64,000 nt of DNA, taken from the NCBI RefSeq assembly GCF_024137965.1, contig NZ_CP099975.1, positions 1,426,001-1,490,000 of the forward strand, written 5' to 3'. Every line of letters begins with the position of its first letter. The first letter of the stretch is position 1. The notes below the pieces were generated by a model. It was not told the DNA's origin, did not search any database, and worked only from the letters and a program-made list of their open reading frames with translations. The stretch comes from Halomonas sp. Y3 (GTDB lineage Bacteria; Pseudomonadota; Gammaproteobacteria; Pseudomonadales; Halomonadaceae). The position numbers and the translations under genes are program-made. Positions 1 to 64,000 of the stretch are shown here, one piece after another.

Positions 1-1
1 C

Positions 2-658
2 TACCAGAAGGGGTTCGGCGGGCACTTTCACAACGACAACGCCATTGCCGTGCTGCGCGATATTCCGGGGCTGCTGGTGGCCTGTCCGGCCGGCCCCCGG
101 GAGGCGGTGGGGCTGCTGCAGGAGGCGGTGCGCCTGGCCGACGAGGAGCAGCGGGTGGTGGTGTTGCTGGAGCCTATCGCCCGCTATCACGGTCGCGACC
201 TGCTCGAGGAGGGGGACGGGCGCTGGTGCGAGGAGGACCCGGGGCCCGATTTCCGCCTGCCGGTGGGGGAGCTCGGCCGTTGGGGAGAGGGGAGCGAACT
301 GGCCATCCTGACCTACGGCAACGGGGTGCACCTGGCCCGCCAGGCCCTGGCGGAGATCGACCCGGCCGGGGCGCGAGTGCGGATCGTCGCCCTGCGCTGG
401 CTGACCGGCATCGACCACGACGCCGTGCATGACGCCGTGGCCGACTGCGGCCGCGTGCTGATCGTCGACGAGTGTCGCCGCTCGGGGTCGCTGAGCGAGG
501 CGCTGGTCACCGGCCTGGTGGAGCGCGGCGTGGCCGGCGAGCGGCTGTCGCGGCTGACCGCCGAGGACAGCTTCATTCCCCTGGGGCCGGCGGCCACCCT
601 GACGCTGCCCTCCCGGGAGCAGGTCGTGGCCCGAGCCCGGGCGCTGCTGGCGCCCTGA
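2..658 (+). CDS. Thiamine-dependent dehydrogenase E1, beta-type C-terminal part (5' truncated by window)
   Basis: The reading frame is open from base 2 and ends in TGA at 656-658, so only the last 218 codons are visible. The segment YQKGFGGHFHNDNAIAVLRD followed by a transketolase C-terminal domain (LAILTYGNGVHLARQAL, then VLIVDECRRSGSLSEAL) is typical of the beta half of 2-oxoacid dehydrogenase E1 enzymes (pyruvate, 2-oxoisovalerate or acetoin type). These use thiamine diphosphate to decarboxylate a 2-oxoacid and pass the acyl group to a lipoyl E2. The substrate cannot be read from this fragment. The gene could be a fused alpha-beta E1, because the N-terminal half lies outside the window. 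Confidence 0.75.
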   Translation, partial: YQKGFGGHFHNDNAIAVLRDIPGLLVACPAGPREAVGLLQEAVRLADEEQRVVVLLEPIARYHGRDLLEEGDGRWCEEDPGPDFRLPVGELGRWGEGSELAILTYGNGVHLARQALAEIDPAGARVRIVALRWLTGIDHDAVHDAVADCGRVLIVDECRRSGSLSEALVTGLVERGVAGERLSRLTAEDSFIPLGPAATLTLPSREQVVARARALLAP

Positions 659-661
659 GCC

Positions 662-1147
662 TCAGTCGTCGCCGTGGCCGCCCAGGCGCTGGTGAAGGTG
701 CAGCATCACCTCCACCTCGTGCTCCGGACGCATCGGCTCGAGCCCCAGCTCGCCGAACAGCTCGCCGCGGGCCCGGGCCCAGTCCCCGGGGGAGAGGGCG
801 CCGTAGAGGCTCTCGGCCGGGGCCAGTTCCACGAAGGGGTCGAGGCCGTAGGTGTCGAAGAGCCGCGACAGGGCGGCCTCGTCGTCGCCGACCCCGGCGG
901 TATAGAGGGTGTCGCTGAAGTGGTCGTTCTCCAGCTCCCGGATCACGTCCAGGGGGCTGACCCCCATGCTGTTGAGCTCCTCCAGGCTGTATTCGCCCAG
1001 GGAGACCGTCTCGGCATCCAGCCAGTCATCCTCTGGCTGGATCAGGGTGTGCTTGACGCGACCGTCGGGCAGGGTCCAGGCGATGGCCAGCGGCAGGCCG
1101 CCGTCGTCGCCGGTCTCCACGGCGATAAAGCCGGGCATATCGGCCAT
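662..1147 (-). CDS. Degenerate DEDD exonuclease-like protein
   Basis: This 161-residue protein has the layout of a small exonuclease-fold family known from pseudomonads: a first strand (PGFIAVE), then LPDGRVKHTLIQPEDDWLD, then a VxxSP.DVIRELEND stretch and GDDEAALSRLF. In active DEDD enzymes the first strand carries D-x-E. Here it reads FIAVE, so the first acidic ligand appears lost and catalysis is doubtful. The ATG at 1147 lies two bases after the tatD stop, so both are likely one transcript with translational coupling. The family assignment is my pattern recognition, not a search result. A plain hypothetical protein is the alternative. Confidence 0.45.
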   Translation of the reverse strand: MADMPGFIAVETGDDGGLPLAIAWTLPDGRVKHTLIQPEDDWLDAETVSLGEYSLEELNSMGVSPLDVIRELENDHFSDTLYTAGVGDDEAALSRLFDTYGLDPFVELAPAESLYGALSPGDWARARGELFGELGLEPMRPEHEVEVMLHLHQRLGGHGDD

Positions 1148-1149
1148 GA

Positions 1150-2028
1150 TCAGTTCTCCTCGTGATTGGGGGGCAGCCGAAAGAAGCGGCGCGCCGTCGC
1201 GGTGGTGCCGGCGGCCAGGGCGGCCTCGCTCTCGCCGCGCCAGTGGGCGATCTCGCGGACGATCCACGGCAGCAGCGCCGGCTCGTGGCGCCTGCCCTTG
1301 AGTTTGGCAGGTAAGTTGCGCGGCAGCAGGTAGGGACAGTCGGTTTCCACCATCAGCCGTGCCAGCGGAATGTCGCCCACCAGCTCGCGCAGGTGATGGC
1401 CCCGGCGCTCGTCGCAGAGCCAGCCGGTCAGGCCGATATGCAGGTCCAGGTCCAGGTAGCCATGCAGGGTATCGCGCTCGGCGGTGAAGCAGTGGACCAC
1501 GGCGTCGCCGATATCGTCGCGCCAGGCGCGCAGCATCTCGCGCATGCGCCGACCCGCGTCCCGCTCGTGGATAAAGAGCGGCTTGCCGCAGGCGGCGGCG
1601 ATCTCCAGCTGGGCCTCGAAGGCGCGCTCCTGCTCCGCGGGCGTGGAGAAGTTGCGATTGAAGTCGAGCCCGCACTCGCCCACGGCCACCACCTCGGGCA
1701 GGCGCTGCAGGGCCGCCATGGCCGCCGCGAGCTCGCCGTCCCAGCGGCTGGCGTCGTGGGGGTGCACGCCGGCGGTGGCGTGGAGCGAGAGCCCGTCTCC
1801 GCCGTGCTCACGACACATCGCCACCGCCTGTTCGGCGTGCTCGCGGTCGGTGCCGGTGAGGATCAGGGTGGTGACGTTGGCCGCCTGGGCGCGGCCGAGC
1901 ACGGCCGGCAGGTCCCGGGCGAAGCTCTCGTGGGTCAGGTTGGCGCCGATGTCCACCAGGGGCGCCGGCGCGGTGAAGCGCAGCGCCTCGGGGAGGACAT
2001 CATCGAACTGGGCGGGCTGCTCTGCCAA
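1150..2028 (-). CDS. tatD: TatD family metal-dependent hydrolase/deoxyribonuclease
   Basis: The protein carries TatD hallmarks: VDIGANLTHESF near the N-terminus (in place of the usual D-x-H-x-H), TAGVHPHD, VGECGLDFNRNFS, KPLFIHERDAG and the late METDCPYL motif that supplies a metal-binding aspartate. TatD proteins are cytoplasmic TIM-barrel metallohydrolases with 3'-5' DNase activity. I chose a TTG start at 2028 because an AGGAG sits seven bases upstream and the protein then has 292 residues. An in-frame ATG at 2079 would add 17 residues without a visible ribosome-binding site. The exonuclease-like gene follows immediately on the same strand, and uup starts divergently 120 bases away. Confidence 0.85.
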   Translation of the reverse strand: MAEQPAQFDDVLPEALRFTAPAPLVDIGANLTHESFARDLPAVLGRAQAANVTTLILTGTDREHAEQAVAMCREHGGDGLSLHATAGVHPHDASRWDGELAAAMAALQRLPEVVAVGECGLDFNRNFSTPAEQERAFEAQLEIAAACGKPLFIHERDAGRRMREMLRAWRDDIGDAVVHCFTAERDTLHGYLDLDLHIGLTGWLCDERRGHHLRELVGDIPLARLMVETDCPYLLPRNLPAKLKGRRHEPALLPWIVREIAHWRGESEAALAAGTTATARRFFRLPPNHEEN

Positions 2029-2147
2029 GGCGGAACTCCTCTGGGGAAGGGGGCGACGGGGCGTCAGAAGGAGGCGCATTGTACCCGCGGCGGCGGCCTC
2101 CTGCATGGGGTACACTGGCGCCCCCGGTGAAACGAAGAGGTATTCGC

Positions 2148-4082
2148 GTGACCCTGCTACGTCTGGAACAGCTGCAACTGGCCTACGGCACCCATGTGCT
2201 GCTCGATGGCGCCGACCTGGTGCTGGAGAGGGGCGAGCGCCTGGCCCTGGTGGGGCGCAACGGCACTGGCAAGTCGACCCTGCTGCGCCTGGTGTCCGGC
2301 GAGACCTTGCCCGACGGCGGCACCCTCTGGCGGGCGCCGGGGCTCAAGATCGGCGTGCTCGCTCAGGAGCTGCCCGAGGCTGACGGCCAGACCATCTTCG
2401 ACGTGGTGGCCGGGGGGCTGCCCGAGGCCGGTGCGCTGCTCTCGGAGTATCACCACCTGGTGGGTGAGGCGGAGCCCGACATGCGCCGCATGGCCGAGCT
2501 GCAGACGCGCCTGGAGGCCATCGACGGCTGGTCCTTCCACCAGCGCATCGACGTAGTGTTGACCCGCCTGGGGCTGCCCGCCGACGCCGAGATGTCTGCG
2601 CTCTCCGGCGGCTGGCGTCGGCGCGTGGCCCTGGCCCGGGCCCTGGTGGCCGAGCCCGACCTGCTGCTGCTGGACGAGCCCACCAACCACCTGGACCTCG
2701 ATACCATCGCCTGGCTCGAGGAGCAGCTGCTGGCCTTCAACGGCGCGGTCCTCTTCATCACCCACGACCGGGCCTTCCTGTCGCGGCTGGCCACGGCGAT
2801 TCTCGAGCTGGATCGCGGTCGGCTCGGCCGCTACCCCGGCGACTACGCCAGGTATCAGGCCCAGAAGACTCATGAGCTTGAGGTAGAAGCCCGGGAGCAC
2901 GCCGAGTTCGACAAGAAGCTCGCCCAGGAGGAAGCCTGGATCCGCCAGGGCATCAAGGCGCGGCGCACCCGCAACGAGGGGCGCGTGCGGGCCCTGGAGC
3001 AGCTGCGCCGGGAGCGCAGCGAGCGGCGCGAGCGTCAGGGTACCGCCAACCTGGCCGTGGACGGCGGCGAGCGCAGCGGCAAGCGGGTGGTGGAGCTCTC
3101 CCACGTCACCCAGCGCTTCGGCGGCGAGGCGGTGATCCGCGACCTCTCCCTGGAGATCCAGCGCGGCGACCGCATCGGCTTCATCGGGCGCAACGGCGCC
3201 GGCAAGACCACCCTGCTCAAGATCCTGCTGGGCGAGCTTGCGCCCACCGAGGGGGAGGTCCGGCTCGGCACCAAGCTGCAGGTGGCCTACTTCGACCAGC
3301 TGCGCGCCGGACTCGAGCCCGAGAAGACGGTCTACGACAACGTGGCCCAGGGCAGCGACCGGGTCAGCGTGGGCGGCCGCGACCGCCACGTGATGAGCTA
3401 CCTGCAGGACTTCCTCTTCAGCCCGGAGCGGGTCCGCCAGCCGGTCAAGGCGCTCTCCGGGGGGGAGTCCAACCGGCTGCTGCTGGCCAAGCTCTTCACC
3501 CAGCCGGCCAACGTGCTGGTGCTCGATGAGCCCACCAACGACCTCGACATGGAGACCTTGGAGCTGCTCGAGGAGCTGCTGCTCGACTTCGAGGGCACCC
3601 TGCTGCTGGTCTCCCACGATCGTGCCTTCATGGACAACGTGGTGACCAGCGTGCTGGCCTTCGAAGGCGAGGGCCGGGTGCGCGAGTACGTGGGCGGCTA
3701 CAGCGACTGGGTGCGCCAGGGGGGCAAGCTTCCGCCGGCGCCCTGGGAGGGGGCGGCTCGCCAGCGGGCAGAGCCCGTCGCCGAGGTGGCAGGCGTCGAG
3801 GCGACGCCGGAGACAAAAGCCGAGCCTGCCCCGGCGCTGAAGAAGCCCGCCAAGCTCTCCTACAAGCTGCAGCGCGAACTCGACGGCCTGCCCGCCGAGA
3901 TCGAGCGGCTCGAGGAGGCAGTGGCCGAGTTCGAGGCCAGGGTGGGGGATCCCGGTTTCTACCAGCAGGAGAGCGCGACGGTTACCGCCGTGCTGGAGGA
4001 GATGGCGGCCAAACAGGCGATGCTGGACGCCGCCATGGAGCGGTGGATGGAGCTGGAAGCGCTCGCCTCAGGCGACGCCTGA
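2148..4082 (+). CDS. uup: ABC-F ATPase Uup
   Basis: Two ABC ATPase domains lie in tandem without membrane segments. The first has Walker A GRNGTGKST near residue 37, the signature LSGGWRRR and Walker B LLLLDEPTNHLD. The second has GRNGAGKTT near 346, LSGGESNR and LVLDEPTNDLD. Between them is the charged ABC-F linker, and the last 70 residues (from about 570) form a lysine- and glutamate-rich coiled coil, which is the Uup C-terminal DNA-binding extension. The length of 644 residues matches Uup (about 635). Uup-type proteins act on ribosomes and suppress transposon excision. Start: GTG at 2148 after GAAGAGG. An upstream ATG at 2079 would overlap the tatD upstream region and has no ribosome-binding site. 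Confidence 0.9.
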   Translation: MTLLRLEQLQLAYGTHVLLDGADLVLERGERLALVGRNGTGKSTLLRLVSGETLPDGGTLWRAPGLKIGVLAQELPEADGQTIFDVVAGGLPEAGALLSEYHHLVGEAEPDMRRMAELQTRLEAIDGWSFHQRIDVVLTRLGLPADAEMSALSGGWRRRVALARALVAEPDLLLLDEPTNHLDLDTIAWLEEQLLAFNGAVLFITHDRAFLSRLATAILELDRGRLGRYPGDYARYQAQKTHELEVEAREHAEFDKKLAQEEAWIRQGIKARRTRNEGRVRALEQLRRERSERRERQGTANLAVDGGERSGKRVVELSHVTQRFGGEAVIRDLSLEIQRGDRIGFIGRNGAGKTTLLKILLGELAPTEGEVRLGTKLQVAYFDQLRAGLEPEKTVYDNVAQGSDRVSVGGRDRHVMSYLQDFLFSPERVRQPVKALSGGESNRLLLAKLFTQPANVLVLDEPTNDLDMETLELLEELLLDFEGTLLLVSHDRAFMDNVVTSVLAFEGEGRVREYVGGYSDWVRQGGKLPPAPWEGAARQRAEPVAEVAGVEATPETKAEPAPALKKPAKLSYKLQRELDGLPAEIERLEEAVAEFEARVGDPGFYQQESATVTAVLEEMAAKQAMLDAAMERWMELEALASGDA

Positions 4083-4092
4083 GCGAACGAGA

Positions 4093-4113
4093 AAGGCGCC
4101 CAATGGGCGCCTT
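4093..4113. terminator. Hairpin between convergent uup and uspA
   Basis: AAGGCGCC and GGCGCCTT form an 8-bp perfect stem with a five-base loop in the 56-base gap between converging genes. On the minus strand it is followed by TTTCTCGTT, so it is the better terminator for uspA. On the plus strand the T-run is weak. Confidence 0.6.
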
Positions 4114-4138
4114 GTGACTCAGGAGTGGCCGGGCGCCG

Positions 4139-4597
4139 TCACTCGGCGCTCTTCTCGCCCTTCTTGCCCACCCGCACGGCGAGGACATCGCACTGGGCGC
4201 CGTGGAGCACGCCTGTGGAGGTGGAGCCGAGCAGCAGGGCAAAGCCGTGGCGGCCGTGGGAGCCCACCACGATCAGGTCCACGTCGTTCTCCTCGGCGAA
4301 GCGGTGGATCTCGGTGTCGGGCATGCCCACCAGCACATGCTGGTTCTCCCGGGGGACGCGGTCGTCGGCGATCTCTGCCAGACGCTGCTTGGCGTGCTCG
4401 TCGAGCTGGTCCTGGATGCTGGTGAGGTCCATGGGGATATCGCCGCCGTAGGCGAAACCCAGGGGTTCCAGGGTGTGCATGATGGAGAGCTTGGCGTTCT
4501 GGTTACGCTCGGCGATCTGGGCGGCACGCTCCAGCACCTTGTGGGAATCCTTGGTCAGGTCCACGGCGACCAGGATATGACGGTACTCGTTGCTCAT
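4139..4597 (-). CDS. uspA: Universal stress protein UspA family
   Basis: This is a single Usp domain of 152 residues. It opens with YRHILVAVDLTKDS (nucleotide-binding strand) and ends with the ATP-binding signature G-x2-G-x9-G-S/T, visible as GSHGRHGFALLLGSTSTG, followed by CDVLAVRV. This places it in the ATP-binding UspA/UspFG-like class of small cytoplasmic stress proteins. The ATG at 4597 is preceded by an AAGGAG. The gene is monocistronic, convergent with uup and divergent from the small membrane-protein gene at 4714. Its exact stress signal cannot be inferred from the promoter region. Confidence 0.88.
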   Translation of the reverse strand: MSNEYRHILVAVDLTKDSHKVLERAAQIAERNQNAKLSIMHTLEPLGFAYGGDIPMDLTSIQDQLDEHAKQRLAEIADDRVPRENQHVLVGMPDTEIHRFAEENDVDLIVVGSHGRHGFALLLGSTSTGVLHGAQCDVLAVRVGKKGEKSAE

Positions 4598-4713
4598 GGG
4601 GAGGCTCCTTGCGAGTTGGCAGAGTCGGCAGATGCCTTCACTCTAGGCCGCCTGACCCGGCAAGACAACGACGTGTATCAAGAATCACGCATCAAACCGA
4701 TCTGGAGACAACG

Positions 4714-5247
4714 ATGACCTGGCTGTTCATCCTCTTTGCCGTGCTGCTGGTGGCCTCGCCGGTGATGTGGCTCAAGCCCAGCCCCAGGCAGCGCCGCATC
4801 TCGGCGCTGCGCAACGCCGCCCTCAAGACCGGCCTTGTGGTCAAGCTGGAGAAGCCCCCGCTGCACGGTATCCAGACGGCCATGCCGGCCTACCGCTGGC
4901 GCTATCCTCAGGAGCGGCCCGGGCCCGACTTCGTGCTGGTGCGCGACGACCACGCCAGCTCGGCGCTCAAGCCCTTCGTGCACGGCTGGCGCTGGCGGAG
5001 GGAGCCGCTGCGGCCACTGCCCGAGGCGCTGGAGGACCGGCTCAAGGGGCTGCTGGAGCGCCTCCCCCAGGATGCCCTGGTGGTGGAGTCCCATCGCCAC
5101 GCCCTGAGCCTCTGGTGGTGGGAGTCCCAGGACTTTCCGCGCTTCTCTACCTACCTCGAGGACTTCGTGGCGCTGCGCGACGGCCTGGCCGGGCGACCGG
5201 ACGACGGCGCCGTGACGGTGCCCTTCGGGCAGCCCCCCGGGGGCTAG
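4714..5247 (+). CDS. Conserved single-pass membrane protein of unknown function
   Basis: The protein has 177 residues. The first 20 residues (TWLFILFAVLLVASPVMWL) form one hydrophobic helix, followed by a basic patch KPSPRQRR, which suggests an N-in or uncleaved anchor with a cytoplasmic body. The soluble part is arginine- and tryptophan-rich (WRWRREPL, LSLWWWESQDF). I do not recognise a domain of known function. The ATG at 4714 has GGAG six bases upstream. An ORF extension to 4609 lacks support. The stop codon TAG (5245-5247) overlaps the stop of the convergent MarR gene inside a CTAG palindrome. Confidence 0.7.
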   Translation: MTWLFILFAVLLVASPVMWLKPSPRQRRISALRNAALKTGLVVKLEKPPLHGIQTAMPAYRWRYPQERPGPDFVLVRDDHASSALKPFVHGWRWRREPLRPLPEALEDRLKGLLERLPQDALVVESHRHALSLWWWESQDFPRFSTYLEDFVALRDGLAGRPDDGAVTVPFGQPPGG

Positions 5248-5693
5248 CCCTGCGCCTCGGCGTCCCTGGCCTGGATGGCCAGGCCGTTATTCTCGATGCG
5301 GGAGAGCAGCTCGGAGAGGGTGGTCAGATCCTGCTCGCTCAGCCCCTCGAACATCTCCCGGCGAGCGTCGCGCACCACGGCGTCGATGCGTTCCAGCAGG
5401 GGTGTGGCCTCGGCGGTGAGAAAGACCCGTTTGGTGCGCCGGTCCTGGTCGCAGGGGCGGCGCTCCACCAGGCCCTGGCGGGAGAGCTGGTCCAGGGTGC
5501 GCACCAGGGAGGGGGCCTCCACGCCGATCGCTCGGGCCAGGTCGCACTGGGGCTGGCCGTCGCCGAGCCGCCACAGGTGGTAGAGCGTCACCCAGCGGGT
5601 CTGGGTCAGCCCCAGGGGGGCCAGGCGCTCATCGATGATGGAGCGCCACAGGCGTGGCAGGCGACTGAGCTGAAAACCGATATTCTCGTACAT
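5244..5693 (-). CDS. MarR/SlyA family transcriptional regulator
   Basis: This 149-residue protein has the MarR winged-helix layout. An N-terminal dimerisation helix (IGFQLSRLPRLWRSIID) is followed by LTQTRWVTLYHLWRLG, a recognition region (DLARAIGVEAPSLVRTLDQL), a wing with basic tip (RRPCDQDRRTKRVFLT) and C-terminal dimerisation helices. It resembles SlyA-type members more than the repressors of aromatic catabolism. It is divergent from fadB across 166 bases, so it may control fadBA or itself. An inverted repeat GGGTTC/GAACCC lies in that gap. The link to fatty-acid degradation is inference from position only. Confidence 0.85.
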   Translation of the reverse strand: MYENIGFQLSRLPRLWRSIIDERLAPLGLTQTRWVTLYHLWRLGDGQPQCDLARAIGVEAPSLVRTLDQLSRQGLVERRPCDQDRRTKRVFLTAEATPLLERIDAVVRDARREMFEGLSEQDLTTLSELLSRIENNGLAIQARDAEAQG

Positions 5694-5859
5694 GGGCGTA
5701 AGGGTTCCATAAGTTTGGCTCGATTCTGTGAACCCCCAGCGTGGAATGCAAGCCGGCTTATAGTATCACCACGCGCTTCCAACGAGGACTTGACGACTCG
5801 GCTTTCGTGAACCAAGCTGTGCGCATTCAAACGGCCGTATGAAATCGGGAGATTCGCGG

Positions 5860-9246
<3,387 letters not shown>

Positions 9247-9262
9247 GCGGCGCTCAGGACCT

Positions 9263-9293
9263 GCGGCCCTCTCCCTCGGGAGAGGGCCGCTTT
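9263..9293 (+). terminator. Rho-independent-type terminator of fadBA
   Basis: A perfect 13-bp stem (GCGGCCCTCTCCC with GGGAGAGGGCCGC) closes on two bases and is followed by TTTCAGT, 17 bases after the fadA stop. The T-run is short but the stem is very stable. Confidence 0.75.
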
Positions 9294-9375
9294 CAGTGGG
9301 CATTGACCTCCTTTGTGGCAACCCATAAGATGCATTTTTTTTACTTCTTTATATAGCCACTGCGAGGTAGCGCCC

Positions 9376-9570
9376 ATGGGACTGCTCAATAGCCTGCTCA
9401 AGAAAGACAAGACAGAAGACAGCACAGCGGAGGAGGGTCAGGCCGTTCAGACCTTCGAGCCTGCGCCGGCAACGGCCGCAGAGACCAGTGCCGAAGCGGC
9501 GGCCGGCACCGAGGGGGAGAAGAACGGCAAGCACGGCGCCCCCGGCGTCTGCTGCGGCTCATGCCACTGA
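9376..9570 (+). CDS. Small CCGSCS-motif-type protein
   Basis: This 64-residue peptide has three parts: an amphipathic basic start (MGLLNSLLKKDK), a low-complexity acidic and alanine-rich middle (about 12-50) and the C-terminal tail GVCCGSCH. A terminal CCGSCS-like tail defines a small conserved bacterial family of unknown role that I recognise by this motif. Here the last residue is histidine. Three cysteines plus histidine could bind a metal or be modified. The ATG at 9376 follows GAGGTAGCGCCC. The upstream ATG-like start at 9313 lies in an AT-rich promoter-like stretch. It is flanked by the fadA terminator and a convergent reductase gene. Confidence 0.7.
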   Translation: MGLLNSLLKKDKTEDSTAEEGQAVQTFEPAPATAAETSAEAAAGTEGEKNGKHGAPGVCCGSCH

Positions 9571-9606
9571 GGCGAACCGCCCCTGGCTCTGCCTGGCTGC
9601 CACCGG

Positions 9607-10071
9607 CTACAGGATGCCCGCTTCGAGCCCGGCCGCCAGGTAGAGTCCCAGCTCCTCCACCTGCTCGACGAAGCCCTCCTGCCACTCTCCCCTCAGGGTG
9701 AGGGGCTCCTGCACCCACCTCCAGCGAAGTCCTGTCACGATGCTCTCCACGGCGCGGCGAGTGCCGGTGCCATCCTGTCCGGCGCGGATATAGAGCGCGC
9801 AGGGAAGGCCCTGTGTCTCCTCCAGCAGCGGGTAGTAGCAGCGGTCGAAGAAATCCTTGAGCGCTCCGCTCATGTAGCCCAGGTTCTCGGTGGTCCCCAG
9901 CAGGATGGCATCGCAGTCGCGAACATCCTCGGGGCCGGCATCGAGCGGTGCCTTGATGGTGACCTCAACGCCGGCGACCTCCGGGTGTCGTGCGCCGCGT
10001 TCGGCGGCGTCGCGCAGCGCCAGGGTATTGGGAGAGGGGGCATGGGCGACGATCAGCAAGCGCTTGTTCAT
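9607..10071 (-). CDS. Flavodoxin-like NAD(P)H-dependent FMN reductase/oxidoreductase
   Basis: The 154-residue protein has a flavodoxin-like fold pattern: strand [12 protein letters not shown] with phosphate-binding residues at the N-terminus, a second strand [17 protein letters not shown] (the FMN-contacting loop), then [17 protein letters not shown] and a late strand [15 protein letters not shown]. This matches small flavin reductases of the NADPH-dependent FMN reductase group. ATG at 10071 has GGAG seven bases upstream. The track-like longer start at 10098 does not. No partner gene indicates the electron acceptor. Confidence 0.7.
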
Positions 10072-10139
10072 GTTGACAGCTCCTCGGCTTTTTCCCACGC
10101 TGAATCGGCATTTTCTTGCATTAATCAGGAGGATCTACG

Positions 10140-10619
10140 ATGGCATTCGCCTTGTCGAGCATGCGTGTGACCAGCCCTGCCTTCGATGACGGCAGCGGTA
10201 TCCCCGCCCGGCATACCGGTGAAGGCGAGGATATCTCGCCGGCGCTGGTGTGGCAGGAGGCCCCGGAGGGCACCAAGGGGTTTGCGGTGATCTGCCACGA
10301 TCCGGACGCCCCGCTGGTGCAGAACGGCACCTATGGCTTCGTGCACTGGGTGCTCTACAACATCCCGGCCTCCGTCACCAGCCTGGAGGAGGCGACCCGG
10401 GTCGGTACGCGAGGCAAGAACGACTTCGGCAAGCTGGGCTATGGCGGTCCCATGCCGCCTGAAGGCCACGGCGTGCATCGCTACTACTTCTGGGTGCTGG
10501 CGCTGGACAAGCCCACCGACGACCTGCCCGAGGGGCTCAAGCTTCACGACCTGCTGGTGAAGGCCGAGCCTCACCTGCTTGGGATGAACCGCCTGGTGGG
10601 CACCTACCGCCGTGGGTGA
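10140..10619 (+). CDS. YbhB/YbcL family PEBP-like protein
   Basis: The 159-residue protein belongs to the phosphatidylethanolamine-binding (Raf kinase inhibitor-like) family. Its anion-binding pocket motifs are DPDAPLVQNGTYGFVHWV near residues 60-77 and a late HRYYFWVLALD strand. Bacterial members are cytoplasmic or periplasmic proteins with poorly known ligands. No signal peptide is visible, so a cytoplasmic location is likely. A perfect AGGAGG lies eight bases before the ATG. Its stop overlaps the GTG start of the next gene. Confidence 0.88.
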   Translation: MAFALSSMRVTSPAFDDGSGIPARHTGEGEDISPALVWQEAPEGTKGFAVICHDPDAPLVQNGTYGFVHWVLYNIPASVTSLEEATRVGTRGKNDFGKLGYGGPMPPEGHGVHRYYFWVLALDKPTDDLPEGLKLHDLLVKAEPHLLGMNRLVGTYRRG

Positions 10620-10998
10620 CGCCGGCGTGCCCCGGCCGCCGCTTCTCCGGGTCTACTACGACGCTGTCTGCCCCGGCTGTCGGCGTGATCGCGCCCGCTA
10701 CGAGCGCTGGGCCGGCGAGCTGGGGGAGGGGGTGCAATGGTGCGACGTGACCGCACATCAGAAGGTGCTGCGTGAGAAGGGCGTCGACCCCGGGGCGGCG
10801 CTGCTCTCGCTGCATGTGGAAGAGGAGGACGGGCGCATCAGGGAGGGCATCGATGCCTATATCCTTCTGATGCGCCGCGTTCCCCGCCTGCGGCCCCTGG
10901 CCTGGCTGATCGGCCTCCCGGGGCTCAAGCCGGCCCTTCGCAGGCTCTACGATGGCTGGGTCAGGCGCCGCCTGGCCCGGGAGGGACGGCTGCCCTGA
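10612..10998 (+). CDS. DCC family thiol-disulfide oxidoreductase-like protein (DUF393)
   Basis: The protein has the DCC signature: a strand followed by YYDAVCPGCRRDRARY (the family's D-x-x-C-x-x-C motif, here DAVCPGC), then CDVTAHQ, DGRIREGIDAYILLMRRVP and an arginine-rich C-terminus (RRRLARE). Members are predicted thioredoxin-like redox proteins. The GTG start at 10612 overlaps the previous stop by eight bases, giving 128 residues. A second GTG at 10627 is equally possible. Co-translation with the PEBP gene is likely. Function in vivo is unknown. Confidence 0.8.
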   Translation: MGDAGVPRPPLLRVYYDAVCPGCRRDRARYERWAGELGEGVQWCDVTAHQKVLREKGVDPGAALLSLHVEEEDGRIREGIDAYILLMRRVPRLRPLAWLIGLPGLKPALRRLYDGWVRRRLAREGRLP

Positions 10999-11014
10999 GG
11001 CCAGCTCCCGGCCA

Positions 11015-11947
11015 CTAGCCGGGTTGGCGCGCTGCCTGCTCCTGGGGCAGCAGGGCGGCGTGGATCATGGCGTTGACCGGCGTGGCCACGGCGGCCTCGC
11101 GGCCCAGGCGCACCACGGCGCCGTTCTGGGACTCCAGCTCCGAGGGCAGGCCGGCCATGATGTCGCGCTGCATGGAGGCGGTGCTCGCCTCGGGCAGGGC
11201 ATCGATGAAGCGCATGGCGCGCTTCACGGCGTCCGCCGGCAGCGCCACGCTTCGGGCCCGGGCCACCGCCTCGATCTCGGCCAGGATCTGCTCGATCATG
11301 GCCCGGGTCTCGGGGAGGGAGCGGGTCACGCCGATGGGAGCGCGGGTCACGCTGCCGATGCCGCTCATGGCGCAGATGAACAGGAACTTGCTCCACACCG
11401 CCACCTGGATATCGTCGGGAATCTCCGCCGTGACGCCCCTGGCCTGGTCGAAGGCCGCCTTGAGGCGTTCCGCCCGCTTGCTGCGGCGGTTATCGCGCTC
11501 GCCGAAGCGTATGAAGGGCGATACGCCGGCATGGCGGATATGGCCGGGAGCCTCCCGCCAGGCGAGGATGCCGCAGAGGCCATCCAGCACATGGGCCTGG
11601 CCCAGCTGGCCGGCCAGGATATCAGCGGCCTCCACGCCGTTCTCCAGGGGCACCACGAAGGTATCCGGGCCGATCATCGGACGGATGGCCCGCGCCGCCT
11701 CGGCCACCTGCCAGGACTTGACCGCCACCAGCACGGCATCCACTGCGCCCACCTCCGCGGGCTCATCGGTGGCCTTGACCTCGGGCAGGTGGAGGTCGCC
11801 CTCGATGCTCGAGACCTTGAGGCCATGGCGGCGCATCTGGGCCAGGTGCTCGCCGCGGGCGATGAAGGTCACATCGTGTCCGGCCTCGGCCAGGCGGGCG
11901 CCAAAGTAGCCGCCAACGCCGCCGCTGCCCATGATTGCCAATCGCAT
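11015..11947 (-). CDS. panE: 2-dehydropantoate 2-reductase (ketopantoate reductase)
   Basis: The N-terminal Rossmann motif GSGGVGGYFGARLAEAGHDV (residues 7-26) binds NADPH, followed by the ApbA/PanE core (VLVAVKSWQ, PLENGVE) and the C-terminal helical domain with the WSKFLFICAMSGIGS stretch that holds the catalytic lysine. The enzyme reduces ketopantoate to pantoate in pantothenate and CoA synthesis. The length of 310 residues is normal. Some homologues act on other 2-ketoacids, and no panB or panC is nearby, so the substrate is a family-based assignment. The gene stands alone, convergent with the DCC gene. Confidence 0.85.
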   Translation of the reverse strand: MRLAIMGSGGVGGYFGARLAEAGHDVTFIARGEHLAQMRRHGLKVSSIEGDLHLPEVKATDEPAEVGAVDAVLVAVKSWQVAEAARAIRPMIGPDTFVVPLENGVEAADILAGQLGQAHVLDGLCGILAWREAPGHIRHAGVSPFIRFGERDNRRSKRAERLKAAFDQARGVTAEIPDDIQVAVWSKFLFICAMSGIGSVTRAPIGVTRSLPETRAMIEQILAEIEAVARARSVALPADAVKRAMRFIDALPEASTASMQRDIMAGLPSELESQNGAVVRLGREAAVATPVNAMIHAALLPQEQAARQPG

Positions 11948-12153
11948 TGTCGCTCCCTCGTTTTCGGCTTGAGCCTGCCCCAGCCTACACCGGAACGGCT
12001 CGGTCTGGCATCGCCACTTGGTCGGCAGTCAGGGGGCCTGGGTCGGCAGGGGACGTCATGACGCCTGTGTGACCGGCTGATACCATGGGCGCCATCCCTC
12101 TTGTGCGCGGCTCCGGGCACTCCCGCCGCCGCCTCGCTTCACGGAAGAGCCCC

Positions 12154-13731
12154 ATGACTCGATCCCGCCCCCAGGCCACCATGGACGACGCCCTCTCGCC
12201 GCTCTCGCTCAGGCGCGTGGGCATCGATACCTACCGCGAGAACGTGGCCTACCTGCATCGCGACTGCGACCTCTATCGTGCCGAAGGCTTTCAGGCCCTC
12301 TCCAAGGTGGAGGTGCGCGCCAACGGTCAGCGCATCCTGGCCAGTCTCAACGTGGTGGATGACCCCGCCATCGTCGACTGCCAGCAGCTCGGCCTCTCCG
12401 AGGACGCCTTCGAGTCCCTGGGCGTCGAGGAGGGGCTACCGGTCAGCGTCTCCCAGGCCGAGCCGCCGGCCTCGATTCCGGCGCTGCACCGCAAGATCAA
12501 CGGCGAACGGCTGACCCGGGATGATTTCCGGGCGATCGTTCAGGACATCGCCGAGCTGCGCTACTCCAAGATCGAACTGACCGCCTTCGTGGTGGCCTGT
12601 GACCTGGGTGAGATGGACCGCGAGGAGATCTATTACCTCAGCGATGCCATGTGCCGCGTCGGGCGCCGCCTCGATTGGCACGAGCATCCGGTGGTGGACA
12701 AGCACTGCATCGGTGGCATCCCCGGCAACCGCACCTCCATGCTGGTGGTGCCGATCGTGGCCGCCCACGGCCTGCTCTGTCCCAAGACCTCCTCTCGGGC
12801 GATCACTTCGCCGGCGGGCACCTCCGACACCATGGAGATGCTGGCTAACGTCGACCTGCCCTTCGATGAGCTCGAGAAGATCGTGCGGACCCATCGTGGC
12901 TGCCTGGCCTGGGGCGGTACCAGCCAGCTCTCCCCGGCCGACGACGTGCTGATTTCGGTGGAGCGGCCGCTCTCCATCGACTCCCCGGGCCAGATGGTGG
13001 CCTCGATCCTCTCCAAGAAGGTGGCCGCGGGCTCCACCCACCTGCTGCTGGACATCCCGGTGGGGCCCCATGCCAAGGTGCGCTCCATGCCCGAGGCGCG
13101 TCGCCTGCGCAAGCTGTTCGAGTTCGTTGCCGCACGCATGGGACTGACCCTGGACGTGGTGATCACCGACGGCAGCCAGCCCATCGGCCGCGGCATCGGC
13201 CCGGTGCTGGAGGCCCGGGATGTGATGCGGGTGCTCACCAACCACCCGGAGGCGCCCATGGACCTGCGTCAGAAGTCCCTGCGCCTGGCCGGGCGCATGC
13301 TGGAGTTTGACCCGGACGTGCGCGGCGGCGACGGCTTCGGCATCGCTCGGGACATCCTCGACTCCGGGCGCGCCCTGGAGCGCATGCAGGCGATCATCGA
13401 TGCCCAGGGGGCCAGGCCCTTCGACCCGGACAACCCGCCCCTGGCGCCTCACGCCTTCGAGGTGGTGGCGCCGGAAGATGGTGTGGTGATCGGTATCGAC
13501 AACCTCAAGCTGGCGCGCATCGCCAGGCTGGCCGGTGCGCCCAAGGCCGCCGGTGCGGGTATCGACCTGGCCGCCCGCATCGGGGACGAGGTCAAGGCCG
13601 GGCAGCCGCTCTATACGGTCTATGCTGCCTTCCGCAACGAGCTGGCCCTGGCCCACCAGTCCAGCGAGCGCGACAGCGGCTTTACCCTGGGTCATCGCGA
13701 CGAGCTGACCCATCTCAACGTGGAGATGTGA
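12154..13731 (+). CDS. Thymidine phosphorylase family protein, AMP phosphorylase type
   Basis: The 525-residue protein has an extra N-terminal domain of about 85 residues before the pyrimidine phosphorylase core, as in archaeal AMP phosphorylases (nucleoside monophosphate + phosphate to base + ribose 1,5-bisphosphate). The core carries [14 protein letters not shown] (DKH-SxGGVxGN type rather than the KHSTGGVGD of thymidine phosphorylase), [48 protein letters not shown] and [12 protein letters not shown]. The start at ATG 12154 is chosen for GGAAGAG upstream; 12085 and 12181 are alternatives. The next gene, a PRPP synthetase homologue, begins one base after the stop, so the two are almost certainly coexpressed. 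Activity is inferred from family features. Confidence 0.85.
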
Positions 13732-13732
13732 C

Positions 13733-14632
13733 ATGGATGCCGCCCTGCTTCATTTTTCCGACGAGGCCGGGCCGGCGCGGCGCCTGGCCGACGCCTGCCG
13801 GCTGCCGGCCCTGGTGGTGGAACGCCACCGCTTCCCCGACGCCGAGCTCAAGCTGACCCTGCCACTTGGCGACGAGCGGCCGGTGCCCGCCACCCTGGTG
13901 CTCTACCGCAGCCTGGACCGCCCCAACGACAAGCTGGTCGAGCTGCTGCTGCTGGCGCGGCACGCCCGGCGCCTGGGCGTGGCGCGCCTGGTGCTGGTGG
14001 CGCCCTACCTGGCCTATATGCGCCAGGATATCGCCTTCCATCCCGGCGAGGTCGTCAGCCAGACCATCATCGGCGGCTTCCTGGCCGAGCTCTTCGATGC
14101 GGTGATCACCGTGGACCCCCACCTGCACCGCATCGAGCGCCTGGAGCAGGCGATTCCCCTCGATCATGCCATCGCCCTCTCCGGTGCGCCGCGGCTGGCC
14201 GAGCTGATCGCCGGAAAGCGCCCCGAGGCGCTGCTGCTGGGCCCCGACGAGGAGGCGCTGCAGTGGGTCTCCCAGGCCGCCGAGCTGACCGGGCTCGACC
14301 ATGCGACCTGTCGCAAGGTGCGCCATGGCGATCGCGACGTGGAGATAGCGCTGCCCGATGTCGAGGTGGCTGGACGGCGAGTGGTCCTGATGGATGACGT
14401 GGCGAGCTCCGGCCATACCGTGGCCCGTGCCGCCGAGGCCCTGCTGGCGGCGGGGGCGCTTTCGGTGGACCTGGCGCTGACCCACGCCCTCTTTGCCGGA
14501 GATGCCCTGGCGGTGATTCATGCTGCCGGGGTGGGGGAGGTGTGGAGCACCGACTGTATCGCCCACGACAGCAATGCCATCGCCATGGCGCCGGTGTTGG
14601 CCCAGGCGCTGGATGAGGTGCTGGCCGGCTGA
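13733..14632 (+). CDS. Ribose-phosphate pyrophosphokinase (PRPP synthetase) homologue
   Basis: The 299-residue protein has both Prs domains. The ATP-binding region shows RFPDAELKL (usual F-x-D-G-E, here alanine for glycine) and YLAYMRQDIAFHPGE. The site-defining DPHLHRI supplies the conserved histidine, GPDEEALQWV matches the SPDxG loop, KVRHGDRDVEI keeps the catalytic lysine/arginine loop, and VVLMDDVASSGHT is the ribose-phosphate-binding loop. It is shorter than housekeeping Prs (about 310) and is paired with an AMP phosphorylase-like gene rather than standing near ispE/pth, so it is probably a second, specialised paralogue. Whether it uses ribose 5-phosphate or ribose 1,5-bisphosphate is unknown. 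Confidence 0.82.
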   Translation: MDAALLHFSDEAGPARRLADACRLPALVVERHRFPDAELKLTLPLGDERPVPATLVLYRSLDRPNDKLVELLLLARHARRLGVARLVLVAPYLAYMRQDIAFHPGEVVSQTIIGGFLAELFDAVITVDPHLHRIERLEQAIPLDHAIALSGAPRLAELIAGKRPEALLLGPDEEALQWVSQAAELTGLDHATCRKVRHGDRDVEIALPDVEVAGRRVVLMDDVASSGHTVARAAEALLAAGALSVDLALTHALFAGDALAVIHAAGVGEVWSTDCIAHDSNAIAMAPVLAQALDEVLAG

Positions 14633-14661
14633 GTCGCCCCGGCGTCCTGTCGATCCTGAAA

Positions 14662-14702
14662 CGCCAGCGGGGCACGAGAGAGTCTCTCGTGCCCCGCTGG
14701 CG
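14662..14702. terminator. Long perfect inverted repeat between convergent genes
   Basis: A 20-bp arm at 14662-14681 is exactly complementary to 14683-14702, with a single base between. It sits between the Prs homologue and a convergent small gene. No strong T-run follows on either side (CTGTTGTGG on the plus strand), so it may act as a bidirectional or RNA-stabilising hairpin. Confidence 0.6.
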
Positions 14703-14741
14703 CTGTTGTGGCCACCCGCCCGGCGAGTGGCGCTGCCGCCG

Positions 14742-14990
14742 TCAGGCGTAGAGATTGGTCCCGCTGGCGGCCCGCAGGCGCTCCAGGGAGATCACCTGCT
14801 GGCCGCGCTCCGGGGTATCGGTGCGAAAGCCGATCTCGAAGCCGCGGTCGGTCAGCTCTTCGATCCAGAACTCTTCACTGGCCATGCCCTCGGCTTCACT
14901 GGCGCTGGAAGCATGGAAGAGGCCGCCGCCGAGGTGCATCTCCTGACCGCGGGAGTGGAGGGCGAAGACGTCGACGAGGAAGGATTTCAT
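14742..14990 (-). CDS. Small hypothetical protein, 82 residues
   Basis: The protein starts MKSFLVDVFALHSRG and contains a histidine- and glycine-rich loop (EMHLGGGLFHASS) followed by FWIEELTDRGFEIGFRTD. I do not recognise the family. Start: the ATG at 14990 is the only plausible one, because the longer ORF to 15227 runs into arginine-rich sequence typical of shadow translation. The codon pattern matches its neighbours. It is convergent with the PRPP synthetase homologue and transcribed in the same direction as the M42 peptidase, but a hairpin separates those two. Confidence 0.6.
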   Translation of the reverse strand: MKSFLVDVFALHSRGQEMHLGGGLFHASSASEAEGMASEEFWIEELTDRGFEIGFRTDTPERGQQVISLERLRAASGTNLYA

Positions 14991-15131
14991 GGCGCTCACA
15001 TTGGCTTGGTGTGTGTGGCACCCATCATAGCCAGGCAGTCGGCGAAGCGAGAGCAGATTCGGATTCTGTTGTGACAAGCCCCATGCGTCGGCGACATCAT
15101 TCCGCGCCGGCATGAGTGATGCCCGAAACGA

Positions 15132-15171
15132 GGGGCCCCGTAGACGCAGCACGTCGTGCCCGCGGGGCCCC
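15132..15171 (-). terminator. Two-part hairpin after the M42 peptidase gene
   Basis: GGGGCCCC arms at 15132-15139 and 15164-15171 enclose an inner GCACG/CGTGC stem. It lies 13 bases after the M42 peptidase stop codon on the minus strand. There is no obvious T-run, so it may be a weak or Rho-assisted terminator. Confidence 0.45.
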
Positions 15172-15183
15172 GTGGCGCGGCGC

Positions 15184-16428
15184 CTAGTCGCCGTGGGTAT
15201 CAGGCTTGTCCCCGCCCCGGTGGGCAAGGGGGGCTGCCTCGTCCAGGCGGGGGTGGTGGTCCAGGAACTCCCGGTGGGGGTCGGGCAGGGCGTCCAGGGC
15301 CTGGAGGCTGTGGGTGATGGCGTGGATCGCCGCCGTCACGTCCCGGGTGTTGCCGGTCTCCGAGATGGTATGCATGTTGCGGATCGGGAAGCCGATGGAG
15401 GTGGCCACGCAGTCCACGGCGGCCAGCACGCCGGCCATGCCGTCGGTGCCGGTATCGGCGCCGACGATATCCCGCTGCATGGGGATGCTGTGCTCCCGGG
15501 CGGTGGTCTCGATGATCCGGTTGAGCTGCTCGCTGGCGATGGCGCCCACCGAGAGGGTGAAGCCCTTGCCCATCTCCAGCGGCTGCATGCGACGGTCGCC
15601 GATGCCCGGGGCCGCCACGTAGTCATGGTTCACGTCCACGGCGATGATGGCGTCGGGCCGGAGCTCGCCGGCCAGCACCCGGCTGCCGAAGCGGCCGATC
15701 TCCTCGTAGCTGGCGATGGCGAACATCACCCTGACCTGCTCGGTGCCGCCCGCCTCGGCGATCAGCCGCGCCACCTCGGCGGTGACGAAGCAGCCCAGGC
15801 CGTTGTCCAGGTAGGCGCCGTAGAAGGTGTCCGGGCTGAAGCCGTGGCGAATGGGGCGGTTGAAGAGGATGGAGTCGCCCGGGCGCACGCCCAGGTTCTC
15901 CACCTGCTGCTTCTTGTTCTCGCCGTGGATCTGCAGGTCCAGGTAGATCTGTTCCTTCTTGATGCCCTTGCTGCCGTCGCGCTGGGCCGGGTCGGAGAAG
16001 TGGATGGCGCCCAGGGCTTCCACGGTACCGCCCTCGATGCGCCGGTAGCTGCCGGGCGCCTCGGGGTCCTCGCTGAACAGCGTGACCTCATGGCCGATCA
16101 GCACGTTGGGCAGGAAGGCGTCGGTGTTGATCCAGACCTTGCCGTCCTCGCCGATGGAGCGTACCTGCATGCGGATCTTGTCGGCGTGGCCGATCACCAT
16201 CACCTTGAAGAGGTCGTCGCGGCCCGGGTGGGTATCCAGCACCACGCCCGCATGGCCCTTGAACTGGTGCAGCTGCCACTCCGCGGGGGCGAAGCTCTCG
16301 AAGTGGGGCTTGAGCACGCCATAGGTCATGGCCGCCTCCAGGCCCACGGGGCTCGGAGCGGCGAGGATGCGCCGCATCAGCGCGAACTGCGGCTCGGGCA
16401 TCGGCTCGGTCCAGGGGGTATCGCTCAT
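15184..16428 (-). CDS. M42 family metallopeptidase (glutamyl aminopeptidase/endoglucanase-like)
   Basis: The 414-residue protein has the M42 co-catalytic metal ligands in order: VIGHADKI (His), YLDNGLG (bridging Asp), SYEEIGRFGS (Glu-Glu), VDVNHDY (Asp) and HTISETGN (His). M42 enzymes are large self-compartmentalising cytosolic aminopeptidases. A related M42 peptidase belongs to the NAGGN osmoprotectant operon of halophiles, but none of the other NAGGN genes is nearby, so I do not assign it to that pathway. The start at 16428 (MSDTPW) is preceded by CAACGAGAGAGAACG. It is transcribed alone. Confidence 0.85.
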   Translation of the reverse strand: MSDTPWTEPMPEPQFALMRRILAAPSPVGLEAAMTYGVLKPHFESFAPAEWQLHQFKGHAGVVLDTHPGRDDLFKVMVIGHADKIRMQVRSIGEDGKVWINTDAFLPNVLIGHEVTLFSEDPEAPGSYRRIEGGTVEALGAIHFSDPAQRDGSKGIKKEQIYLDLQIHGENKKQQVENLGVRPGDSILFNRPIRHGFSPDTFYGAYLDNGLGCFVTAEVARLIAEAGGTEQVRVMFAIASYEEIGRFGSRVLAGELRPDAIIAVDVNHDYVAAPGIGDRRMQPLEMGKGFTLSVGAIASEQLNRIIETTAREHSIPMQRDIVGADTGTDGMAGVLAAVDCVATSIGFPIRNMHTISETGNTRDVTAAIHAITHSLQALDALPDPHREFLDHHPRLDEAAPLAHRGGDKPDTHGD

Positions 16429-16596
16429 CGCGTTCTCTCTCGTTGCAGGGTGAGATCATCGTCCCGGAGCTTACCATTCCGGGCGGCTGCGGTCTGTCCG
16501 AGGCGTCCTCGATTACCACTCCCGCGACCGGCCGGGCCAGGCTATGCTGAGCCTCCTGGCCCATCGGTGGGCCTCGAGCGAGAAGGAGAGTCAGGC

Positions 16597-17124
16597 ATGT
16601 GGTCAAGGGTGTCGGTGAGATTGCCCCTCGGGCTGAGTGTGCTGTTGCTGGGAGGCTGTGCCGGCTCCCCGCCGGCGCCACCCGCCCCGCAACCTGAGGT
16701 CACGCCGCCCCCGGAGGTGGTGGTGCCCGGGGTCGGAAGGGAGGAGCAGTACTGGCTGCCGCCGCTGTTTCATGGCGTGGAGGACGAGGTCCACTACTAC
16801 ATCAGCCGCCTGCCGGACCGCCGCTTCGTTACCAGCTATGGCGGGGAGGAGCACCCGCGCCCTTGGTATATCGCCGCGGAGCGGCTCGGGCAGATCGGTG
16901 AGCCCGCCATCCCCGCCCTGGCCTCGCGGCTAGACACCCCGGATGAGTACGAGCTGATGCTGGTGCTCTATGCCCTGATGCTCGCCTCCCAGGACCCGGC
17001 GCTGATGGCCGCCACCGGCGGCGACTACGTCGCGCTCGGCTCGGTGCTCGATCCGCACGACAACGCCAAGAACCTCGCCCTGGCCCAAGCCTGGTGGCAA
17101 CGCCACGGCTGGCGCTGGCAGTAG
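16597..17124 (+). CDS. Putative lipoprotein, 175 residues
   Basis: The N-terminus MWSRVSVRLPLGLSVLLLGGCAG is a lipoprotein signal peptide: basic residues, a hydrophobic core and a lipobox LGGC with the lipidated cysteine near residue 21. A proline-rich linker (SPPAPPAPQPEVTPPP) leads to a globular part with a HEAT-like segment (IGEPAIPALASRLDTPDEYE). Likely attached to the inner leaflet of the outer membrane. No known function is recognised. ATG at 16597 has AAGGAGAG upstream. Its stop is followed in the same frame by a heat-shock-like remnant. Confidence 0.7.
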   Translation: MWSRVSVRLPLGLSVLLLGGCAGSPPAPPAPQPEVTPPPEVVVPGVGREEQYWLPPLFHGVEDEVHYYISRLPDRRFVTSYGGEEHPRPWYIAAERLGQIGEPAIPALASRLDTPDEYELMLVLYALMLASQDPALMAATGGDYVALGSVLDPHDNAKNLALAQAWWQRHGWRWQ

Positions 17125-17217
17125 CGTGAACGGTGCTGCATCTGCGCCAGCGGCTTCTTCAGCCGCACCATTGCGCTGCCCAGCGACATCGACGCCGACA
17201 AGGCCGAGGTCAAGTAG
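17125..17217 (+). pseudogene. Remnant of a small heat-shock protein (Hsp20/alpha-crystallin) gene
   Basis: Between the lipoprotein stop and the permease gene an open stretch reads GFFSRTIALPSDIDADKAE and ends at TAG (17215-17217). This is the classic Hsp20 segment (aromatic-x-R-x-hydrophobic-x-LP-x-x-hydrophobic-D), normally followed by a GVL strand. Neither the upstream crystallin strands nor the downstream GVL motif is present, so only about 21 clearly matching codons survive (17152-17214). It is in the same frame as the lipoprotein, directly after its TAG. A chance resemblance is possible but unlikely given the run of matches. Confidence 0.5.
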
Positions 17218-18262
17218 CCGAGCCCCGGGCGAGGCGGGCGGCCAGCTGGCGCCGCAGCGGCCTGATGGCCAGTGCCACCAGCACGACCAGCGCCACCGCC
17301 TCGAGCCACTCCGGCAGCAGCTCCTGCACCTGGTCGACCTGGCGCAGCACATCCAGCTGCCAGCCGCCCAGCAGTGCATCCACCCCCATCCCCAGCAGAA
17401 GGGCGCTGATCACGATGCCCGCCAGGTAGGCGGCCAGCGCACGGCCGCCCAGTTCGCGCCGGAACACGCCCAGGGTCGCCAGGCTGGTGACGGGGGCGGC
17501 GATCAGGAAGACCAGCACCGTGCCCGGCGAGACACCGGCCAGCAGCAGGCCGGCGGCGATCGGGGTGGCGGCGGTGGCGCACAGGTACATGGGGATGCCG
17601 ATCAGCGCCATCAGCAGCATGGCCAGGGGGCCGCTGCCCAGGGTGGCGAGAGTGTCGGGGGGCACCAGGGCGATCAGGGCGCCGGCCACCAGCAGCCCGA
17701 TCAGCAGCCAGCGGCTGATGTCGTCGAGAATGTCGCTGAAGGCGTAGCGCAGGCCCGCGGCGAGACGCCGTGGCAGCGAGGCGGATGCCGCCTTCTTGGC
17801 CTCCCCGCTGCAGCCGCTGCTGCAGCCGCAGCTCGAGGTAGCAGGGGCGGGAGGCGGGGTGGTGTCCCGGGTGCGCTCCACCAGCAGCCCGGTGGCGATG
17901 GCCGTGAGCACGGCACCAAGCCCACGGGCCAGCGCCATGAAGGGACCCAGCAGGGCATAGGTGATCGCCATGGAGTCGATGCCGATGCCCGGTGTGCCGA
18001 TCAAAAAGGCGGTGGTCGGGCCCCGCGGCGCGCCCCCGCGATGCAGGGCCAGGGCGGTGGGAATGGCACCGCAGGAGCAGAGCGGCAGCGGGGCGCCGAT
18101 GACCGCTGCCCGCGCCACGCTGCCGAGGCCGCGGCCGCCGATCCAGCGGGTCAGCCGGGTCTCGTCGAGCAGCGCCTTGATCAGCCCGGCGATGGTCAGC
18201 CCTAGCAGCAGCCAGGGGGCGGCCGAGAGGGCAACGGAGAGGGTGGCGGCGACAAGGGGCAT
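17210..18262 (-). CDS. Permease of the SO_0444/DUF318 family, probable Cu/Zn or arsenic-type efflux
   Basis: The 350-residue polytopic protein has about eight hydrophobic helices in two halves. The first half contains the family motif PLPLCSCGAIPTALAL and the second a repeat-like PMYLCATAATPIAAGLL. A cysteine-rich linker (SSCGCSSGCSG) around residues 140-155 separates the halves and could bind soft metals. These features fit the predicted permeases annotated as SO_0444-type Cu/Zn efflux transporters. The substrate is inferred from the family. No ArsR-type regulator is next to it. The C-terminal end overlaps the Hsp20 remnant by eight bases. Confidence 0.8.
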   Translation of the reverse strand: MPLVAATLSVALSAAPWLLLGLTIAGLIKALLDETRLTRWIGGRGLGSVARAAVIGAPLPLCSCGAIPTALALHRGGAPRGPTTAFLIGTPGIGIDSMAITYALLGPFMALARGLGAVLTAIATGLLVERTRDTTPPPAPATSSCGCSSGCSGEAKKAASASLPRRLAAGLRYAFSDILDDISRWLLIGLLVAGALIALVPPDTLATLGSGPLAMLLMALIGIPMYLCATAATPIAAGLLLAGVSPGTVLVFLIAAPVTSLATLGVFRRELGGRALAAYLAGIVISALLLGMGVDALLGGWQLDVLRQVDQVQELLPEWLEAVALVVLVALAIRPLRRQLAARLARGSAT

Positions 18263-18349
18263 GCGGGGGCTCTCCAGTGGCGGCGTTGCCCCATTCTGTC
18301 ACGGGAGAGGGGGCAGCGCAGTACCTGGCGCCCGGGCCAGGCCCTCGCT

Positions 18350-19267
18350 TCAGCGCCGTGCCACGCTGCCGAGGCAGGCCGGCAGGCTGTCGTGAAGGGT
18401 GCGCGGCACGATGCCCAGATCGCTGAAGGTGCCGACATCCTCGCCGACCAGGGTGTCCTGCTGCATCAGGATCACCTGGTCCCGGGTCAGAGGCGGGGAG
18501 GGAAGGGGGCTGAGCAGCAGGGCCGCCAGGCGCCACAGGAAGAAGGGCACCGGCAGCAGGGAACGACGGCACTCCAGGTGGGCGAGGAGCTGTTCGAGGA
18601 TCTGGCGATAGGTCAGCCGTTCCGGCCCGCCCAGCTCGAACAGGCGGCGCTCCAGGGGGCGTGACCCGCTCAGTCGTACCGCGGCTCTTGCCACGTCATC
18701 CACGTGGACCGGCTGGAGGCGCGTCTCGCCGCGACCGAACAGCGGCACTACGGGCAGGCGCGCCAGCCGTACCAGGGCGGCGAGGAAGGCGTCGTCGGGG
18801 CCGAACAGCACGCTCGGGCGCAGCAGGATCGCCTTTGGCAGGGCATCCACCACGGCGTGCTCGCCGGCCCCCCGGGCGCGCACATAGGCCGAGGGCGAAG
18901 CGGTGCTGGCGCCGATGCCCGAGACGTGGACGAAGCGCGCCACGCCGGCCTCCCGGGCGAGTCGCGCCAGGCAGGCGGCCCCCTCCACGTGGATCGCCTC
19001 GAAGGTCAGCCCCGCTCGGGGCCGCTCCACATAGAGGCTGACCGCATTGATGGCGGCGCTGCTGCCCGCCAGGGCGGCGGCCACCTGGTGCTCGTCGCGC
19101 AGGTCGCAGGCCAGCGCCTCGACGCTGTCACCCGGCTCCAGCCAGTCGGGCAGCTGCGGGCGGCGGGCGGCGATGCGCACCGGCCGGCCGGCCTCCACCA
19201 GCTCGCGCACGATGGCGCCGCCCAGAAAGCCGGTGCCGCCGAATACCGTGGTGAGGCCCTCGCCCAT
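18350..19267 (-). CDS. NAD(P)-binding SDR protein, complex I NDUFA9-like
   Basis: The 305-residue protein is an atypical short-chain dehydrogenase: Rossmann motif [13 protein letters not shown] at residues 8-20, then [12 protein letters not shown], a Y-x3-R ([10 protein letters not shown]) in place of the usual Y-x3-K, and [13 protein letters not shown]. The NDUFA9-like group is related to the mitochondrial complex I assembly subunit. In bacteria its members may act in quinone or sterol-type chemistry or as structural NADPH binders. The start at ATG 19267 is unopposed. It is divergent from yjdM. The substrate is unknown. Confidence 0.8.
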
Positions 19268-19400
19268 GACGCTTTCCTGTGGTGTCGGAATCCGCCCCTA
19301 TCCTGCCAGCCTCGGCCTCGGGCGTCATGCCCTCGGCTGGAGACCCGGGGCGCGGCGGTGTAGGCTTGGCGGCTTCCTTCAGCCCTTGTCGGAGCGCGCC

Positions 19401-19742
19401 ATGAGCGATCTTCCCCACTGTCCCGCCTGTGACTCTTCCTTCACCTACGACGACGGCCTGCAGTACGTCTGCCCGGAGTGCGGCCACGAGTGGTCCCGGG
19501 AAGCGAACGAGACCGCCGCGGACGACACGCCCCAGGTGCGCGACGCCAACGGCAACCCCCTGGCCGATGGCGACACCGTCACCGTGATCAAGGACCTCAA
19601 GGTCAAGGGCTCCTCCCTGGTGGTCAAGGTGGGCACCAAGGTCAAGAATATCCGCCTGGTCGAGGGCGACCACGATATCGACTGCAAGGTCGATGGCATC
19701 GGCCCCATGAAGCTGAAGTCCGCGTTTGTTAAAAAAGCATAA
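19401..19742 (+). CDS. yjdM: YjdM (formerly PhnA) zinc-ribbon protein
   Basis: The 113-residue protein starts with a zinc ribbon ([21 protein letters not shown]) and continues with the PhnA/YjdM SH3-like domain ([49 protein letters not shown]). YjdM was once thought to act in phosphonate use, but no phn genes are nearby and that role is not supported. ATG at 19401 has GGAGCG upstream. The final codons lie inside a 25-bp direct repeat. Confidence 0.9.
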
Positions 19743-19789
19743 GCGTCAAGAAGGCGTGAGCGTCAAAAAAGCATAAGCGTCAAGAAGGC
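19731..19789 (+). repeat. Direct repeat spanning the yjdM stop codon
   Basis: A 25-bp unit beginning AAAAAAGCATAAGCGTCAAG occurs at 19731-19755 and again at 19765-19789 (34-bp period). The first copy includes the last yjdM codons and its TAA. It looks like a recent slipped-strand duplication. Confidence 0.8.
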
Positions 19790-19845
19790 CTAACCGCCAG
19801 CAGGGCGTAGACGCCGGGAGGGGGCCGAGCGATAGCGCTCTTCAA

Positions 19846-19860
19846 TGAGAACGATTGTCG
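19846..19860. promoter_or_regulatory. Candidate Fur-like box upstream of the suf operon
   Basis: TGAGAACGATTGTCG matches the 7-1-7 Fur pattern (TGATAAT-N-ATTATCA) at 10 of 14 positions and lies about 70 bases before the suf -35 box. Iron control of suf by Fur is well known in enterobacteria. Here it is only a sequence match. Confidence 0.4.
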
Positions 19861-19929
19861 TTATTGATGAGATCGGCGGCGAACGTGCCGCCATCCTGCT
19901 CGCCTGACGCCGGAAATCGCCCGCTGGGC

Positions 19930-19968
19930 TTCACATCGAATCCATACAGGACTAAAATGGTCCGCAAT
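19930..19968 (+). promoter_or_regulatory. suf promoter with overlapping IscR type-1-like operator
   Basis: TTCACA (19930-19935) and TAAAAT (19953-19958) are separated by exactly 17 bases. Overlapping the -10 box is ATACAGGACTAAAATGGTCC (from 19944, continuing to 19968), which resembles the IscR type-1 consensus ATASYYGACTRWWWYAGTC and contains the inverted repeat GGAC-N7-GTCC. A repressor bound here would block the promoter, so autorepression by the Rrf2 protein encoded immediately downstream is likely. Confidence 0.6.
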
Positions 19969-20013
19969 CGAGGCGCGGACTTCCTGCGTCCGGGTACTAC
20001 CGAGGAGGGCAGC

Positions 20014-20478
20014 ATGCTCAAGCTTTCGCGGCTGACTGACTATGCCGCCGTGGTGATGGCGCAGATCGCCCGTCACCCGGAGCAGCCCCAGGCGGCGGCC
20101 GAGCTGGCCGAATCGGTACAGCTGCCGCACCCCACGGTCGCCAAGACCCTGAAGATGCTGGTCAAGGCGGGGCTGCTGGAGTCGCGCCGCGGCGCCCAGG
20201 GTGGCTACTCCCTGGCGCGGCCGGCCTCACGGATCACCGCCATCGACATCATCACCGCCATCGAGGGTCCGGTGGCCATGACCGAGTGCAGTCACGCCGA
20301 GGGCGACTGCGACCTCGCCGCGACCTGTGGGGTAGCCGACAACTGGCAGCGCGTGTCCCTGGCCGTACGCACCCTGCTCGATAGCGTGACCCTGGCCCAC
20401 CTGGCCGACACCGCGCCGATCAAGCTGCCCGTGCAGCTGCCCATCCAGAGTGTGACCCTGGCCGCCGGCCCGGCCTGA
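20014..20478 (+). CDS. Rrf2 family regulator of the SUF Fe-S cluster system
   Basis: The 154-residue Rrf2 protein has a winged helix (LKLSRLTDYAAVVMAQIA, LPHPTVAKTLKMLVKAGLL, SRRGAQGGYSLAR) and three cysteines in ECSHAEGDCDLAATC near residues 89-104, spaced as in [2Fe-2S]-binding IscR and the SUF regulators of Xanthomonas and Pseudomonas relatives. It is the first gene before sufBCDST, 66 bases upstream of sufB. It probably senses cluster supply and represses from the operator overlapping its own promoter. The ATG at 20014 follows GAGGAGGGC. Confidence 0.9.
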   Translation: MLKLSRLTDYAAVVMAQIARHPEQPQAAAELAESVQLPHPTVAKTLKMLVKAGLLESRRGAQGGYSLARPASRITAIDIITAIEGPVAMTECSHAEGDCDLAATCGVADNWQRVSLAVRTLLDSVTLAHLADTAPIKLPVQLPIQSVTLAAGPA

Positions 20479-20544
20479 GTCGCCCGACGAATCACCACTG
20501 GCGAGCCCGGCTCGCCGGCCCAACCGCCCGGGAGGGGAGACATC

Positions 20545-21987
<1,443 letters not shown>

Positions 21988-22035
21988 CCCGGTTTTTGCC
22001 GAGTTCACATTTTTCAGAATTCAAAGGTATTGAAG

Positions 22036-22784
<749 letters not shown>

Positions 22785-22788
<4 letters not shown>

Positions 22789-24155
22789 GTGATGTGACAA
22801 GCGAGGTACAGACCTTTCTCGACCGCCTGGCCGAGCGCAGTGCCCGGCGCCGCGAGGCCCAGGGGCAGGAGCCGACCTGGATCGCCGCCCGGCGCCAGGC
22901 CGGCGCGGCCCGCTTCGAGGCCCTGGGCTTCCCGACCCGTCGCGACGAGGCGTGGAAGTACACCGACGTGCGCGCCATCGCCCGGGGTGACTTCGCCCTG
23001 GCCGAGGACGCCGAGTTTTCCCCGGCCGCGGCGGCGGCGCTGACGCTGCCCCTCGACGCCTACCGGCTGACCTTCGTCGACGGCCTCTTCTCGGCGGCGC
23101 TCTCCCAGCTCGATGGCCTGCCGGACGGCGTGACGGTGACGCCGCTCTCCCGGGCCCTGGAGGAGAACCACGAGGCGGTGGGTGGCCCCCTGGGCCGGCT
23201 GACCGGCGTGGAGTTCTCGCCCTTCTCGGCGCTCAATACCGCCTTCGTCGAAGAGGGAGCCGTGGTGCGCCTGGCGCCGGGCACCGTGGTGGAGAAGCCG
23301 ATCATCCTGCAGTTCCTCTCCCGGGCCGGTGAGCGGGCGGTGATGAGCCATCCGCGGATCCTGGTGGAGGCCGGCGGGCGCAGCGAGGCGACCCTGGTCG
23401 AGCACCACGTGGGGGAGGAGGCCGCGGCCAACTTCACCAATCTGGTGGCGGAGGTCATCGTCGACCGCGGGGCGCATCTGACCCACTACAAGCTCCAGGA
23501 AGCACCGCTCTCCGACCTGCACGTGGCCAGCATTCACGTGGAGCAGGGGCGCGACAGCACCTACACCTCGTTCAACCTGAACCTGGGCGGCGGCCTGGTG
23601 CGCACCGATCTGATCAGCGACCTCAACGGCCAGAATGCCACCTCCAACTTCTATGGCCTCTTCTACGGCCAGGGTCGCCAGCACGTGGACAGCCACACCG
23701 TGGCCAACCACAACGCGCCCCACACCTTCTCCAACGAGAACTACAAGGGCATTCTCGATGACCGCGCCCATGGCGTGTTCAACGGCAGGGTGGTGGTGAA
23801 GCGCGACAGCCAGAAGATCGAGGGCTTCCAGAGCAACGCCAACCTGCTGCTCTCCGACCGCGCCGAGATCGACGCCAAGCCGGAGCTCGAGATCTACGCC
23901 GACGACGTCAAGTGCTCCCACGGCACCACCACCGGTCAGCTCGACCCCGAGGCGATCTACGCCCTGCGTGCCCGCGGCATCGACGAGCAGACGGCCCGCG
24001 GCCTGCTCACCCTGGCCTTCGCCGGCGAGGTGCTCGAGGCGGTTGGCCTGGACGCCATTGCCGAGCGCGTGGAGCTCGCCGTGGCCGGCAAGCTGCCCGA
24101 GCGTTTCAACCTGGCCGGGCTGGTGGAAGCCGCCGTCGCCCTGGGCGATGAGTGA
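22785..24155 (+). CDS. sufD: Fe-S assembly protein SufD
   Basis: The 456-residue protein shares the SufB/D beta-helix. Recognisable parts are RRDEAWKYTDVRAI in the N-terminal domain, EGFQSNANLLLSDRAEIDAK and SCHGTTTGQLDPEAIYALRA-type region (KCSHGTTTGQLDPEAIY), with the conserved histidine used in iron capture. It pairs with SufB and SufC. Translation is coupled to sufC by a 4-base ATGA overlap. Confidence 0.95.
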
Positions 24156-24188
24156 ACCCGACCCCGTTATCCTGAGGAGGAGCCTGCC

Positions 24189-25445
24189 ATGACCAATCTG
24201 GCTGCCCGAGTCCCCGAGTCTCCCGTCCTCGACGTGGCGGCGATCCGCGCGGACTTCCCGATCCTGTCCCGCCAGGTGCATGGCAGGCCGCTGGTCTATC
24301 TGGACAACGCCGCCACCAGCCAGACCCCGCGGCAGGTGATCGAGGCCTTCGACGCCTACTACAGTGGCTACAACGCCAATATCCATCGCGGGCTGCATAC
24401 CCTGGCCGACGAGGCCACGGCGGCCTTCGAGGGGACCCGGGAGACGGTGCGCGGCTTCCTGAATGCCGCCGAGCACCGCGAGATCATCTTCACCCGCGGC
24501 ACCACCGAGGCGATCAACCTGGTGGTCAACAGCTGGGGGCGCGCCAACCTGGGGCCCGGCGACGAGGTGCTGATCTCGCGCCTGGAGCACCACTCCAACA
24601 TCGTGCCCTGGCAGCTGCTGGCCGCCGAGCTGGGCTTCACCATCAAGGTGATCCCGGTGGATGAGCGCGGCGTGCTGGATCTCGACGCCTATCGGGCGCT
24701 GCTCGGCGAGCGCACCCGACTGGTGGCGGTCAACCACGTCTCCAATGCCTTCGGTACCGTCAATCCGGTCAAGGAGATGGCGGCCCTGGCCCACGCCCAC
24801 GGAGCGCTGATCCTGGTGGACGGCGCCCAGGCCACGCCCCACCAGGAAGTGGATGTGCGTGACATCGACGCCGACTTCTACGCCTTCTCCGGCCACAAGG
24901 TCTACGGCCCCACCGGGGTGGGCGTGCTCTATGGCAAGGCGGCGCTGCTCGAGGCGATGCCGCCCTGGCAGGGCGGCGGTGAAATGATCAGGACGGTCTC
25001 CTTCGAGACCGGCACCACCTTCGCCGAGATTCCCCACAAGTTCGAGGCCGGCACCCCGGCCATCGCCGAGGTGATCGCTCTGGGCGAGGCGCTGCGCTGG
25101 GTCGCCGGCGTCGGCCTCTCGGCCATCGGCGCCTGGGAGGAGCGCCTGCTCCAGCGCGCCACCGCCGCGGTGTCGCGCATCGACGGCCTGCGCATCCTGG
25201 GCACGGCCCCGGGCAAGGCGGGGGTGCTCTCCTTCGTGGTCGACGGGGCTCACGCCCAGGATATCGGCCTGCTGATCGATCAGCTGGGGGTGGCGATTCG
25301 TACCGGCCACCACTGCGCCCAGCCGCTGCTGGCCCAGTTCGGCGTGGATGCCACCTGTCGGGCCTCCTTTGCCGCCTACAACACCCTGGAAGAGATCGAT
25401 ACCTTCGCCGAGGCGCTCACGCGCGTCATCGGCATGGTGAGATAG
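24189..25445 (+). CDS. sufS: Cysteine desulfurase SufS
   Basis: The 418-residue class V aminotransferase-type enzyme has YLDNAATSQTP near the N-terminus, HRGLHTLADEAT, the PLP-binding lysine in SGHKVYGPTGVG near residue 237 and the catalytic persulfide cysteine in TGHHCAQPLL near 376. It takes sulfur from cysteine for the SufBCD scaffold. No sufE or sufU gene is in the operon, so its sulfur acceptor would be encoded elsewhere. GAGGAGG lies before the ATG. Confidence 0.95.
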   Translation: MTNLAARVPESPVLDVAAIRADFPILSRQVHGRPLVYLDNAATSQTPRQVIEAFDAYYSGYNANIHRGLHTLADEATAAFEGTRETVRGFLNAAEHREIIFTRGTTEAINLVVNSWGRANLGPGDEVLISRLEHHSNIVPWQLLAAELGFTIKVIPVDERGVLDLDAYRALLGERTRLVAVNHVSNAFGTVNPVKEMAALAHAHGALILVDGAQATPHQEVDVRDIDADFYAFSGHKVYGPTGVGVLYGKAALLEAMPPWQGGGEMIRTVSFETGTTFAEIPHKFEAGTPAIAEVIALGEALRWVAGVGLSAIGAWEERLLQRATAAVSRIDGLRILGTAPGKAGVLSFVVDGAHAQDIGLLIDQLGVAIRTGHHCAQPLLAQFGVDATCRASFAAYNTLEEIDTFAEALTRVIGMVR

Positions 25446-25467
25446 GGCCACGGATACAGAGAGAGCC

Positions 25468-26040
25468 ATGAGCGATATCGAGCAGATAGCCAGCCTCGAG
25501 AAGGGACAGACTTTGCCCTTGCAGCGCGACGTCGAGGCGATCTCCATCCCCTTCGGCAAGACCGTGACCCTGGCCGAGGACAGCATCGTCAGCGTGATGC
25601 AGGCCAAGGGGAGCACGGTGAGCGTCGGCTTCGAGGGACGCCTCTACCTGATCGAGGGCGCCAACCTCGACGCCCTGGGGCTCGAGGCGCTGCCGCGGCC
25701 GACCCTTTCCGAGGACGCCTCCGAGGAGGAGATCGAGCAGTTCGTCTGGGACCAGCTGCGCACCTGCTTCGACCCGGAGATTCCGGTCAATATTGTTGAT
25801 CTGGGCCTGGTCTACGGCTGTCGCATCGAGCGCCTGATCAGCGGTGAGCGCATCGTCACCATTCGCATGACGCTGACCGCTCCCGGCTGCGGCATGGGCG
25901 ACGTCATCGCCGCCGACGCCCGCAACAAGATCCTCGGCGCTCCCCAGATCAGCAAGGTGCATACCGAGATCGTCTTCGACCCGCCCTGGAGTCGTGAGAT
26001 GATGAGCGAAGAGGCCCGGCTCGAACTCGGCATGTTCTGA
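25468..26040 (+). CDS. sufT: Fe-S maturation protein SufT (MIP18/DUF59 family)
   Basis: The 190-residue protein has an N-terminal domain of about 85 residues and a C-terminal MIP18 (DUF59) domain with LRTCFDPEIPVNIVDLGLVY, TLTAPGCGMGDVIAADA and VFDPPWSREMMSEEAR. The conserved cysteine of APGCGMG is present. SufT acts as an auxiliary factor for cluster maturation or transfer. It ends the suf operon, 22 bases after sufS. Confidence 0.92.
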   Translation: MSDIEQIASLEKGQTLPLQRDVEAISIPFGKTVTLAEDSIVSVMQAKGSTVSVGFEGRLYLIEGANLDALGLEALPRPTLSEDASEEEIEQFVWDQLRTCFDPEIPVNIVDLGLVYGCRIERLISGERIVTIRMTLTAPGCGMGDVIAADARNKILGAPQISKVHTEIVFDPPWSREMMSEEARLELGMF

Positions 26041-26071
26041 CGGCGGCCTGGCCACACGCCCGGGGAGGGCC

Positions 26072-26797
26072 ATGAAGCGAACCGCCTGGAAGGCCCTGCG
26101 GGGGCTGCTGATGACCCTGGGGGCCGCCGCGCTGCTGGCGGCCCTGCTGTTCGTGGCGGCCAATCTCTGGGTGCTGGGACGGACCCACTCGCGTATCGAG
26201 CACACCCTGCCGCTGTGTGGCGGGGAGCGGGTGGGGATCGTGTTCGGCACCTCCCACTGGACCCGCAGCGGTGTTCGCAATCCCTACTTCGATGCGCGCA
26301 TGAGCGCCTCGGCCCGGCTGCTGCGGCTGGGCCGCGTCGATCATCTGCTACTCTCCGGCGACAACCGCACCCGTTTCTACAACGAGCCCGTCACCATGTG
26401 GCGGGATCTGCGTGGGCGCCAGGTGGCCGATGCCGACATGACCCTGGACTACGCCGGCTTCAGCACCTTCGATACCCTGGTGCGAGCGCGTGATGTCTTC
26501 GGCGTGGAGGAGGCGGTGCTGATCACCCAGGCCTGGCATCTGCCCAGGGCGCTCTATATCGCCGATGCCGTGGGGCTGGAGGTCACCGGCTGTGCGGTGC
26601 CATCGCCCTCGCGCAGGTTCAGCGGCGAGTGGCGGCTGCAGGCTCGCGAGTGGGTGGCGCGGGTGGCCATCCTGGGAGACCTCTACCTCTGGGGACGGGA
26701 GCCGCACTTCCTGGGCCCGCTGGAGCCCCTGGAGGTCGCACCTCCCTTCTGGGAAGCCTGGCTGGTTCCGGAAATGCCCGAGACGCCGGCTCGCTGA
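26072..26797 (+). CDS. SanA/YdcF (ElyC) family membrane-anchored protein
   Basis: The 241-residue protein has one N-terminal transmembrane helix (GLLMTLGAAALLAALLFVAA) and a periplasmic DUF218 domain: VGIVFGTSHWTR, HLLLSGDNR, the motif DYAGFSTFDTLVRARDVFGV and AVLITQAWHLPRALYIAD. This matches SanA (vancomycin sensitivity at high temperature) more closely than YdcF. SanA-type proteins are linked to envelope permeability. It is 31 bases after sufT, so it may be read through from suf, though a separate role is likely. Confidence 0.82.
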   Translation: MKRTAWKALRGLLMTLGAAALLAALLFVAANLWVLGRTHSRIEHTLPLCGGERVGIVFGTSHWTRSGVRNPYFDARMSASARLLRLGRVDHLLLSGDNRTRFYNEPVTMWRDLRGRQVADADMTLDYAGFSTFDTLVRARDVFGVEEAVLITQAWHLPRALYIADAVGLEVTGCAVPSPSRRFSGEWRLQAREWVARVAILGDLYLWGREPHFLGPLEPLEVAPPFWEAWLVPEMPETPAR

Positions 26798-26817
26798 GGC
26801 GCCGTGCGGGCGCTAGC

Positions 26818-27261
26818 TCAGCGGCGGCGGGACTTCTGCTGGGCGTAGAGCTCGCGGATCAGCGCCCGGCAGCCCTTCCAGCAGGACTCGATGACCGGCT
26901 CGATGGGGTCGGGAAGGGGATGGGTGTAGAGGGTGGAGAGGGCCTGCATCAGCACCCGCTCCTGTTCGAGCAGCTCGTTGACCACCACCTGACTCTCGTT
27001 GCCGACGAAGCTCTTCAATCGACTCCACAGCCACATGTAGTCATCCCGCTCCACGTCGGCGTCCCGGGGCAGCATTCGCAGATGCTCCCTGGCCAGCTCC
27101 TGTAGCTCGCGCATCGACCGGCTCCTGGCCTCGTAGTGAGGTTTCAGAGTGTCACGCAGGCTGGGACGCAGGCGCTCCAGATTGTCCTGAAAATAGTCGA
27201 TGCTGTCGGCCAGCGCCTCAAGGACGCTGTCCATCGCCACTTGGCGATTGTCGAGAAACAT
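26818..27261 (-). CDS. DUF2383 / PA2169-type four-helix-bundle protein
   Basis: The 147-residue, almost wholly helical protein resembles the ferritin-like DUF2383 family: helices with acidic residues (DSIDYFQDNLERLRPSLRD, SMRELQELAREHLR, NELLEQERVLMQAL). Function is not established. GGAGGAGGTGACC lies just before the ATG, a strong ribosome-binding site. It is convergent with the sanA-like gene. Confidence 0.65.
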   Translation of the reverse strand: MFLDNRQVAMDSVLEALADSIDYFQDNLERLRPSLRDTLKPHYEARSRSMRELQELAREHLRMLPRDADVERDDYMWLWSRLKSFVGNESQVVVNELLEQERVLMQALSTLYTHPLPDPIEPVIESCWKGCRALIRELYAQQKSRRR

Positions 27262-27372
27262 GAGCGGTCACCTCCTCCGGTGACGCAGATTGTGGCGGGG
27301 GAAACACTGTTTTGCTACCCCCGGCGATCAATAATTATGCCCTATTGAGAACTTTTCACCCTGGCTGCGCAA

Positions 27373-28281
27373 TTACCCCTTGGGTTTAGGCGGTGCCTTG
27401 CGGCTGGGCGCCGCATTCTTCTCGATATGTTCGATGATCAGCCCGGCGATATCCTTGCCGGTGGCGCTCTCGATGCCCTGCAGTCCGGGGGAGGAGTTGA
27501 CCTCCATGATCACCGGGCCGTGGTTGGAGCGCAGCAGGTCGACACCGGCCACCCTCAGGCCCATAGCCTTGGCGGCGCGGATCGCCGTGGAGCGCTCCTC
27601 CGGGGTGATACGGATCACACTGGCGGTGCCGCCGCGGTGCAGGTTGGAGCGGAACTCCCCTTCGGCGGCCTGGCGCTTCATGGAGGCGACCACCTTGTCG
27701 CCGATCACGAAGCAGCGGATATCGGCGCCGCGGGCCTCCTTGATGTACTCCTGCACCATGATATTGGCCTTCATGCCCATGAAGGCCTGGATCACGCTCT
27801 CGGCGGCCTGGTTGGTCTCGGCCAGCACCACGCCGATGCCCTGGGTCCCCTCCAGCAGCTTGATCACCAGCGGCGCTCCCTTGACCATGGTGATGAGGTC
27901 GGGGATGTCGTCCGGGGAGTGGGCGAAGCCGGTGATCGGCAGGCCCAGCCCCTTCCGGGAGAGCAGCTGCAGCGAGCGCAGCTTGTCCCGGGAGCGGGTG
28001 ATGGCGACAGAGTCGTTGAGCACATAGGTGCCCATCATCTCGAACTGGCGCAGCACGGCACAGCCGTAGAAGGTCACCGAGGCGCCGATGCGCGGGATCA
28101 CCGCGTCGAAGGGCTCGAGCTCCTCCCCCTTGAGGTGGATCGAGGGGTGGTGGGCGGCGATGCTCATGTAGCAGCGCAGGGTATCGACCACCCTGACGCT
28201 GTGGCCGCGCTGTTCGGCGGCCTCCACCAGCCGGCGAGTGGAGTAGAGGTTGCGGTTGCGTGACAGCAGCGCGATATGCAT
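27373..28281 (-). CDS. rimK: RimK ATP-grasp glutamate ligase
   Basis: The 302-residue protein is full length for RimK. It has the N-terminal domain ([16 protein letters not shown]) and an ATP-grasp fold with [36 protein letters not shown] and the metal-binding [14 protein letters not shown]. RimK adds glutamate residues to the C-terminus of ribosomal protein S6 and can make poly-glutamate. It is the last gene of a three-gene minus-strand operon with RimB-type protease and DUF3549. Confidence 0.93.
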
Positions 28282-28321
28282 CGAAGGGCTCCAGTGGCCG
28301 TGAGTCTCGGTGTCGTTCGCT

Positions 28322-28759
28322 TCAGGGTTCGCCGTGCAGGAAGGCGGCGCCGGGCGCCACCAGCAGGCGACGCAGGGCGCGTCGGCCCAGCAGCATGGGG
28401 TGGCGCATGTTGCGGCGGTCGGTCAGGGTCAGCTCCACGGGGAACTCCAGCTCGCCCAGGCGCAGGGAGGTCCGGATCACATAGCGCCACTCCTCCTGGC
28501 CGTTGGAGCTGCGCACCTTGCGGCGGTCGTGCAGGTGCATGCGAAACACATGGGGGGGCGTGTCCGGGCCGCCGCTGCGGGTGGTGAAGCTGACCCAGAG
28601 ATGGCCATCCTCCTCGAAGGACTCGATATCCTCGGCGTGAAGCGCCGAGGTGCGCGCCCCGGTGTCCGCCTTGGCGCACAGGCTCAGGTGCATCTCGGGC
28701 AGCTCTACCATCTCGCGACGGCCGATCACCGCCTTGGGGGTATAGGGCAGTTCTTTCAT
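28322..28759 (-). CDS. RimB/ATP-dependent zinc protease-type retropepsin-like protein
   Basis: The 145-residue protein has the aspartic-protease-like motif [13 protein letters not shown] near residues 30-42 and [13 protein letters not shown] near the end, as in the COG4067 proteins called RimB. RimB and RimK are often adjacent, and RimB has been reported to modulate RimK in pseudomonads. The gap to rimK is 40 bases. The ATG at 28759 has a distant AAGGA. The 'ATP-dependent' part of the name is historical and not visible here. Confidence 0.82.
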
Positions 28760-28784
28760 GCTTATGGAAATCCTTGCAGGCGTC

Positions 28785-29810
28785 TCAACGGGTCAGGGCG
28801 GCCAGCCGGCGACCGATGGGGGAGTCCGTCGGTGCCTCGCGCAGGGTCATCAGCACCGGCAGCCGCAGCCTGGGGATCAGCGCCAGGTCCCGCGCCACCG
28901 TCATGAAGTCGGCGGACTGGCACTCGGCCAGGCGGCCCAGGAAGCGGGGCAGCCGCTCGCCGTGCTCCAGATGGTGCCAGCCTCGTCCGGCCATGGCGGC
29001 CAGCAGGTCGGGGCCGCAGGCGTCGGCGTCAGCCAGCAGGGCGTCGTACCAGGCGCCGGCCAGGCGGCCCTCGGCGCCGGCCATGGCGCGCACGCAGGCG
29101 CAGAAGCCCTCGATGTCGCCGGCCCTGGCCGCGGCTTCGCCGCGCTCGCGCAACGCCCCGGCCAGCGCGTCGCTGATAGCCACATGTTCCAGACAGTAGC
29201 ACAGGGAGGCGAGCACCTCGCCCGGCAGCTCGGGCAGCCGAACCGCCAGGCGTGCCTGGTCATCGGCCTCCATGCGCACCGCGAAGTCGGCCAGCCCCTG
29301 GAGCCCCAGGGCCTGCCAGTCGAAGCCCTGCTGGCCGCTCAAGTAGGCCTCCGCCGGCTCCAGATGCTCACTGGCGGGACGCCCCAGCGCCAGGGTGGCC
29401 CGGGCGTGCAGCATGGCCTGGAAGGACAGGGAGGGAGTGAAGGCGAGCGGGTTGTCCTTCATCAGGTTGTCCACCGCCTCGCCGTCCTCCCGACCGACGC
29501 TTTCCACGCTGCGGCCCAGGGTCTCGAGCAGGCGCTGCAGGAAGGCGTCCCGGGGCGCCGGGCTCAGGTGACCCTGCTCATCCAGCGGCAGCGCCAGGAA
29601 CCAGATGACCGGGTCGGGCATGTCGCCCAGCCGGAACACCAGCCCCAGGCGCGCCTGCCCCTGCCAGGGGGACGGCCAGGGTTGATCGCCGGCCTCGAAG
29701 GCCGCCAGGGTCGCGAGCTCGCAGGGCGTGACGCGGCGCCCCAGATGGTAGAGGTTCACCTCGGCGCCGCTGCGCACGAAGAAGTCATGAAGAGTATGGA
29801 TGGGTTGCAT
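28785..29810 (-). CDS. DUF3549 family protein
   Basis: The 341-residue soluble protein starts MQPIHTLHDFFVRSGAEVN and contains LGRRVTPCELATLAAFE and IWFLALPLDEQG, which I recognise as the DUF3549 family of gammaproteobacteria. Function is unknown. The start at 29810 is chosen for GGGAG five bases upstream. Longer starts to 29900 are weaker. It heads the operon with RimB and rimK (25 bases to RimB), so a role in translation or S6 modification is possible by association only. Confidence 0.78.
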   Translation of the reverse strand: MQPIHTLHDFFVRSGAEVNLYHLGRRVTPCELATLAAFEAGDQPWPSPWQGQARLGLVFRLGDMPDPVIWFLALPLDEQGHLSPAPRDAFLQRLLETLGRSVESVGREDGEAVDNLMKDNPLAFTPSLSFQAMLHARATLALGRPASEHLEPAEAYLSGQQGFDWQALGLQGLADFAVRMEADDQARLAVRLPELPGEVLASLCYCLEHVAISDALAGALRERGEAAARAGDIEGFCACVRAMAGAEGRLAGAWYDALLADADACGPDLLAAMAGRGWHHLEHGERLPRFLGRLAECQSADFMTVARDLALIPRLRLPVLMTLREAPTDSPIGRRLAALTR

Positions 29811-29959
29811 GCTCTCTCCCGTCATCGAACCGTGCACTCTACCTTGGCGGCCTGCCGCTGTCAGCTGCCGAGCACAGTGGAGTCGCAGGGGCGTGGTCAA
29901 TTCTTGATCGATCGCCGCGAGCCCCCATGAACCGTGGCTCTGCGTCGCCTTTCCAGAGA

Positions 29960-29968
29960 TTATCCACA
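29960..29968 (+). promoter_or_regulatory. Perfect DnaA box in the DUF3549-yqcC divergent gap
   Basis: TTATCCACA is an exact DnaA box. A related TGTGGACAA (one mismatch on the reverse strand) lies at 30026-30034. A pair in a divergent promoter region could mediate DnaA control, but this is not enough to suggest an origin. Confidence 0.4.
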
Positions 29969-30009
29969 GCCCCGTTCAGGGAAACTGTGAACTGTGCGCA
30001 AGGTATCCC

Positions 30010-30060
30010 GGGCAGGGTGGGTGGGTGTGGACAATGGGTGGGGTAGCCAGGGGAGGGGGA
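30010..30060 (+). other. G-quadruplex-prone tract before yqcC
   Basis: Four GGG runs at 30010, 30015, 30019 and 30023 are separated by loops of 2, 1 and 1 bases, a textbook stable parallel quadruplex. A second cluster (GGGTGGGG, GGGGAGGGGG) follows to 30060. The tract is on the yqcC coding strand 43-93 bases before its ATG. The rest of the 292-base gap shows only the DnaA box. Confidence 0.55.
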
Positions 30061-30102
30061 TCATCAGGATAATGGGTGGTACACATCACCGAGGTATTTC
30101 TC

Positions 30103-30435
30103 ATGAGCGTTCACCAGGAGCTGGCGGTCGCCCTGCGCGAGCTGGAGGCGACCATGCGCGCCACCAGCCAGTGGCGTATGGAGCCTCCCGAGGCCGCTGC
30201 CTTTGCCAGCGTCGAGCCCTTCTGTGCCGACACCATGTCGCTGGCCCAGTGGCTGCGCTTCGTCTTTATCGTGCGTCTGGAGGCGCTGGTGGAGGCCCGT
30301 GCGCCGATGCCGGCGAAGTGCGAGGTAGCCCCCGCCGTGGAGGCCTGGCTGGCCGAATCCGGAGCCCGGGCCTGCGAGCGGCAGATGATCGCCGAGGCGG
30401 TAGCGCGCATCGACCGGTTGGTCACCGAGGGCTGA
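30103..30435 (+). CDS. yqcC: YqcC family protein (DUF446)
   Basis: The 110-residue helical protein matches the YqcC/DUF446 family: MSVHQELAVALRELEATMRA, then ASVEPFCADTMSLAQWLRFVFIVRLE, and a late ARIDRLVTEG. In enterobacteria yqcC sits next to truC, the tRNA pseudouridine synthase, but truC is not visible here. The ATG at 30103 follows GAGG with seven-base spacing. A perfect terminator follows. Confidence 0.85.
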   Translation: MSVHQELAVALRELEATMRATSQWRMEPPEAAAFASVEPFCADTMSLAQWLRFVFIVRLEALVEARAPMPAKCEVAPAVEAWLAESGARACERQMIAEAVARIDRLVTEG

Positions 30436-30460
30436 ACAGGGCCGACGCGCTTCCCCACCA

Positions 30461-30497
30461 ACGCAGGAGGCCCGCCAATGGCGGGCCTCCTGCGTTT
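30461..30497. terminator. Bidirectional terminator between yqcC and ompW
   Basis: A 16-bp perfect stem, 30461-30476 with 30480-30495, with loop AAT lies between the converging yqcC and ompW genes, followed by TTCAC. Core: CAGGAGGCCCGCC paired with its complement. Confidence 0.75.
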
Positions 30498-30516
30498 CAC
30501 GAGGGTGTCGCGAGGA

Positions 30517-31152
30517 TCAGAAGCGGTAGCTGATACCGCCCATGATGACCCAGGGATCGATCTTTACGGTGCCTACTTCAGTGCCGTTGAGGCTGGCGTC
30601 GGTGTCGATATCGATATACCAGGCGGCGGCGTTGAGCGCCCAGTTGTCATCAATCAGGACGTCCACGCCCACCTGGCCGGCGGCGCCCCAAGAGCTGGAG
30701 AGGTCAAGGTCGATGCCATCAATATCAAGCTTCTCGCTGGAGAAGCGGGTGTAGTTGACGCCCACGCCGACGTAGGGCTGCACCAGGGCCGCGGTGCCGC
30801 CCAGGGGGTAGTACTGCACGGTCAGGGTCGGGGGCAGGTGCTTGGTAGAAGCCAGGTTCTGGCCGTTCAGGTTGATGTCATGCTCGAAAGGCAGTGCCGC
30901 GAGCAGCTCGACGCCGACGTTATCGTGGAAGCGATAGCCCAGGGTGAAGGCGAAGTTGGTGTCATCCTGGACATCTACCGCCAGGTTGCCAAGAGCCGTA
31001 TCGAGATTACCGTTACCACTCTTGGGCGCTACCTTGGCGACGCCCAGGCGGGTAAAGAAGTCGCCCGCGCCATAGGCCAGTGCCTGGGTGCTGGTGGTAA
31101 AGGCGGCGGCGGCCAGGCCGGCGGCGAGCAGGGTGGGGAGGTGCTTGCGCAT
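30517..31152 (-). CDS. ompW: OmpW family outer membrane protein (copy 1)
   Basis: The 211-residue precursor has a signal peptide (KHLPTLLAAGLAAAAFTTST, cleavage after ALA near 26) and an eight-stranded barrel with OmpW landmarks: GDFFTRLGVAKVAP, NVGVELLAALPFEHDI, the LPPTLTVQYYPLGG strand and C-terminal SYRF. OmpW is a small hydrophobic-solute channel of the outer membrane. Its promoter carries a class II FNR/Anr box. A second ompW copy lies 215 bases upstream on the same strand. Confidence 0.93.
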   Translation of the reverse strand: MRKHLPTLLAAGLAAAAFTTSTQALAYGAGDFFTRLGVAKVAPKSGNGNLDTALGNLAVDVQDDTNFAFTLGYRFHDNVGVELLAALPFEHDINLNGQNLASTKHLPPTLTVQYYPLGGTAALVQPYVGVGVNYTRFSSEKLDIDGIDLDLSSSWGAAGQVGVDVLIDDNWALNAAAWYIDIDTDASLNGTEVGTVKIDPWVIMGGISYRF

Positions 31153-31188
31153 GGGGCGACTCCTTGACGTTCCGGTTTCAGCGTTTTC

Positions 31189-31205
31189 GTACAGGCATTC
31201 TGTAC
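31189..31205 (-). promoter_or_regulatory. Palindrome in the ompW leader
   Basis: GTACAG-N5-CTGTAC is a perfect inverted repeat 37 bases before the ompW ATG, within the predicted 5' untranslated region. It could be an operator or an RNA hairpin. No regulator is assigned. Confidence 0.4.
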
Positions 31206-31215
31206 CTGTCGAGGT

Positions 31216-31264
31216 TAAGGCAATTTTAATCAGGCCGCCGGGGAACTTTCTTGACGAGCGTCAA
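31216..31264 (-). promoter_or_regulatory. FNR/Anr-type class II promoter of ompW
   Basis: On the minus strand TTGACGCTCGTCAA (31264-31251) fits the FNR/Anr consensus TTGAY-N4-RTCAA perfectly. A -10 box TAAAAT lies at 31228-31223. With the start predicted at 31216, the box is centred exactly at -41.5, the class II position. FNR control of ompW is known in E. coli. Confidence 0.7.
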
Positions 31265-31305
31265 GTGAAGCCGAAATGCACAAGGTGGGTGAGGAACCGA
31301 TAGGG

Positions 31306-31330
31306 CCCCGCCGGGTCGAGCCCGGCGGGG
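31306..31330 (-). terminator. Hairpin after ompW copy 2
   Basis: CCCCGCCGGG and CCCGGCGGGG form a 10-bp stem with a five-base loop, 37 bases after the stop of the second ompW gene. The following minus-strand bases (CTATCGGTTCC) have no T-run, so it may be weak. Confidence 0.5.
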
Positions 31331-31366
31331 TCCTTGGTTACCGCCATCGTCCTGCCTGGCGCGACA

Positions 31367-31981
31367 TCAGAACTGGTAGGTGATGCCCCCGCCGATGGTC
31401 ATGGGGTCGATCTTGGCCTCGCCGATCTTGTCGCCGCCCAGGCGCACATCCGCCGAGACGTCGGCATAGCTGACGAAGCCGTTGAGCATGACGCCCTGGG
31501 CCACGGCCAGGTCCACCCCTGCCTGGCCGATAACGCCATAGCTGCGGCGCACGTCGAGCCCGGGCAACTCCTCGCCGGAGAAGCGGGTGTAATTGAGGCC
31601 GGCGCCTGCATAAGGCTGGACGCGGGAGTCCATGCCGCCCAGCGGATAGTAGTTGACCAGCAGATTGACCGGCATGCGGTCGACGCTGCCGATAGGGCCT
31701 CCGCCCAGTGTCAGGTCATGCTCGACCTTCTCCTGGCCGCTGAGCTCGATGCCGATCTGGTCGGTAAAGAGGTAGCCCAGGCCGTAGTAGAATCCGCGCT
31801 CGTCTGAGACATTCAGGCGCAGGTTGTCAGCGGTCAGATCACCATTGTTGGATTTGACGTCGGTCTGGGCGATACCGCCGCGGACAAAGACGTCACCGGC
31901 CTGGTAGGCCAGCGCGGCCTGGCTGGCGATCAGGCCGGCGGCGGAGAGCAGGGCAGCGGTGATGAGGCGATGCTGATTCAT
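31367..31981 (-). CDS. OmpW family outer membrane protein (copy 2)
   Basis: The 204-residue precursor has a signal peptide (LITAALLSAAGLIASQAALA) and the same barrel layout as copy 1: GDVFVRGGIAQTDVKS, GIELSGQEKVEHDLTL, LLVNYYPLGGMDSRVQPYAG and C-terminal ITYQF. I start at ATG 31981 because it begins a clean signal peptide. The ORF to 32128 is upstream leader. The two copies are clearly paralogues but diverged. No FNR box is seen before this one, so the two may be expressed under different conditions. Confidence 0.9.
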   Translation of the reverse strand: MNQHRLITAALLSAAGLIASQAALAYQAGDVFVRGGIAQTDVKSNNGDLTADNLRLNVSDERGFYYGLGYLFTDQIGIELSGQEKVEHDLTLGGGPIGSVDRMPVNLLVNYYPLGGMDSRVQPYAGAGLNYTRFSGEELPGLDVRRSYGVIGQAGVDLAVAQGVMLNGFVSYADVSADVRLGGDKIGEAKIDPMTIGGGITYQF

Positions 31982-32259
31982 CAGTGAGACCTCGCGTCGG
32001 TCATGGGCGTCAGGGGCCCGGGGAGAAATCTTTTGTTGTACAAGGGTGACTATAGAATATGAGATGGTAGAAGTCTTGAAAAATGTTGCGGCGAGTGAAA
32101 TGGCCACTGAGTGCGGCCTGTCAGGCAAGAATTGAAGGCTGGCCAGGGGAGGGCTAGGGGGTGCCTGTACAAGAATTGCCGCGTCGCAACGTCGGCGGGT
32201 CGCGCATCGGTCGGAAATCGTCTTGACTTGGGGAAGCAGGCCCCTTGGGAGGAACGACC

Positions 32260-32559
32260 ATGCGTATCGCCTCTGCTGTCGTACAGGCCCGGCGGGAGCC
32301 GGCGCTCACTCTGCTGGTAGCGGCGGGGCTGGCGGTCTGGCTGCTGCTGCAGCCGGCGCTGATCCAGGGGTTGCCCCTCGGGATGCGCCTGCCGGCGGTG
32401 CTGCTGGGTATCTGGGCCCTGGGAGCGGCCTTTGTGCGCCCGCTGGGCCTCTCCCCCGGGCGCCGCTGGCAGCGCCGGCTGGCGACGCCGCCCTGGAGCC
32501 TGGTGGCACTGGGGCTGTTTGCCGGCCTGCTGCTGGGTCGCGCACTGCTGGGAGGCTGA
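32260..32559 (+). CDS. Small membrane protein, 99 residues
   Basis: The protein has three hydrophobic stretches: TLLVAAGLAVWLLLQPALI, AVLLGIWALGAAFV and LVALGLFAGLLLG, separated by short basic loops (QARREP, SPGRRWQRR), which fits a small inner-membrane protein. I do not recognise the family. GGGAGGAAC lies before ATG 32260. The gene stands alone, ended by a terminator shared with putP. Confidence 0.65.
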   Translation: MRIASAVVQARREPALTLLVAAGLAVWLLLQPALIQGLPLGMRLPAVLLGIWALGAAFVRPLGLSPGRRWQRRLATPPWSLVALGLFAGLLLGRALLGG

Positions 32560-32597
32560 TGCGAAGAGAGCCTGTTCCCGGGTGCCCTCACCAATAA

Positions 32598-32621
32598 AAA
32601 GAGCTCCCGAAGGAGCTCTTT
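32598..32621. terminator. Bidirectional terminator between small membrane gene and putP
   Basis: AAAGAGCTCC and GGAGCTCTTT form a 10-bp stem with a CGAA tetraloop, flanked by A-rich sequence on the left and TCT on the right, so it works for both converging genes. Confidence 0.8.
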
Positions 32622-32637
32622 CTCTACCTCGCTCGGG

Positions 32638-34143
32638 TCACGATGCCCGGCTGTCACGCTCGATATGCCGATACTCACCGGCGTCGGCCGTCATGCTGCT
32701 CACCGCGATGATGGCGACGAGGGAGGCAATGAAGCCGGGGATGATCTCGTACACGCCGGGGCCGCCCATGAATTCGGCGTTCCAGCCAAGCGTGATCCAG
32801 AGCATCACGGTGACGGCACCCACGACCATGCCAGCGATGGCGCCGGCGCCGTTGGTGCGCGGCCACATCAGCGACATGATGATCAGCGGGCCGAACGCCG
32901 CCCCGAAGCCAGCCCAGGCGTTGCTGACCAGCCCCAGCACCTGAGAGTCCTCGTCGGAGGCGATGATGGCGGCCACCACGCCGACGATCACCACGCAGAG
33001 GCGGCCTATCGCGACACTCTCCTTCTCGCTGGCTTCCTTGCGCAGGAAGAGGCGGTAGAAGTCTTCGGTCAGCGACGAGGAGGAGACCAGCAGCTGGCTG
33101 GAGATGGTGCTCATGATGGCCGCGAGAAGGGCCGCATAGAGGAAGCCGGTGATCAGCGGGTGGAACAGCAGGTTGGCCAGGATGATGAAGATGGTTTCAG
33201 GGTCCTGAACGTCCATCCCGTTGCGGATCGCGTAGGCCCGGCCGAATACGCCGAGGGAGACGGCGCCGATCAGGGAGATAAGCATCCAGCTCATGCCGAT
33301 GTTGCGGGCAATGGGCACATCCTTCAGCGTGCGAATGGCCATGAAGCGCACGATGATATGGGGCTGGCCGAAGTAGCCGAGCCCCCAGGCCACCGCGGAG
33401 AGCCAGCCGACGAAGGTCAGCCCCGCCGTCCAGGAGAGCAGCGTCGGGTCGACCGAGTTGAGGGTCTCGGAGGCCTGGGCGAAGCCGCCGCCGCCTTCCC
33501 CGAAGAGCACAACCGCCGGCATGAGCACCAGCGCCAGCATCATGATGCAGCCCTGCACGAAGTCGGTCAGGCTCACGGCCAGGAAGCCGCCGACCACCGT
33601 GTAGGCCAGCACCACGCCCAGGGTGATCACGACGCCCATGGCGTAATCGCTCATCCCGCCGAAGTTGTAGATACCGGAGAAGGCGCTCTCGAACAGCTTG
33701 CCGCCCGCCACCAGGCCAGACGCCGTATAGACCGCGAAGAAGACGACGATGACGACGGCAGATACCGTGCGCAGGGCGAGTGCCCGGGTCGGGAAGCGGT
33801 TGGCCAGAAAGGCCGGAATGGTAATGGCATTACCATAGTGGACCGTCTGTTCCCGCAGGCGAGGTGCGACCAGCGTCCAGTTGAGGAAGGCGCCCACCAG
33901 CAGGCCGATACCGATCCAGGCAGAGCCCAGGCCAGAGATGAAGAGCGCGCCGGGCAAGCCCAGCAGCAGCCAGCCGCTCATGTCCGAGGCGCCGGCCGAT
34001 AGTGCCGCCACCTTGGGACTGAGGGCGCGGCCCCCCAGCATATAGTCTTCCGAGGAAGAGGTGGCTCTCTGCATGGCATAGACGCCGATGGCGATCATGA
34101 GCACGAAGTAACCAATCAGGCTGATCCAGACACCAATGGCCAT
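32638..34143 (-). CDS. putP: Sodium/proline symporter PutP
   Basis: The 501-residue protein has about 13 transmembrane helices of the sodium:solute symporter family. Recognisable PutP parts are SSSEDYMLGGRALSP, SAGASDMSGWLLLGLPGA, HYGNAITIPAFLANRFP and the sodium-site region ISSQLLVSSSSLTEDFYR. It imports L-proline with Na+, both as nutrient and as an osmoprotectant route useful to a halophile. It lies 109 bases after putA on the same strand, so it is probably co-regulated with putA. Confidence 0.94.
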   Translation of the reverse strand: MAIGVWISLIGYFVLMIAIGVYAMQRATSSSEDYMLGGRALSPKVAALSAGASDMSGWLLLGLPGALFISGLGSAWIGIGLLVGAFLNWTLVAPRLREQTVHYGNAITIPAFLANRFPTRALALRTVSAVVIVVFFAVYTASGLVAGGKLFESAFSGIYNFGGMSDYAMGVVITLGVVLAYTVVGGFLAVSLTDFVQGCIMMLALVLMPAVVLFGEGGGGFAQASETLNSVDPTLLSWTAGLTFVGWLSAVAWGLGYFGQPHIIVRFMAIRTLKDVPIARNIGMSWMLISLIGAVSLGVFGRAYAIRNGMDVQDPETIFIILANLLFHPLITGFLYAALLAAIMSTISSQLLVSSSSLTEDFYRLFLRKEASEKESVAIGRLCVVIVGVVAAIIASDEDSQVLGLVSNAWAGFGAAFGPLIIMSLMWPRTNGAGAIAGMVVGAVTVMLWITLGWNAEFMGGPGVYEIIPGFIASLVAIIAVSSMTADAGEYRHIERDSRAS

Positions 34144-34252
34144 AGAAGTTCTCCAGTTCGTGAGGACGGAGCGGACTCCGTCCGGTGAGCGCCCTCGCGT
34201 GAGTCATCACTCGGGCGCCGTCTTGTTGTTGATGACGGCAGGCTGCTGCCGG

Positions 34253-37200
34253 TCATTCGTCTCCCAGTGCAAGCAGTGAGGCGTTGCCGCCCAGGGCGGC
34301 GGTGTTGACGGTCACCGTCTTCTCGGTGGCGAAGCGCAGCAGGTAGTGCGGCCCGCCCGCCTTGGGTCCGGTGCCGGAGAGCCCCAGGCCACCGAAGGGC
34401 TGCACGCCCACAACGGCACCGATGATATTGCGGTTCACATAGACGTTACCAACACGAATTTTCTGCGCTATTTCATCGGCAAAGGATTCATTGCGGCTGT
34501 GCACGCCGAAGGTTAGGCCGTAACCGCGGCCGTTGATCGAATCGATCACTCGGTCGATCTCGCTGCTCTTGTAGCGGACGATATGCAGGATCGGACCGAA
34601 CTGCTCCCGCTCCAGGGCCTCGATACCGTCGATCTCGAAGGCCACCGGGGCCACGAAGGTGCCGTGAGCGGTCTCGTGGGTCTCCAGGCGCGTCTCGGCC
34701 ACCAGCCGGTCCTCGGCCTTGAGCGTCTCGATATGGGCGGTGAGGCCCGCCCGGGCATCCTCGTCGATCACCGGCCCCACATCGGTGCCCAGGTCGCGGG
34801 GGTCGCCCACGCGCAGCTCATCCATGGCCCCCTTGAGGATCTCGATGACCCGGTCAGCCACGTCCTCCTGAAGATAGAGCACCCGCAGCGCCGAGCAGCG
34901 CTGGCCGGCGCTCTGGAAGGCCGACTGGATGACATCGGCCACCACCTGCTCGGGAAGGGCGGTGGAGTCGACAATCATGGCGTTCATGCCGCCGGTCTCG
35001 GCGACCAGCGTCGGCAGGGCGGCGCCCTCGCGGTCGGCCAGGGCGCGGTTGATCACCTGGGCGGTATCGGTGCCGCCGGTAAAGACCACCCCGGTGATGC
35101 GGGGGTCGCCGGTGAGCACGCTGCCCACGGTCGGGCCGTCGCCGGGCAGCAGCTGTACCACCTCCCGGGGCATGCCGGCCTCATGCAGCAGCTCGATCAC
35201 CCGGTGGGCGACGATGGAGGTCTGCTCCGCGGGCTTGGCCAGCACGGTGTTGCCCGCGACAGCGGCGGCCACCACCTGGCCGCAGAAGATCGCCACCGGG
35301 AAGTTCCAGGGGCTGATCGCCGCGAAGACCCCCTTGCCGGCGAGCATCAGCCGGTTGGATTCGCCGGTGGGGCCGGGCAGGGCGGTCGCCTCGCCGAAGA
35401 GCTCCTCGGCCTTCATGGCGTAGTAGCGGCAGAAGTCCACCGCCTCGCGGATCTCGTCGACGCCGTCGGTCAGCAGCTTGCCGCCCTCACGGGAGCAGAG
35501 CGTCATCAGCTCCGCCATATGGGTCTCCATCAGGTCGCCCAGGCGGCGAATGATGGCGGCCCGCTCGGCCACCGGGGTGGCCTGCCAGCGGGGGAAGGCG
35601 GCCCAGGCGGCGTCCACGGCGCGGGCAGCCTCGTCGGCGCTGGTCCACTGTACCCGGCCTACCCGCTGGCGCCGGTCGAAGGGGCAGAGCACCTCCTGGC
35701 AGCGGGCGGGATCAGCGGGCACTTCGAAGGCGAGCAGCGGCTTGACGCTGTGCTCGCGCTCCATGTGTTTGGCCATGGCCTCCATCAGCGGCTGGTAGTG
35801 GCTGCGCACATTGAGGTTCACCCCCCGGGAGTTGCGCCGCTGCTCGCCATAGATCTCCGCGGGCAGCGGGATGCGGGAGTTGGCGTAGCGCGGCTGCTGG
35901 CGCAGGGTCTCGGCGGGGTGCACGCAGAGCGACTCCACCGGCACCCTGGGGTCCACCAGCTGGTGGACGAACGACGAGTTGGCGCCGTTCTCCAGCAGGC
36001 GGCGAACCAGATACGGAAGCAGGTCCTTGTGGGCGCCCACCGGCGCATAGATGCGGCAGTAGGTGCCCTTGGGCGCCCGGGGCAGGGCGGCGTCGTAGAG
36101 GGCCTCGCCCATGCCGTGCAGGCGCTGGAACTCGAAGGGGCGCGAGGCCTCGTTGGCCTGTTCGAGAATGGCGCTGATGGTGTGGGCGTTATGGGTGGCG
36201 AACTGCGGGAAGATCCGCCCGCGGGTGGCGTCGGAGAGCAGGAAGCGCGCGCAGACCAGGTAGGCAACGTCGGTGCAGGCCTTGCGCGTGTAGACCGGGT
36301 AGCCCTCCACCCCGAGCTGCTGGGACTCCTTGATCTCGCTGTCCCAGTAGGCGCCCTTGACCAGGCGCAGGGGGATCTCGTCGCCCTGCTGGTCGGCCAG
36401 GCGGTTGAGGTAGTGCAGCACCGGCAGGGCGCGCTTGGCGTAGGCCTGCACCACCAGCCCGAAGTGGCCCCAGCCCCGAGCCTCCTGGCTCTCGTAGACG
36501 GCCCGGAATACCTCCAGGGAGATCTCCAGGCGGTCGACCTCCTCGGCGTCGATGGTCAGGGCGACGTCCCGCTCCCGGGCCATGGCCACCAGCCGCTTGA
36601 CGCTGTCGACCAGCTCATGGAGTACCTGGTCGCGGCGGCCGAACTCGTAGCGCGGGTGCAGCGCGGAGAGCTTGATGGAGACCGAAGGGGCGGGGGTCCT
36701 GTCGGTCAGCGCCTGGCTGGCCTTGCCGACTCGTTCGATGGCGCGGGCGTAGTCGTCGAAGTACTTGCGTGCGTCGCTGCGGGTGCGAGCGGCTTCCCCC
36801 AGCATGTCGTAGGAGTAGGTGTAGCCCTTGTCGAAGAGCGGTTGCGAACGCTTGAGCGCCTCGTCGATGTCGCGGCCCAGCACAAACTGCTTGCCCATCA
36901 CCTTCATGGCCTCGCGCATGGCCCGGCGAATCACGGGTTCACCCATGCGGTTGACCAGCTTGTTGATAAAGCCGGCGGGGCGACCCTCCCTGGGGTGATC
37001 CAGGTTGAGCACCCGACCGGTCATCAGCAGGCCCCAGGTCGAGGCGTTGACGAACCAGGAGTCGCTCTGGCCGAGGTGGGACTTCCAGTCGGCGGGGCCC
37101 AGCTTGTCCTCGATCAGGGCATCGGCAGTGGCGCGGTCGGGGATGCGCAGCATCGCCTCGGCCAGGCACATCAGCATCAGCCCCTCGTGGGTGTCGAGGC

Positions 37201-37444
37201 TGTACTCCTGCAGCAGCTGGTCGATGGAGTCCACGGCGGTGTCCATCTCGCGGATCTCGCGGACCAGTTCGGCGGTCTTGCCGGCGATGCGCTGGAAGTC
37301 GCGGGTGTCGGCGCTGAGCACCTTGACCAGCTCGGCGACGAAGTCATCTTCATCGATGGCATAGTGCTCGCTTACGCGAGCGAAGAGGGTGTCCAGATCC
37401 TGCTGCCAGGTGGCGGTATCCAGCATGGTGGTGGCGTCGAGCAT
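34253..37444 (-). CDS. putA: Bifunctional proline dehydrogenase / glutamate-semialdehyde dehydrogenase PutA
   Basis: The 1063-residue protein oxidises proline to glutamate. The FAD-binding proline dehydrogenase barrel includes KLSALHPRYE and RLVKGAYWDSEIK near residue 365. The aldehyde dehydrogenase half has the NAD-binding and active-site stretches AETGGMNAMIV near 818 and the catalytic cysteine in SAGQRCSALR near 850. It lacks the N-terminal ribbon-helix-helix DNA-binding domain of the 1320-residue E. coli PutA, so it cannot repress put itself. Regulation is therefore expected from elsewhere, most likely the AraC gene upstream. Start ATG 37444. A second in-frame ATG at 37426 is possible. 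Confidence 0.95.
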   Translation of the reverse strand: MLDATTMLDTATWQQDLDTLFARVSEHYAIDEDDFVAELVKVLSADTRDFQRIAGKTAELVREIREMDTAVDSIDQLLQEYSLDTHEGLMLMCLAEAMLRIPDRATADALIEDKLGPADWKSHLGQSDSWFVNASTWGLLMTGRVLNLDHPREGRPAGFINKLVNRMGEPVIRRAMREAMKVMGKQFVLGRDIDEALKRSQPLFDKGYTYSYDMLGEAARTRSDARKYFDDYARAIERVGKASQALTDRTPAPSVSIKLSALHPRYEFGRRDQVLHELVDSVKRLVAMARERDVALTIDAEEVDRLEISLEVFRAVYESQEARGWGHFGLVVQAYAKRALPVLHYLNRLADQQGDEIPLRLVKGAYWDSEIKESQQLGVEGYPVYTRKACTDVAYLVCARFLLSDATRGRIFPQFATHNAHTISAILEQANEASRPFEFQRLHGMGEALYDAALPRAPKGTYCRIYAPVGAHKDLLPYLVRRLLENGANSSFVHQLVDPRVPVESLCVHPAETLRQQPRYANSRIPLPAEIYGEQRRNSRGVNLNVRSHYQPLMEAMAKHMEREHSVKPLLAFEVPADPARCQEVLCPFDRRQRVGRVQWTSADEAARAVDAAWAAFPRWQATPVAERAAIIRRLGDLMETHMAELMTLCSREGGKLLTDGVDEIREAVDFCRYYAMKAEELFGEATALPGPTGESNRLMLAGKGVFAAISPWNFPVAIFCGQVVAAAVAGNTVLAKPAEQTSIVAHRVIELLHEAGMPREVVQLLPGDGPTVGSVLTGDPRITGVVFTGGTDTAQVINRALADREGAALPTLVAETGGMNAMIVDSTALPEQVVADVIQSAFQSAGQRCSALRVLYLQEDVADRVIEILKGAMDELRVGDPRDLGTDVGPVIDEDARAGLTAHIETLKAEDRLVAETRLETHETAHGTFVAPVAFEIDGIEALEREQFGPILHIVRYKSSEIDRVIDSINGRGYGLTFGVHSRNESFADEIAQKIRVGNVYVNRNIIGAVVGVQPFGGLGLSGTGPKAGGPHYLLRFATEKTVTVNTAALGGNASLLALGDE

Positions 37445-37557
37445 CGGTTTCCCCCGGGAGTCTCGTCAGGCGGAAGGGTGCCGTTTTCCAGGCAGGCGTG
37501 ATCACTGCGTGAAACGGCCGTACCCCTGACTTTAGGAGCCTAGGGGATGGCGTGCTT

Positions 37558-37591
37558 GCGGATTTCGCGGGAGTGGCGGCGGATTTCGCGG
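37558..37591 (-). promoter_or_regulatory. Direct repeats upstream of putA, candidate AraC-family operator
   Basis: GCGGATTTCGCGG occurs at 37558-37570 and again, identical, at 37579-37591, a period of 21 bp (two helical turns). It lies 114-147 bases before the putA ATG and directly after the AraC-type regulator gene. Same-face direct repeats are the normal site architecture for AraC-family activators. Confidence 0.6.
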
Positions 37592-37636
37592 ATTCTGTGG
37601 CGTCCCTGTCCGCGAGGGTTAGACTTTAGTCGCTAC

Positions 37637-38446
37637 CTATGCTCGACCCTGGCGGGAAACCCGGTTCAGCGGCCGCGGACGCTCGGCGGGCTGTCGCAGC
37701 TGGCTCGGGGGGGCGCCGAAGGCGTTACGGCAGGCGCTGGCAAAGGCGCTCTGACTGCCGAAGCCGGTACGGGCGGCGACCTCCGCCACGGGCAGGCCGG
37801 TGGCGGAGAGCAGGTGGCGGGCCGCCTCCAGGCGCCGGCGGCGTACGTATTGCCAGGGCGAGAGGCCGGTCTGCTGTCGAAAGCGCTCCCGGAAGTGGGC
37901 CTCGCTCATGCAGGCCTCCCGTGCCAGGTCGCCCACCTGCAGGGGGCTTGCCAGGTGGCGTTCGATAAAGCGGTCGAGGCGTGCCAGGTCCAGGGGGCGG
38001 CCCCGGGGCGCCGGTGGGCTACCGCCCAGCCGCTCGTTGAGGCAACCCAGCAGGGTGCCGGCCAGGCGCTCCTGCTGGCCGGTGCCAAGGGGGTGGGGAG
38101 CGTGCTCGAGCTCGAGCAGCAGGAAGTCCAGGTAGCGGCGCAGGGGGGCGTCCAGGGCGAAGAAGCGCGGGGCATCGAAGAGGCGCGCCAGTTCATGATG
38201 GAGACCGGTGAGGCAGGCCGCCTCACCTGGGAGGTCGAGGATCAGCTGGCGATTCTCGCCGCTCCCGGCGTAGTAGTGCACGTGGTTGGCCGGCACGATG
38301 CAGCCCGACAGCGCCGAGATGGCGCCGCCCAGTCCCTCGATCTCGAACTCCGCGCGCCCCTCCAGGCCGATCACGATCTGATGGTAGTCGTGTGCATGGT
38401 GGAGGGTGGCGGTATCGAGGGGGATCTGGCGGATGGCGCTCGACAT
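37637..38446 (-). CDS. AraC family regulator, probable PruR-type activator of put genes
   Basis: The 269-residue protein has an N-terminal cupin-like effector domain (HAHDYHQIVIGLEGRAEFEI) and a C-terminal AraC DNA-binding pair of helix-turn-helix motifs: LQVGDLAREACMSEAHFRERFRQQ-type region and GLPVAEVAARTGFGSQSAFASA. In Pseudomonas the AraC-type PruR lies beside putA and activates putA and putP. The position here, immediately upstream of a short PutA lacking its own DNA-binding domain, supports the same role. Orthology to PruR is inference. Confidence 0.85.
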   Translation of the reverse strand: MSSAIRQIPLDTATLHHAHDYHQIVIGLEGRAEFEIEGLGGAISALSGCIVPANHVHYYAGSGENRQLILDLPGEAACLTGLHHELARLFDAPRFFALDAPLRRYLDFLLLELEHAPHPLGTGQQERLAGTLLGCLNERLGGSPPAPRGRPLDLARLDRFIERHLASPLQVGDLAREACMSEAHFRERFRQQTGLSPWQYVRRRRLEAARHLLSATGLPVAEVAARTGFGSQSAFASACRNAFGAPPSQLRQPAERPRPLNRVSRQGRA

Positions 38447-38504
38447 CAGGTCATGCCCGTTTCGGCTGGCGAAGTCCTCAGTCTAGCCTATCGACGCCCC
38501 GGGC

Positions 38505-38879
38505 TCACTCGCCGCGGCGCTGCTGTTCGCGCAGGGCCAGATGGCGGGCGAGGTGGTCGCGCAGGGCCTGGAGCTCTTCCTGCCCGGCGGCATCCAGCAG
38601 GGGCTTGCCGCGGCTGACGCGGCCGTGGTTGCCATGCTCGTCCACCAGTCGCTGGGCGCGACGGCGGATGCTGTCCAGGGTCTCGTCGTGGCGGATGGGG
38701 TAGCCGATGATGGCATTCCACTCGGTCTCAGTGACCTCGCTGGCCAGGGCGCGGTCGATCAGCGCGAGCAGCTGGGCGGGCTCGGTGCGATAGCGGGGGG
38801 TGCCGGAGAGCAGCAGCAGGGCGGTCATGCCGCCGAAGATCAGCAGGCAGACGGCAAAGACAAGCAGGAACAGGGCCAT
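38505..38879 (-). CDS. Hypothetical membrane-anchored protein, 124 residues
   Basis: One N-terminal transmembrane helix (ALFLLVFAVCLLIFGGMTALL) is followed by a soluble helical region (QLLALIDRALASEVTETEWN, LDSIRRRAQRLVDEHG, LQALRDHLARHLALREQQ). I do not recognise the family. The ATG at 38879 opens the hydrophobic helix directly. A GTG at 38903 is an alternative. It is separated from the AraC gene by 58 bases. Confidence 0.6.
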   Translation of the reverse strand: MALFLLVFAVCLLIFGGMTALLLLSGTPRYRTEPAQLLALIDRALASEVTETEWNAIIGYPIRHDETLDSIRRRAQRLVDEHGNHGRVSRGKPLLDAAGQEELQALRDHLARHLALREQQRRGE

Positions 38880-38967
38880 GGGGCGATCACAAAGCTCTGC
38901 CACTACCTGTTTTAGGTTGAAGCAGGTAGATCCACGCCAAGTGGGTGTAAGGGTGAAAACTGGGGCG

Positions 38968-39041
38968 TGGAGCGGGTGAAGGGAATCGAACCCTCGTCTT
39001 AAGCTTGGGAAGCTTCTGCTCTACCATTGAGCTACACCCGC
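38968..39041 (-). tRNA. tRNA-Gly (anticodon CCC)
   Basis: The 74-base minus-strand sequence folds into a full cloverleaf: acceptor GCGGGTG with CACCCGC, D-arm GCTC-AATGGTA-GAGC, anticodon loop TTCCCAA giving CCC, T-arm with GTTCGATT, and an encoded CCA end. It closely resembles E. coli glyU. The first anticodon-stem pair appears to be a G-A mismatch, as best I can align it. Confidence 0.93.
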
Positions 39042-39053
39042 TAGGCGGTTTCG

Positions 39054-39082
39054 ATAGTAAAACCAAATGCTTAGCCATGCAA
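39054..39082 (-). promoter_or_regulatory. Promoter of tRNA-Gly
   Basis: On the minus strand TTGCAT (39082-39077) and TACTAT (39059-39054) are separated by exactly 17 bases, 12 bases before the mature tRNA 5' end. Confidence 0.6.
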
Positions 39083-39099
39083 GCCGCGGCGCGGCCTTT

Positions 39100-39315
39100 T
39101 TCGCGTTTGCGCTGCAAGTTGCTGTTTCTTCGGTGTGTTGCCGGGCGAGAGGCGCTCCCGACAATAAAATTTCGACCGCTCCCGAACTTTTCCTCGCAGC
39201 ACTGTCTGAGTAAGCACAGGCAACAGCGCGATAGCAGTCGCTAACACTGTTGTTCTGGCTCGCAGTTTTTCGATCGATGCTTGGCCGTTTCCCCTAGGGA
39301 GGCGGCCTTCTTTTT
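39100..39315 (+). ncRNA. Candidate plus-strand transcript ending in an orphan terminator
   Basis: No plus-strand gene lies here, yet 39283-39307 forms an 11-bp stem (GGCCGTTTCCC with GGGAGGCGGCC, two T-G wobbles, CTA loop) followed by TTCTTTTT, a strong terminator for plus-strand transcription. Upstream, CAACAG/CTGTTG arms around 39211-39254 suggest another hairpin. The 5' end is not defined; I see no clear promoter. The rest of the 361-base gap between tRNA-Gly and the CBS gene holds the tRNA promoter and a second terminator. Confidence 0.35.
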
Positions 39316-39360
39316 GGCGGGGTGGCGGGCGGCAGCCGCCCGGCCGGGGCGTCACACGAA

Positions 39361-39384
39361 AGCGCCCCGCCGTGGCGGGGCGCT
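39361..39384 (-). terminator. Terminator of the CBS-domain gene
   Basis: AGCGCCCCGCC and GGCGGGGCGCT form an 11-bp perfect stem 19 bases after the CBS gene stop, followed on the minus strand by TTCGTG. Confidence 0.7.
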
Positions 39385-39402
39385 GGATCGGTGGTGAAAA
39401 GC

Positions 39403-39819
39403 TCAGTGATTCTGCTTGTGGCGCATGCTGAGGATGGCGTTGAGGACATCGCGGCGGGTGACGATGCCCACCAGGCGCTGCTGCTCCACCACCGGATAGA
39501 CCTTGGGCTTGTTCTTCAGCATCTCCTGGGCCAGGTCGGTGATGCTCTTGTTGGGCGTGACGGTGAGCACCTCGTGGCGCATCAGCTCCTTGACCAGCGG
39601 CGGCTCCTCGTTGAGATAGGTGCTCTCCAGCACCTTGCCGAGCACATCCTGCTCCGAGATGAAGCCGATCAGGTGGTCGTGCTCATCGACCACCGGGACG
39701 CCGGGCAGCCGGTGGAGCGAGAGTCCCTCGGCCAGGGTAGATACCGCCGTCTTGGCGGTCACCCGGTAGCAGTCACGGGACATGATCTCGCGAACGGTGG
39801 TGGGGGCCTTGTTGGGCAT
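39403..39819 (-). CDS. Two-CBS-domain protein
   Basis: The 138-residue protein consists of two CBS domains: EIMSRDCYRVTAKTAVSTLA through VVDEHDHLIGFISEQDV, and ELMRHEVLTVTPNKSITDLA through VVEQQRLVGIVTRRDVL. Stand-alone CBS pairs bind adenosine nucleotides and often sense energy state or regulate partner enzymes. The partner is not apparent here. Start ATG 39819 follows AAGGAGAATTGCC. Confidence 0.88.
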   Translation of the reverse strand: MPNKAPTTVREIMSRDCYRVTAKTAVSTLAEGLSLHRLPGVPVVDEHDHLIGFISEQDVLGKVLESTYLNEEPPLVKELMRHEVLTVTPNKSITDLAQEMLKNKPKVYPVVEQQRLVGIVTRRDVLNAILSMRHKQNH

Positions 39820-40004
39820 GGCAATTCTCCTTGTGCCGGTTGATCATCAGCCCGTAGCGGTTTCAGCATAGTCCACTCCCGGGCCCCGTTGAGCCTTTCG
39901 CTATCAACGCTTGGAGGTGGCGCTGCGTATGGTCGTTCTGGAACCCCCTGGCGCCTTCCTGTCTCAAAATCAAGGCCCGGTATCGATAACCCAGGAGTCT
40001 GCCT

Positions 40005-40505
40005 ATGGATGCTCGCGAGTATCGTGCCCGCAAGGGACTCGACGGCGATCGCGAACGTGAACGCCCCACCACCCTCGAAGAGAAGGCCTGGGCGCGCGCT
40101 CGGGAGTCGGGCGACCACCGCCCCCGGGCCGGGACGCCCCACGACTGGGAGGAGTGGGAGCGCTACCACGACGAGCTGGCCGAGGATGCTGACTCCCTGG
40201 AGCAGAAGATTAACCACGAGGCGCATCAGCGCTTTCTCGAGCATCGGGCCCGGGAGCAGGAAGCGCAGAAGAGCGTGAAACAGTTCGACCCGGGCGCCCC
40301 GGCGGAGGCTTCGTTTTCGCCGGCCGAGCCCGTTCCCGCCGGTGCACCCCGTACCGCCCTGCTGGCGCTTGCCGTGCTGATGCCGCCGCTGGCCGTGGGG
40401 CTGTCTCGGGCGCCGGCACGCCGCGTCGGGCTTAGCCTGCTGTTGACGCTGCTGGGGTGGCTGCCGGGGGTGATCCACGCCCTGCGCCTGGTCGCTCGGC
40501 GCTGA
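40005..40505 (+). CDS. YqaE/Pmp3 family membrane protein with long charged N-terminal extension
   Basis: The last 50 residues (ALLALAVLMPPLAVGLSRAP then SLLLTLLGWLPGVIHALRLV) match the Pmp3/YqaE family of tiny two-helix stress-membrane proteins, including the PPLAV and LLTLLGWLPGVIHA signatures. Usual Pmp3 proteins have 50-60 residues. Here an extra 110 charged residues (DREREYRARKG-like, DWEEWERYHDELAEDADSLE) precede it, probably cytoplasmic and partly coiled. ATG at 40005 follows AGGAGTCTGCCT. Pmp3 proteins protect membrane potential under salt or cold stress, plausible for a halophile. Confidence 0.8.
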   Translation: MDAREYRARKGLDGDRERERPTTLEEKAWARARESGDHRPRAGTPHDWEEWERYHDELAEDADSLEQKINHEAHQRFLEHRAREQEAQKSVKQFDPGAPAEASFSPAEPVPAGAPRTALLALAVLMPPLAVGLSRAPARRVGLSLLLTLLGWLPGVIHALRLVARR

Positions 40506-40523
40506 GGTAGCGGTTCGCCGGGG

Positions 40524-40551
40524 TTGGCAGAGGCGTCCACTGGCGTATAAT
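40524..40551 (+). promoter_or_regulatory. Promoter of the DMT transporter gene
   Basis: TTGGCA (40524-40529) and a perfect TATAAT (40546-40551) with 16-base spacing. The predicted start near 40558 leaves a 27-base leader to the GTG at 40585. Confidence 0.75.
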
Positions 40552-40584
40552 CGCCGTCAACTCAAAATATCAATGAGGTTGACC

Positions 40585-41454
40585 GTGGGCTATCTCGTCG
40601 GCGTCACCGTACTCTGGGCCTTCTCCTTCTCGCTGATCGGCGTCTATCTGGCCGGCCAGGTGGACAGCTACTTCGCCGTCGCCCTGCGCGTGGCCCTGGC
40701 CGCACTGGTCTTCCTGCCCTTCCTGCGCCCCGGCCTGCTGCGCGGGCGCCAGCGCCTGGTGCTGATGGGGCTGGGCGCCGTGCAGCTGGGGCTGATGTAT
40801 ATCTTCTTCTACCAGTCCTTCCTGCTGCTCTCGGTGCCGGAAGTGCTGCTCTTCACCATCTTCACGCCGCTCTACATCACCCTGCTCGATGATGCCCTGT
40901 TTGGGCGCTTCACCCCCTTCTACCTGCTGACAGCGGCGCTGGCCGTGGTGGGAGCCGGAGTGATCCGCTACGATGGCCTCGACGGCGGCTTCCTGCTCGG
41001 CTTCCTGGTGGTGCAGGGGGCCAACCTCTGCTTCGCCCTGGGCCAGGTGGGCTACCGGCGGCTCTCGGATGAGCTTCCCGCCTCGCTGCCCCGCCACAGC
41101 GTCTTCGCCTGGTTCTACCTGGGGGCCTTGGCCGTGGCCCTGCCCGCCTTTGCCCTGCTGGGCAATGCCAGCGCGCTGCCGACGACCGGGGTGCAGTGGG
41201 GCGTGCTGCTCTGGCTGGGGCTGGTGGCCTCGGGCGTCGGCTACTTCCTCTGGAACCTGGGGGCGACCCGGGTGGACGCCGGGGCGCTGGCGATCATGAA
41301 CAACGCCCTGATCCCCGCCGGCCTGCTGGTCAACCTGGTGATCTGGAACCGTGACGCCGACCTCGGGCGCCTGGCGCTGGGCGGGGCGATCATCGCCGGT
41401 TCCCTGTGGCTCAACGAGTGGTGGGTGAAGCGCCGCGCGGCCTTGGCCGCCTGA
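40585..41454 (+). CDS. EamA/DMT family transporter
   Basis: The 289-residue protein has ten transmembrane helices in two EamA halves. Landmarks are VLWAFSFSLIGVYLAGQVD, LGAVQLGLMYIFFYQSFLL, VPEVLLFTIFTPLYITLLDD and, in the second half, YFLWNLGATRVDAGALAIMN. It resembles the carboxylate/amino acid/amine transporter group. I prefer a GTG start at 40585 because GAGG lies six bases upstream. The ATG at 40573 has no ribosome-binding site. The substrate and direction cannot be read from sequence. Confidence 0.82.
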   Translation: MGYLVGVTVLWAFSFSLIGVYLAGQVDSYFAVALRVALAALVFLPFLRPGLLRGRQRLVLMGLGAVQLGLMYIFFYQSFLLLSVPEVLLFTIFTPLYITLLDDALFGRFTPFYLLTAALAVVGAGVIRYDGLDGGFLLGFLVVQGANLCFALGQVGYRRLSDELPASLPRHSVFAWFYLGALAVALPAFALLGNASALPTTGVQWGVLLWLGLVASGVGYFLWNLGATRVDAGALAIMNNALIPAGLLVNLVIWNRDADLGRLALGGAIIAGSLWLNEWWVKRRAALAA

Positions 41455-41528
41455 GGCGCGACGCGGCCCGTTTGCCGGGGGGCTGGGCAGTGGCCATAAT
41501 GGGCCGCTGCAATGCGAGAGGCCCCTGC

Positions 41529-42449
41529 ATGCCATCCGAACAGAGCTCTTCCCCGGAACGCGACGCCAAGACGTCCTTCCGTACCATCGGTCTGATTGGC
41601 CGCCTTGGCAGCACCAAGGTGGTCGACACCCTCAAGCGCCTGATCCGCTTCCTGGACGGGCGCGGCCACCATGTCATCATCGAGGATCGCACCGCCACGG
41701 TGCTCCTCGACCACGGCCACGTGGAGTCGAGCCGGCGCATGCTCGGCCAGCTCTGCGACCTGGTGATCGTGGTGGGGGGCGACGGCAGCCTGCTGGGGGC
41801 GGCCCGCACCCTCTGCCACAGCGGCACCCTGGTACTGGGCGTCAACCGCGGTCGGCTGGGCTTTCTCACCGATATCTCCCCGGATGAACTGGAGGCTCGG
41901 GTAGGCGAGGTGCTCGACGGCCACTACGAGGTGGAGGAGCGCTTCCTCCTCGACGCCGAGCTCTATCGCGACGGCACCCTGATGGGCAGCGGCGACGCCC
42001 TGAACGAGGTGGTGCTGCACCCCGGCAAGGCGGTGCGGATGATCGAGTTCGAGCTCTTCATCGACGGCCAGTTTGTCTACAGCCAGCGCAGCGACGGCCT
42101 GATCATCGCCACGCCCACCGGTTCCACCGCCTATTCGCTCTCCGGCGGCGGCCCCATCATGCACCCCAAGCTCGACGTGGTGACCCTGGTCCCGATGTTC
42201 CCCCACACCCTCTCCAGTCGGCCCATCGTCATCGACGCCGCCAGCGAGATCCGTATCCACATCGGCGAGACCAACCAGACCTACCCGCATATCAGCTGCG
42301 ACGGCCAGACCCGCGCGGTGGCCAAGCCCGACGATGTCCTGGTGATCCGCCGCAAGCCCCAGTGCGTCCAGCTGGTGCATCCGCTGGGACACAACTTCTT
42401 CGAGGTCCTGCGCAGCAAGCTGGGCTGGAGCAATCGCCTGGGAGACTGA
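41529..42449 (+). CDS. nadK: NAD kinase
   Basis: The 306-residue enzyme phosphorylates NAD to NADP. The active-site GGDGS lies near residue 84 (VIVVGGDGSLLGAAR), followed by NRGRLGFLTDI, LNEVVLH and the NAD-binding TPTGSTAYSLSGGGP near 197. Length is slightly above E. coli NadK (292). The metallophosphoesterase gene starts one base after its stop, so the two are cotranslated. Confidence 0.95.
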   Translation: MPSEQSSSPERDAKTSFRTIGLIGRLGSTKVVDTLKRLIRFLDGRGHHVIIEDRTATVLLDHGHVESSRRMLGQLCDLVIVVGGDGSLLGAARTLCHSGTLVLGVNRGRLGFLTDISPDELEARVGEVLDGHYEVEERFLLDAELYRDGTLMGSGDALNEVVLHPGKAVRMIEFELFIDGQFVYSQRSDGLIIATPTGSTAYSLSGGGPIMHPKLDVVTLVPMFPHTLSSRPIVIDAASEIRIHIGETNQTYPHISCDGQTRAVAKPDDVLVIRRKPQCVQLVHPLGHNFFEVLRSKLGWSNRLGD

Positions 42450-42450
42450 T

Positions 42451-43455
42451 GTGAGAACGCAGGCGAGATTCGAAGGCTACGACCTGATCGGCGACGTGCA
42501 CGGCTGCGGCGCCACCCTGGCCGCGCTGCTGGAGAAACTGGGCTACCACCAGCGGGGCGGCGTCTACCGCCACCCCAGGCGCAGGGTCATCTTTCTCGGC
42601 GACCTGATCGACCGCGGTCCGCGCATTCGGCTGGCGGTGCAGATCGCCCGGCGCATGGTGGAGGAGGGCGAGGCGCATATCGTCATGGGCAACCATGAGT
42701 ACAACGCCCTGGCCTACTGCCATCGCGCCCCGGCGGGAATTGGCCGGGAGTGGCTGCGCGAGCACACGCCGCGCAACAACCGCATCATCAACGAGACCCT
42801 GGAGCAGTATCGCGACCACCCCCAGGAGTGGGAGGAGGCGCTGGCCTGGTTCCTGGAGATCCCGCTCTTTCTGGAGCGCGACGGCCTGCGGGTGGTGCAC
42901 GCCTGCTGGGACCAGCCGCTGATCGACGACCTGCGCAGCCGCCATCCGGATGCCTGCATGGACGAGGCCTTCCTGGTGGAGTCCACGGCGCCGGGTACCC
43001 GGGCCTTCGAGATCCTCGATCGTCTCACCCGGGGCACCCAGATGCCCCTGCCGCTGGGCACCGAGATCCACTCCGGCGACGGCTTCACCCGGCGCAGCTT
43101 CCGCACCCACTTCTGGGCGCAGTCACCGCAGACCTGGGGCGACGTGGTGTTCCAGCCCGACAACCTGCCCGGGGACCTGGAGCTGCGCCCGCTCTCTGCC
43201 GAGGATCGCCAACGGTTGGCCTTCTACGGGCCGGACGAGCCGCCGCTCTTCATCGGGCACTACTGGTGCGAGGGGATTCCGGCGCTGCCGGCGCCCAACG
43301 TTGCCTGCCTGGACTACAGCGCGGTGAAGTTCGGCCGCCTGGTGGCCTACCGCTGGAGCGGCGAGCGCCAGCTCAACGCGGACCACTTCGTCTGGCTGCG
43401 GGTCCCCCGGGAGGAGCAGGTGCGCCCGCGCCCCTGGGAGATCAGCTTCGAATGA
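42451..43455 (+). CDS. Calcineurin-type metallophosphoesterase (PrpE/ApaH-like)
   Basis: The 334-residue protein has the metallophosphoesterase motifs in order: GDVHG (residues 14-18), GDLIDRG (near 51), GNHE (near 79), and a late histidine GHYW near 270. The layout resembles symmetrical diadenosine tetraphosphatase-type and serine/threonine phosphatase-like enzymes of the PrpE group. The GTG start at 42451 has GGGAG upstream and follows nadK by one base. Coupling to nadK suggests a nucleotide-related substrate. That is inference. Confidence 0.82.
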   Translation: MRTQARFEGYDLIGDVHGCGATLAALLEKLGYHQRGGVYRHPRRRVIFLGDLIDRGPRIRLAVQIARRMVEEGEAHIVMGNHEYNALAYCHRAPAGIGREWLREHTPRNNRIINETLEQYRDHPQEWEEALAWFLEIPLFLERDGLRVVHACWDQPLIDDLRSRHPDACMDEAFLVESTAPGTRAFEILDRLTRGTQMPLPLGTEIHSGDGFTRRSFRTHFWAQSPQTWGDVVFQPDNLPGDLELRPLSAEDRQRLAFYGPDEPPLFIGHYWCEGIPALPAPNVACLDYSAVKFGRLVAYRWSGERQLNADHFVWLRVPREEQVRPRPWEISFE

Positions 43456-43490
43456 CGTTTTTACATGACACAAAACTTTACAATATTTTT

Positions 43491-43591
43491 TGCTCGGTGC
43501 CGTGAACTCCTGGCGCCGACCGCCATCAGAGTAGGTGTTCCCTTGAATGATCCCTTGCTCTTATCCGGCGGCCCCCTCCGCCGGATTTTTT
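43491..43591 (+). ncRNA. Candidate small RNA between phosphoesterase and rhomboid genes
   Basis: A -10-like TACAAT lies at 43479-43484. No convincing -35 is seen. From about 43491 the sequence has a hairpin (GGTGCC-N10-GGCGCC, 43496-43517), an unpaired stretch holding two copies of TCCCTTG (43539-43545 and 43551-43557, 12 bases apart) and a perfect 9-bp terminator stem (43563-43571 with 43578-43586) followed by TTTTTT. A 5' hairpin, C-rich seeds complementary to Shine-Dalgarno sequence and a 3' terminator is the usual small-RNA layout. It could instead be the phosphoesterase terminator region. Confidence 0.5.
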
Positions 43592-43637
43592 ATGCGCGCT
43601 CCCCGGTCCCGCCCACCCACGCGCACAAGGAGGCGCC

Positions 43638-44501
43638 ATGTACCGCGTGATCCAGCTGCCCCCCGATGCCGATACCCGCGAGCTGCGCCGTGCCCTCTGG
43701 GCCCACCGTATCGGCCACCGCATCACCGAGGATGACGAGGGCCAGACCCTCTGGCTGGCGGATCCCCGCCAGCAGGCAGAGATGATGCGGCTGCTGGCCC
43801 AGTGGCAGAGCGGCGAGCCGCTGATGCCTGCCCGGGGCCGCACGCGGCGCACCGCCGGGCCGGCGTCCGGCTCGCTGACCCGGGCACTTCGCCAGGCCCC
43901 CGTCACCGCGGCCACCCTGGGGCTCTGCCTGCTGGTGTTCGCCGCCATGGCCGTGTTCGGCGATCTGGTCATTGCCCTGCTGGCCATCGTGCCCCTGGGC
44001 GTCGCCCCCGGCGGCACCCTGGCCGTGGGCAGCCTGGTCGAGGCGCTGCTGGCCGGCCAGATCTGGCGCCCGCTCTCGCCGGCCTTTCTGCACTTCGGCT
44101 GGATGCACCTGATCTTCAACATGCTGTGGCTCTGGTACTTCGGCCGCCAGGTGGAGGCGCTGCAGGGCAGCGGGCGCATGCTGCTGATCCTGCTCGCCGC
44201 CGGCGTGGGTGCCAACCTGGCCCAGTACGCCGCCGGTACCGTGCTCTTCGGCGGCATGTCCGGCGTCGATTTCGCCCTGCTCGGCTACGTCTGGCTGATG
44301 TCGCGGCGGGCCCCCGGCAGCGGCTTCTTCGTGCCCCAGATGCTGGTGGTCTTCATGCTCGGCTGGATGGTCTTCACCATGACCGACATGGCCGGCGCCG
44401 TGGGCTTCGGCAACGTGGCCAACGAGGCGCACCTGGGGGGGCTGGTCGTGGGCCTGGCCCTGGGCTGGTACTATTCCGGGCGAGCACGCCGTCACCATTG
44501 A
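43638..44501 (+). CDS. glpG: Rhomboid family intramembrane serine protease (GlpG-like)
   Basis: The 287-residue protein has a cytoplasmic GlpG-type N-terminal domain (about 1-75) and six transmembrane helices. Helix 2 has FLHFGWMHLIFNMLWLW, the catalytic serine is in GGMSGVDFALLGY near residue 208 and the catalytic histidine in NEAHLGGLVVGLALG near 263. The AGGAGG site lies just before ATG 43638. Rhomboids cut substrate helices within the membrane. A DUF1315 gene follows after 11 bases. Confidence 0.92.
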   Translation: MYRVIQLPPDADTRELRRALWAHRIGHRITEDDEGQTLWLADPRQQAEMMRLLAQWQSGEPLMPARGRTRRTAGPASGSLTRALRQAPVTAATLGLCLLVFAAMAVFGDLVIALLAIVPLGVAPGGTLAVGSLVEALLAGQIWRPLSPAFLHFGWMHLIFNMLWLWYFGRQVEALQGSGRMLLILLAAGVGANLAQYAAGTVLFGGMSGVDFALLGYVWLMSRRAPGSGFFVPQMLVVFMLGWMVFTMTDMAGAVGFGNVANEAHLGGLVVGLALGWYYSGRARRHH

Positions 44502-44512
44502 GAGAGTTTCCG

Positions 44513-44797
44513 ATGAGCGATATGACCTTCGAGCGCATGATCCAGCAGATGACCCCGGCCATCTACCAGAGCCTCAAGCAGGCGGTGGAGCTGCGCAAGT
44601 GGCCGGACGGCCGCCTGCTGACCCGGGAGCAGACCGAGCTCTGCATGGAGGCGGTGATGCGCTACGAGTTCGAGAATAACGTCCCCGAGGAGCAGCGGGT
44701 GGGCTACCTGCAGCAGCGCACCTGCGGCGGGGCCAGCAGCGGCGCCGGCGTGGACCCGGCACTGGCGGGGCTTGCCAAGGACGCCGGCCGTGACTGA
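44513..44797 (+). CDS. DUF1315 (YeaC) family protein
   Basis: The 94-residue protein starts MSDMTFERMIQQMTPAIYQS and continues with LKQAVELRKWPDGRLLTREQ, the recognisable YeaC/DUF1315 core, ending with a flexible glycine- and alanine-rich tail. Function is unknown. The stop overlaps the GTG start of the next gene. Confidence 0.82.
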   Translation: MSDMTFERMIQQMTPAIYQSLKQAVELRKWPDGRLLTREQTELCMEAVMRYEFENNVPEEQRVGYLQQRTCGGASSGAGVDPALAGLAKDAGRD

Positions 44798-45641
44798 CGC
44801 CATCGCCGCGGCCGCCGAGGTCACCGGCTGCCTGACCAAGATGGCCATCGCGCCGGGGCAGGGCGGTGAGCCCGCCCGCTATACCCTGCGCGCCGGCGAG
44901 GCGCGCCTCGAGCTCAACGAGCGCCTGGGGCGGCCGCTTTCGCTTGCCTGGAGCGGTGCCATCGCCTGCACCCACTGCGGCCGGGCCACCAAGAAGAGCT
45001 TCGCCCAGGGCCACTGCTACCCCTGCTTCAAGAAGCTCGCCCAGTGCGACACCTGCATCATGAAGCCGGAAACCTGCCACTTCTTCGCCGGCACCTGCCG
45101 CGAGCCCGAGTGGGGCGAGCGCCACTGCTTCCAGCCCCATATCGTCTATCTGGCCAACGCCTCCGGCCTCAAGGTCGGCATCACCCGAGGCACCCAGGTC
45201 CCGACCCGCTGGCTCGACCAGGGCGCCGTGCAGGCGCTGCCCATGTTCGAGGTGGATACCCGCCAGCAGTCGGGCTTCGTGGAGACGCTGTTCAAGGAGG
45301 AGGTCTCCGACCGCACCAACTGGCGGGCCATGCTCAAGGGTGACACCGCCGAGCTGGACCTGCCCGCCGAGCGCGACCGCCTGCTGGCGCGCCTGGAGGG
45401 CGGCCTGGCCAACCTGCGCGAGCGTTTCGGGGAAGACGCCATCCGCCTGCTCGACGCGCCGCCGGTGGCCCTGGACTACCCGGTGCTCGAATACCCCACC
45501 AAGGTGGTCTCCCACAACCTCGACAAGACCCCCGAGATCGGCGGTACCCTGCTCGGCCTCAAGGGGCAGTACCTGATCCTCGATACCGGCGTGATCAACC
45601 TGCGCAAGTACACCGGCTACGAGGTCCGGGTCGCCGCCTGA
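44790..45641 (+). CDS. DUF2797 family protein with zinc-binding cysteines
   Basis: The 283-residue protein has a cysteine-rich segment: CTHCG, then C-x2-C in CYPCF, CDTC, ETCHF and HCFQPH, enough for two zinc sites. It is followed by HIVYLANASGLKVGIT and RWLDQGA, which look like the first strands of a GIY-YIG nuclease fold (strand, K-x-G-I-T, R-x2-Q-G). This is the DUF2797 layout. A nuclease or nucleic-acid role is plausible but unproven. The GTG at 44790 overlaps the DUF1315 stop by eight bases. Confidence 0.8.
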   Translation: MTDAIAAAAEVTGCLTKMAIAPGQGGEPARYTLRAGEARLELNERLGRPLSLAWSGAIACTHCGRATKKSFAQGHCYPCFKKLAQCDTCIMKPETCHFFAGTCREPEWGERHCFQPHIVYLANASGLKVGITRGTQVPTRWLDQGAVQALPMFEVDTRQQSGFVETLFKEEVSDRTNWRAMLKGDTAELDLPAERDRLLARLEGGLANLRERFGEDAIRLLDAPPVALDYPVLEYPTKVVSHNLDKTPEIGGTLLGLKGQYLILDTGVINLRKYTGYEVRVAA

Positions 45642-45696
45642 GCCCTCGGCTATCCTGTCGGCAGGGCCGGTTTGGACGGCCGAGAGGAGAATGACC

Positions 45697-46695
45697 ATGA
45701 CCGAGACCATGCGCGCCATGCGCCTGCACGCCCCGGGTCAGCCTCTGGTGCTGGAGGAGGTGCCGAGGCCCGCGCCCGGCCCAGGGGAGCTTCAGCTGCG
45801 GGTGCTGGCCTGCGGGGTCTGCCGCACCGACCTCCACGTGGTGGATGGCGAACTGCCCGACCCGCGTCTGCCCCTGGTGCCCGGCCACGAGATCATCGGC
45901 GAGGTCACCGCCCTGGGGGAGGGAGTGACCGGGGTGGCGCTGGGTGAGCGCCTCGGCGTGCCCTGGCTGGGCTGGACCTGCGGCGAGTGTGCCCCCTGCC
46001 TTCGCGGCGAGGAGAACCTCTGCGAGCGGGCCGAGTTCACCGGCTACACCCGGGGCGGCGGATACGCGGAATACTGCGTGGCCGACGCCCGCTACGCTTT
46101 TCCCGTCCAGGGCGACGACGCCCAGGCGAGTGCACCCCTGCTCTGCGCCGGGCTGATCGGCTACCGCACCTGGCGCCTGGCCGGCGGCGAGGCCCCACGG
46201 CGGCTCGGCATCTACGGCTTCGGTGCCGCCGCCCATATCCTGATCCAGCTGGCGCTGGCCCGCGGCCAGCGGGTCTTCGCCTTCACCCGTCCCGGCGACG
46301 CCGAGGCCCAGGCCTTCGCCCGGCGGCTCGGCGCCGAGTGGGCCGGGGGCAGCGACGAGGCGCCGCCGGAGGCGCTGGATGCGGCCCTGCTCTTCGCCCC
46401 GGTGGGGGAGCTGGTCCCCGCGGCGCTCTCCCATGTGCGCCCCGGCGGCACCGTGGTCTCCGGCGGCATCCACATGTCGGACATTCCGAGCTTCCCCTAC
46501 CGGCTGCTCTGGGAGGAGCGCTCGGTGAAGTCGGTGGCCAACCTCACCCGCCGGGACGGCGAGGCGTTCCTGGCCCTGGCGCCGCAGGTGCCGATCCGCA
46601 CCGAGACCCGCGCCTACCCCCTGGATCAGGCCAACCGCGCCCTCGATGACCTCCGCGAGGGGAGGCTCTCCGGTGCCGCGGTGCTGATCCCCTGA
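45697..46695 (+). CDS. Zinc-dependent alcohol dehydrogenase family protein
   Basis: The 332-residue medium-chain dehydrogenase has ACGVCRTDLHVVDGE (catalytic zinc cysteine), PLVPGHEIIGEV (zinc histidine), the structural zinc loop CGECAPCLRGEENLC and the NAD-binding GIYGFGAAAHILIQLAL (G-F-G-A-A in place of G-x-G-x-x-G). Start chosen at ATG 45697, seven bases after AGGAG. The ATG at 45691 is too close to it. Substrate is unknown. It is transcribed toward the cobalamin island but separated by 63 bases. Confidence 0.85.
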   Translation: MTETMRAMRLHAPGQPLVLEEVPRPAPGPGELQLRVLACGVCRTDLHVVDGELPDPRLPLVPGHEIIGEVTALGEGVTGVALGERLGVPWLGWTCGECAPCLRGEENLCERAEFTGYTRGGGYAEYCVADARYAFPVQGDDAQASAPLLCAGLIGYRTWRLAGGEAPRRLGIYGFGAAAHILIQLALARGQRVFAFTRPGDAEAQAFARRLGAEWAGGSDEAPPEALDAALLFAPVGELVPAALSHVRPGGTVVSGGIHMSDIPSFPYRLLWEERSVKSVANLTRRDGEAFLALAPQVPIRTETRAYPLDQANRALDDLREGRLSGAAVLIP

Positions 46696-46758
46696 CCTTT
46701 CCGCCAACTCTGCTAAGATGGCCGGCCCCTTCGCCTGCCGATCCAAGGAGTGGCCTGC

Positions 46759-47817
46759 GTGAGCGTCATCCCCGATTTCCTGCCTTCTCTCGATAGCCTG
46801 GCGGCCCAGCAGGCCGCGCAGCGCCTGGACCGCCTGACCAAGCCGCCGGGCAGCCTGGGCCGCCTGGAGAGACTCGCCGTGGAGCTGGCCGCCATTCAGG
46901 GCCAGGCGCTGCCGCAGGTTTCGCCACCGGCCATGCTGGTGTTCGCCGCGGACCACGGCGTGGCCGCCGAGGGCGTCTCCGCCTTTCCTGCCGAGGTGAC
47001 CGCCCAGATGGTGGCCAATTTCGCCGCCGGCGGGGCCGCCATCAACGTCTTTGCCCGCCAGCATGGGGCCCATCTCGAGGTGATCGACGTGGGCGTGGCC
47101 ACCCCCCTGCCCGAGGGCACGGCCGACTCCCCGCGGCTGATCGACGAGCGGGTTCGCCTCGGCACGGCCAATATGCTGAACGAGGACGCCATGAGCCGCG
47201 ACGAGGCGCTGGCGGCGATGGCCGCGGGTCGGCGCGCCGCCGAGCGGGCCGCGGCGGCGGGGTGCCGCAGCCTGATCGTCGGCGAGATGGGTATCGCCAA
47301 CACCACCGCCAGCAGCGCCCTGCTGGCCGCCCTGACCGGTGCGTCGGTCGAGGGGCTGGTGGGCCCCGGTACCGGCCTGGACGCGGCGGGTCTGGCCCAC
47401 AAGCGCGACGTGATCGAGCGTACCCTGGCCGCGCGGCGCCCCGACCCGGCGGACCCGCTGGAGGCCCTGGCCAGGGTGGGCGGCCTGGAGATTGCCGCCA
47501 TGGCGGGGGCCTTCCTGGGCGGTGCGACCCACCGCCTGCCGCTGATCGTCGATGGCTTTATCGCCACGGTGGCGGCGCTGGTGGCCTGCCGGCTGCGGCC
47601 GAGCCTGCGCGACTACCTGCTCTTCGGTCACCGCTCCCGGGAGCCTGGCCATGAGGGGGCCCTGGCCGCCCTGGAGGCCCGCCCGCTGGTCGACTTCGAG
47701 CTGCGCCTGGGCGAGGGCACCGGGGCGGCGCTGGCCTTTCCGCTGCTCGACTCGGCCTGCCGCCTGCTGGCGGAGATGGCCACCTTCGACGATATCGGCA
47801 TCGACCCCGCCCCATGA
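46759..47817 (+). CDS. cobT: Nicotinate-nucleotide-dimethylbenzimidazole phosphoribosyltransferase CobT
   Basis: The 352-residue enzyme activates the lower ligand by moving phosphoribose from nicotinate mononucleotide to dimethylbenzimidazole. Landmarks are LTKPPGSLGRLE, FAADHGVAAEGVSAFP, GEMGIANTT, LVGPGTGLD and the catalytic glutamate in RLGEGTGAALAF. The GTG start at 46759 has AAGGAG eight bases upstream. The GTG at 46750 is too close to it. It opens the first cobalamin block, which continues without gaps to 52945. Confidence 0.95.
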   Translation: MSVIPDFLPSLDSLAAQQAAQRLDRLTKPPGSLGRLERLAVELAAIQGQALPQVSPPAMLVFAADHGVAAEGVSAFPAEVTAQMVANFAAGGAAINVFARQHGAHLEVIDVGVATPLPEGTADSPRLIDERVRLGTANMLNEDAMSRDEALAAMAAGRRAAERAAAAGCRSLIVGEMGIANTTASSALLAALTGASVEGLVGPGTGLDAAGLAHKRDVIERTLAARRPDPADPLEALARVGGLEIAAMAGAFLGGATHRLPLIVDGFIATVAALVACRLRPSLRDYLLFGHRSREPGHEGALAALEARPLVDFELRLGEGTGAALAFPLLDSACRLLAEMATFDDIGIDPAP

Positions 47818-48515
47818 GGCCCGGTCCCACCCAGTTCGCCTTCGGCCCAGGGCTTACCCTCGATGCCGCCGCCGACTGCGTATACCTGGCCGCCCCGCGC
47901 CCGCTCTGGACCCTGAGCAGCGCCCTGGTGGGCGGCGGCTTCGGCTGGCGACGCCACTTCTGCAACTTCCATGTGGACAAGGACTATGCCGGCAGCGCGC
48001 CGGCGGCGGATCTCGCCGCCTGGCTGGCGGCGCGGGGGCTGCCGGAGGGCGAGAGCCTGGCCATGATGACCGCGGTGCGCCTCGAGCACCTGCGGGTGGA
48101 GGTAGGGGCGGGCGTGCTGGTGGCGGTGACCGCCGGGGCCGGCAACGCCGTGGATATCGTCGCCCCCCTGGCCGGCGATCCGCGCCCGGTAGGCACCATC
48201 AATACGCTGGTCATGATCGATGGCCACCTGACCGATGGCGGCCTGGTCAACGCCTGCCTGTCGGCCAGCGAGGCCAAGGTGCGCGCCCTGCACTCCCTCG
48301 GCGTGCTCGACCCCTATAGCGGCACGCCGGCCAGCGGCACCTCCACCGACTGCCTGGCGGTTGCCGCGACCCAGGCGGGCCCCGTGACCCCCTATGCCGG
48401 CTCGGGGACGCGGCTCGGTCGCGAGCTGGGCCAGGCGGTCTACCGGGCCACCCGCGAGGCGCTGCTGGCCTCCCGGGAGTGGCGCCGGCGCCAGGAGGAG
48501 GCCGCCCATGGCTGA
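47814..48515 (+). CDS. cbiZ: Adenosylcobinamide amidohydrolase CbiZ
   Basis: The 233-residue protein resembles CbiZ: LSSALVGGGFGWRRHF, ITAGAGNA-type region (TAGAGNAVDIV), INTLVMIDGHLTDGGLVNA and the GTSTDCLAVAA motif. CbiZ removes the aminopropanol arm of adenosylcobinamide or pseudocobalamin to give adenosylcobyric acid, allowing salvage and remodelling of foreign corrinoids. The ATG overlaps the cobT stop (ATGA). Confidence 0.9.
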   Translation: MRPGPTQFAFGPGLTLDAAADCVYLAAPRPLWTLSSALVGGGFGWRRHFCNFHVDKDYAGSAPAADLAAWLAARGLPEGESLAMMTAVRLEHLRVEVGAGVLVAVTAGAGNAVDIVAPLAGDPRPVGTINTLVMIDGHLTDGGLVNACLSASEAKVRALHSLGVLDPYSGTPASGTSTDCLAVAATQAGPVTPYAGSGTRLGRELGQAVYRATREALLASREWRRRQEEAAHG

Positions 48516-49497
48516 ACCGCTGTCGCTTGCGCTGCTGGGCCTGGTGCTTGCCGCCGTGGCTCTGGACCTGGCCATCGGCGACCCCCGCCGCCTGCCCCAC
48601 CCGGTGGTGGGCATGGGGGCGGTGATCGCCCGGCTGGAGAAGGCCTGGAACCATGGCACTCCCCGGGCGCGCCAAATCCGCGGCGCGCTGATGGCGGCCC
48701 TGGTGGTACTGGGCACCTGGCTGCTGGCCTGGGCCGCCATCGCGCTGCTGGCGCGGCTTCACCCCTGGCTGGGCTGGCTGGCGGAGTGGTGGCTGCTGGC
48801 CAGCTGCCTGGCCATCCGGGGCCTGCGCGATGCCGCCCTGGCGGTGGCCGCTCCGCTGGCCCGAGGCGACCTCCCCGCGGCGCGTCGCGCGCTTGCCATG
48901 ATCGTCGGCCGCGACACCGAGGCGCTGGACGAGGGGGAGGTGACCCGGGGGGCGGTGGAGACGGTGGCCGAGAACACGGTGGACGGCATCACCGCACCGC
49001 TGCTCTTCGCCCTGCTGGGGGGCGCCCCCCTGGCGGTGGCCTACAAGGCGGTCAACACCCTGGACTCCATGGTGGGCTACCGCAGCGAGCGCTACCTTCA
49101 CTTCGGCCGGGCCTCGGCGCGGCTGGATGACGCCGCCAACTGGCTGCCGGCCCGGCTCACCGCCCTGACCCTCTGGCTGGGTGCGTGCTGCCTGGCGCGG
49201 CGGGAGCGCGGGCTGCGCCTCCGGGGGGCGCTGGCCGCCACCCGCCGCGAGGCCCCCCGCCACCCCAGCCCCAACAGCGGCTGGCCCGAGGCCATGGTGG
49301 CCAACCTGCTGGGCGTTCAGCTCGGCGGCACCAACCGCTACCGCGGCGAGGTCTCCGAGCGCGCCCGCCTGGGCACGCCCGGGGAGCCGCTGCGCTGCGC
49401 CCATATCGGCGCGGCCATTCGCCTGATGCACGGCGGCTGGCTGGGTTTTCTGGCGCTGCTGGCGCTGGCGGTGCTGCTCATGGAGGCCCTGCCATGA
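48508..49497 (+). CDS. cbiB: Adenosylcobinamide-phosphate synthase CbiB
   Basis: The 329-residue membrane protein has several hydrophobic helices and CbiB signatures: DLAIGDPRRLPHPVVGMG, RGAVETVAENTVDGITAPLL, AYKAVNTLDSMVGY and HPSPNSGWPEAMVA. It attaches aminopropanol phosphate to adenosylcobyric acid, re-making what CbiZ removes. It overlaps cbiZ by eight bases and cobD by four. Confidence 0.95.
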   Translation: MAEPLSLALLGLVLAAVALDLAIGDPRRLPHPVVGMGAVIARLEKAWNHGTPRARQIRGALMAALVVLGTWLLAWAAIALLARLHPWLGWLAEWWLLASCLAIRGLRDAALAVAAPLARGDLPAARRALAMIVGRDTEALDEGEVTRGAVETVAENTVDGITAPLLFALLGGAPLAVAYKAVNTLDSMVGYRSERYLHFGRASARLDDAANWLPARLTALTLWLGACCLARRERGLRLRGALAATRREAPRHPSPNSGWPEAMVANLLGVQLGGTNRYRGEVSERARLGTPGEPLRCAHIGAAIRLMHGGWLGFLALLALAVLLMEALP

Positions 49498-50684
49498 GCG
49501 CCCCGGGCCGCGGCCTGTCCGTCGGCGGCTGGCCCCTGCACGGCGGCCAGCCCGGCCCCCTGCTGGCGCGCTTCGGCCTGGATGCGACGACGCCGGTGCT
49601 GGACGTCAGCGCCAACCTCAACCCCCTGGGGCCGCCGGCCTGGCTCCACGACTGGCTGAACTCGCGGCTCGCCGAGGCCGGGGCGCTTGCCCGCTACCCC
49701 GATCCCGACTACCGCGAGGCGCGTGAGGCCATCGCCGCCCATGAGGGCGTGGCACCGGAGCAGGTGCTGCTGACCAACGGCGGCGCCGAGGCGATCTTCC
49801 TGGCCGCGGCCCTGCAGGCTCGGGAGCGGCCCGGGGCGCCGGCGGCGATCGTCGAGCCCACCTTCGCCGAGTATGCCCGAGCCTGTGCGGCCCAGGGGCT
49901 GCCGGCGGTGACGCTGCCGCTGACGCCGCCGGACTTTCGCCTCGATGTCGAGGCCATCGCCGCGGGGCTGGGTGAGGCGCGGCTGCTCTGGCTCTGCCGT
50001 CCCAATAACCCCACCGCCACCCTGGTGCCCCGGGCCGAGGTGGAACGCCTGCTGGCGCTGACCGCATCGCGGGGCTGCCGGCTGGTGGTGGACGAGGCCT
50101 TCGTGGATTTCATCGGCGACGAGGGCGGGCAGGGGGAAAACAAGGAGGCGCTGACGCCGCTGCTCGCCGACCATCCGCACCTGCTGCTGCTGCGCTCGCT
50201 GACCAAGCAGTTCACACTGCCGGGGCTGCGCCTGGGCTATCTGCTCGGCGCGCCCGAGACGGTGGCGGCGGCCCGGGCCTGCCAGCCCGCCTGGAGCGTC
50301 AATGCCCTGGCGGCGGCCCTGGTGGCGCCCCTGCTGGCGGACCGCGATTTCCAGGCGGCGACCCGGGCCTGGCTCGCCGCCGAGCGGCCCCGGCTGCGGG
50401 CGGGCCTCGAGGCTCTGGGGCTTGCGGTGGTGCCGAGCCACGCCAACTTCTTTCTGGTGCGCCACCCGGCGGGCCGCGAGGCCACGCGGAACCTGCTGCC
50501 GGCGCTGCTGCGCCGCGGCGTGCTGGCCCGTCACACCGAGGGCTTTGCGGGCCTCGACGGCGGCTGGCTGCGCCTGGCTCTGGGTGACGCCTCGGCCAAC
50601 GCCCGTCTGCTGGCGGCGCTTGGCGATGCCCTGGGCGATATGGCCGATATGGCCGATATAGTTCGGTCGGAGGTGCGCCGATGA
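49494..50684 (+). CDS. cobD: Threonine-phosphate decarboxylase CobD-type (PLP-dependent)
   Basis: The 396-residue aminotransferase-fold protein has DVSANLNPLGPP, NGGAEAIFLAAAL, LCRPNNPTATLVPR and the PLP-binding lysine in RSLTKQFTLPGLRLGYLL near residue 238. It makes aminopropanol phosphate from threonine phosphate for CbiB. Names differ between organisms (cobC in Pseudomonas, cobD in Salmonella). Translation is coupled on both sides through ATGA overlaps. Confidence 0.9.
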   Translation: MSAPGRGLSVGGWPLHGGQPGPLLARFGLDATTPVLDVSANLNPLGPPAWLHDWLNSRLAEAGALARYPDPDYREAREAIAAHEGVAPEQVLLTNGGAEAIFLAAALQARERPGAPAAIVEPTFAEYARACAAQGLPAVTLPLTPPDFRLDVEAIAAGLGEARLLWLCRPNNPTATLVPRAEVERLLALTASRGCRLVVDEAFVDFIGDEGGQGENKEALTPLLADHPHLLLLRSLTKQFTLPGLRLGYLLGAPETVAAARACQPAWSVNALAAALVAPLLADRDFQAATRAWLAAERPRLRAGLEALGLAVVPSHANFFLVRHPAGREATRNLLPALLRRGVLARHTEGFAGLDGGWLRLALGDASANARLLAALGDALGDMADMADIVRSEVRR

Positions 50685-51238
50685 TCACCTTCGTCAGCGG
50701 CGGTGCCCGCTCCGGCAAGAGCCGCTACGCCGAGGTGCTGCTCTGCCGCTGGCACGCCCGGCGCGGCGGCCGACGCTGGTACCTGGCCACGGCTCGGGCC
50801 TCGGACGCCGAAATGGCCGCGCGCATCGCCCGCCACCGCCGGGAGCGCGGGGCGGGGTGGCACACCCTGGAGGTGCCGCTGGCCCTCGACGCGGCCCTGG
50901 CCGAAGTGAGCGATGGCGACAGCGTGCTGCTGGACTGCCTGACCCTCTGGGCCAGCCAGTGGCGCTACGGCGGCGGCGGCAGCGACGCCGAGGGCGAAGC
51001 GCTGCTGGCCGATTGCCTGGCGGCGGCCCGGGCGCGGGGGATCGCCCTGGTGGTGGTCTCCAACGACCTCAACGAGGACCTTCCCCCGGAGGACGCCGAG
51101 ACCCGGCGCTATATCGCCTTCCTGCAGCGGCTGCATCGGCGCCTGGCCCGGGAGGCCGACCGGGTGGTGGAGGTAGTGGCCGGCCTGCCCATCGACTGGA
51201 AGCCTATCGACGACCACGACCCGGAGACGCTCCGATGA
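50681..51238 (+). CDS. cobU: Adenosylcobinamide kinase / guanylyltransferase CobU (CobP)
   Basis: The 185-residue bifunctional enzyme has Walker A GGARSGKSRYAE (residues 7-18), the region RIARHRRERGAGWHTLE that carries the GMP-accepting histidine, LLDCLTLW and VSNDLNEDLPPED (the usual G is replaced). It phosphorylates adenosylcobinamide and adds GMP before CobS. Coupled to cobD and cobS by ATGA overlaps. Confidence 0.93.
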   Translation: MITFVSGGARSGKSRYAEVLLCRWHARRGGRRWYLATARASDAEMAARIARHRRERGAGWHTLEVPLALDAALAEVSDGDSVLLDCLTLWASQWRYGGGGSDAEGEALLADCLAAARARGIALVVVSNDLNEDLPPEDAETRRYIAFLQRLHRRLAREADRVVEVVAGLPIDWKPIDDHDPETLR

Positions 51239-51990
51239 GAGAGGCCCTTTACGGGCTCGCGCTGGCCCTGCAGTTCCTGACCCGGATTCCCCTGCCCGTC
51301 GCCTGCCCCTGGAACGCCGCCACCTGCCGCTGGGCGCTGCGCTGCTTTCCGCTGGCGGGTCTGGTGATCGGTGCGGCCCTGGCGGCCCTGGCCATACTGG
51401 GCCAGGGGCTGCCCACCCCCTTGCTTGCCCTTGCGCTGCTCAGCCTCTGGGTGGCGCTCTCCGGGGGGCTGCATCTGGATGGCGTGATGGATATCGCCGA
51501 CGCCCTGGGCAGCAATGCGCCCCTGGAGAAGCGCTGGGCGATCATGAAGGACAGCCAGGTGGGCAGCTTCGCCATCCTCGCCCTGGTCTTTCTGCTGGCC
51601 TGGAAGGGGGCGCTGATCTGGGCCCTGCTGGAGGCCGGGGCGAGCCCCTGGCTGTGGCTGGCGCTGCCGGCGCTTGCGCGCTTCGGGGCGCTCTTGCTGC
51701 TGCGCCTGGCCCCCCTGGCGCGGCGCAAGGGGCTCGCCTGGACCTGGCGCCAGCACCTGGCAAGGCGTGACCTGGGCCTGGCGCTGCTGGTGCTGCTGCC
51801 GCTCTTCGGCTTCGTGCCCGGCGGCGCCTGGCTGCTCGGCGCCCTCTGCGTCTTTCTGTTTCTGTATGGCCTCGCCATGGTGCGAGCCTTTACCGGCATC
51901 AACGGGGATATCGTGGGTGCCGCCATCGAAGGAGGAGAACTATGGCTGCTGCTTATCGCCTGGAGCTGGTGGTGGTTCGCCATGGCGTGA
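51235..51990 (+). CDS. cobS: Adenosylcobinamide-GDP ribazoletransferase CobS
   Basis: The 251-residue membrane protein has FLTRIPLP near the N-terminus, the metal-binding HLDGVMDIADALGSN and RWAIMKDSQVGSFA, then a run of hydrophobic helices and FTGINGDIVGAA. It joins GDP-activated cobinamide with alpha-ribazole (or its phosphate). Its last 49 bases overlap the cobC gene in another frame. Confidence 0.93.
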   Translation: MREALYGLALALQFLTRIPLPVACPWNAATCRWALRCFPLAGLVIGAALAALAILGQGLPTPLLALALLSLWVALSGGLHLDGVMDIADALGSNAPLEKRWAIMKDSQVGSFAILALVFLLAWKGALIWALLEAGASPWLWLALPALARFGALLLLRLAPLARRKGLAWTWRQHLARRDLGLALLVLLPLFGFVPGGAWLLGALCVFLFLYGLAMVRAFTGINGDIVGAAIEGGELWLLLIAWSWWWFAMA

Positions 51991-52574
51991 CCGCCTGGAA
52001 CCTTGAGCGCCGCTACCAGGGCCAGCGGGATATTCCGCTGCTGCTGCCCGACGCCGTGCCAGGGCTCGATCGCCTGCGCGACCACCTGGCGAACGAGGCC
52101 TTCGACGCCCTCTACTGCAGCGACCTGACCCGCTGCCGCCAGACCCTTGACCATATCGGGGCAGGACGGGCCTGGGAGGCGAGCTTCGATGCCCGGCTGC
52201 GTGAGCTGGACTTCGGCGATTACGAGGGGCGCACCTGGGAAGAACTCAAGGATGACCCGCGCTATCGCGCCTGGGTCGACAGCGCCGGCCGCCAGGCGCC
52301 CCCCGGCGGCGAATCCGCCGATGCCCTCTGGGCGCGCCTGGAGGCCTGGCTCGGGGAGGTGCTCCAGCGGGCCGCCGAGCGGGGGCAGCGCCGGGTGCTG
52401 GCGGTGAGCCACGGCGGTGCCATCCGCGAGCTGCGTCGTCGCCTCGAGGGCACCGACTTCTGGGAGGGCGTGGTGGGGCAGGCCGAGGGCCGGCGCTTCG
52501 AGATCGAGAGCCAGGGAGGAGAGTGGCAATGCAGAGCCTCATCGGCGGTGCCTGCTCGGGCCGACGCCGGCTAG
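51942..52574 (+). CDS. cobC: Histidine phosphatase family protein, probable alpha-ribazole phosphatase
   Basis: The 210-residue phosphoglycerate-mutase-type phosphatase has the active RHG motif in VVRHGVTAWN, YCSDLTRCRQT, LRELDFGDYEGRTWEEL and the second histidine in VSHGGAIREL. Position in the block supports removal of phosphate from alpha-ribazole 5'-phosphate or cobalamin 5'-phosphate. A strong GGAGGAG precedes the ATG even though the start is inside cobS. The C-terminal end overlaps the next gene by 46 bases. Confidence 0.85.
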   Translation: MAAAYRLELVVVRHGVTAWNLERRYQGQRDIPLLLPDAVPGLDRLRDHLANEAFDALYCSDLTRCRQTLDHIGAGRAWEASFDARLRELDFGDYEGRTWEELKDDPRYRAWVDSAGRQAPPGGESADALWARLEAWLGEVLQRAAERGQRRVLAVSHGGAIRELRRRLEGTDFWEGVVGQAEGRRFEIESQGGEWQCRASSAVPARADAG

Positions 52575-52945
52575 CGCTGGAGCGCTTTCCCAACGCCCGC
52601 TGGCATCGGCTGGCGGCGAGGGAGGACGCCGCCGCTTGCCTGGAAGCCCAGGGAGGGGGAGAGGTTCTGGTGGTCGACGGCATCGCCGACTGGCTCGCCG
52701 CCGCCCTGGCCGAAACCCCGGACGACGATACCCTGCGCGATACCTGGCTGGGCCTGCTCGACGGCCTCGCCGCTGCCCCCGGCGAGGCGGTGCTGATCCT
52801 CGATGAGATGGGGCGTGGGATCGTGCCCATGGACCCGATGGCACGGCGGCTGCGGGACCACAACGGCTGGCTGGTCCAGGCCGCGGCGGCGCGCAGCCGG
52901 GTGGTCTGCTACCTGCGTCATGGCCTCTGCAAGCAGCTGAAATAA
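52529..52945 (+). CDS. Degenerate CobU-like protein, 138 residues
   Basis: The protein looks like a shortened CobU paralogue. It opens with SLIGGACSGRRRLA, where Walker A GxxxSGKS has become GACSGRRR, lacks the histidine-bearing RxxxHxxxR region that accepts GMP, and ends with the CobU-type DEMGRGIVPMDPMARRLRDH then NGWLVQAAAARSRVVCYLRHGL. Kinase and guanylyltransferase activity are therefore doubtful. ATG 52529 has AGGAG seven bases upstream and lies inside cobC. It ends the first cobalamin block. It may be regulatory or a structural partner. That is inference. Confidence 0.65.
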   Translation: MQSLIGGACSGRRRLALERFPNARWHRLAAREDAAACLEAQGGGEVLVVDGIADWLAAALAETPDDDTLRDTWLGLLDGLAAAPGEAVLILDEMGRGIVPMDPMARRLRDHNGWLVQAAAARSRVVCYLRHGLCKQLK

Positions 52946-52978
52946 AAGTGTTTTAAATGGATGTTTTAGCGTCTTGCG

Positions 52979-53007
52979 TTGACCCCGACGCGGTGCCTTG
53001 CTAGCTT
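52979..53007 (+). promoter_or_regulatory. Promoter for the riboswitch-btuB transcript
   Basis: TTGACC (52979-52984) and a weak TAGCTT (53002-53007) are 17 bases apart. The predicted start near 53014 coincides with the beginning of the cobalamin aptamer. Confidence 0.45.
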
Positions 53008-53014
53008 GTGCGCA

Positions 53015-53232
53015 CTCTAAGGTGCCCCAGGCGCGTCACAGCGCCGGGGTGAAACGGGAAGTCGGTGCCCGGTGCTCTGCCAGAGCGCTCGCCATTCCGA
53101 CGCTGCCCCCGCAACGGTGATCGAGACAAGAGCGGCCGTGATGCCACTGTGCCAAGGCACGGGAAGGCGGTCGCTTTGAAGGTCCGGCAGTGATGCTGCC
53201 GCCCTTCGCTCGTCAGCCCGGAGACCGGCCTT
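53015..53232 (+). promoter_or_regulatory. Cobalamin (AdoCbl) riboswitch
   Basis: The conserved parts occur in order: AAGGTGCC (53019), GGTGAAACGGGAAGTCGGTG, GACGCTGCCCCCGCAACGGT, a CCACTGTGCCAAGGCACGGG stem and the B12 box CAGCCCGGAGACCGGCC ending at 53230. An added hairpin (CCGAACCGC with GCGGTTTCGG, about 53243-53270) follows and may be part of the expression platform. No T-run follows it, so translational or Rho-dependent control is likely. The regulated gene is btuB, 145 bases downstream. Confidence 0.93.
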
Positions 53233-53374
53233 TGAGCGCATGCCGAACCGCGGAGGGCGGTTTCGGGCAGGGCAGCTGCCACTCGCCTGGCCGCACTCCC
53301 GCCTGACATCTCCCTCGCCTCGGCCAAGAACAGACCCGCATCGTACGGGTTGGTACGACAAGCAAGGGACATCC

Positions 53375-55213
53375 ATGACCATCGCTCACACCTCCCGTGG
53401 CCTGGCGGCCTTCGCCTTGGCCGCGCTGCCGCTGGCAATTGCCGCCGCCGAACCCCAGCCCGAGACCGCCGCCGAGGCGACCCGTCTCAACCCCATGGTG
53501 GTGACCGCCGCCCTGGCGCCGCGCACCGCCAACGAGACGCTCGCCTCCGTGACCCTGCTCGACGAGGCCACCCTGCGCCGCCAGGACCCGACGAGCCTCA
53601 CCGACCTCTTTCGCGGCCAGCCCGGGGTGGACGTGGTCACCAACGGCAGCTTCGGCAAGTCCAGCAGCGTCTATCTCCGCGGTACCGGTAATGAATCGGC
53701 AGCGCTGATGATCGATGGCATTCGCCTGCGCTCTGCCACCGCCGGTGGCGCAGCCTGGCACTACCTTGATCCGCGCATGTTCGAGCGTGCCGAGATCGTG
53801 CGCGGCCCGCGCGGCAGCCTCTATGGCGCCGACGCCGTCGGCGGGGTGGTGCAGCTCTTTACCCCGGAAGGCGAGGAGGGGGATCCCCAGCCGCGCGTTT
53901 CGGTAGGCGGCGGCTCCTTCAACACCCAGCGCTACAGCGCCAGCCTCTCCGGCGGCAGCGGTGGAACCCGCTACTACGTCGCCGGCAGTCGTTTAGACAC
54001 CGACGGTACCCCGGTGCGCGAGGGGGGGGACGACAAGGGCTACGACAATACCTCGGGGGTGATGCGGCTCGCCCACACCTTCGAGAACGACGCCGAGCTC
54101 GGTGTGCTGGCGCTGCGCGCCCGGGGCAGCAACGAATACGATGGCGGCGAGATGGACTTCGTGCAGCAGGTGGCCGGGGTCTATGGAGAGATTCCCGTCA
54201 GCGAAACGTGGCGCAGCCGCCTGACGCTGAGTGAATCCCGGGATGAGTTGGACAATCATCAGGAAGCCTCCCAGTGGGAGCCGGCGGGCACGTCGGTACT
54301 CGATACCCGCACCCGCACGGCCCGCTGGCAGAACACCCTGGCGTTCGGCTTGCACGAGCTGGTGGCCGGCGCCGAGTACAGCGAAGACCGGGTCTCGGGC
54401 ACCACGGATTTCGATGAGAGCAGCCGTGACAATATGGCCGTTTTCGCTCAGGGGCTGCTCGACTTTGCCCCCTTCGCGCTGCAGGCCGCCCTGCGCTATG
54501 ACGACAACGAGGCCTACGGCGAGGAGGTCACCGGCAGCCTGGCGCTGGGCTATGACCTGGATGATTCCCATACGCTGCGTGCCAGCGTCGGCACCGCCTT
54601 CCGCGCGCCGACCTTCAACGACCTTTTCTGGCCGAACTCGGGCAATCCCGATCTCAATGCGGAGACGTCCGAGACGGTCGAAGTCGGTCTGCGTGGCAGC
54701 TATCAGTCCTGGTACTGGGACCTGGCGGCCTACCAGACCGATCTCGATGACATGATCGCCTGGGCGCCCACCGACAGCGGCCTCTGGGCGCCGCAGAACA
54801 TCGCCGAGGCCCGTATCCGCGGTATCGAGCTCTCGGCAGGGGCACAGATCGATGACTGGACGCTCGCGGCAGCGCTGACCTGGCTCGACCCGGAAAATCG
54901 CAGCGGCGCCAATGCGGGCAACCGCATCCAGCGCCGTGCCGGTCAGAGTGCGCGCTTCGACGTCGACCGCGAACTGGGCGACTGGTCGCTGGGCGGCTCC
55001 TGGATCCTGCAGGGCGACCGCTACGACGATGCGGCCAACGAGGATCGCATCAGCGGCTTCGGGCTGGTCAACCTGCGCGCCGGCTGGGCGTTCGCGCCCA
55101 TGTGGTCGGCCCGCCTGACGGTCGAGAATGCCTTCGACAAGGAGTACGAGACCGCTCGTGACTACATCAACGCCGGCCGCGCGGCCTTCGTCAGTGTTCA
55201 CTTCGGCCAGTAG
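53375..55213 (+). CDS. btuB: TonB-dependent cobalamin receptor BtuB
   Basis: The 612-residue outer-membrane receptor has a signal peptide (GLAAFALAALPLAIAAAEP), a TonB-box-like MVVTA near residue 40, the plug domain (SLTDLFRGQPGVDV, VYLRGTGNESAALMIDGIR, IVRGPRGSLYGADAVGGVVQ) and a beta-barrel ending in an aromatic-poor YINAGRAAFVSVHFGQ. Length matches E. coli BtuB (614). It lies directly behind a cobalamin riboswitch and before btuF, which fits B12 import and feedback control. Confidence 0.92.
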   Translation: MTIAHTSRGLAAFALAALPLAIAAAEPQPETAAEATRLNPMVVTAALAPRTANETLASVTLLDEATLRRQDPTSLTDLFRGQPGVDVVTNGSFGKSSSVYLRGTGNESAALMIDGIRLRSATAGGAAWHYLDPRMFERAEIVRGPRGSLYGADAVGGVVQLFTPEGEEGDPQPRVSVGGGSFNTQRYSASLSGGSGGTRYYVAGSRLDTDGTPVREGGDDKGYDNTSGVMRLAHTFENDAELGVLALRARGSNEYDGGEMDFVQQVAGVYGEIPVSETWRSRLTLSESRDELDNHQEASQWEPAGTSVLDTRTRTARWQNTLAFGLHELVAGAEYSEDRVSGTTDFDESSRDNMAVFAQGLLDFAPFALQAALRYDDNEAYGEEVTGSLALGYDLDDSHTLRASVGTAFRAPTFNDLFWPNSGNPDLNAETSETVEVGLRGSYQSWYWDLAAYQTDLDDMIAWAPTDSGLWAPQNIAEARIRGIELSAGAQIDDWTLAAALTWLDPENRSGANAGNRIQRRAGQSARFDVDRELGDWSLGGSWILQGDRYDDAANEDRISGFGLVNLRAGWAFAPMWSARLTVENAFDKEYETARDYINAGRAAFVSVHFGQ

Positions 55214-56123
55214 CGGCCGCCTCGGCGGGGCCCTTGGCCCCGCTGTCGCTGCCAGTTCGCTGCTGGCGCTGTCCGGGCCGGTGGTCGCCGAGGCGCGCGC
55301 CGGTTCGCTCTGCGCCATCGACGACCGCGACCGGGAGGTGTGCCTCGAGCAGCCCGCCGAGCGCATCGCCGCGCTTTCGCCCGGTGCCACGGAGCTGGTC
55401 TACGCCGCCGGGGCGGGGGAGAAGGTGGTGGCGGTGGTGGCCTACAGCGACTACCCGCCCGAGGCGCGCCAGGTCCAGTCGGTGGGCAGCCATACCCGCA
55501 TGGACCTGGAAACCCTGGTGACCCTTTCCCCCGACCTGGTGATCGGCTGGAAGACCGGCAACCCGCCCGAGCAGCTGGAGACCCTCGAGGGGCTGGGCAT
55601 GCCGGTGTTCTACATCGAACCGCGCGACTTCGAGGGCGTGTCCAGCGCCATCGAGCGCCTGGCGCGGCTGGCCGATACCCGCGAGGAGGGGGACCGTGTC
55701 GCCGCCGAGTTCCGCGACGGCATGGCGGCGTTGGCCGAGCGCTACGCCGACGCCGAGCCGGTCTCGGTCTTCTACCAGGTATGGGACGAGCCGCTGATGA
55801 CCATCAACGACGAGCACCTGATCGGCCAGGTGGTGGCGATGTGCGGCGGGGTCAACGTCTTCGGCGAGCTGTCGCGGCTGGTGCCGCGCATCGACGACGA
55901 GTCGGTGCTGGCCGCCGACCCTGAGGCGATACTCGCCGGCGGCATGGGCGAGGAGAATCGCGACTGGCTGACCCACTGGGAGCAGTACCCGAGCCTGACC
56001 GCCATCCAACGCGACAACCTCTACTTCGTGCCGCCGTCGCTGATCCAGCGTCCCACGCCGCGACTGCTGGAAGGCAGCCGCCTGTTCTGCGAGCGTCTCG
56101 ACCATGCCCGCGACAAGCGCTGA
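55194..56123 (+). CDS. btuF: Periplasmic cobalamin-binding protein BtuF
   Basis: The protein has a putative signal sequence (ALGPAVAASSLLALSGPVVA) and the two-lobed BtuF pattern: RIAALSPGATELVYAAGAGE, YPPEARQVQSVGSHTRMDLE, LSPDLVIGWKTGNPPEQLE and PVFYIEPRDFEGVSSAIERLA. It hands B12 to BtuCD. The start is uncertain: GTG 55194 (309 residues, 20-base overlap with btuB) gives the best signal peptide, ATG 55128 is longer, and neither has a clear ribosome-binding site. Confidence 0.85.
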   Translation: MFTSASSGRLGGALGPAVAASSLLALSGPVVAEARAGSLCAIDDRDREVCLEQPAERIAALSPGATELVYAAGAGEKVVAVVAYSDYPPEARQVQSVGSHTRMDLETLVTLSPDLVIGWKTGNPPEQLETLEGLGMPVFYIEPRDFEGVSSAIERLARLADTREEGDRVAAEFRDGMAALAERYADAEPVSVFYQVWDEPLMTINDEHLIGQVVAMCGGVNVFGELSRLVPRIDDESVLAADPEAILAGGMGEENRDWLTHWEQYPSLTAIQRDNLYFVPPSLIQRPTPRLLEGSRLFCERLDHARDKR

Positions 56124-56130
56124 GGCCGGC

Positions 56131-57110
56131 ATGGCCACCCCCCGACGCTCGCTATGGTCGCCGCTGGTCGCGCTGGCCCTGCTGGGTCTGGCGGCGCTGC
56201 TGCTCTCGGTCACGGTGGGCAGCGCCGCCCTGTCGCTCTCCGACGTCTGGGCGGTCGCCCGCGGCGAGGGGAGCCCCCTGGCCCGCACCCTGATCCTCGA
56301 CCTGCGCGTGCCGCGCTCGCTCTCGGCCTTCGCCGTGGGCGGCCTGCTCGCCGTGGCCGGGGCGCTGATGCAGGTGCTGCTGCGCAATCCCCTGGCGGAC
56401 CCCTACGTGCTGGGGCTCTCCGGCGGCGCCTCGGTGGGGGCGCTGGCGGCGATGCTGGCGGGGCTGGGCGGGGCGGTGATCACCGGCTCCGCCTTCGCCG
56501 GGGCCTTTCTCTCCACGCTGCTGGTCTTCGGCCTGGCCCACGGCACCGGCAGCTGGACACCCTCGCGGCTGCTGCTCACCGGGGTGGTGGTGGCCGCCGG
56601 CTGGGGGGCGGTGATCACCCTGATGCTGGCGATAAGCCCCGCCGAGCGGCTGCCCGGCATGCTCTACTGGCTGATGGGGGATCTCTCCTACTCCCGCACG
56701 CCCTGGCCGCCGCTGGCGCTGCTGCTGCTCATCTGCCTGCTGCTGCTGCCGCTGGGGCGCAGCCTCAACGTCATGGCGCGCGGCCCGCTGCAGGCGGCGG
56801 CCCTGGGGGTCAGGGTCCGTCCGCTGGAGTGGACCATCTACCTCGTCGCCAGCGTGCTCACCGCCACCGCGGTGACCACCGCCGGCAGCATCGGCTTCGT
56901 CGGCCTGGTGGTGCCGCACATGCTGCGCCTGGTGCTGGGCAACGACCAGCGCCTGATCCTGCCGGCCTGCGCCCTGGCCGGGGGCACCCTGCTGGTGCTG
57001 GCCGACGCCCTGGCGCGCACCCTGATCGCCCCGGAGCAGCTGCCGGTGGGGGTGATCACCGCGCTGCTCGGCGTACCCACCTTCCTCTACCTGCTCTACC
57101 GGAGCCGCTG

Positions 57111-57111
<1 letters not shown>
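56131..57111 (+). CDS. btuC: Cobalamin ABC transporter permease BtuC
   Basis: The 326-residue FecCD-type permease has about ten transmembrane helices. Recognisable parts are LRVPRSLSAFAVGGLLAVAG, QVLLRNPLADPYVLGLSGGA, ALGVRVRPLE near the cytoplasmic coupling loop and SIGFVGLVVPHMLRLVLGND. ATG 56131 has GAGG five bases upstream. The upstream ATG at 56104 lies inside btuF without such a site. It works with BtuD and BtuF. Confidence 0.9.
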
Positions 57112-57878
<767 letters not shown>

Positions 57879-57879
57879 T

Positions 57880-59211
57880 ATGACGACTTCGACGATTCGC
57901 GGCGAGGCCCATGCCGCTCTGATCACCGCCCCCGGCTCCGGCCAGGGCAAATCCATGGTCACCGCGGCGCTGGCGCGGCTGCATCGCAATGCCGGCCGCA
58001 GGGTGAGGGTATTCAAGCACGGCCCCGACTACCTCGACCCCATGGTGCAGGAGGTGGCCTCGGGCCAGCCGGTCTACCAGCTTCACCCCTGGATGACCGG
58101 CGAGGCCGAGTGCCGCTGGCGCCTGGCCGAGGCCGCCGCCGAGGCGGACCTGATCCTGGTGGAGGGCTCCATGGGGCTCTTCGACGGCGACCCTTCCAGC
58201 GCCGACCTGGCCATCCTGGCCGGGCTGCCGGCGCTGCCGGTGATCGACGCCTGGGGCATGGCCCAGACCTTCGGCGCCGTGGCCCAGGGGCTGGCCAACT
58301 ACCATCCCGAGCTCGCCATCCACGAGGTGATCGCCAACCGCGTGGGCAGCCCCGGCCACGGCCGGCTGCTGGCCGAGAGCATGCCGGCGGGGCTCTCGCT
58401 GCTCGGCGCCATTCCCCGCCACGCGGCGATGAAGATTCCCGACCGCCACCTGGGGCTGGTGCAGGCCGGCGAACTGGCAGGGCTCGACGCCCAGCTCGAC
58501 GCCGCCGCCGAGGTGCTCAAGGAGGCGGGCCTCGACCGCCTGCCGGCCAGGGTGACGCTCGAGGCCGAGGCCCCCGAGCCGCCGCCGCGGCTGCTCGAGG
58601 GCGTGCGCATCGGCGTGGCCCGCGACGACGCCTTCGCCTTTCTCTACCGCGCCAATCTCGACCTGCTCACCCGGATGGGCGCCGAGCTCGCCTTCTTCTC
58701 GCCGCTGGCCGACAGCGAGCTGCCCGGCTGCGACGCCCTGTGGCTGCCCGGCGGCTACCCGGAGCTGCACGGCGAAAAATTCGCCGCCAACGCGCCGATG
58801 CTCGCCGCGATTCGCGCCCATCACGGCGCCGGCCGGCCGATCCTGGCCGAGTGCGGCGGGCTGATGGCATGCATGGACACCCTGGTGGACGGTGAAGGGC
58901 ACGCGCACGCCATGCTGGGGCTGATGCCCGGCACCGCCCGCATGGCCGGCAAGCTCAGCGCCCTGGGCCTGCAGAGCCTGACCACGGACGCCGGCGAGCT
59001 GCGCGGTCACACCTACCACCACTCGCGGCTGGAGACGCCGCTGGCACCGGCCGCCCATGCCCGCCGCCTGGCCGGCAGCCCCGCCGAGCCGGTCTTCGTG
59101 GTGGGCAGGCTGGTGGCCAGCTACTTCCACGGCTACTTCCCCTCGGCGCCGGCCCTTGCCGCCGCCATCTTCCGCGGCGAACCGCTGCGCTTCACCCAGG
59201 ATCAGGAGTGA
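57880..59211 (+). CDS. cobB: Cobyrinate a,c-diamide synthase (CobB/CbiA)
   Basis: The 443-residue amidotransferase has the N-terminal ATP-binding APGSGQGKS, KHGPDYLDPMV and VEGSMGLFDG regions and a C-terminal class I glutaminase with the nucleophile in AECGGLMACM and the histidine in YHHSRLE/SYFHGYFPS. It amidates the a and c side chains, a step used de novo or with imported cobyrinate. GAGGTGAT precedes ATG 57880, one base after btuD. Confidence 0.92.
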   Translation: MTTSTIRGEAHAALITAPGSGQGKSMVTAALARLHRNAGRRVRVFKHGPDYLDPMVQEVASGQPVYQLHPWMTGEAECRWRLAEAAAEADLILVEGSMGLFDGDPSSADLAILAGLPALPVIDAWGMAQTFGAVAQGLANYHPELAIHEVIANRVGSPGHGRLLAESMPAGLSLLGAIPRHAAMKIPDRHLGLVQAGELAGLDAQLDAAAEVLKEAGLDRLPARVTLEAEAPEPPPRLLEGVRIGVARDDAFAFLYRANLDLLTRMGAELAFFSPLADSELPGCDALWLPGGYPELHGEKFAANAPMLAAIRAHHGAGRPILAECGGLMACMDTLVDGEGHAHAMLGLMPGTARMAGKLSALGLQSLTTDAGELRGHTYHHSRLETPLAPAAHARRLAGSPAEPVFVVGRLVASYFHGYFPSAPALAAAIFRGEPLRFTQDQE

Positions 59212-59221
59212 GGAGACCCCC

Positions 59222-59833
59222 ATGCGCGACAACGCCAAGGATCCCCAGCGCCATGCCCGGCGCATGGCGGCCAAGCAGAAGATCATGCAGGCGCGCATCG
59301 CCGGCGCCCAGAAGGAGCAGGGCCTGCTGCTGGTGCTCACCGGCCCCGGCAAGGGCAAGAGCAGCTCCGGCTTCGGCATGCTGGCCAGGGCGCTCGGCCA
59401 CGGCATGAAGGTGGGGGTGGTGCAGTTCATCAAGGGCACGCGGGAGACAGGCGAGGAGGCCTTCTTCCGCCAGGTGCCGGGCGTCGAGTACCACGTGATG
59501 GGTGAGGGCTTCACCTGGGACACTCAGGACCGCGAGCGTGACATTCGCGCCGCCGAGGCGGCCTGGGAGGTGGCCCGGCGGATGCTCGCTGACTCGAGCT
59601 TCGACCTGGTGCTGCTCGACGAGCTCAATATCGCCCTGCGCTACGACTACCTGGACCTCGACCGGGTGCTCGACGACCTGCAGGCGCGGCCGGCCATGCA
59701 GCACGCGGTGGTCACCGGCCGCTACGCCCCCGAGCAGCTGATCGAGCTGGCCGACACCGTCACCGAGATGAAGGTGGTCAAGCACGCTTTCAAGGAGCAG
59801 GGAGTAAAGGCCCAGAAGGGCATCGAACTTTGA
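59222..59833 (+). CDS. cobO: Cob(I)alamin adenosyltransferase CobO (BtuR family)
   Basis: The 203-residue enzyme has the P-loop [19 protein letters not shown] near residues 42-60, [21 protein letters not shown] and [18 protein letters not shown]. It adds the 5'-deoxyadenosyl group to cobalt for all incoming corrinoids. ATG 59222 follows AGGAGACCCC. It ends four bases into the cobQ start. Confidence 0.94.
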
Positions 59834-61284
59834 GCTGCACCCTGATGATCCAGGGCACCACCTCGGATGCCGGCAAGAGCACGGTGGTGGCGGGGCTGTG
59901 CCGTGTGCTGGCGCGGCGTGGGGTCTCGGTGGCGCCCTTCAAACCGCAGAACATGGCGCTCAACAGCGCGGTGACCGCGGACGGCGGCGAGATCGGCCGC
60001 TCCACGGCGCTGCAGGCGCTGGCGGCGGGGGTGGAGGCGCACAGCGACATGAACCCGGTGCTGCTCAAGCCCGAGAGCGACCGCGGCGCCCAGGTGATCC
60101 TGCGCGGCCGGGTACACGGCCATATGGACGCCCTGGACTATCACGCCTTCAAGCGCACCGCCCGGGAGAGCGTGCTGGCGGCCTGGCAGGCGCTGTCGGC
60201 GCGCCATGACGTGATCATCGCCGAGGGAGCGGGGAGCCCCGCGGAGATCAACCTGCGCGAGAATGATATCGCCAACATGGGCTTCGCCGAAATGGTCGAC
60301 TGCCCGGTGCTGCTGGTCGGCGATATCGACCGGGGTGGGGTCTTCGCTCAGCTGGTGGGCACCCTCGCGCTGCTCAGCGAGAGCGAGCGCTCACGCACCC
60401 GGGGCTTTATCGTCAATCGTTTTCGCGGCGACATCGCCCTGCTCGAGCCGGGGCTCGACTGGCTGGAGTCCCATACCGGCAAGCCGGTGCTGGGCACGCT
60501 GCCCTACCTGCAGGGGCTGCTGCTGGACGCCGAGGACAGCCTGGGTCTCTCCGGCCGCCAGTCGGGCGAACCGGCGCTCCGGGTGGCGGTGCCGGCGCTG
60601 CCGCGCATCAGCAACCATAACGATTTCGATCCGCTGCGGCTGCATCCCCGGGTCGAGCTCACCTTCGTGGGCCCGAACCGCTCCATCCCGCCCGCCGATC
60701 TGATCATCCTGCCCGGCAGCAAGAGCACCCGAAGCGATCTCGCCTGGCTGCGCGACCAGGGCTGGGAGGCCGCCATCCGGCGCCATCTGCGCTACGGCGG
60801 CCGGGTGCTCGGCATCTGCGGCGGCTTCCAGATGCTCGGTCATGCGATTCACGACCCCGAGGGCCTGGAGGGGCCGGCGGGCTCCAGCGAGGGGCTGGGG
60901 CTGCTCGAGTTCGAGACGCGGATGGTGGCGGGCAAGCAGCTGCGTAACGTGAGCGGACGCTTGCTAGCCGAGGACGTGCCGATCGCCGGCTACGAGATCC
61001 ATCACGGGGTGAGCGAGGGACCTGCTCTCAAGCGGCCGCTTTGCGAGCTGGAAGGCCGGCTCGACGGCGCCGTCAGCGCCGATGGCCGGGTCTTGGGCAC
61101 CTACCTGCACGGGCTCTTCGACCGGCCCGAGGCTTGCGCGGCGCTGCTCGCCCGCTGCGGGTTGGAGGGGGCAGAGGCGGCGGTGGATTACGACGCCCAC
61201 CGCCAGCGGGAACTCGACCGGCTGGCCGACTGCCTGGAAGCGCACCTCGATATCGCCGCCATCGAGGGGCTGCTGGGCCGCTAA
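59830..61284 (+). CDS. cobQ: Cobyric acid synthase CobQ (CbiP)
   Basis: The 484-residue amidotransferase has [48 protein letters not shown]-type region ([16 protein letters not shown]), [11 protein letters not shown] and a C-terminal glutaminase domain with [12 protein letters not shown]-type nucleophile ([12 protein letters not shown]). It adds four amide groups to give cobyric acid. The start is TTG at 59830 in a TTGA overlap with cobO. It closes the cobalamin island. Confidence 0.94.
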
Positions 61285-61313
61285 GGCGGGGCGTCTCGCG
61301 GGGGCCTGGTCCG

Positions 61314-62237
61314 CTATCCCTGCTCCACGTAGGCGCCCATGGCGCGCATCCGCGACTCGAAGCTTGCCACGTTGTCCACCAGATCGTCGGGGCCGAAGGC
61401 CACGCACTCTGCCAGCAGCACCTCGATCAGGGTGATGGCGGAGAGTATCGACGGGAAGAAGTGCGGGGTGGCGTTGGCCACCGGGAAGGTGATGGTGGCC
61501 CCCGGTACCAGCGGCGAGCGCATGGTGTCGGTGACCACGATGGCGTCGACCCCCGCCGCCCGGGTGATCTCCAGCGCCCGCATGGTCTCGGCGCAGTAGG
61601 GCTCGAAGCCGAAGGCCACCACCACGTCCCCCTCGCCGAAGGGGGCAAGCTCGGTCAAGAGCCCCCCCTCCTGGCCGCGGATCAGCTGGATATTGGGCAT
61701 GGCGATGCGCCCCACGTAGGCGAAGTGGTAGGCGCAGGCGAAGGTGTCCCGAAATCCCACCACGGCGATCTTCTCCGCGGCCAGCAGCCGCCGGGCCGCG
61801 TCGCGCACCCGCTGCTGGTTGTCGGCGGTGAAGAGCCGGCCGATGTTATCGAAGGCCGCATCGCCCACGTCGAGAAACACCTGGTCGTCGGTCTGGCTGG
61901 CCAGGCTGCGCAGCTGGCTGGCACGCCCGGAGAGCTCGACGGGGCCTGCCTGTACCGCCGACTGGAACACCTCCCGGAACTGCTCGTAGCTCTCGAAGCC
62001 CAGGCGCTTGGCCAGCCGCACCAGGGTCGAGGCGGTCACTTCGGCGGCGCTGGCCGACTTGCGGATCGACTGAAAGGCGATCTCCACCGGGTGCTCGAGC
62101 ACATAGCCGGCGGCCAGCTTGAGCTGGGGGCTGAGTTCGGGATAGGCCTCGGCGAGCTGCCGGTTTACCGCATCCAGCCGGGCAGGGCCGCTGTCGGTGT
62201 CCGGCGCTGCCGAATCGCGTGATTCCTGTTCCAGCAC
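61314..62237 (-). CDS. RpiR (MurR/RpiR) family transcriptional regulator
   Basis: The 307-residue protein has an N-terminal RpiR helix-turn-helix (QLKLAAGYVLEHPVEIAFQS, SAAEVTASTLVRLAKRLGF) and a C-terminal SIS sugar-phosphate-binding domain (KIAVVGFRDTFACAYHFAY, FGEGDVVVAFGFEPYCAET). I start at GTG 62237 because AGGAGA lies five bases upstream. It diverges from an enoyl-CoA hydratase gene. RpiR proteins with such neighbours often control catabolic genes, not only sugar ones. Confidence 0.88.
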   Translation of the reverse strand: MLEQESRDSAAPDTDSGPARLDAVNRQLAEAYPELSPQLKLAAGYVLEHPVEIAFQSIRKSASAAEVTASTLVRLAKRLGFESYEQFREVFQSAVQAGPVELSGRASQLRSLASQTDDQVFLDVGDAAFDNIGRLFTADNQQRVRDAARRLLAAEKIAVVGFRDTFACAYHFAYVGRIAMPNIQLIRGQEGGLLTELAPFGEGDVVVAFGFEPYCAETMRALEITRAAGVDAIVVTDTMRSPLVPGATITFPVANATPHFFPSILSAITLIEVLLAECVAFGPDDLVDNVASFESRMRAMGAYVEQG

Positions 62238-62310
62238 GGTCGTCTCCTGGGTTGGGTGTCGCAGCGGGCGCCATTGTACCCGATGGATGGCGGGGTGAAA
62301 TGACACAATC

Positions 62311-62327
62311 GTTTCCCCGTGGAAAAC
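62311..62327. promoter_or_regulatory. Candidate operator GTTTCC-N4-GGAAAAC
   Basis: A near-perfect inverted repeat lies 74 bases upstream of the RpiR start and just before the divergent promoter. It is a plausible RpiR site, by position only. Confidence 0.4.
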
Positions 62328-62344
62328 AATGTGGCACGCACGTG

Positions 62345-62373
62345 TTGACGCTCATGAGACCTTTGGCTAGGAT
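62345..62373 (+). promoter_or_regulatory. Promoter of the enoyl-CoA hydratase gene
   Basis: TTGACG (62345-62350) and TAGGAT (62368-62373) are exactly 17 bases apart. The predicted start near 62380 leaves a leader of about 138 bases. Confidence 0.6.
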
Positions 62374-62474
62374 GCGCCTCACAACAAGCGTTCTGTCCTT
62401 TCGTTGATAATGACACGTTTGTTTCTCAGGCGAGATGCTGTTGCCGCCGCTTATGCAGCATGCCGCCGCCGCTC

Positions 62475-62500
62475 TGTTCGTTATTCGTGTTCGTTATTCT
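62475..62500 (+). repeat. 13-bp tandem repeat in the hydratase leader
   Basis: TGTTCGTTATTCG and TGTTCGTTATTCT are directly adjacent (62475-62487, 62488-62500), 18 bases before the ATG. Confidence 0.75.
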
Positions 62501-62517
62501 TAAGAGTGCCCTTCCCC

Positions 62518-63309
62518 ATGAGCCAAGCCGAGTACGAGACCCTGATCCTCCGCCGCCACGGCCAGGTCCAGGAGATCCGCTTCAACCGCCCCCATCGCCT
62601 CAACGCCGTCACCGAGGCGCTCTATGCAGAGCTCAATGACGCCCTGACCCGCGCCGAGGCGGATGGTGAAGTGCGCGTGGTGGTGCTGACCGGCGAAGGG
62701 CGCGCCTTCTGCGTGGGGGCCGACCTCAAGGAGCACAAGCAGGGGCGCACCGCCTTCGATCGCCGCCAGTACCTGCAGGGGGAGCAGATCGTCTGCAAGC
62801 GCCTGATGCAGATGCAGACGCCGGTGATCGCCGCGGTGAACGGCTTTGCCCTGGGTGCCGGTGCCGAGCTTGCCCTGGCCGCGGACTTCATGCTGATGGC
62901 AGACAGCGCCCAGATCGGCCTGCCCGAGGTCTCCATCGGCAACTTTTTGGGCGGCGGCGTGACCTGGCTGCTGCCGCGCCTGGTGGGGCTGGCCAAGGCC
63001 CGGGAGCTGGTGTTTCTGGGCGAGCGCATCGACGGCGCCGAAGCCGTGCGCATCGGCCTGGCCAACCGCCACTACCCCGACGAGGGCTTTTTTGACGCCG
63101 CCCTCGCCTTCGCCGAGAAGGTGGCCAGCAAGGCGCCGCTCTCCATGGCGCTGGCCAAGGAGCAGCTCACCTTCTCCGGCGAGCGCACCCTGGACGCCTG
63201 CCTGACCGCCGAGCTCGAGGGGATGACCTTCGTCGGCACGACCCGGGACTGGCAGGAAGGCGTCGACGCCTTCGCCGAGAAGCGCACGCCGCGCTTCCAG
63301 GGCAAGTAG
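62518..63309 (+). CDS. Enoyl-CoA hydratase/isomerase family protein
   Basis: The 263-residue crotonase has the CoA-binding FNRPHRLNAVTEALY, the oxyanion-hole strands AFCVGADLKEH and NGFALGAGAELALAAD, LPEVSIGNFLGGG and the helical C-terminus ending FAEKRTPRF. Of the two usual glutamates, EVSIG keeps the second position. The start is ATG 62518. A longer ORF to 62404 only covers leader. It precedes an NDP-forming acyl-CoA synthetase, so both probably act on one acyl-CoA catabolic route. The substrate is unknown. Confidence 0.88.
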   Translation: MSQAEYETLILRRHGQVQEIRFNRPHRLNAVTEALYAELNDALTRAEADGEVRVVVLTGEGRAFCVGADLKEHKQGRTAFDRRQYLQGEQIVCKRLMQMQTPVIAAVNGFALGAGAELALAADFMLMADSAQIGLPEVSIGNFLGGGVTWLLPRLVGLAKARELVFLGERIDGAEAVRIGLANRHYPDEGFFDAALAFAEKVASKAPLSMALAKEQLTFSGERTLDACLTAELEGMTFVGTTRDWQEGVDAFAEKRTPRFQGK

Positions 63310-63342
63310 GCCTGTATTCCCCGGGCCTCGCTCACTCTTGGC

Positions 63343-63378
63343 GCCTAACTCTTAACCCCTAACTCCTAACTCTTTACC
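63343..63378 (+). repeat. CCTAACTC repeats between hydratase and synthetase genes
   Basis: CCTAACTCTTAAC, CCTAACTC and CCTAACTCTTTACC follow one another in 36 bases. No gene covers them. The 111-base gap otherwise shows nothing clear. Confidence 0.7.
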
Positions 63379-63420
63379 GCCCACTCTTCATTCGCCCCCG
63401 AAGGCAAGGTCAGCCAGTAC

Positions 63421-64000
63421 ATGAATCCCATCGAAGGACATCTCCCCACCCGCAGTCCGCTCCACGACATCCTGGCCCCCGGCGGCATCGCCGTGGTGGG
63501 CGCTTCCGCCGACCCCACCAAGCGGGGCTACAAGGCGATGGTCGGCCTGATCAAGGATGGCTACCGGGGCGAGATCTACCCGGTCAACCCCAAGGCGGAC
63601 ATGATCCTCGGGGTCAAGGCCTGGCCCTCGGTCACCGCCATCCCCGGCAATCCGGCGCTGGCGCTGATCTGTACCCCGGCGGCCACGGTGCCGGGGCTGA
63701 TTGCCGAGTGCGGGCGCCGCGGCATCAAGGGGGCGGTGATACTCGCCAGCGGCTTCGCCGAGATCGGTGAGGAGGGGGCGGCACTCGAGCGCGAGATGAT
63801 GGAGAAGGCCCGCGCCCACGGCGTGCGCATCATCGGCCCCAACACCTCGGGCCTTTTCAACCTGCACCACAGGATCAACCTGCTCTCGCTGGACAACGTC
63901 AAGCCCGGCGGCGTGGGTATCATCTCCCAGTCCGGCAACATGCTGCTGTCGCTGGCGCTCGAGGCCCAGCACAACGGCAATGTGGGCTTCTCCACCTATG
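63421..64000 (+). CDS. NDP-forming acyl-CoA synthetase, N-terminal CoA-binding part (3' truncated by window)
   Basis: The frame is open from ATG 63421 to the window end (193 codons). It reads GGIAVVGASADPTKRGYKAM (CoA-binding Rossmann motif), YPVNPK, ALICTPAATVPGLIAECGRR, VILASGFAEIGEEG and GPNTSGLFN followed by ISQSGNM, the standard order of ADP/GDP-forming acetate-CoA ligase or protein acetyltransferase Pat-like proteins. The catalytic histidine region GPNTSG...ISQSG lies at the edge. Whether an ATP-grasp or GNAT domain follows is outside the window. Confidence 0.85.
   Translation, partial: MNPIEGHLPTRSPLHDILAPGGIAVVGASADPTKRGYKAMVGLIKDGYRGEIYPVNPKADMILGVKAWPSVTAIPGNPALALICTPAATVPGLIAECGRRGIKGAVILASGFAEIGEEGAALEREMMEKARAHGVRIIGPNTSGLFNLHHRINLLSLDNVKPGGVGIISQSGNMLLSLALEAQHNGNVGFSTY

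Follow-up and report, generated by a model that had tools for sequence, protein, structure and literature searches.

A phosphorylase of the NMP phosphorylase type and a paralogue of PRPP synthetase, encoded side by side in the window (a stretch of 64,000 nucleotides from Halomonas sp. Y3), are a real unit. The second protein and its relatives are referred to as Prs2. We give about an even chance to the reading that the pair is a dedicated ribose 1,5-bisphosphate (R15P) module, in which the phosphorylase would make R15P from NMPs and Prs2 would link R15P to ribose 5-phosphate (R5P) or PRPP. For the substrates, products and direction of flux of the pair we infer a scheme of two steps: the phosphorylase would catalyse NMP + Pi <-> base + R15P, and Prs2 would be the R15P-handling partner, with R5P or PRPP on its other side, rather than a second housekeeping Prs. 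The step from nucleotide to R15P is known from archaea and the pair would be a putative bacterial version of it. If this is true, a conserved module, sometimes plasmid-borne and in Bradyrhizobium oxygen-responsive, makes R15P a metabolite through which proteobacteria connect the turnover of RNA with the metabolism of carbon or PRPP.

The two reading frames lie one base apart, as the first-pass annotation had stated (Table 1). An alternative in-frame ATG is located upstream of the phosphorylase start, at 12085.

Table 1. Location of the two genes and of the two Prs2 loops in the window
Feature	Position	Strand	Remarks
Phosphorylase gene (NMP-phosphorylase-type)	12154..13731	+	525 aa from that ATG; NF003338/TIGR02645; extended N-terminal domain, thymidine-phosphorylase-type core
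Prs2 gene (PRPP-synthetase paralogue)	13733..14632	+	299 aa; NF005537; altered diphosphate loop
Prs2 codons G170-P-D-E-E174-A175, diphosphate (PP) loop	14240..14257	+	Glu174 Prs2-specific; canonical Prs has Gly
Prs2 codons K195-V-R197-H-G-D200-R201, flexible loop	14315..14335	+	catalytic K and R kept; Asp200 Prs2-specific

A survey of genomes for the pair, proposed with the first-pass annotation, covered 299 proteobacterial genomes. The phosphorylase family (NF003338) is present in 35 and Prs2 (NF005537) exceeds the cut-off in 33, all of which fall within the 35 (Fisher p ~6e-42, uncorrected for kinship; with 11 members in one family, f32, the set of 35 is not independent). A 34th genome (G285) encodes a Prs2 slightly below the cut-off, adjoining the phosphorylase. 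Prs2 lies directly downstream of the phosphorylase in 80/80 named loci, these being the best 80 of at least 585 candidates and biased to close relatives of the window. The distances among the phosphorylases correlate with those among the Prs2 proteins (Mantel r 0.896, n = 34, reached by 0 of 999 permutations), and kinship contributes to this correlation because the genomes are related. Adjacency is not universal, since Azospirillum ramasamyi carries the phosphorylase and an RNase gene on one plasmid and Prs2 on another; Niveispirillum has the phosphorylase and RNase genes with no Prs2 beside them.

The phosphorylase exceeds the cut-offs of NF003338 (704.5 bits, cut-off 434) and TIGR02645 (615.5 bits, cut-off 434.6), falls below that of the AMP_phos equivalog TIGR03327 (501.9 bits, cut-off 535), and is below the cut-offs of all the DeoA/PyNP models (198.7, 195.6, 149 and 141 bits against 269, 409, 570.7 and 559, respectively). 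The closest solved structure is 4ga5/4ga6, deposited as a putative thymidine phosphorylase, which we take to be an archaeal AMP phosphorylase; entries 4ga4-4ga6 are presumably TK0352, the NMP (AMP) phosphorylase of Thermococcus kodakarensis. The window protein has the same domain layout and motifs as TK0352, aligning with 358 bits over residues 73-497 to residues 53-477 of the 4ga5 chain. Residues 1-72 are unaligned, and from the span of the alignment it follows that part of the extended N-terminal domain aligns too. The motifs that had been named for both proteins are indeed present, and in an alignment of 19 phosphorylase sequences (A1) the DKH..GG, SSRAITS and S..SKK columns are invariant. 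According to an excerpt of PMC9700705, TK0352 phosphorolyses AMP, CMP and UMP directly to R15P. By this likeness to the archaeal NMP phosphorylase, the first enzyme is likely to share its reaction, the cleavage of NMPs with phosphate to a base and R15P.

It is very improbable that the first enzyme is instead a thymidine or uridine phosphorylase, as its database name implies, and the pair an ordinary nucleoside salvage system. The NCBI family name is ‘thymidine phosphorylase’, and DeoA was not found in the window genome, where PF00591 matched only a TrpD-like gene and the window phosphorylase. Set against this are the scores of 502-704 bits with the archaeal and NMP-type models compared with 141-199 bits, all below the cut-offs, with the nucleoside-phosphorylase models. 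In addition, a genome of the same genus (G086) has, besides the pair, another match, below the cut-off at 191 bits, which resembles a nucleoside phosphorylase, and the fusion to PhnN described below makes little sense if the product is ribose 1-phosphate. This suggests that the label ‘thymidine phosphorylase family’ is misleading for many of the genes that bear it. No relatives of the phosphorylase were found in viral contigs with six peptide patterns.

Prs2 scores 363 bits with NF005537 (cut-off 322) and 169.1 bits with TIGR01251, the general ribP_PPkin model (cut-off 113). The closest solved sequence is the PRPP synthetase of M. jannaschii (1u9y), and the predicted model of Prs2 (pLDDT 96.7) has the PRPP-synthetase fold, with a Z score of 35.4 over 285 residues and an rmsd of 1.6. 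All canonical residues that were checked are retained and shared with canonical Prs, namely FxDxE, RQD, KxR with its catalytic Lys and Arg, and the DD..T loop, to which we assign the ATP, R5P and catalytic roles. This conservation, together with the score over the general Prs cut-off, weighs against an R15P module in that ordinary PRPP synthesis is possible. Prs2 may then be a divergent but ordinary PRPP synthetase (R5P + ATP -> PRPP + AMP), whose AMP or PRPP serves base exchange or nucleotide salvage beside the NMP phosphorylase and whose loop changes affect allostery or kinetics only, an explanation that is possible although on balance doubtful. It would leave the replacement of Prs2 by PhnN in the fusion unexplained. 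Moreover, the separate housekeeping prs whose presence was to be looked for is encoded at C1:2699464 of the window genome (418 bits), so Prs2 is not the sole Prs, and a canonical Prs is also present in nine other pair genomes, those whose canonical Prs was fetched.

The diphosphate loop also speaks against an ordinary PRPP synthetase. Glu174, His132, Arg133 and Asp200 are found, by aligned column, in 34/34 Prs2 proteins of the surveyed genomes and in 80/80 of the named loci (the best 80 of at least 585), so that a Gly otherwise constant in this loop is Glu throughout. Among the same best 80 of at least 585 the loop reads GPDxE[SA] in 79, the remaining one being APDGEA, and FPDxE is found in 76, the others being incomplete, ambiguous or YPDGE. 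The canonical loop, PDxGG, is present in all 21 canonical Prs proteins (20/20 fetched and the window genome's own), and three archaeal or Thermus PRPP-synthetase chains retain the loop Gly where Prs2 has Glu174. Unlike canonical Prs, Prs2 thus combines GPDxE[SA] with the D.H.HR and Asp200 signatures and with linkage to an NMP phosphorylase, and it lacks the PDxG[G/A/D] pattern that we chose as defining PRPP synthetases. The altered loop therefore argues against an ordinary PRPP synthetase and is compatible with either PRPP or R5P as product. It suggests that the PRPP-synthetase fold hides a subfamily with a different chemistry, recognisable by one loop. As the AMP/ATP site, the R5P loop and the catalytic Lys and Arg are kept and the diphosphate loop is changed, the best-fitting reaction would be R15P + AMP <-> R5P + ADP, which is PRPP-synthetase chemistry with one phosphate fewer. 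A PhnN-like reaction, R15P + ATP -> PRPP + ADP, is about as likely; formation of R5P depends on the reading of one loop, and the PhnN of the fusion favours PRPP.

Only one of the 35 phosphorylase genomes (G249) has no Prs2 over the cut-off or beside the phosphorylase, and in this genome the phosphorylase core is fused to a PhnN domain (168.8 bits, cut-off 156). Six such fusions were found (G249, G325, G328, Variovorax SRS16, Pacificitalea and Paraburkholderia 22B1P), and nadC immediately precedes the fusion gene in 6/6 loci. PhnN consumes R15P and belongs to a guanylate-kinase-like family, as indicated by sub-cut-off guanylate kinase matches, that is unrelated to Prs2. To our knowledge few bacterial uses of R15P have been described, these being PhnN and phosphonate breakdown. 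PhnN exceeds the cut-off in 8/35 phosphorylase genomes, one of which is the fusion genome; that of the window genome is at C1:684354, away from the pair. With R15P isomerase over its cut-off in none of the 35, other enzymes known to consume R15P are few in these genomes, in line with the R15P module. The connection to R15P that the first-pass annotation drew gains strong circumstantial support from the fusion of the same phosphorylase to PhnN, while the AMP_phos equivalog cut-off was missed. Overall, the link of the pair to R15P is well supported by context.

The partners of the archaeal NMP phosphorylase are given in the same excerpt of PMC9700705 as R15P isomerase and RuBisCO, whereas the partner here is Prs2 or PhnN. 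The absence of both archaeal partners that had been remarked for the window holds for the whole window genome, in which model searches gave no match to RuBisCO or R15P isomerase, in contrast to the archaeal pentose bisphosphate pathway. Among the 35 phosphorylase genomes, R15P isomerase exceeds the cut-off in none, with matches below it in 18 (139-187 bits against 314), and RuBisCO is present in 18. A Rubisco route is possible in some pair genomes on account of these RuBisCO and weak isomerase matches, but the archaeal RuBisCO shunt was dropped as a general reading.

A beta-CASP RNase gene is adjacent in 14/35 genomes. The beta-CASP family occurs in 22/35 pair-family genomes and in 8/45 same-family controls (p 5.6e-5, kinship ignored), one of the eight control matches (G200) being a fragment of 30 positions. 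It is found in 0/11 of the f32 pair genomes; leaving f32 out, a choice made afterwards, gives 22/24 against 8/37. Neighbour clusters were assigned by a family scan of one or two members each and by similarity for the others, and the nearest solved relative of the one beta-CASP protein tested is the ribonuclease TTHA0252. In many of these bacteria, an RNase in the same cluster would supply NMPs from RNA, and fermentation of the pentose could proceed through phosphoketolase and acetate kinase, in keeping with use at low oxygen or under stress. At the window locus no RNase or phosphoketolase gene adjoins the pair.

In Bradyrhizobium diazoefficiens the genes bll3117, bll3116 and bll3115 encode, in this order, a phosphorylase, a Prs and an MBL-fold protein; B. 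septentrionale shows the same arrangement, and its Prs bears the Prs2 signature. All three are up in microoxia, and they are not marked as direct FixK2 targets and are given no change in bacteroids (PMC6515984, Table 2). Both bll3117 and bll3115 are down without fixK2, and a putative box is listed for the operon to which they are predicted to belong (PMC9104804, Table 2). The excerpts of both sources list the genes in tables with no function given. In contrast to this operon, the window pair has no RNase gene and no FNR-type box, a search upstream of it for TTGATN4ATCAA with up to two mismatches finding none. Of 21 loci scanned with up to one mismatch and without a shuffled control, L081 and L089 have one FNR/FixK-type box each. 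A literature search on R15P and PRPP (the form of the R15P name with a comma being unsearchable) gave no title on this pair among the matches listed, and the papers searched do not name the family models PRK07199, PRK04350 or TIGR02645.

The flow could also be anabolic, with R5P plus ADP, or alternatively PRPP, as the source from which Prs2 makes R15P, which the phosphorylase would join to free bases to give NMPs without PRPP at a lower ATP cost. The same Prs2 anatomy fits, and phosphorolysis equilibria generally favour the nucleotide. Induction at low oxygen, as listed in PMC6515984, fits an energy-sparing salvage; however, the RNase and phosphoketolase neighbours suggest breakdown, and we regard the anabolic direction as improbable.

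The R15P module can be extended to a three-part reading, which is speculative and which we think unlikely as a whole. Prs2 would be a new enzyme, an R15P:AMP phosphotransferase that arose from PRPP synthetase by the change in the diphosphate loop. Together with the phosphorylase and the beta-CASP RNase it would form a mobile, oxygen-regulated pathway by which RNA yields free bases together with pentose phosphate and ADP for fermentation through phosphoketolase. Lastly, nadC and the PhnN-phosphorylase fusion would form a catalytic PRPP cycle through the same intermediate, in which quinolinate is converted to nicotinate by decarboxylation.

Phosphoketolase was considered as a general partner of the pair and rejected (12/35 against 8/45, p 0.12), being only a local neighbour. 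A phosphoketolase or divergent phosphoketolase-like gene adjoins the pair in L074, L091, L092, L093 and L097, and divergent phosphoketolase-like matches, a category picked post hoc, occur in 5/35 genomes against 0/45 (p 0.013).

The two genes of the pair, which encode an NMP-phosphorylase-type enzyme (the phosphorylase) and a PRPP-synthetase paralogue (Prs2), lie one base apart as the first-pass annotation had described. The phosphorylase shares 81–87% identity with its counterparts at named Halomonas and Billgrantia loci, its closest solved structure is 4ga5, and by profile scores it is far from the DeoA/PyNP models; the AMP_phos equivalog cut-off is not reached. The AlphaFold2 model of Prs2 has a pLDDT of 96.7, and its closest solved folds are PRPP synthetases and PRPP-synthetase-associated proteins (Z 35.4–29.4 in the first 38 rows, then 15). 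The flanking genes run in the opposite direction to the pair and, judged by eye, appear unrelated. The Halomonas sp. Y3 genome also contains a separate housekeeping Prs (418 bits), whose presence had been left for checking, and a PhnN located away from the pair. A profile search of this genome found no DeoA, and RuBisCO and ribose 1,5-bisphosphate (R15P) isomerase, noted as absent at first pass, gave no match in searches of the whole genome.

Locations of the gene pair, its flanking genes and related loci
Feature	Location	Direction	Remarks
Phosphorylase gene	12154-13731	Co-directional with Prs2 gene	NF003338 and TIGR02645 member
Prs2 gene	13733-14632	Co-directional with phosphorylase gene	NF005537, PRPP-synthetase subfamily
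Ketopantoate-reductase-like gene	Before pair	Opposite	Named by eye
M42-peptidase-like gene	After pair	Opposite	Named by eye
nadC and fusion gene	L103:7425-10080		MFS-like gene near (by eye)
nadC and fusion gene	L220:7159-10154		TTT-type binding protein gene near
nadC and fusion gene	L222:7125-10091		TRAP transporter genes near
nadC and fusion gene	L246:6827-9479
nadC and fusion gene	L247:9140-11703
nadC and fusion gene	L221:7148-9710
Divergent phosphoketolase-like gene, Halomonas sp. Y3	L243:7622-10297
Phosphorylase-like frame, genome G255	L104:9095-12509

The phosphorylase and Prs2 form a unit. A survey of other genomes, proposed at first pass, was carried out on 299 genomes drawn from the phylum, and the two recur together: the phosphorylase family is over cut-off in 35 genomes and Prs2 in 33, all 33 of which have the phosphorylase. 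A further Prs2, in G285, scores 299.6 bits against a cut-off of 322 and adjoins the phosphorylase of that genome; G249 is the only one of the 35 without Prs2. Of the 34 pair genomes, 33 have one or more Prs2 immediately downstream of the phosphorylase, the exception being G293, where it lies a few kilobases upstream. At all 80 named loci (the best 80 of at least 585 candidates) no more than 300 bases separate the start of the Prs2 match from where the phosphorylase match ends. Across the 34 genomes, which are related to one another, the pairwise distances of phosphorylase and Prs2 are concordant (Mantel r 0.896).

By its residues, Prs2 is distinct from the housekeeping Prs. An alignment of the 34 Prs2 with canonical Prs (21 rows, 17 of them readable) shows that it keeps F34, D36, E38, R97-Q-D, H130, K195, R197, D221-D222 and T229; the residue roles, namely the ATP site, ribose 5-phosphate (R5P) loop, catalytic Lys/Arg and diphosphate loop, we take to be those of the Bacillus enzyme. 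Specific to Prs2 are Glu174, Arg133, His132 and Asp200, constant in 34/34 pair genomes, and Trp178 (33/34); Arg133 replaces a canonical Gln and Trp178 an Arg. Glu174 occupies the Gly column of the diphosphate loop, which reads GPDxE[SA] in Prs2 versus PDxGG. By aligned column, all five residues are present in, and PDxGG absent from, each of the 80 named Prs2 (again the best 80 of at least 585), whereas PDxGG occurs in all 20 fetched canonical Prs and in that of Halomonas sp. Y3; the loop Gly is also retained in the aligned M. jannaschii, S. solfataricus and T. thermophilus chains. A diphosphate loop that is altered while the other residues are kept would, in the simplest chemical view, mean that one phosphate is transferred rather than two. 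The putative reaction would be R15P + AMP <-> R5P + ADP.

That R15P is the product of the phosphorylase and is handled by Prs2 is suggested most strongly by a gene fusion in the genome without Prs2. In G249 a TIGR02322 search places PhnN, which converts R15P to PRPP (PMC11452294, PMC9700705), within one open reading frame together with the phosphorylase (PhnN part 168.8 bits against a cut-off of 156, residues 5–178; NF003338 part 543.5 bits, residues 171–587). Including G249, the fusion is found in 3 of 60 genomes searched, the others being G325 and G328 of the same family, and elsewhere in Variovorax sp. SRS16 (717 aa), Pacificitalea manganoxidans (708 aa) and, unannotated, Paraburkholderia sp. 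22B1P. The phosphorylase is likely to be an NMP phosphorylase, and the balance tips slightly towards Prs2 being its R15P partner rather than a second Prs. Among the top matches in the open-licence literature, no functional description of the pair was found.

The fusion gene is immediately preceded by nadC at each of its six loci. Variovorax bug27 has been noticed earlier beside nadC and phnN, and quinolinate is bound by Bug27/Bug69 (PMC11452294); the available text of that paper does not contain the term 'thymidine phosphorylase'. From gene order alone, we propose that the fused operon runs a PRPP cycle, which would take quinolinate to nicotinate while regenerating PRPP. Quinolinate + PRPP would give NaMN + CO2 + PPi, NaMN + Pi would give nicotinate + R15P, and R15P + ATP would return PRPP + ADP.

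A beta-CASP RNase-like gene adjoins the pair in 14 of the 35 genomes, and its family is commoner in these (22/35) than in controls from the same families (8/45). The closest solved relative of the L083 member is ribonuclease TTHA0252 (236 bits). The two beta-CASP genes of Halomonas sp. Y3 are both unlinked to its pair. In G255 a beta-CASP-like gene stands head to head with a phosphorylase-like frame whose sequence diverges beyond the core, its match ending at profile position 341 with a stop inside; this frame may be decaying. In three genomes of one family, f32, NfeD-like and slipin-like genes (named by eye) lie directly upstream of the pair (L070, L071, L085).

A phosphoketolase or divergent phosphoketolase-like gene adjoins the pair at L074, L091, L092, L093 and L097, the last four having the divergent family (~790 aa), of which the L093 member scores 131 bits against a phosphoketolase cut-off of 962. 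Acetate-kinase-cluster genes lie near the pair at L091, L092, L093 and L101, as do short acetate-kinase-named genes in Methylophaga. Overall, phosphoketolase co-occurrence with the pair is not significant (p 0.12). The divergent gene of Halomonas sp. Y3 is 58% identical to the L093 member and unlinked to the pair; a homologue truncated by the right-hand edge of L200 bears the annotation 'xylulose 5-phosphate 3-epimerase'.

In B. diazoefficiens, three genes are listed as raised in microoxia: bll3115 (MBL fold; protein log2 change 2.9, transcript 15.4-fold), bll3116 (ribose-phosphate pyrophosphokinase; 4.4 and 7.7-fold) and bll3117 (thymidine phosphorylase family; 2.1 and 5.1-fold). In bacteroids the same table has all three unchanged, and none of them is marked there as a direct target of FixK2 (PMC6515984, Table 2). 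Elsewhere bll3117-bll3116-bll3115 is predicted to be an operon and is assigned a putative FixK2 box, bll3117 falling 6.6-fold and bll3115 30.6-fold without fixK2, and bll2518-bll2517 (phosphoketolase, acetate kinase) appears with a separate box (PMC9104804, Table 2). From the names, the order and the B. septentrionale locus, we infer that these rows represent the trio of phosphorylase, Prs2 and RNase-like gene.

The pair is also plasmid-borne. The phosphorylase matches 172 plasmid records at E 1e-5, 107 of which cover at least 80% of it, and a Bradyrhizobium Prs2 matches 102 at E 1e-20. At five annotated plasmid loci (L201, L202, L250, L251, L252) the trio adjoins copper or heavy-metal P-type ATPase genes, the L202 gene table showing the pair only; four of the five plasmids are typed as conjugative. 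DUF2933 and isoprenylcysteine methyltransferase-family genes occur at four of the five loci. There are exceptions to the linkage: in Azospirillum ramasamyi the plasmid with phosphorylase and RNase is a different one from that with Prs2, and at the inspected Niveispirillum locus no Prs2 adjoins the phosphorylase and RNase. On Azospirillum plasmids, Prs2 with a GPDEES loop is annotated simply as prs and lies apart from any annotated phosphorylase (Azospirillum and Niveispirillum loci L195, L196, L248, L249).
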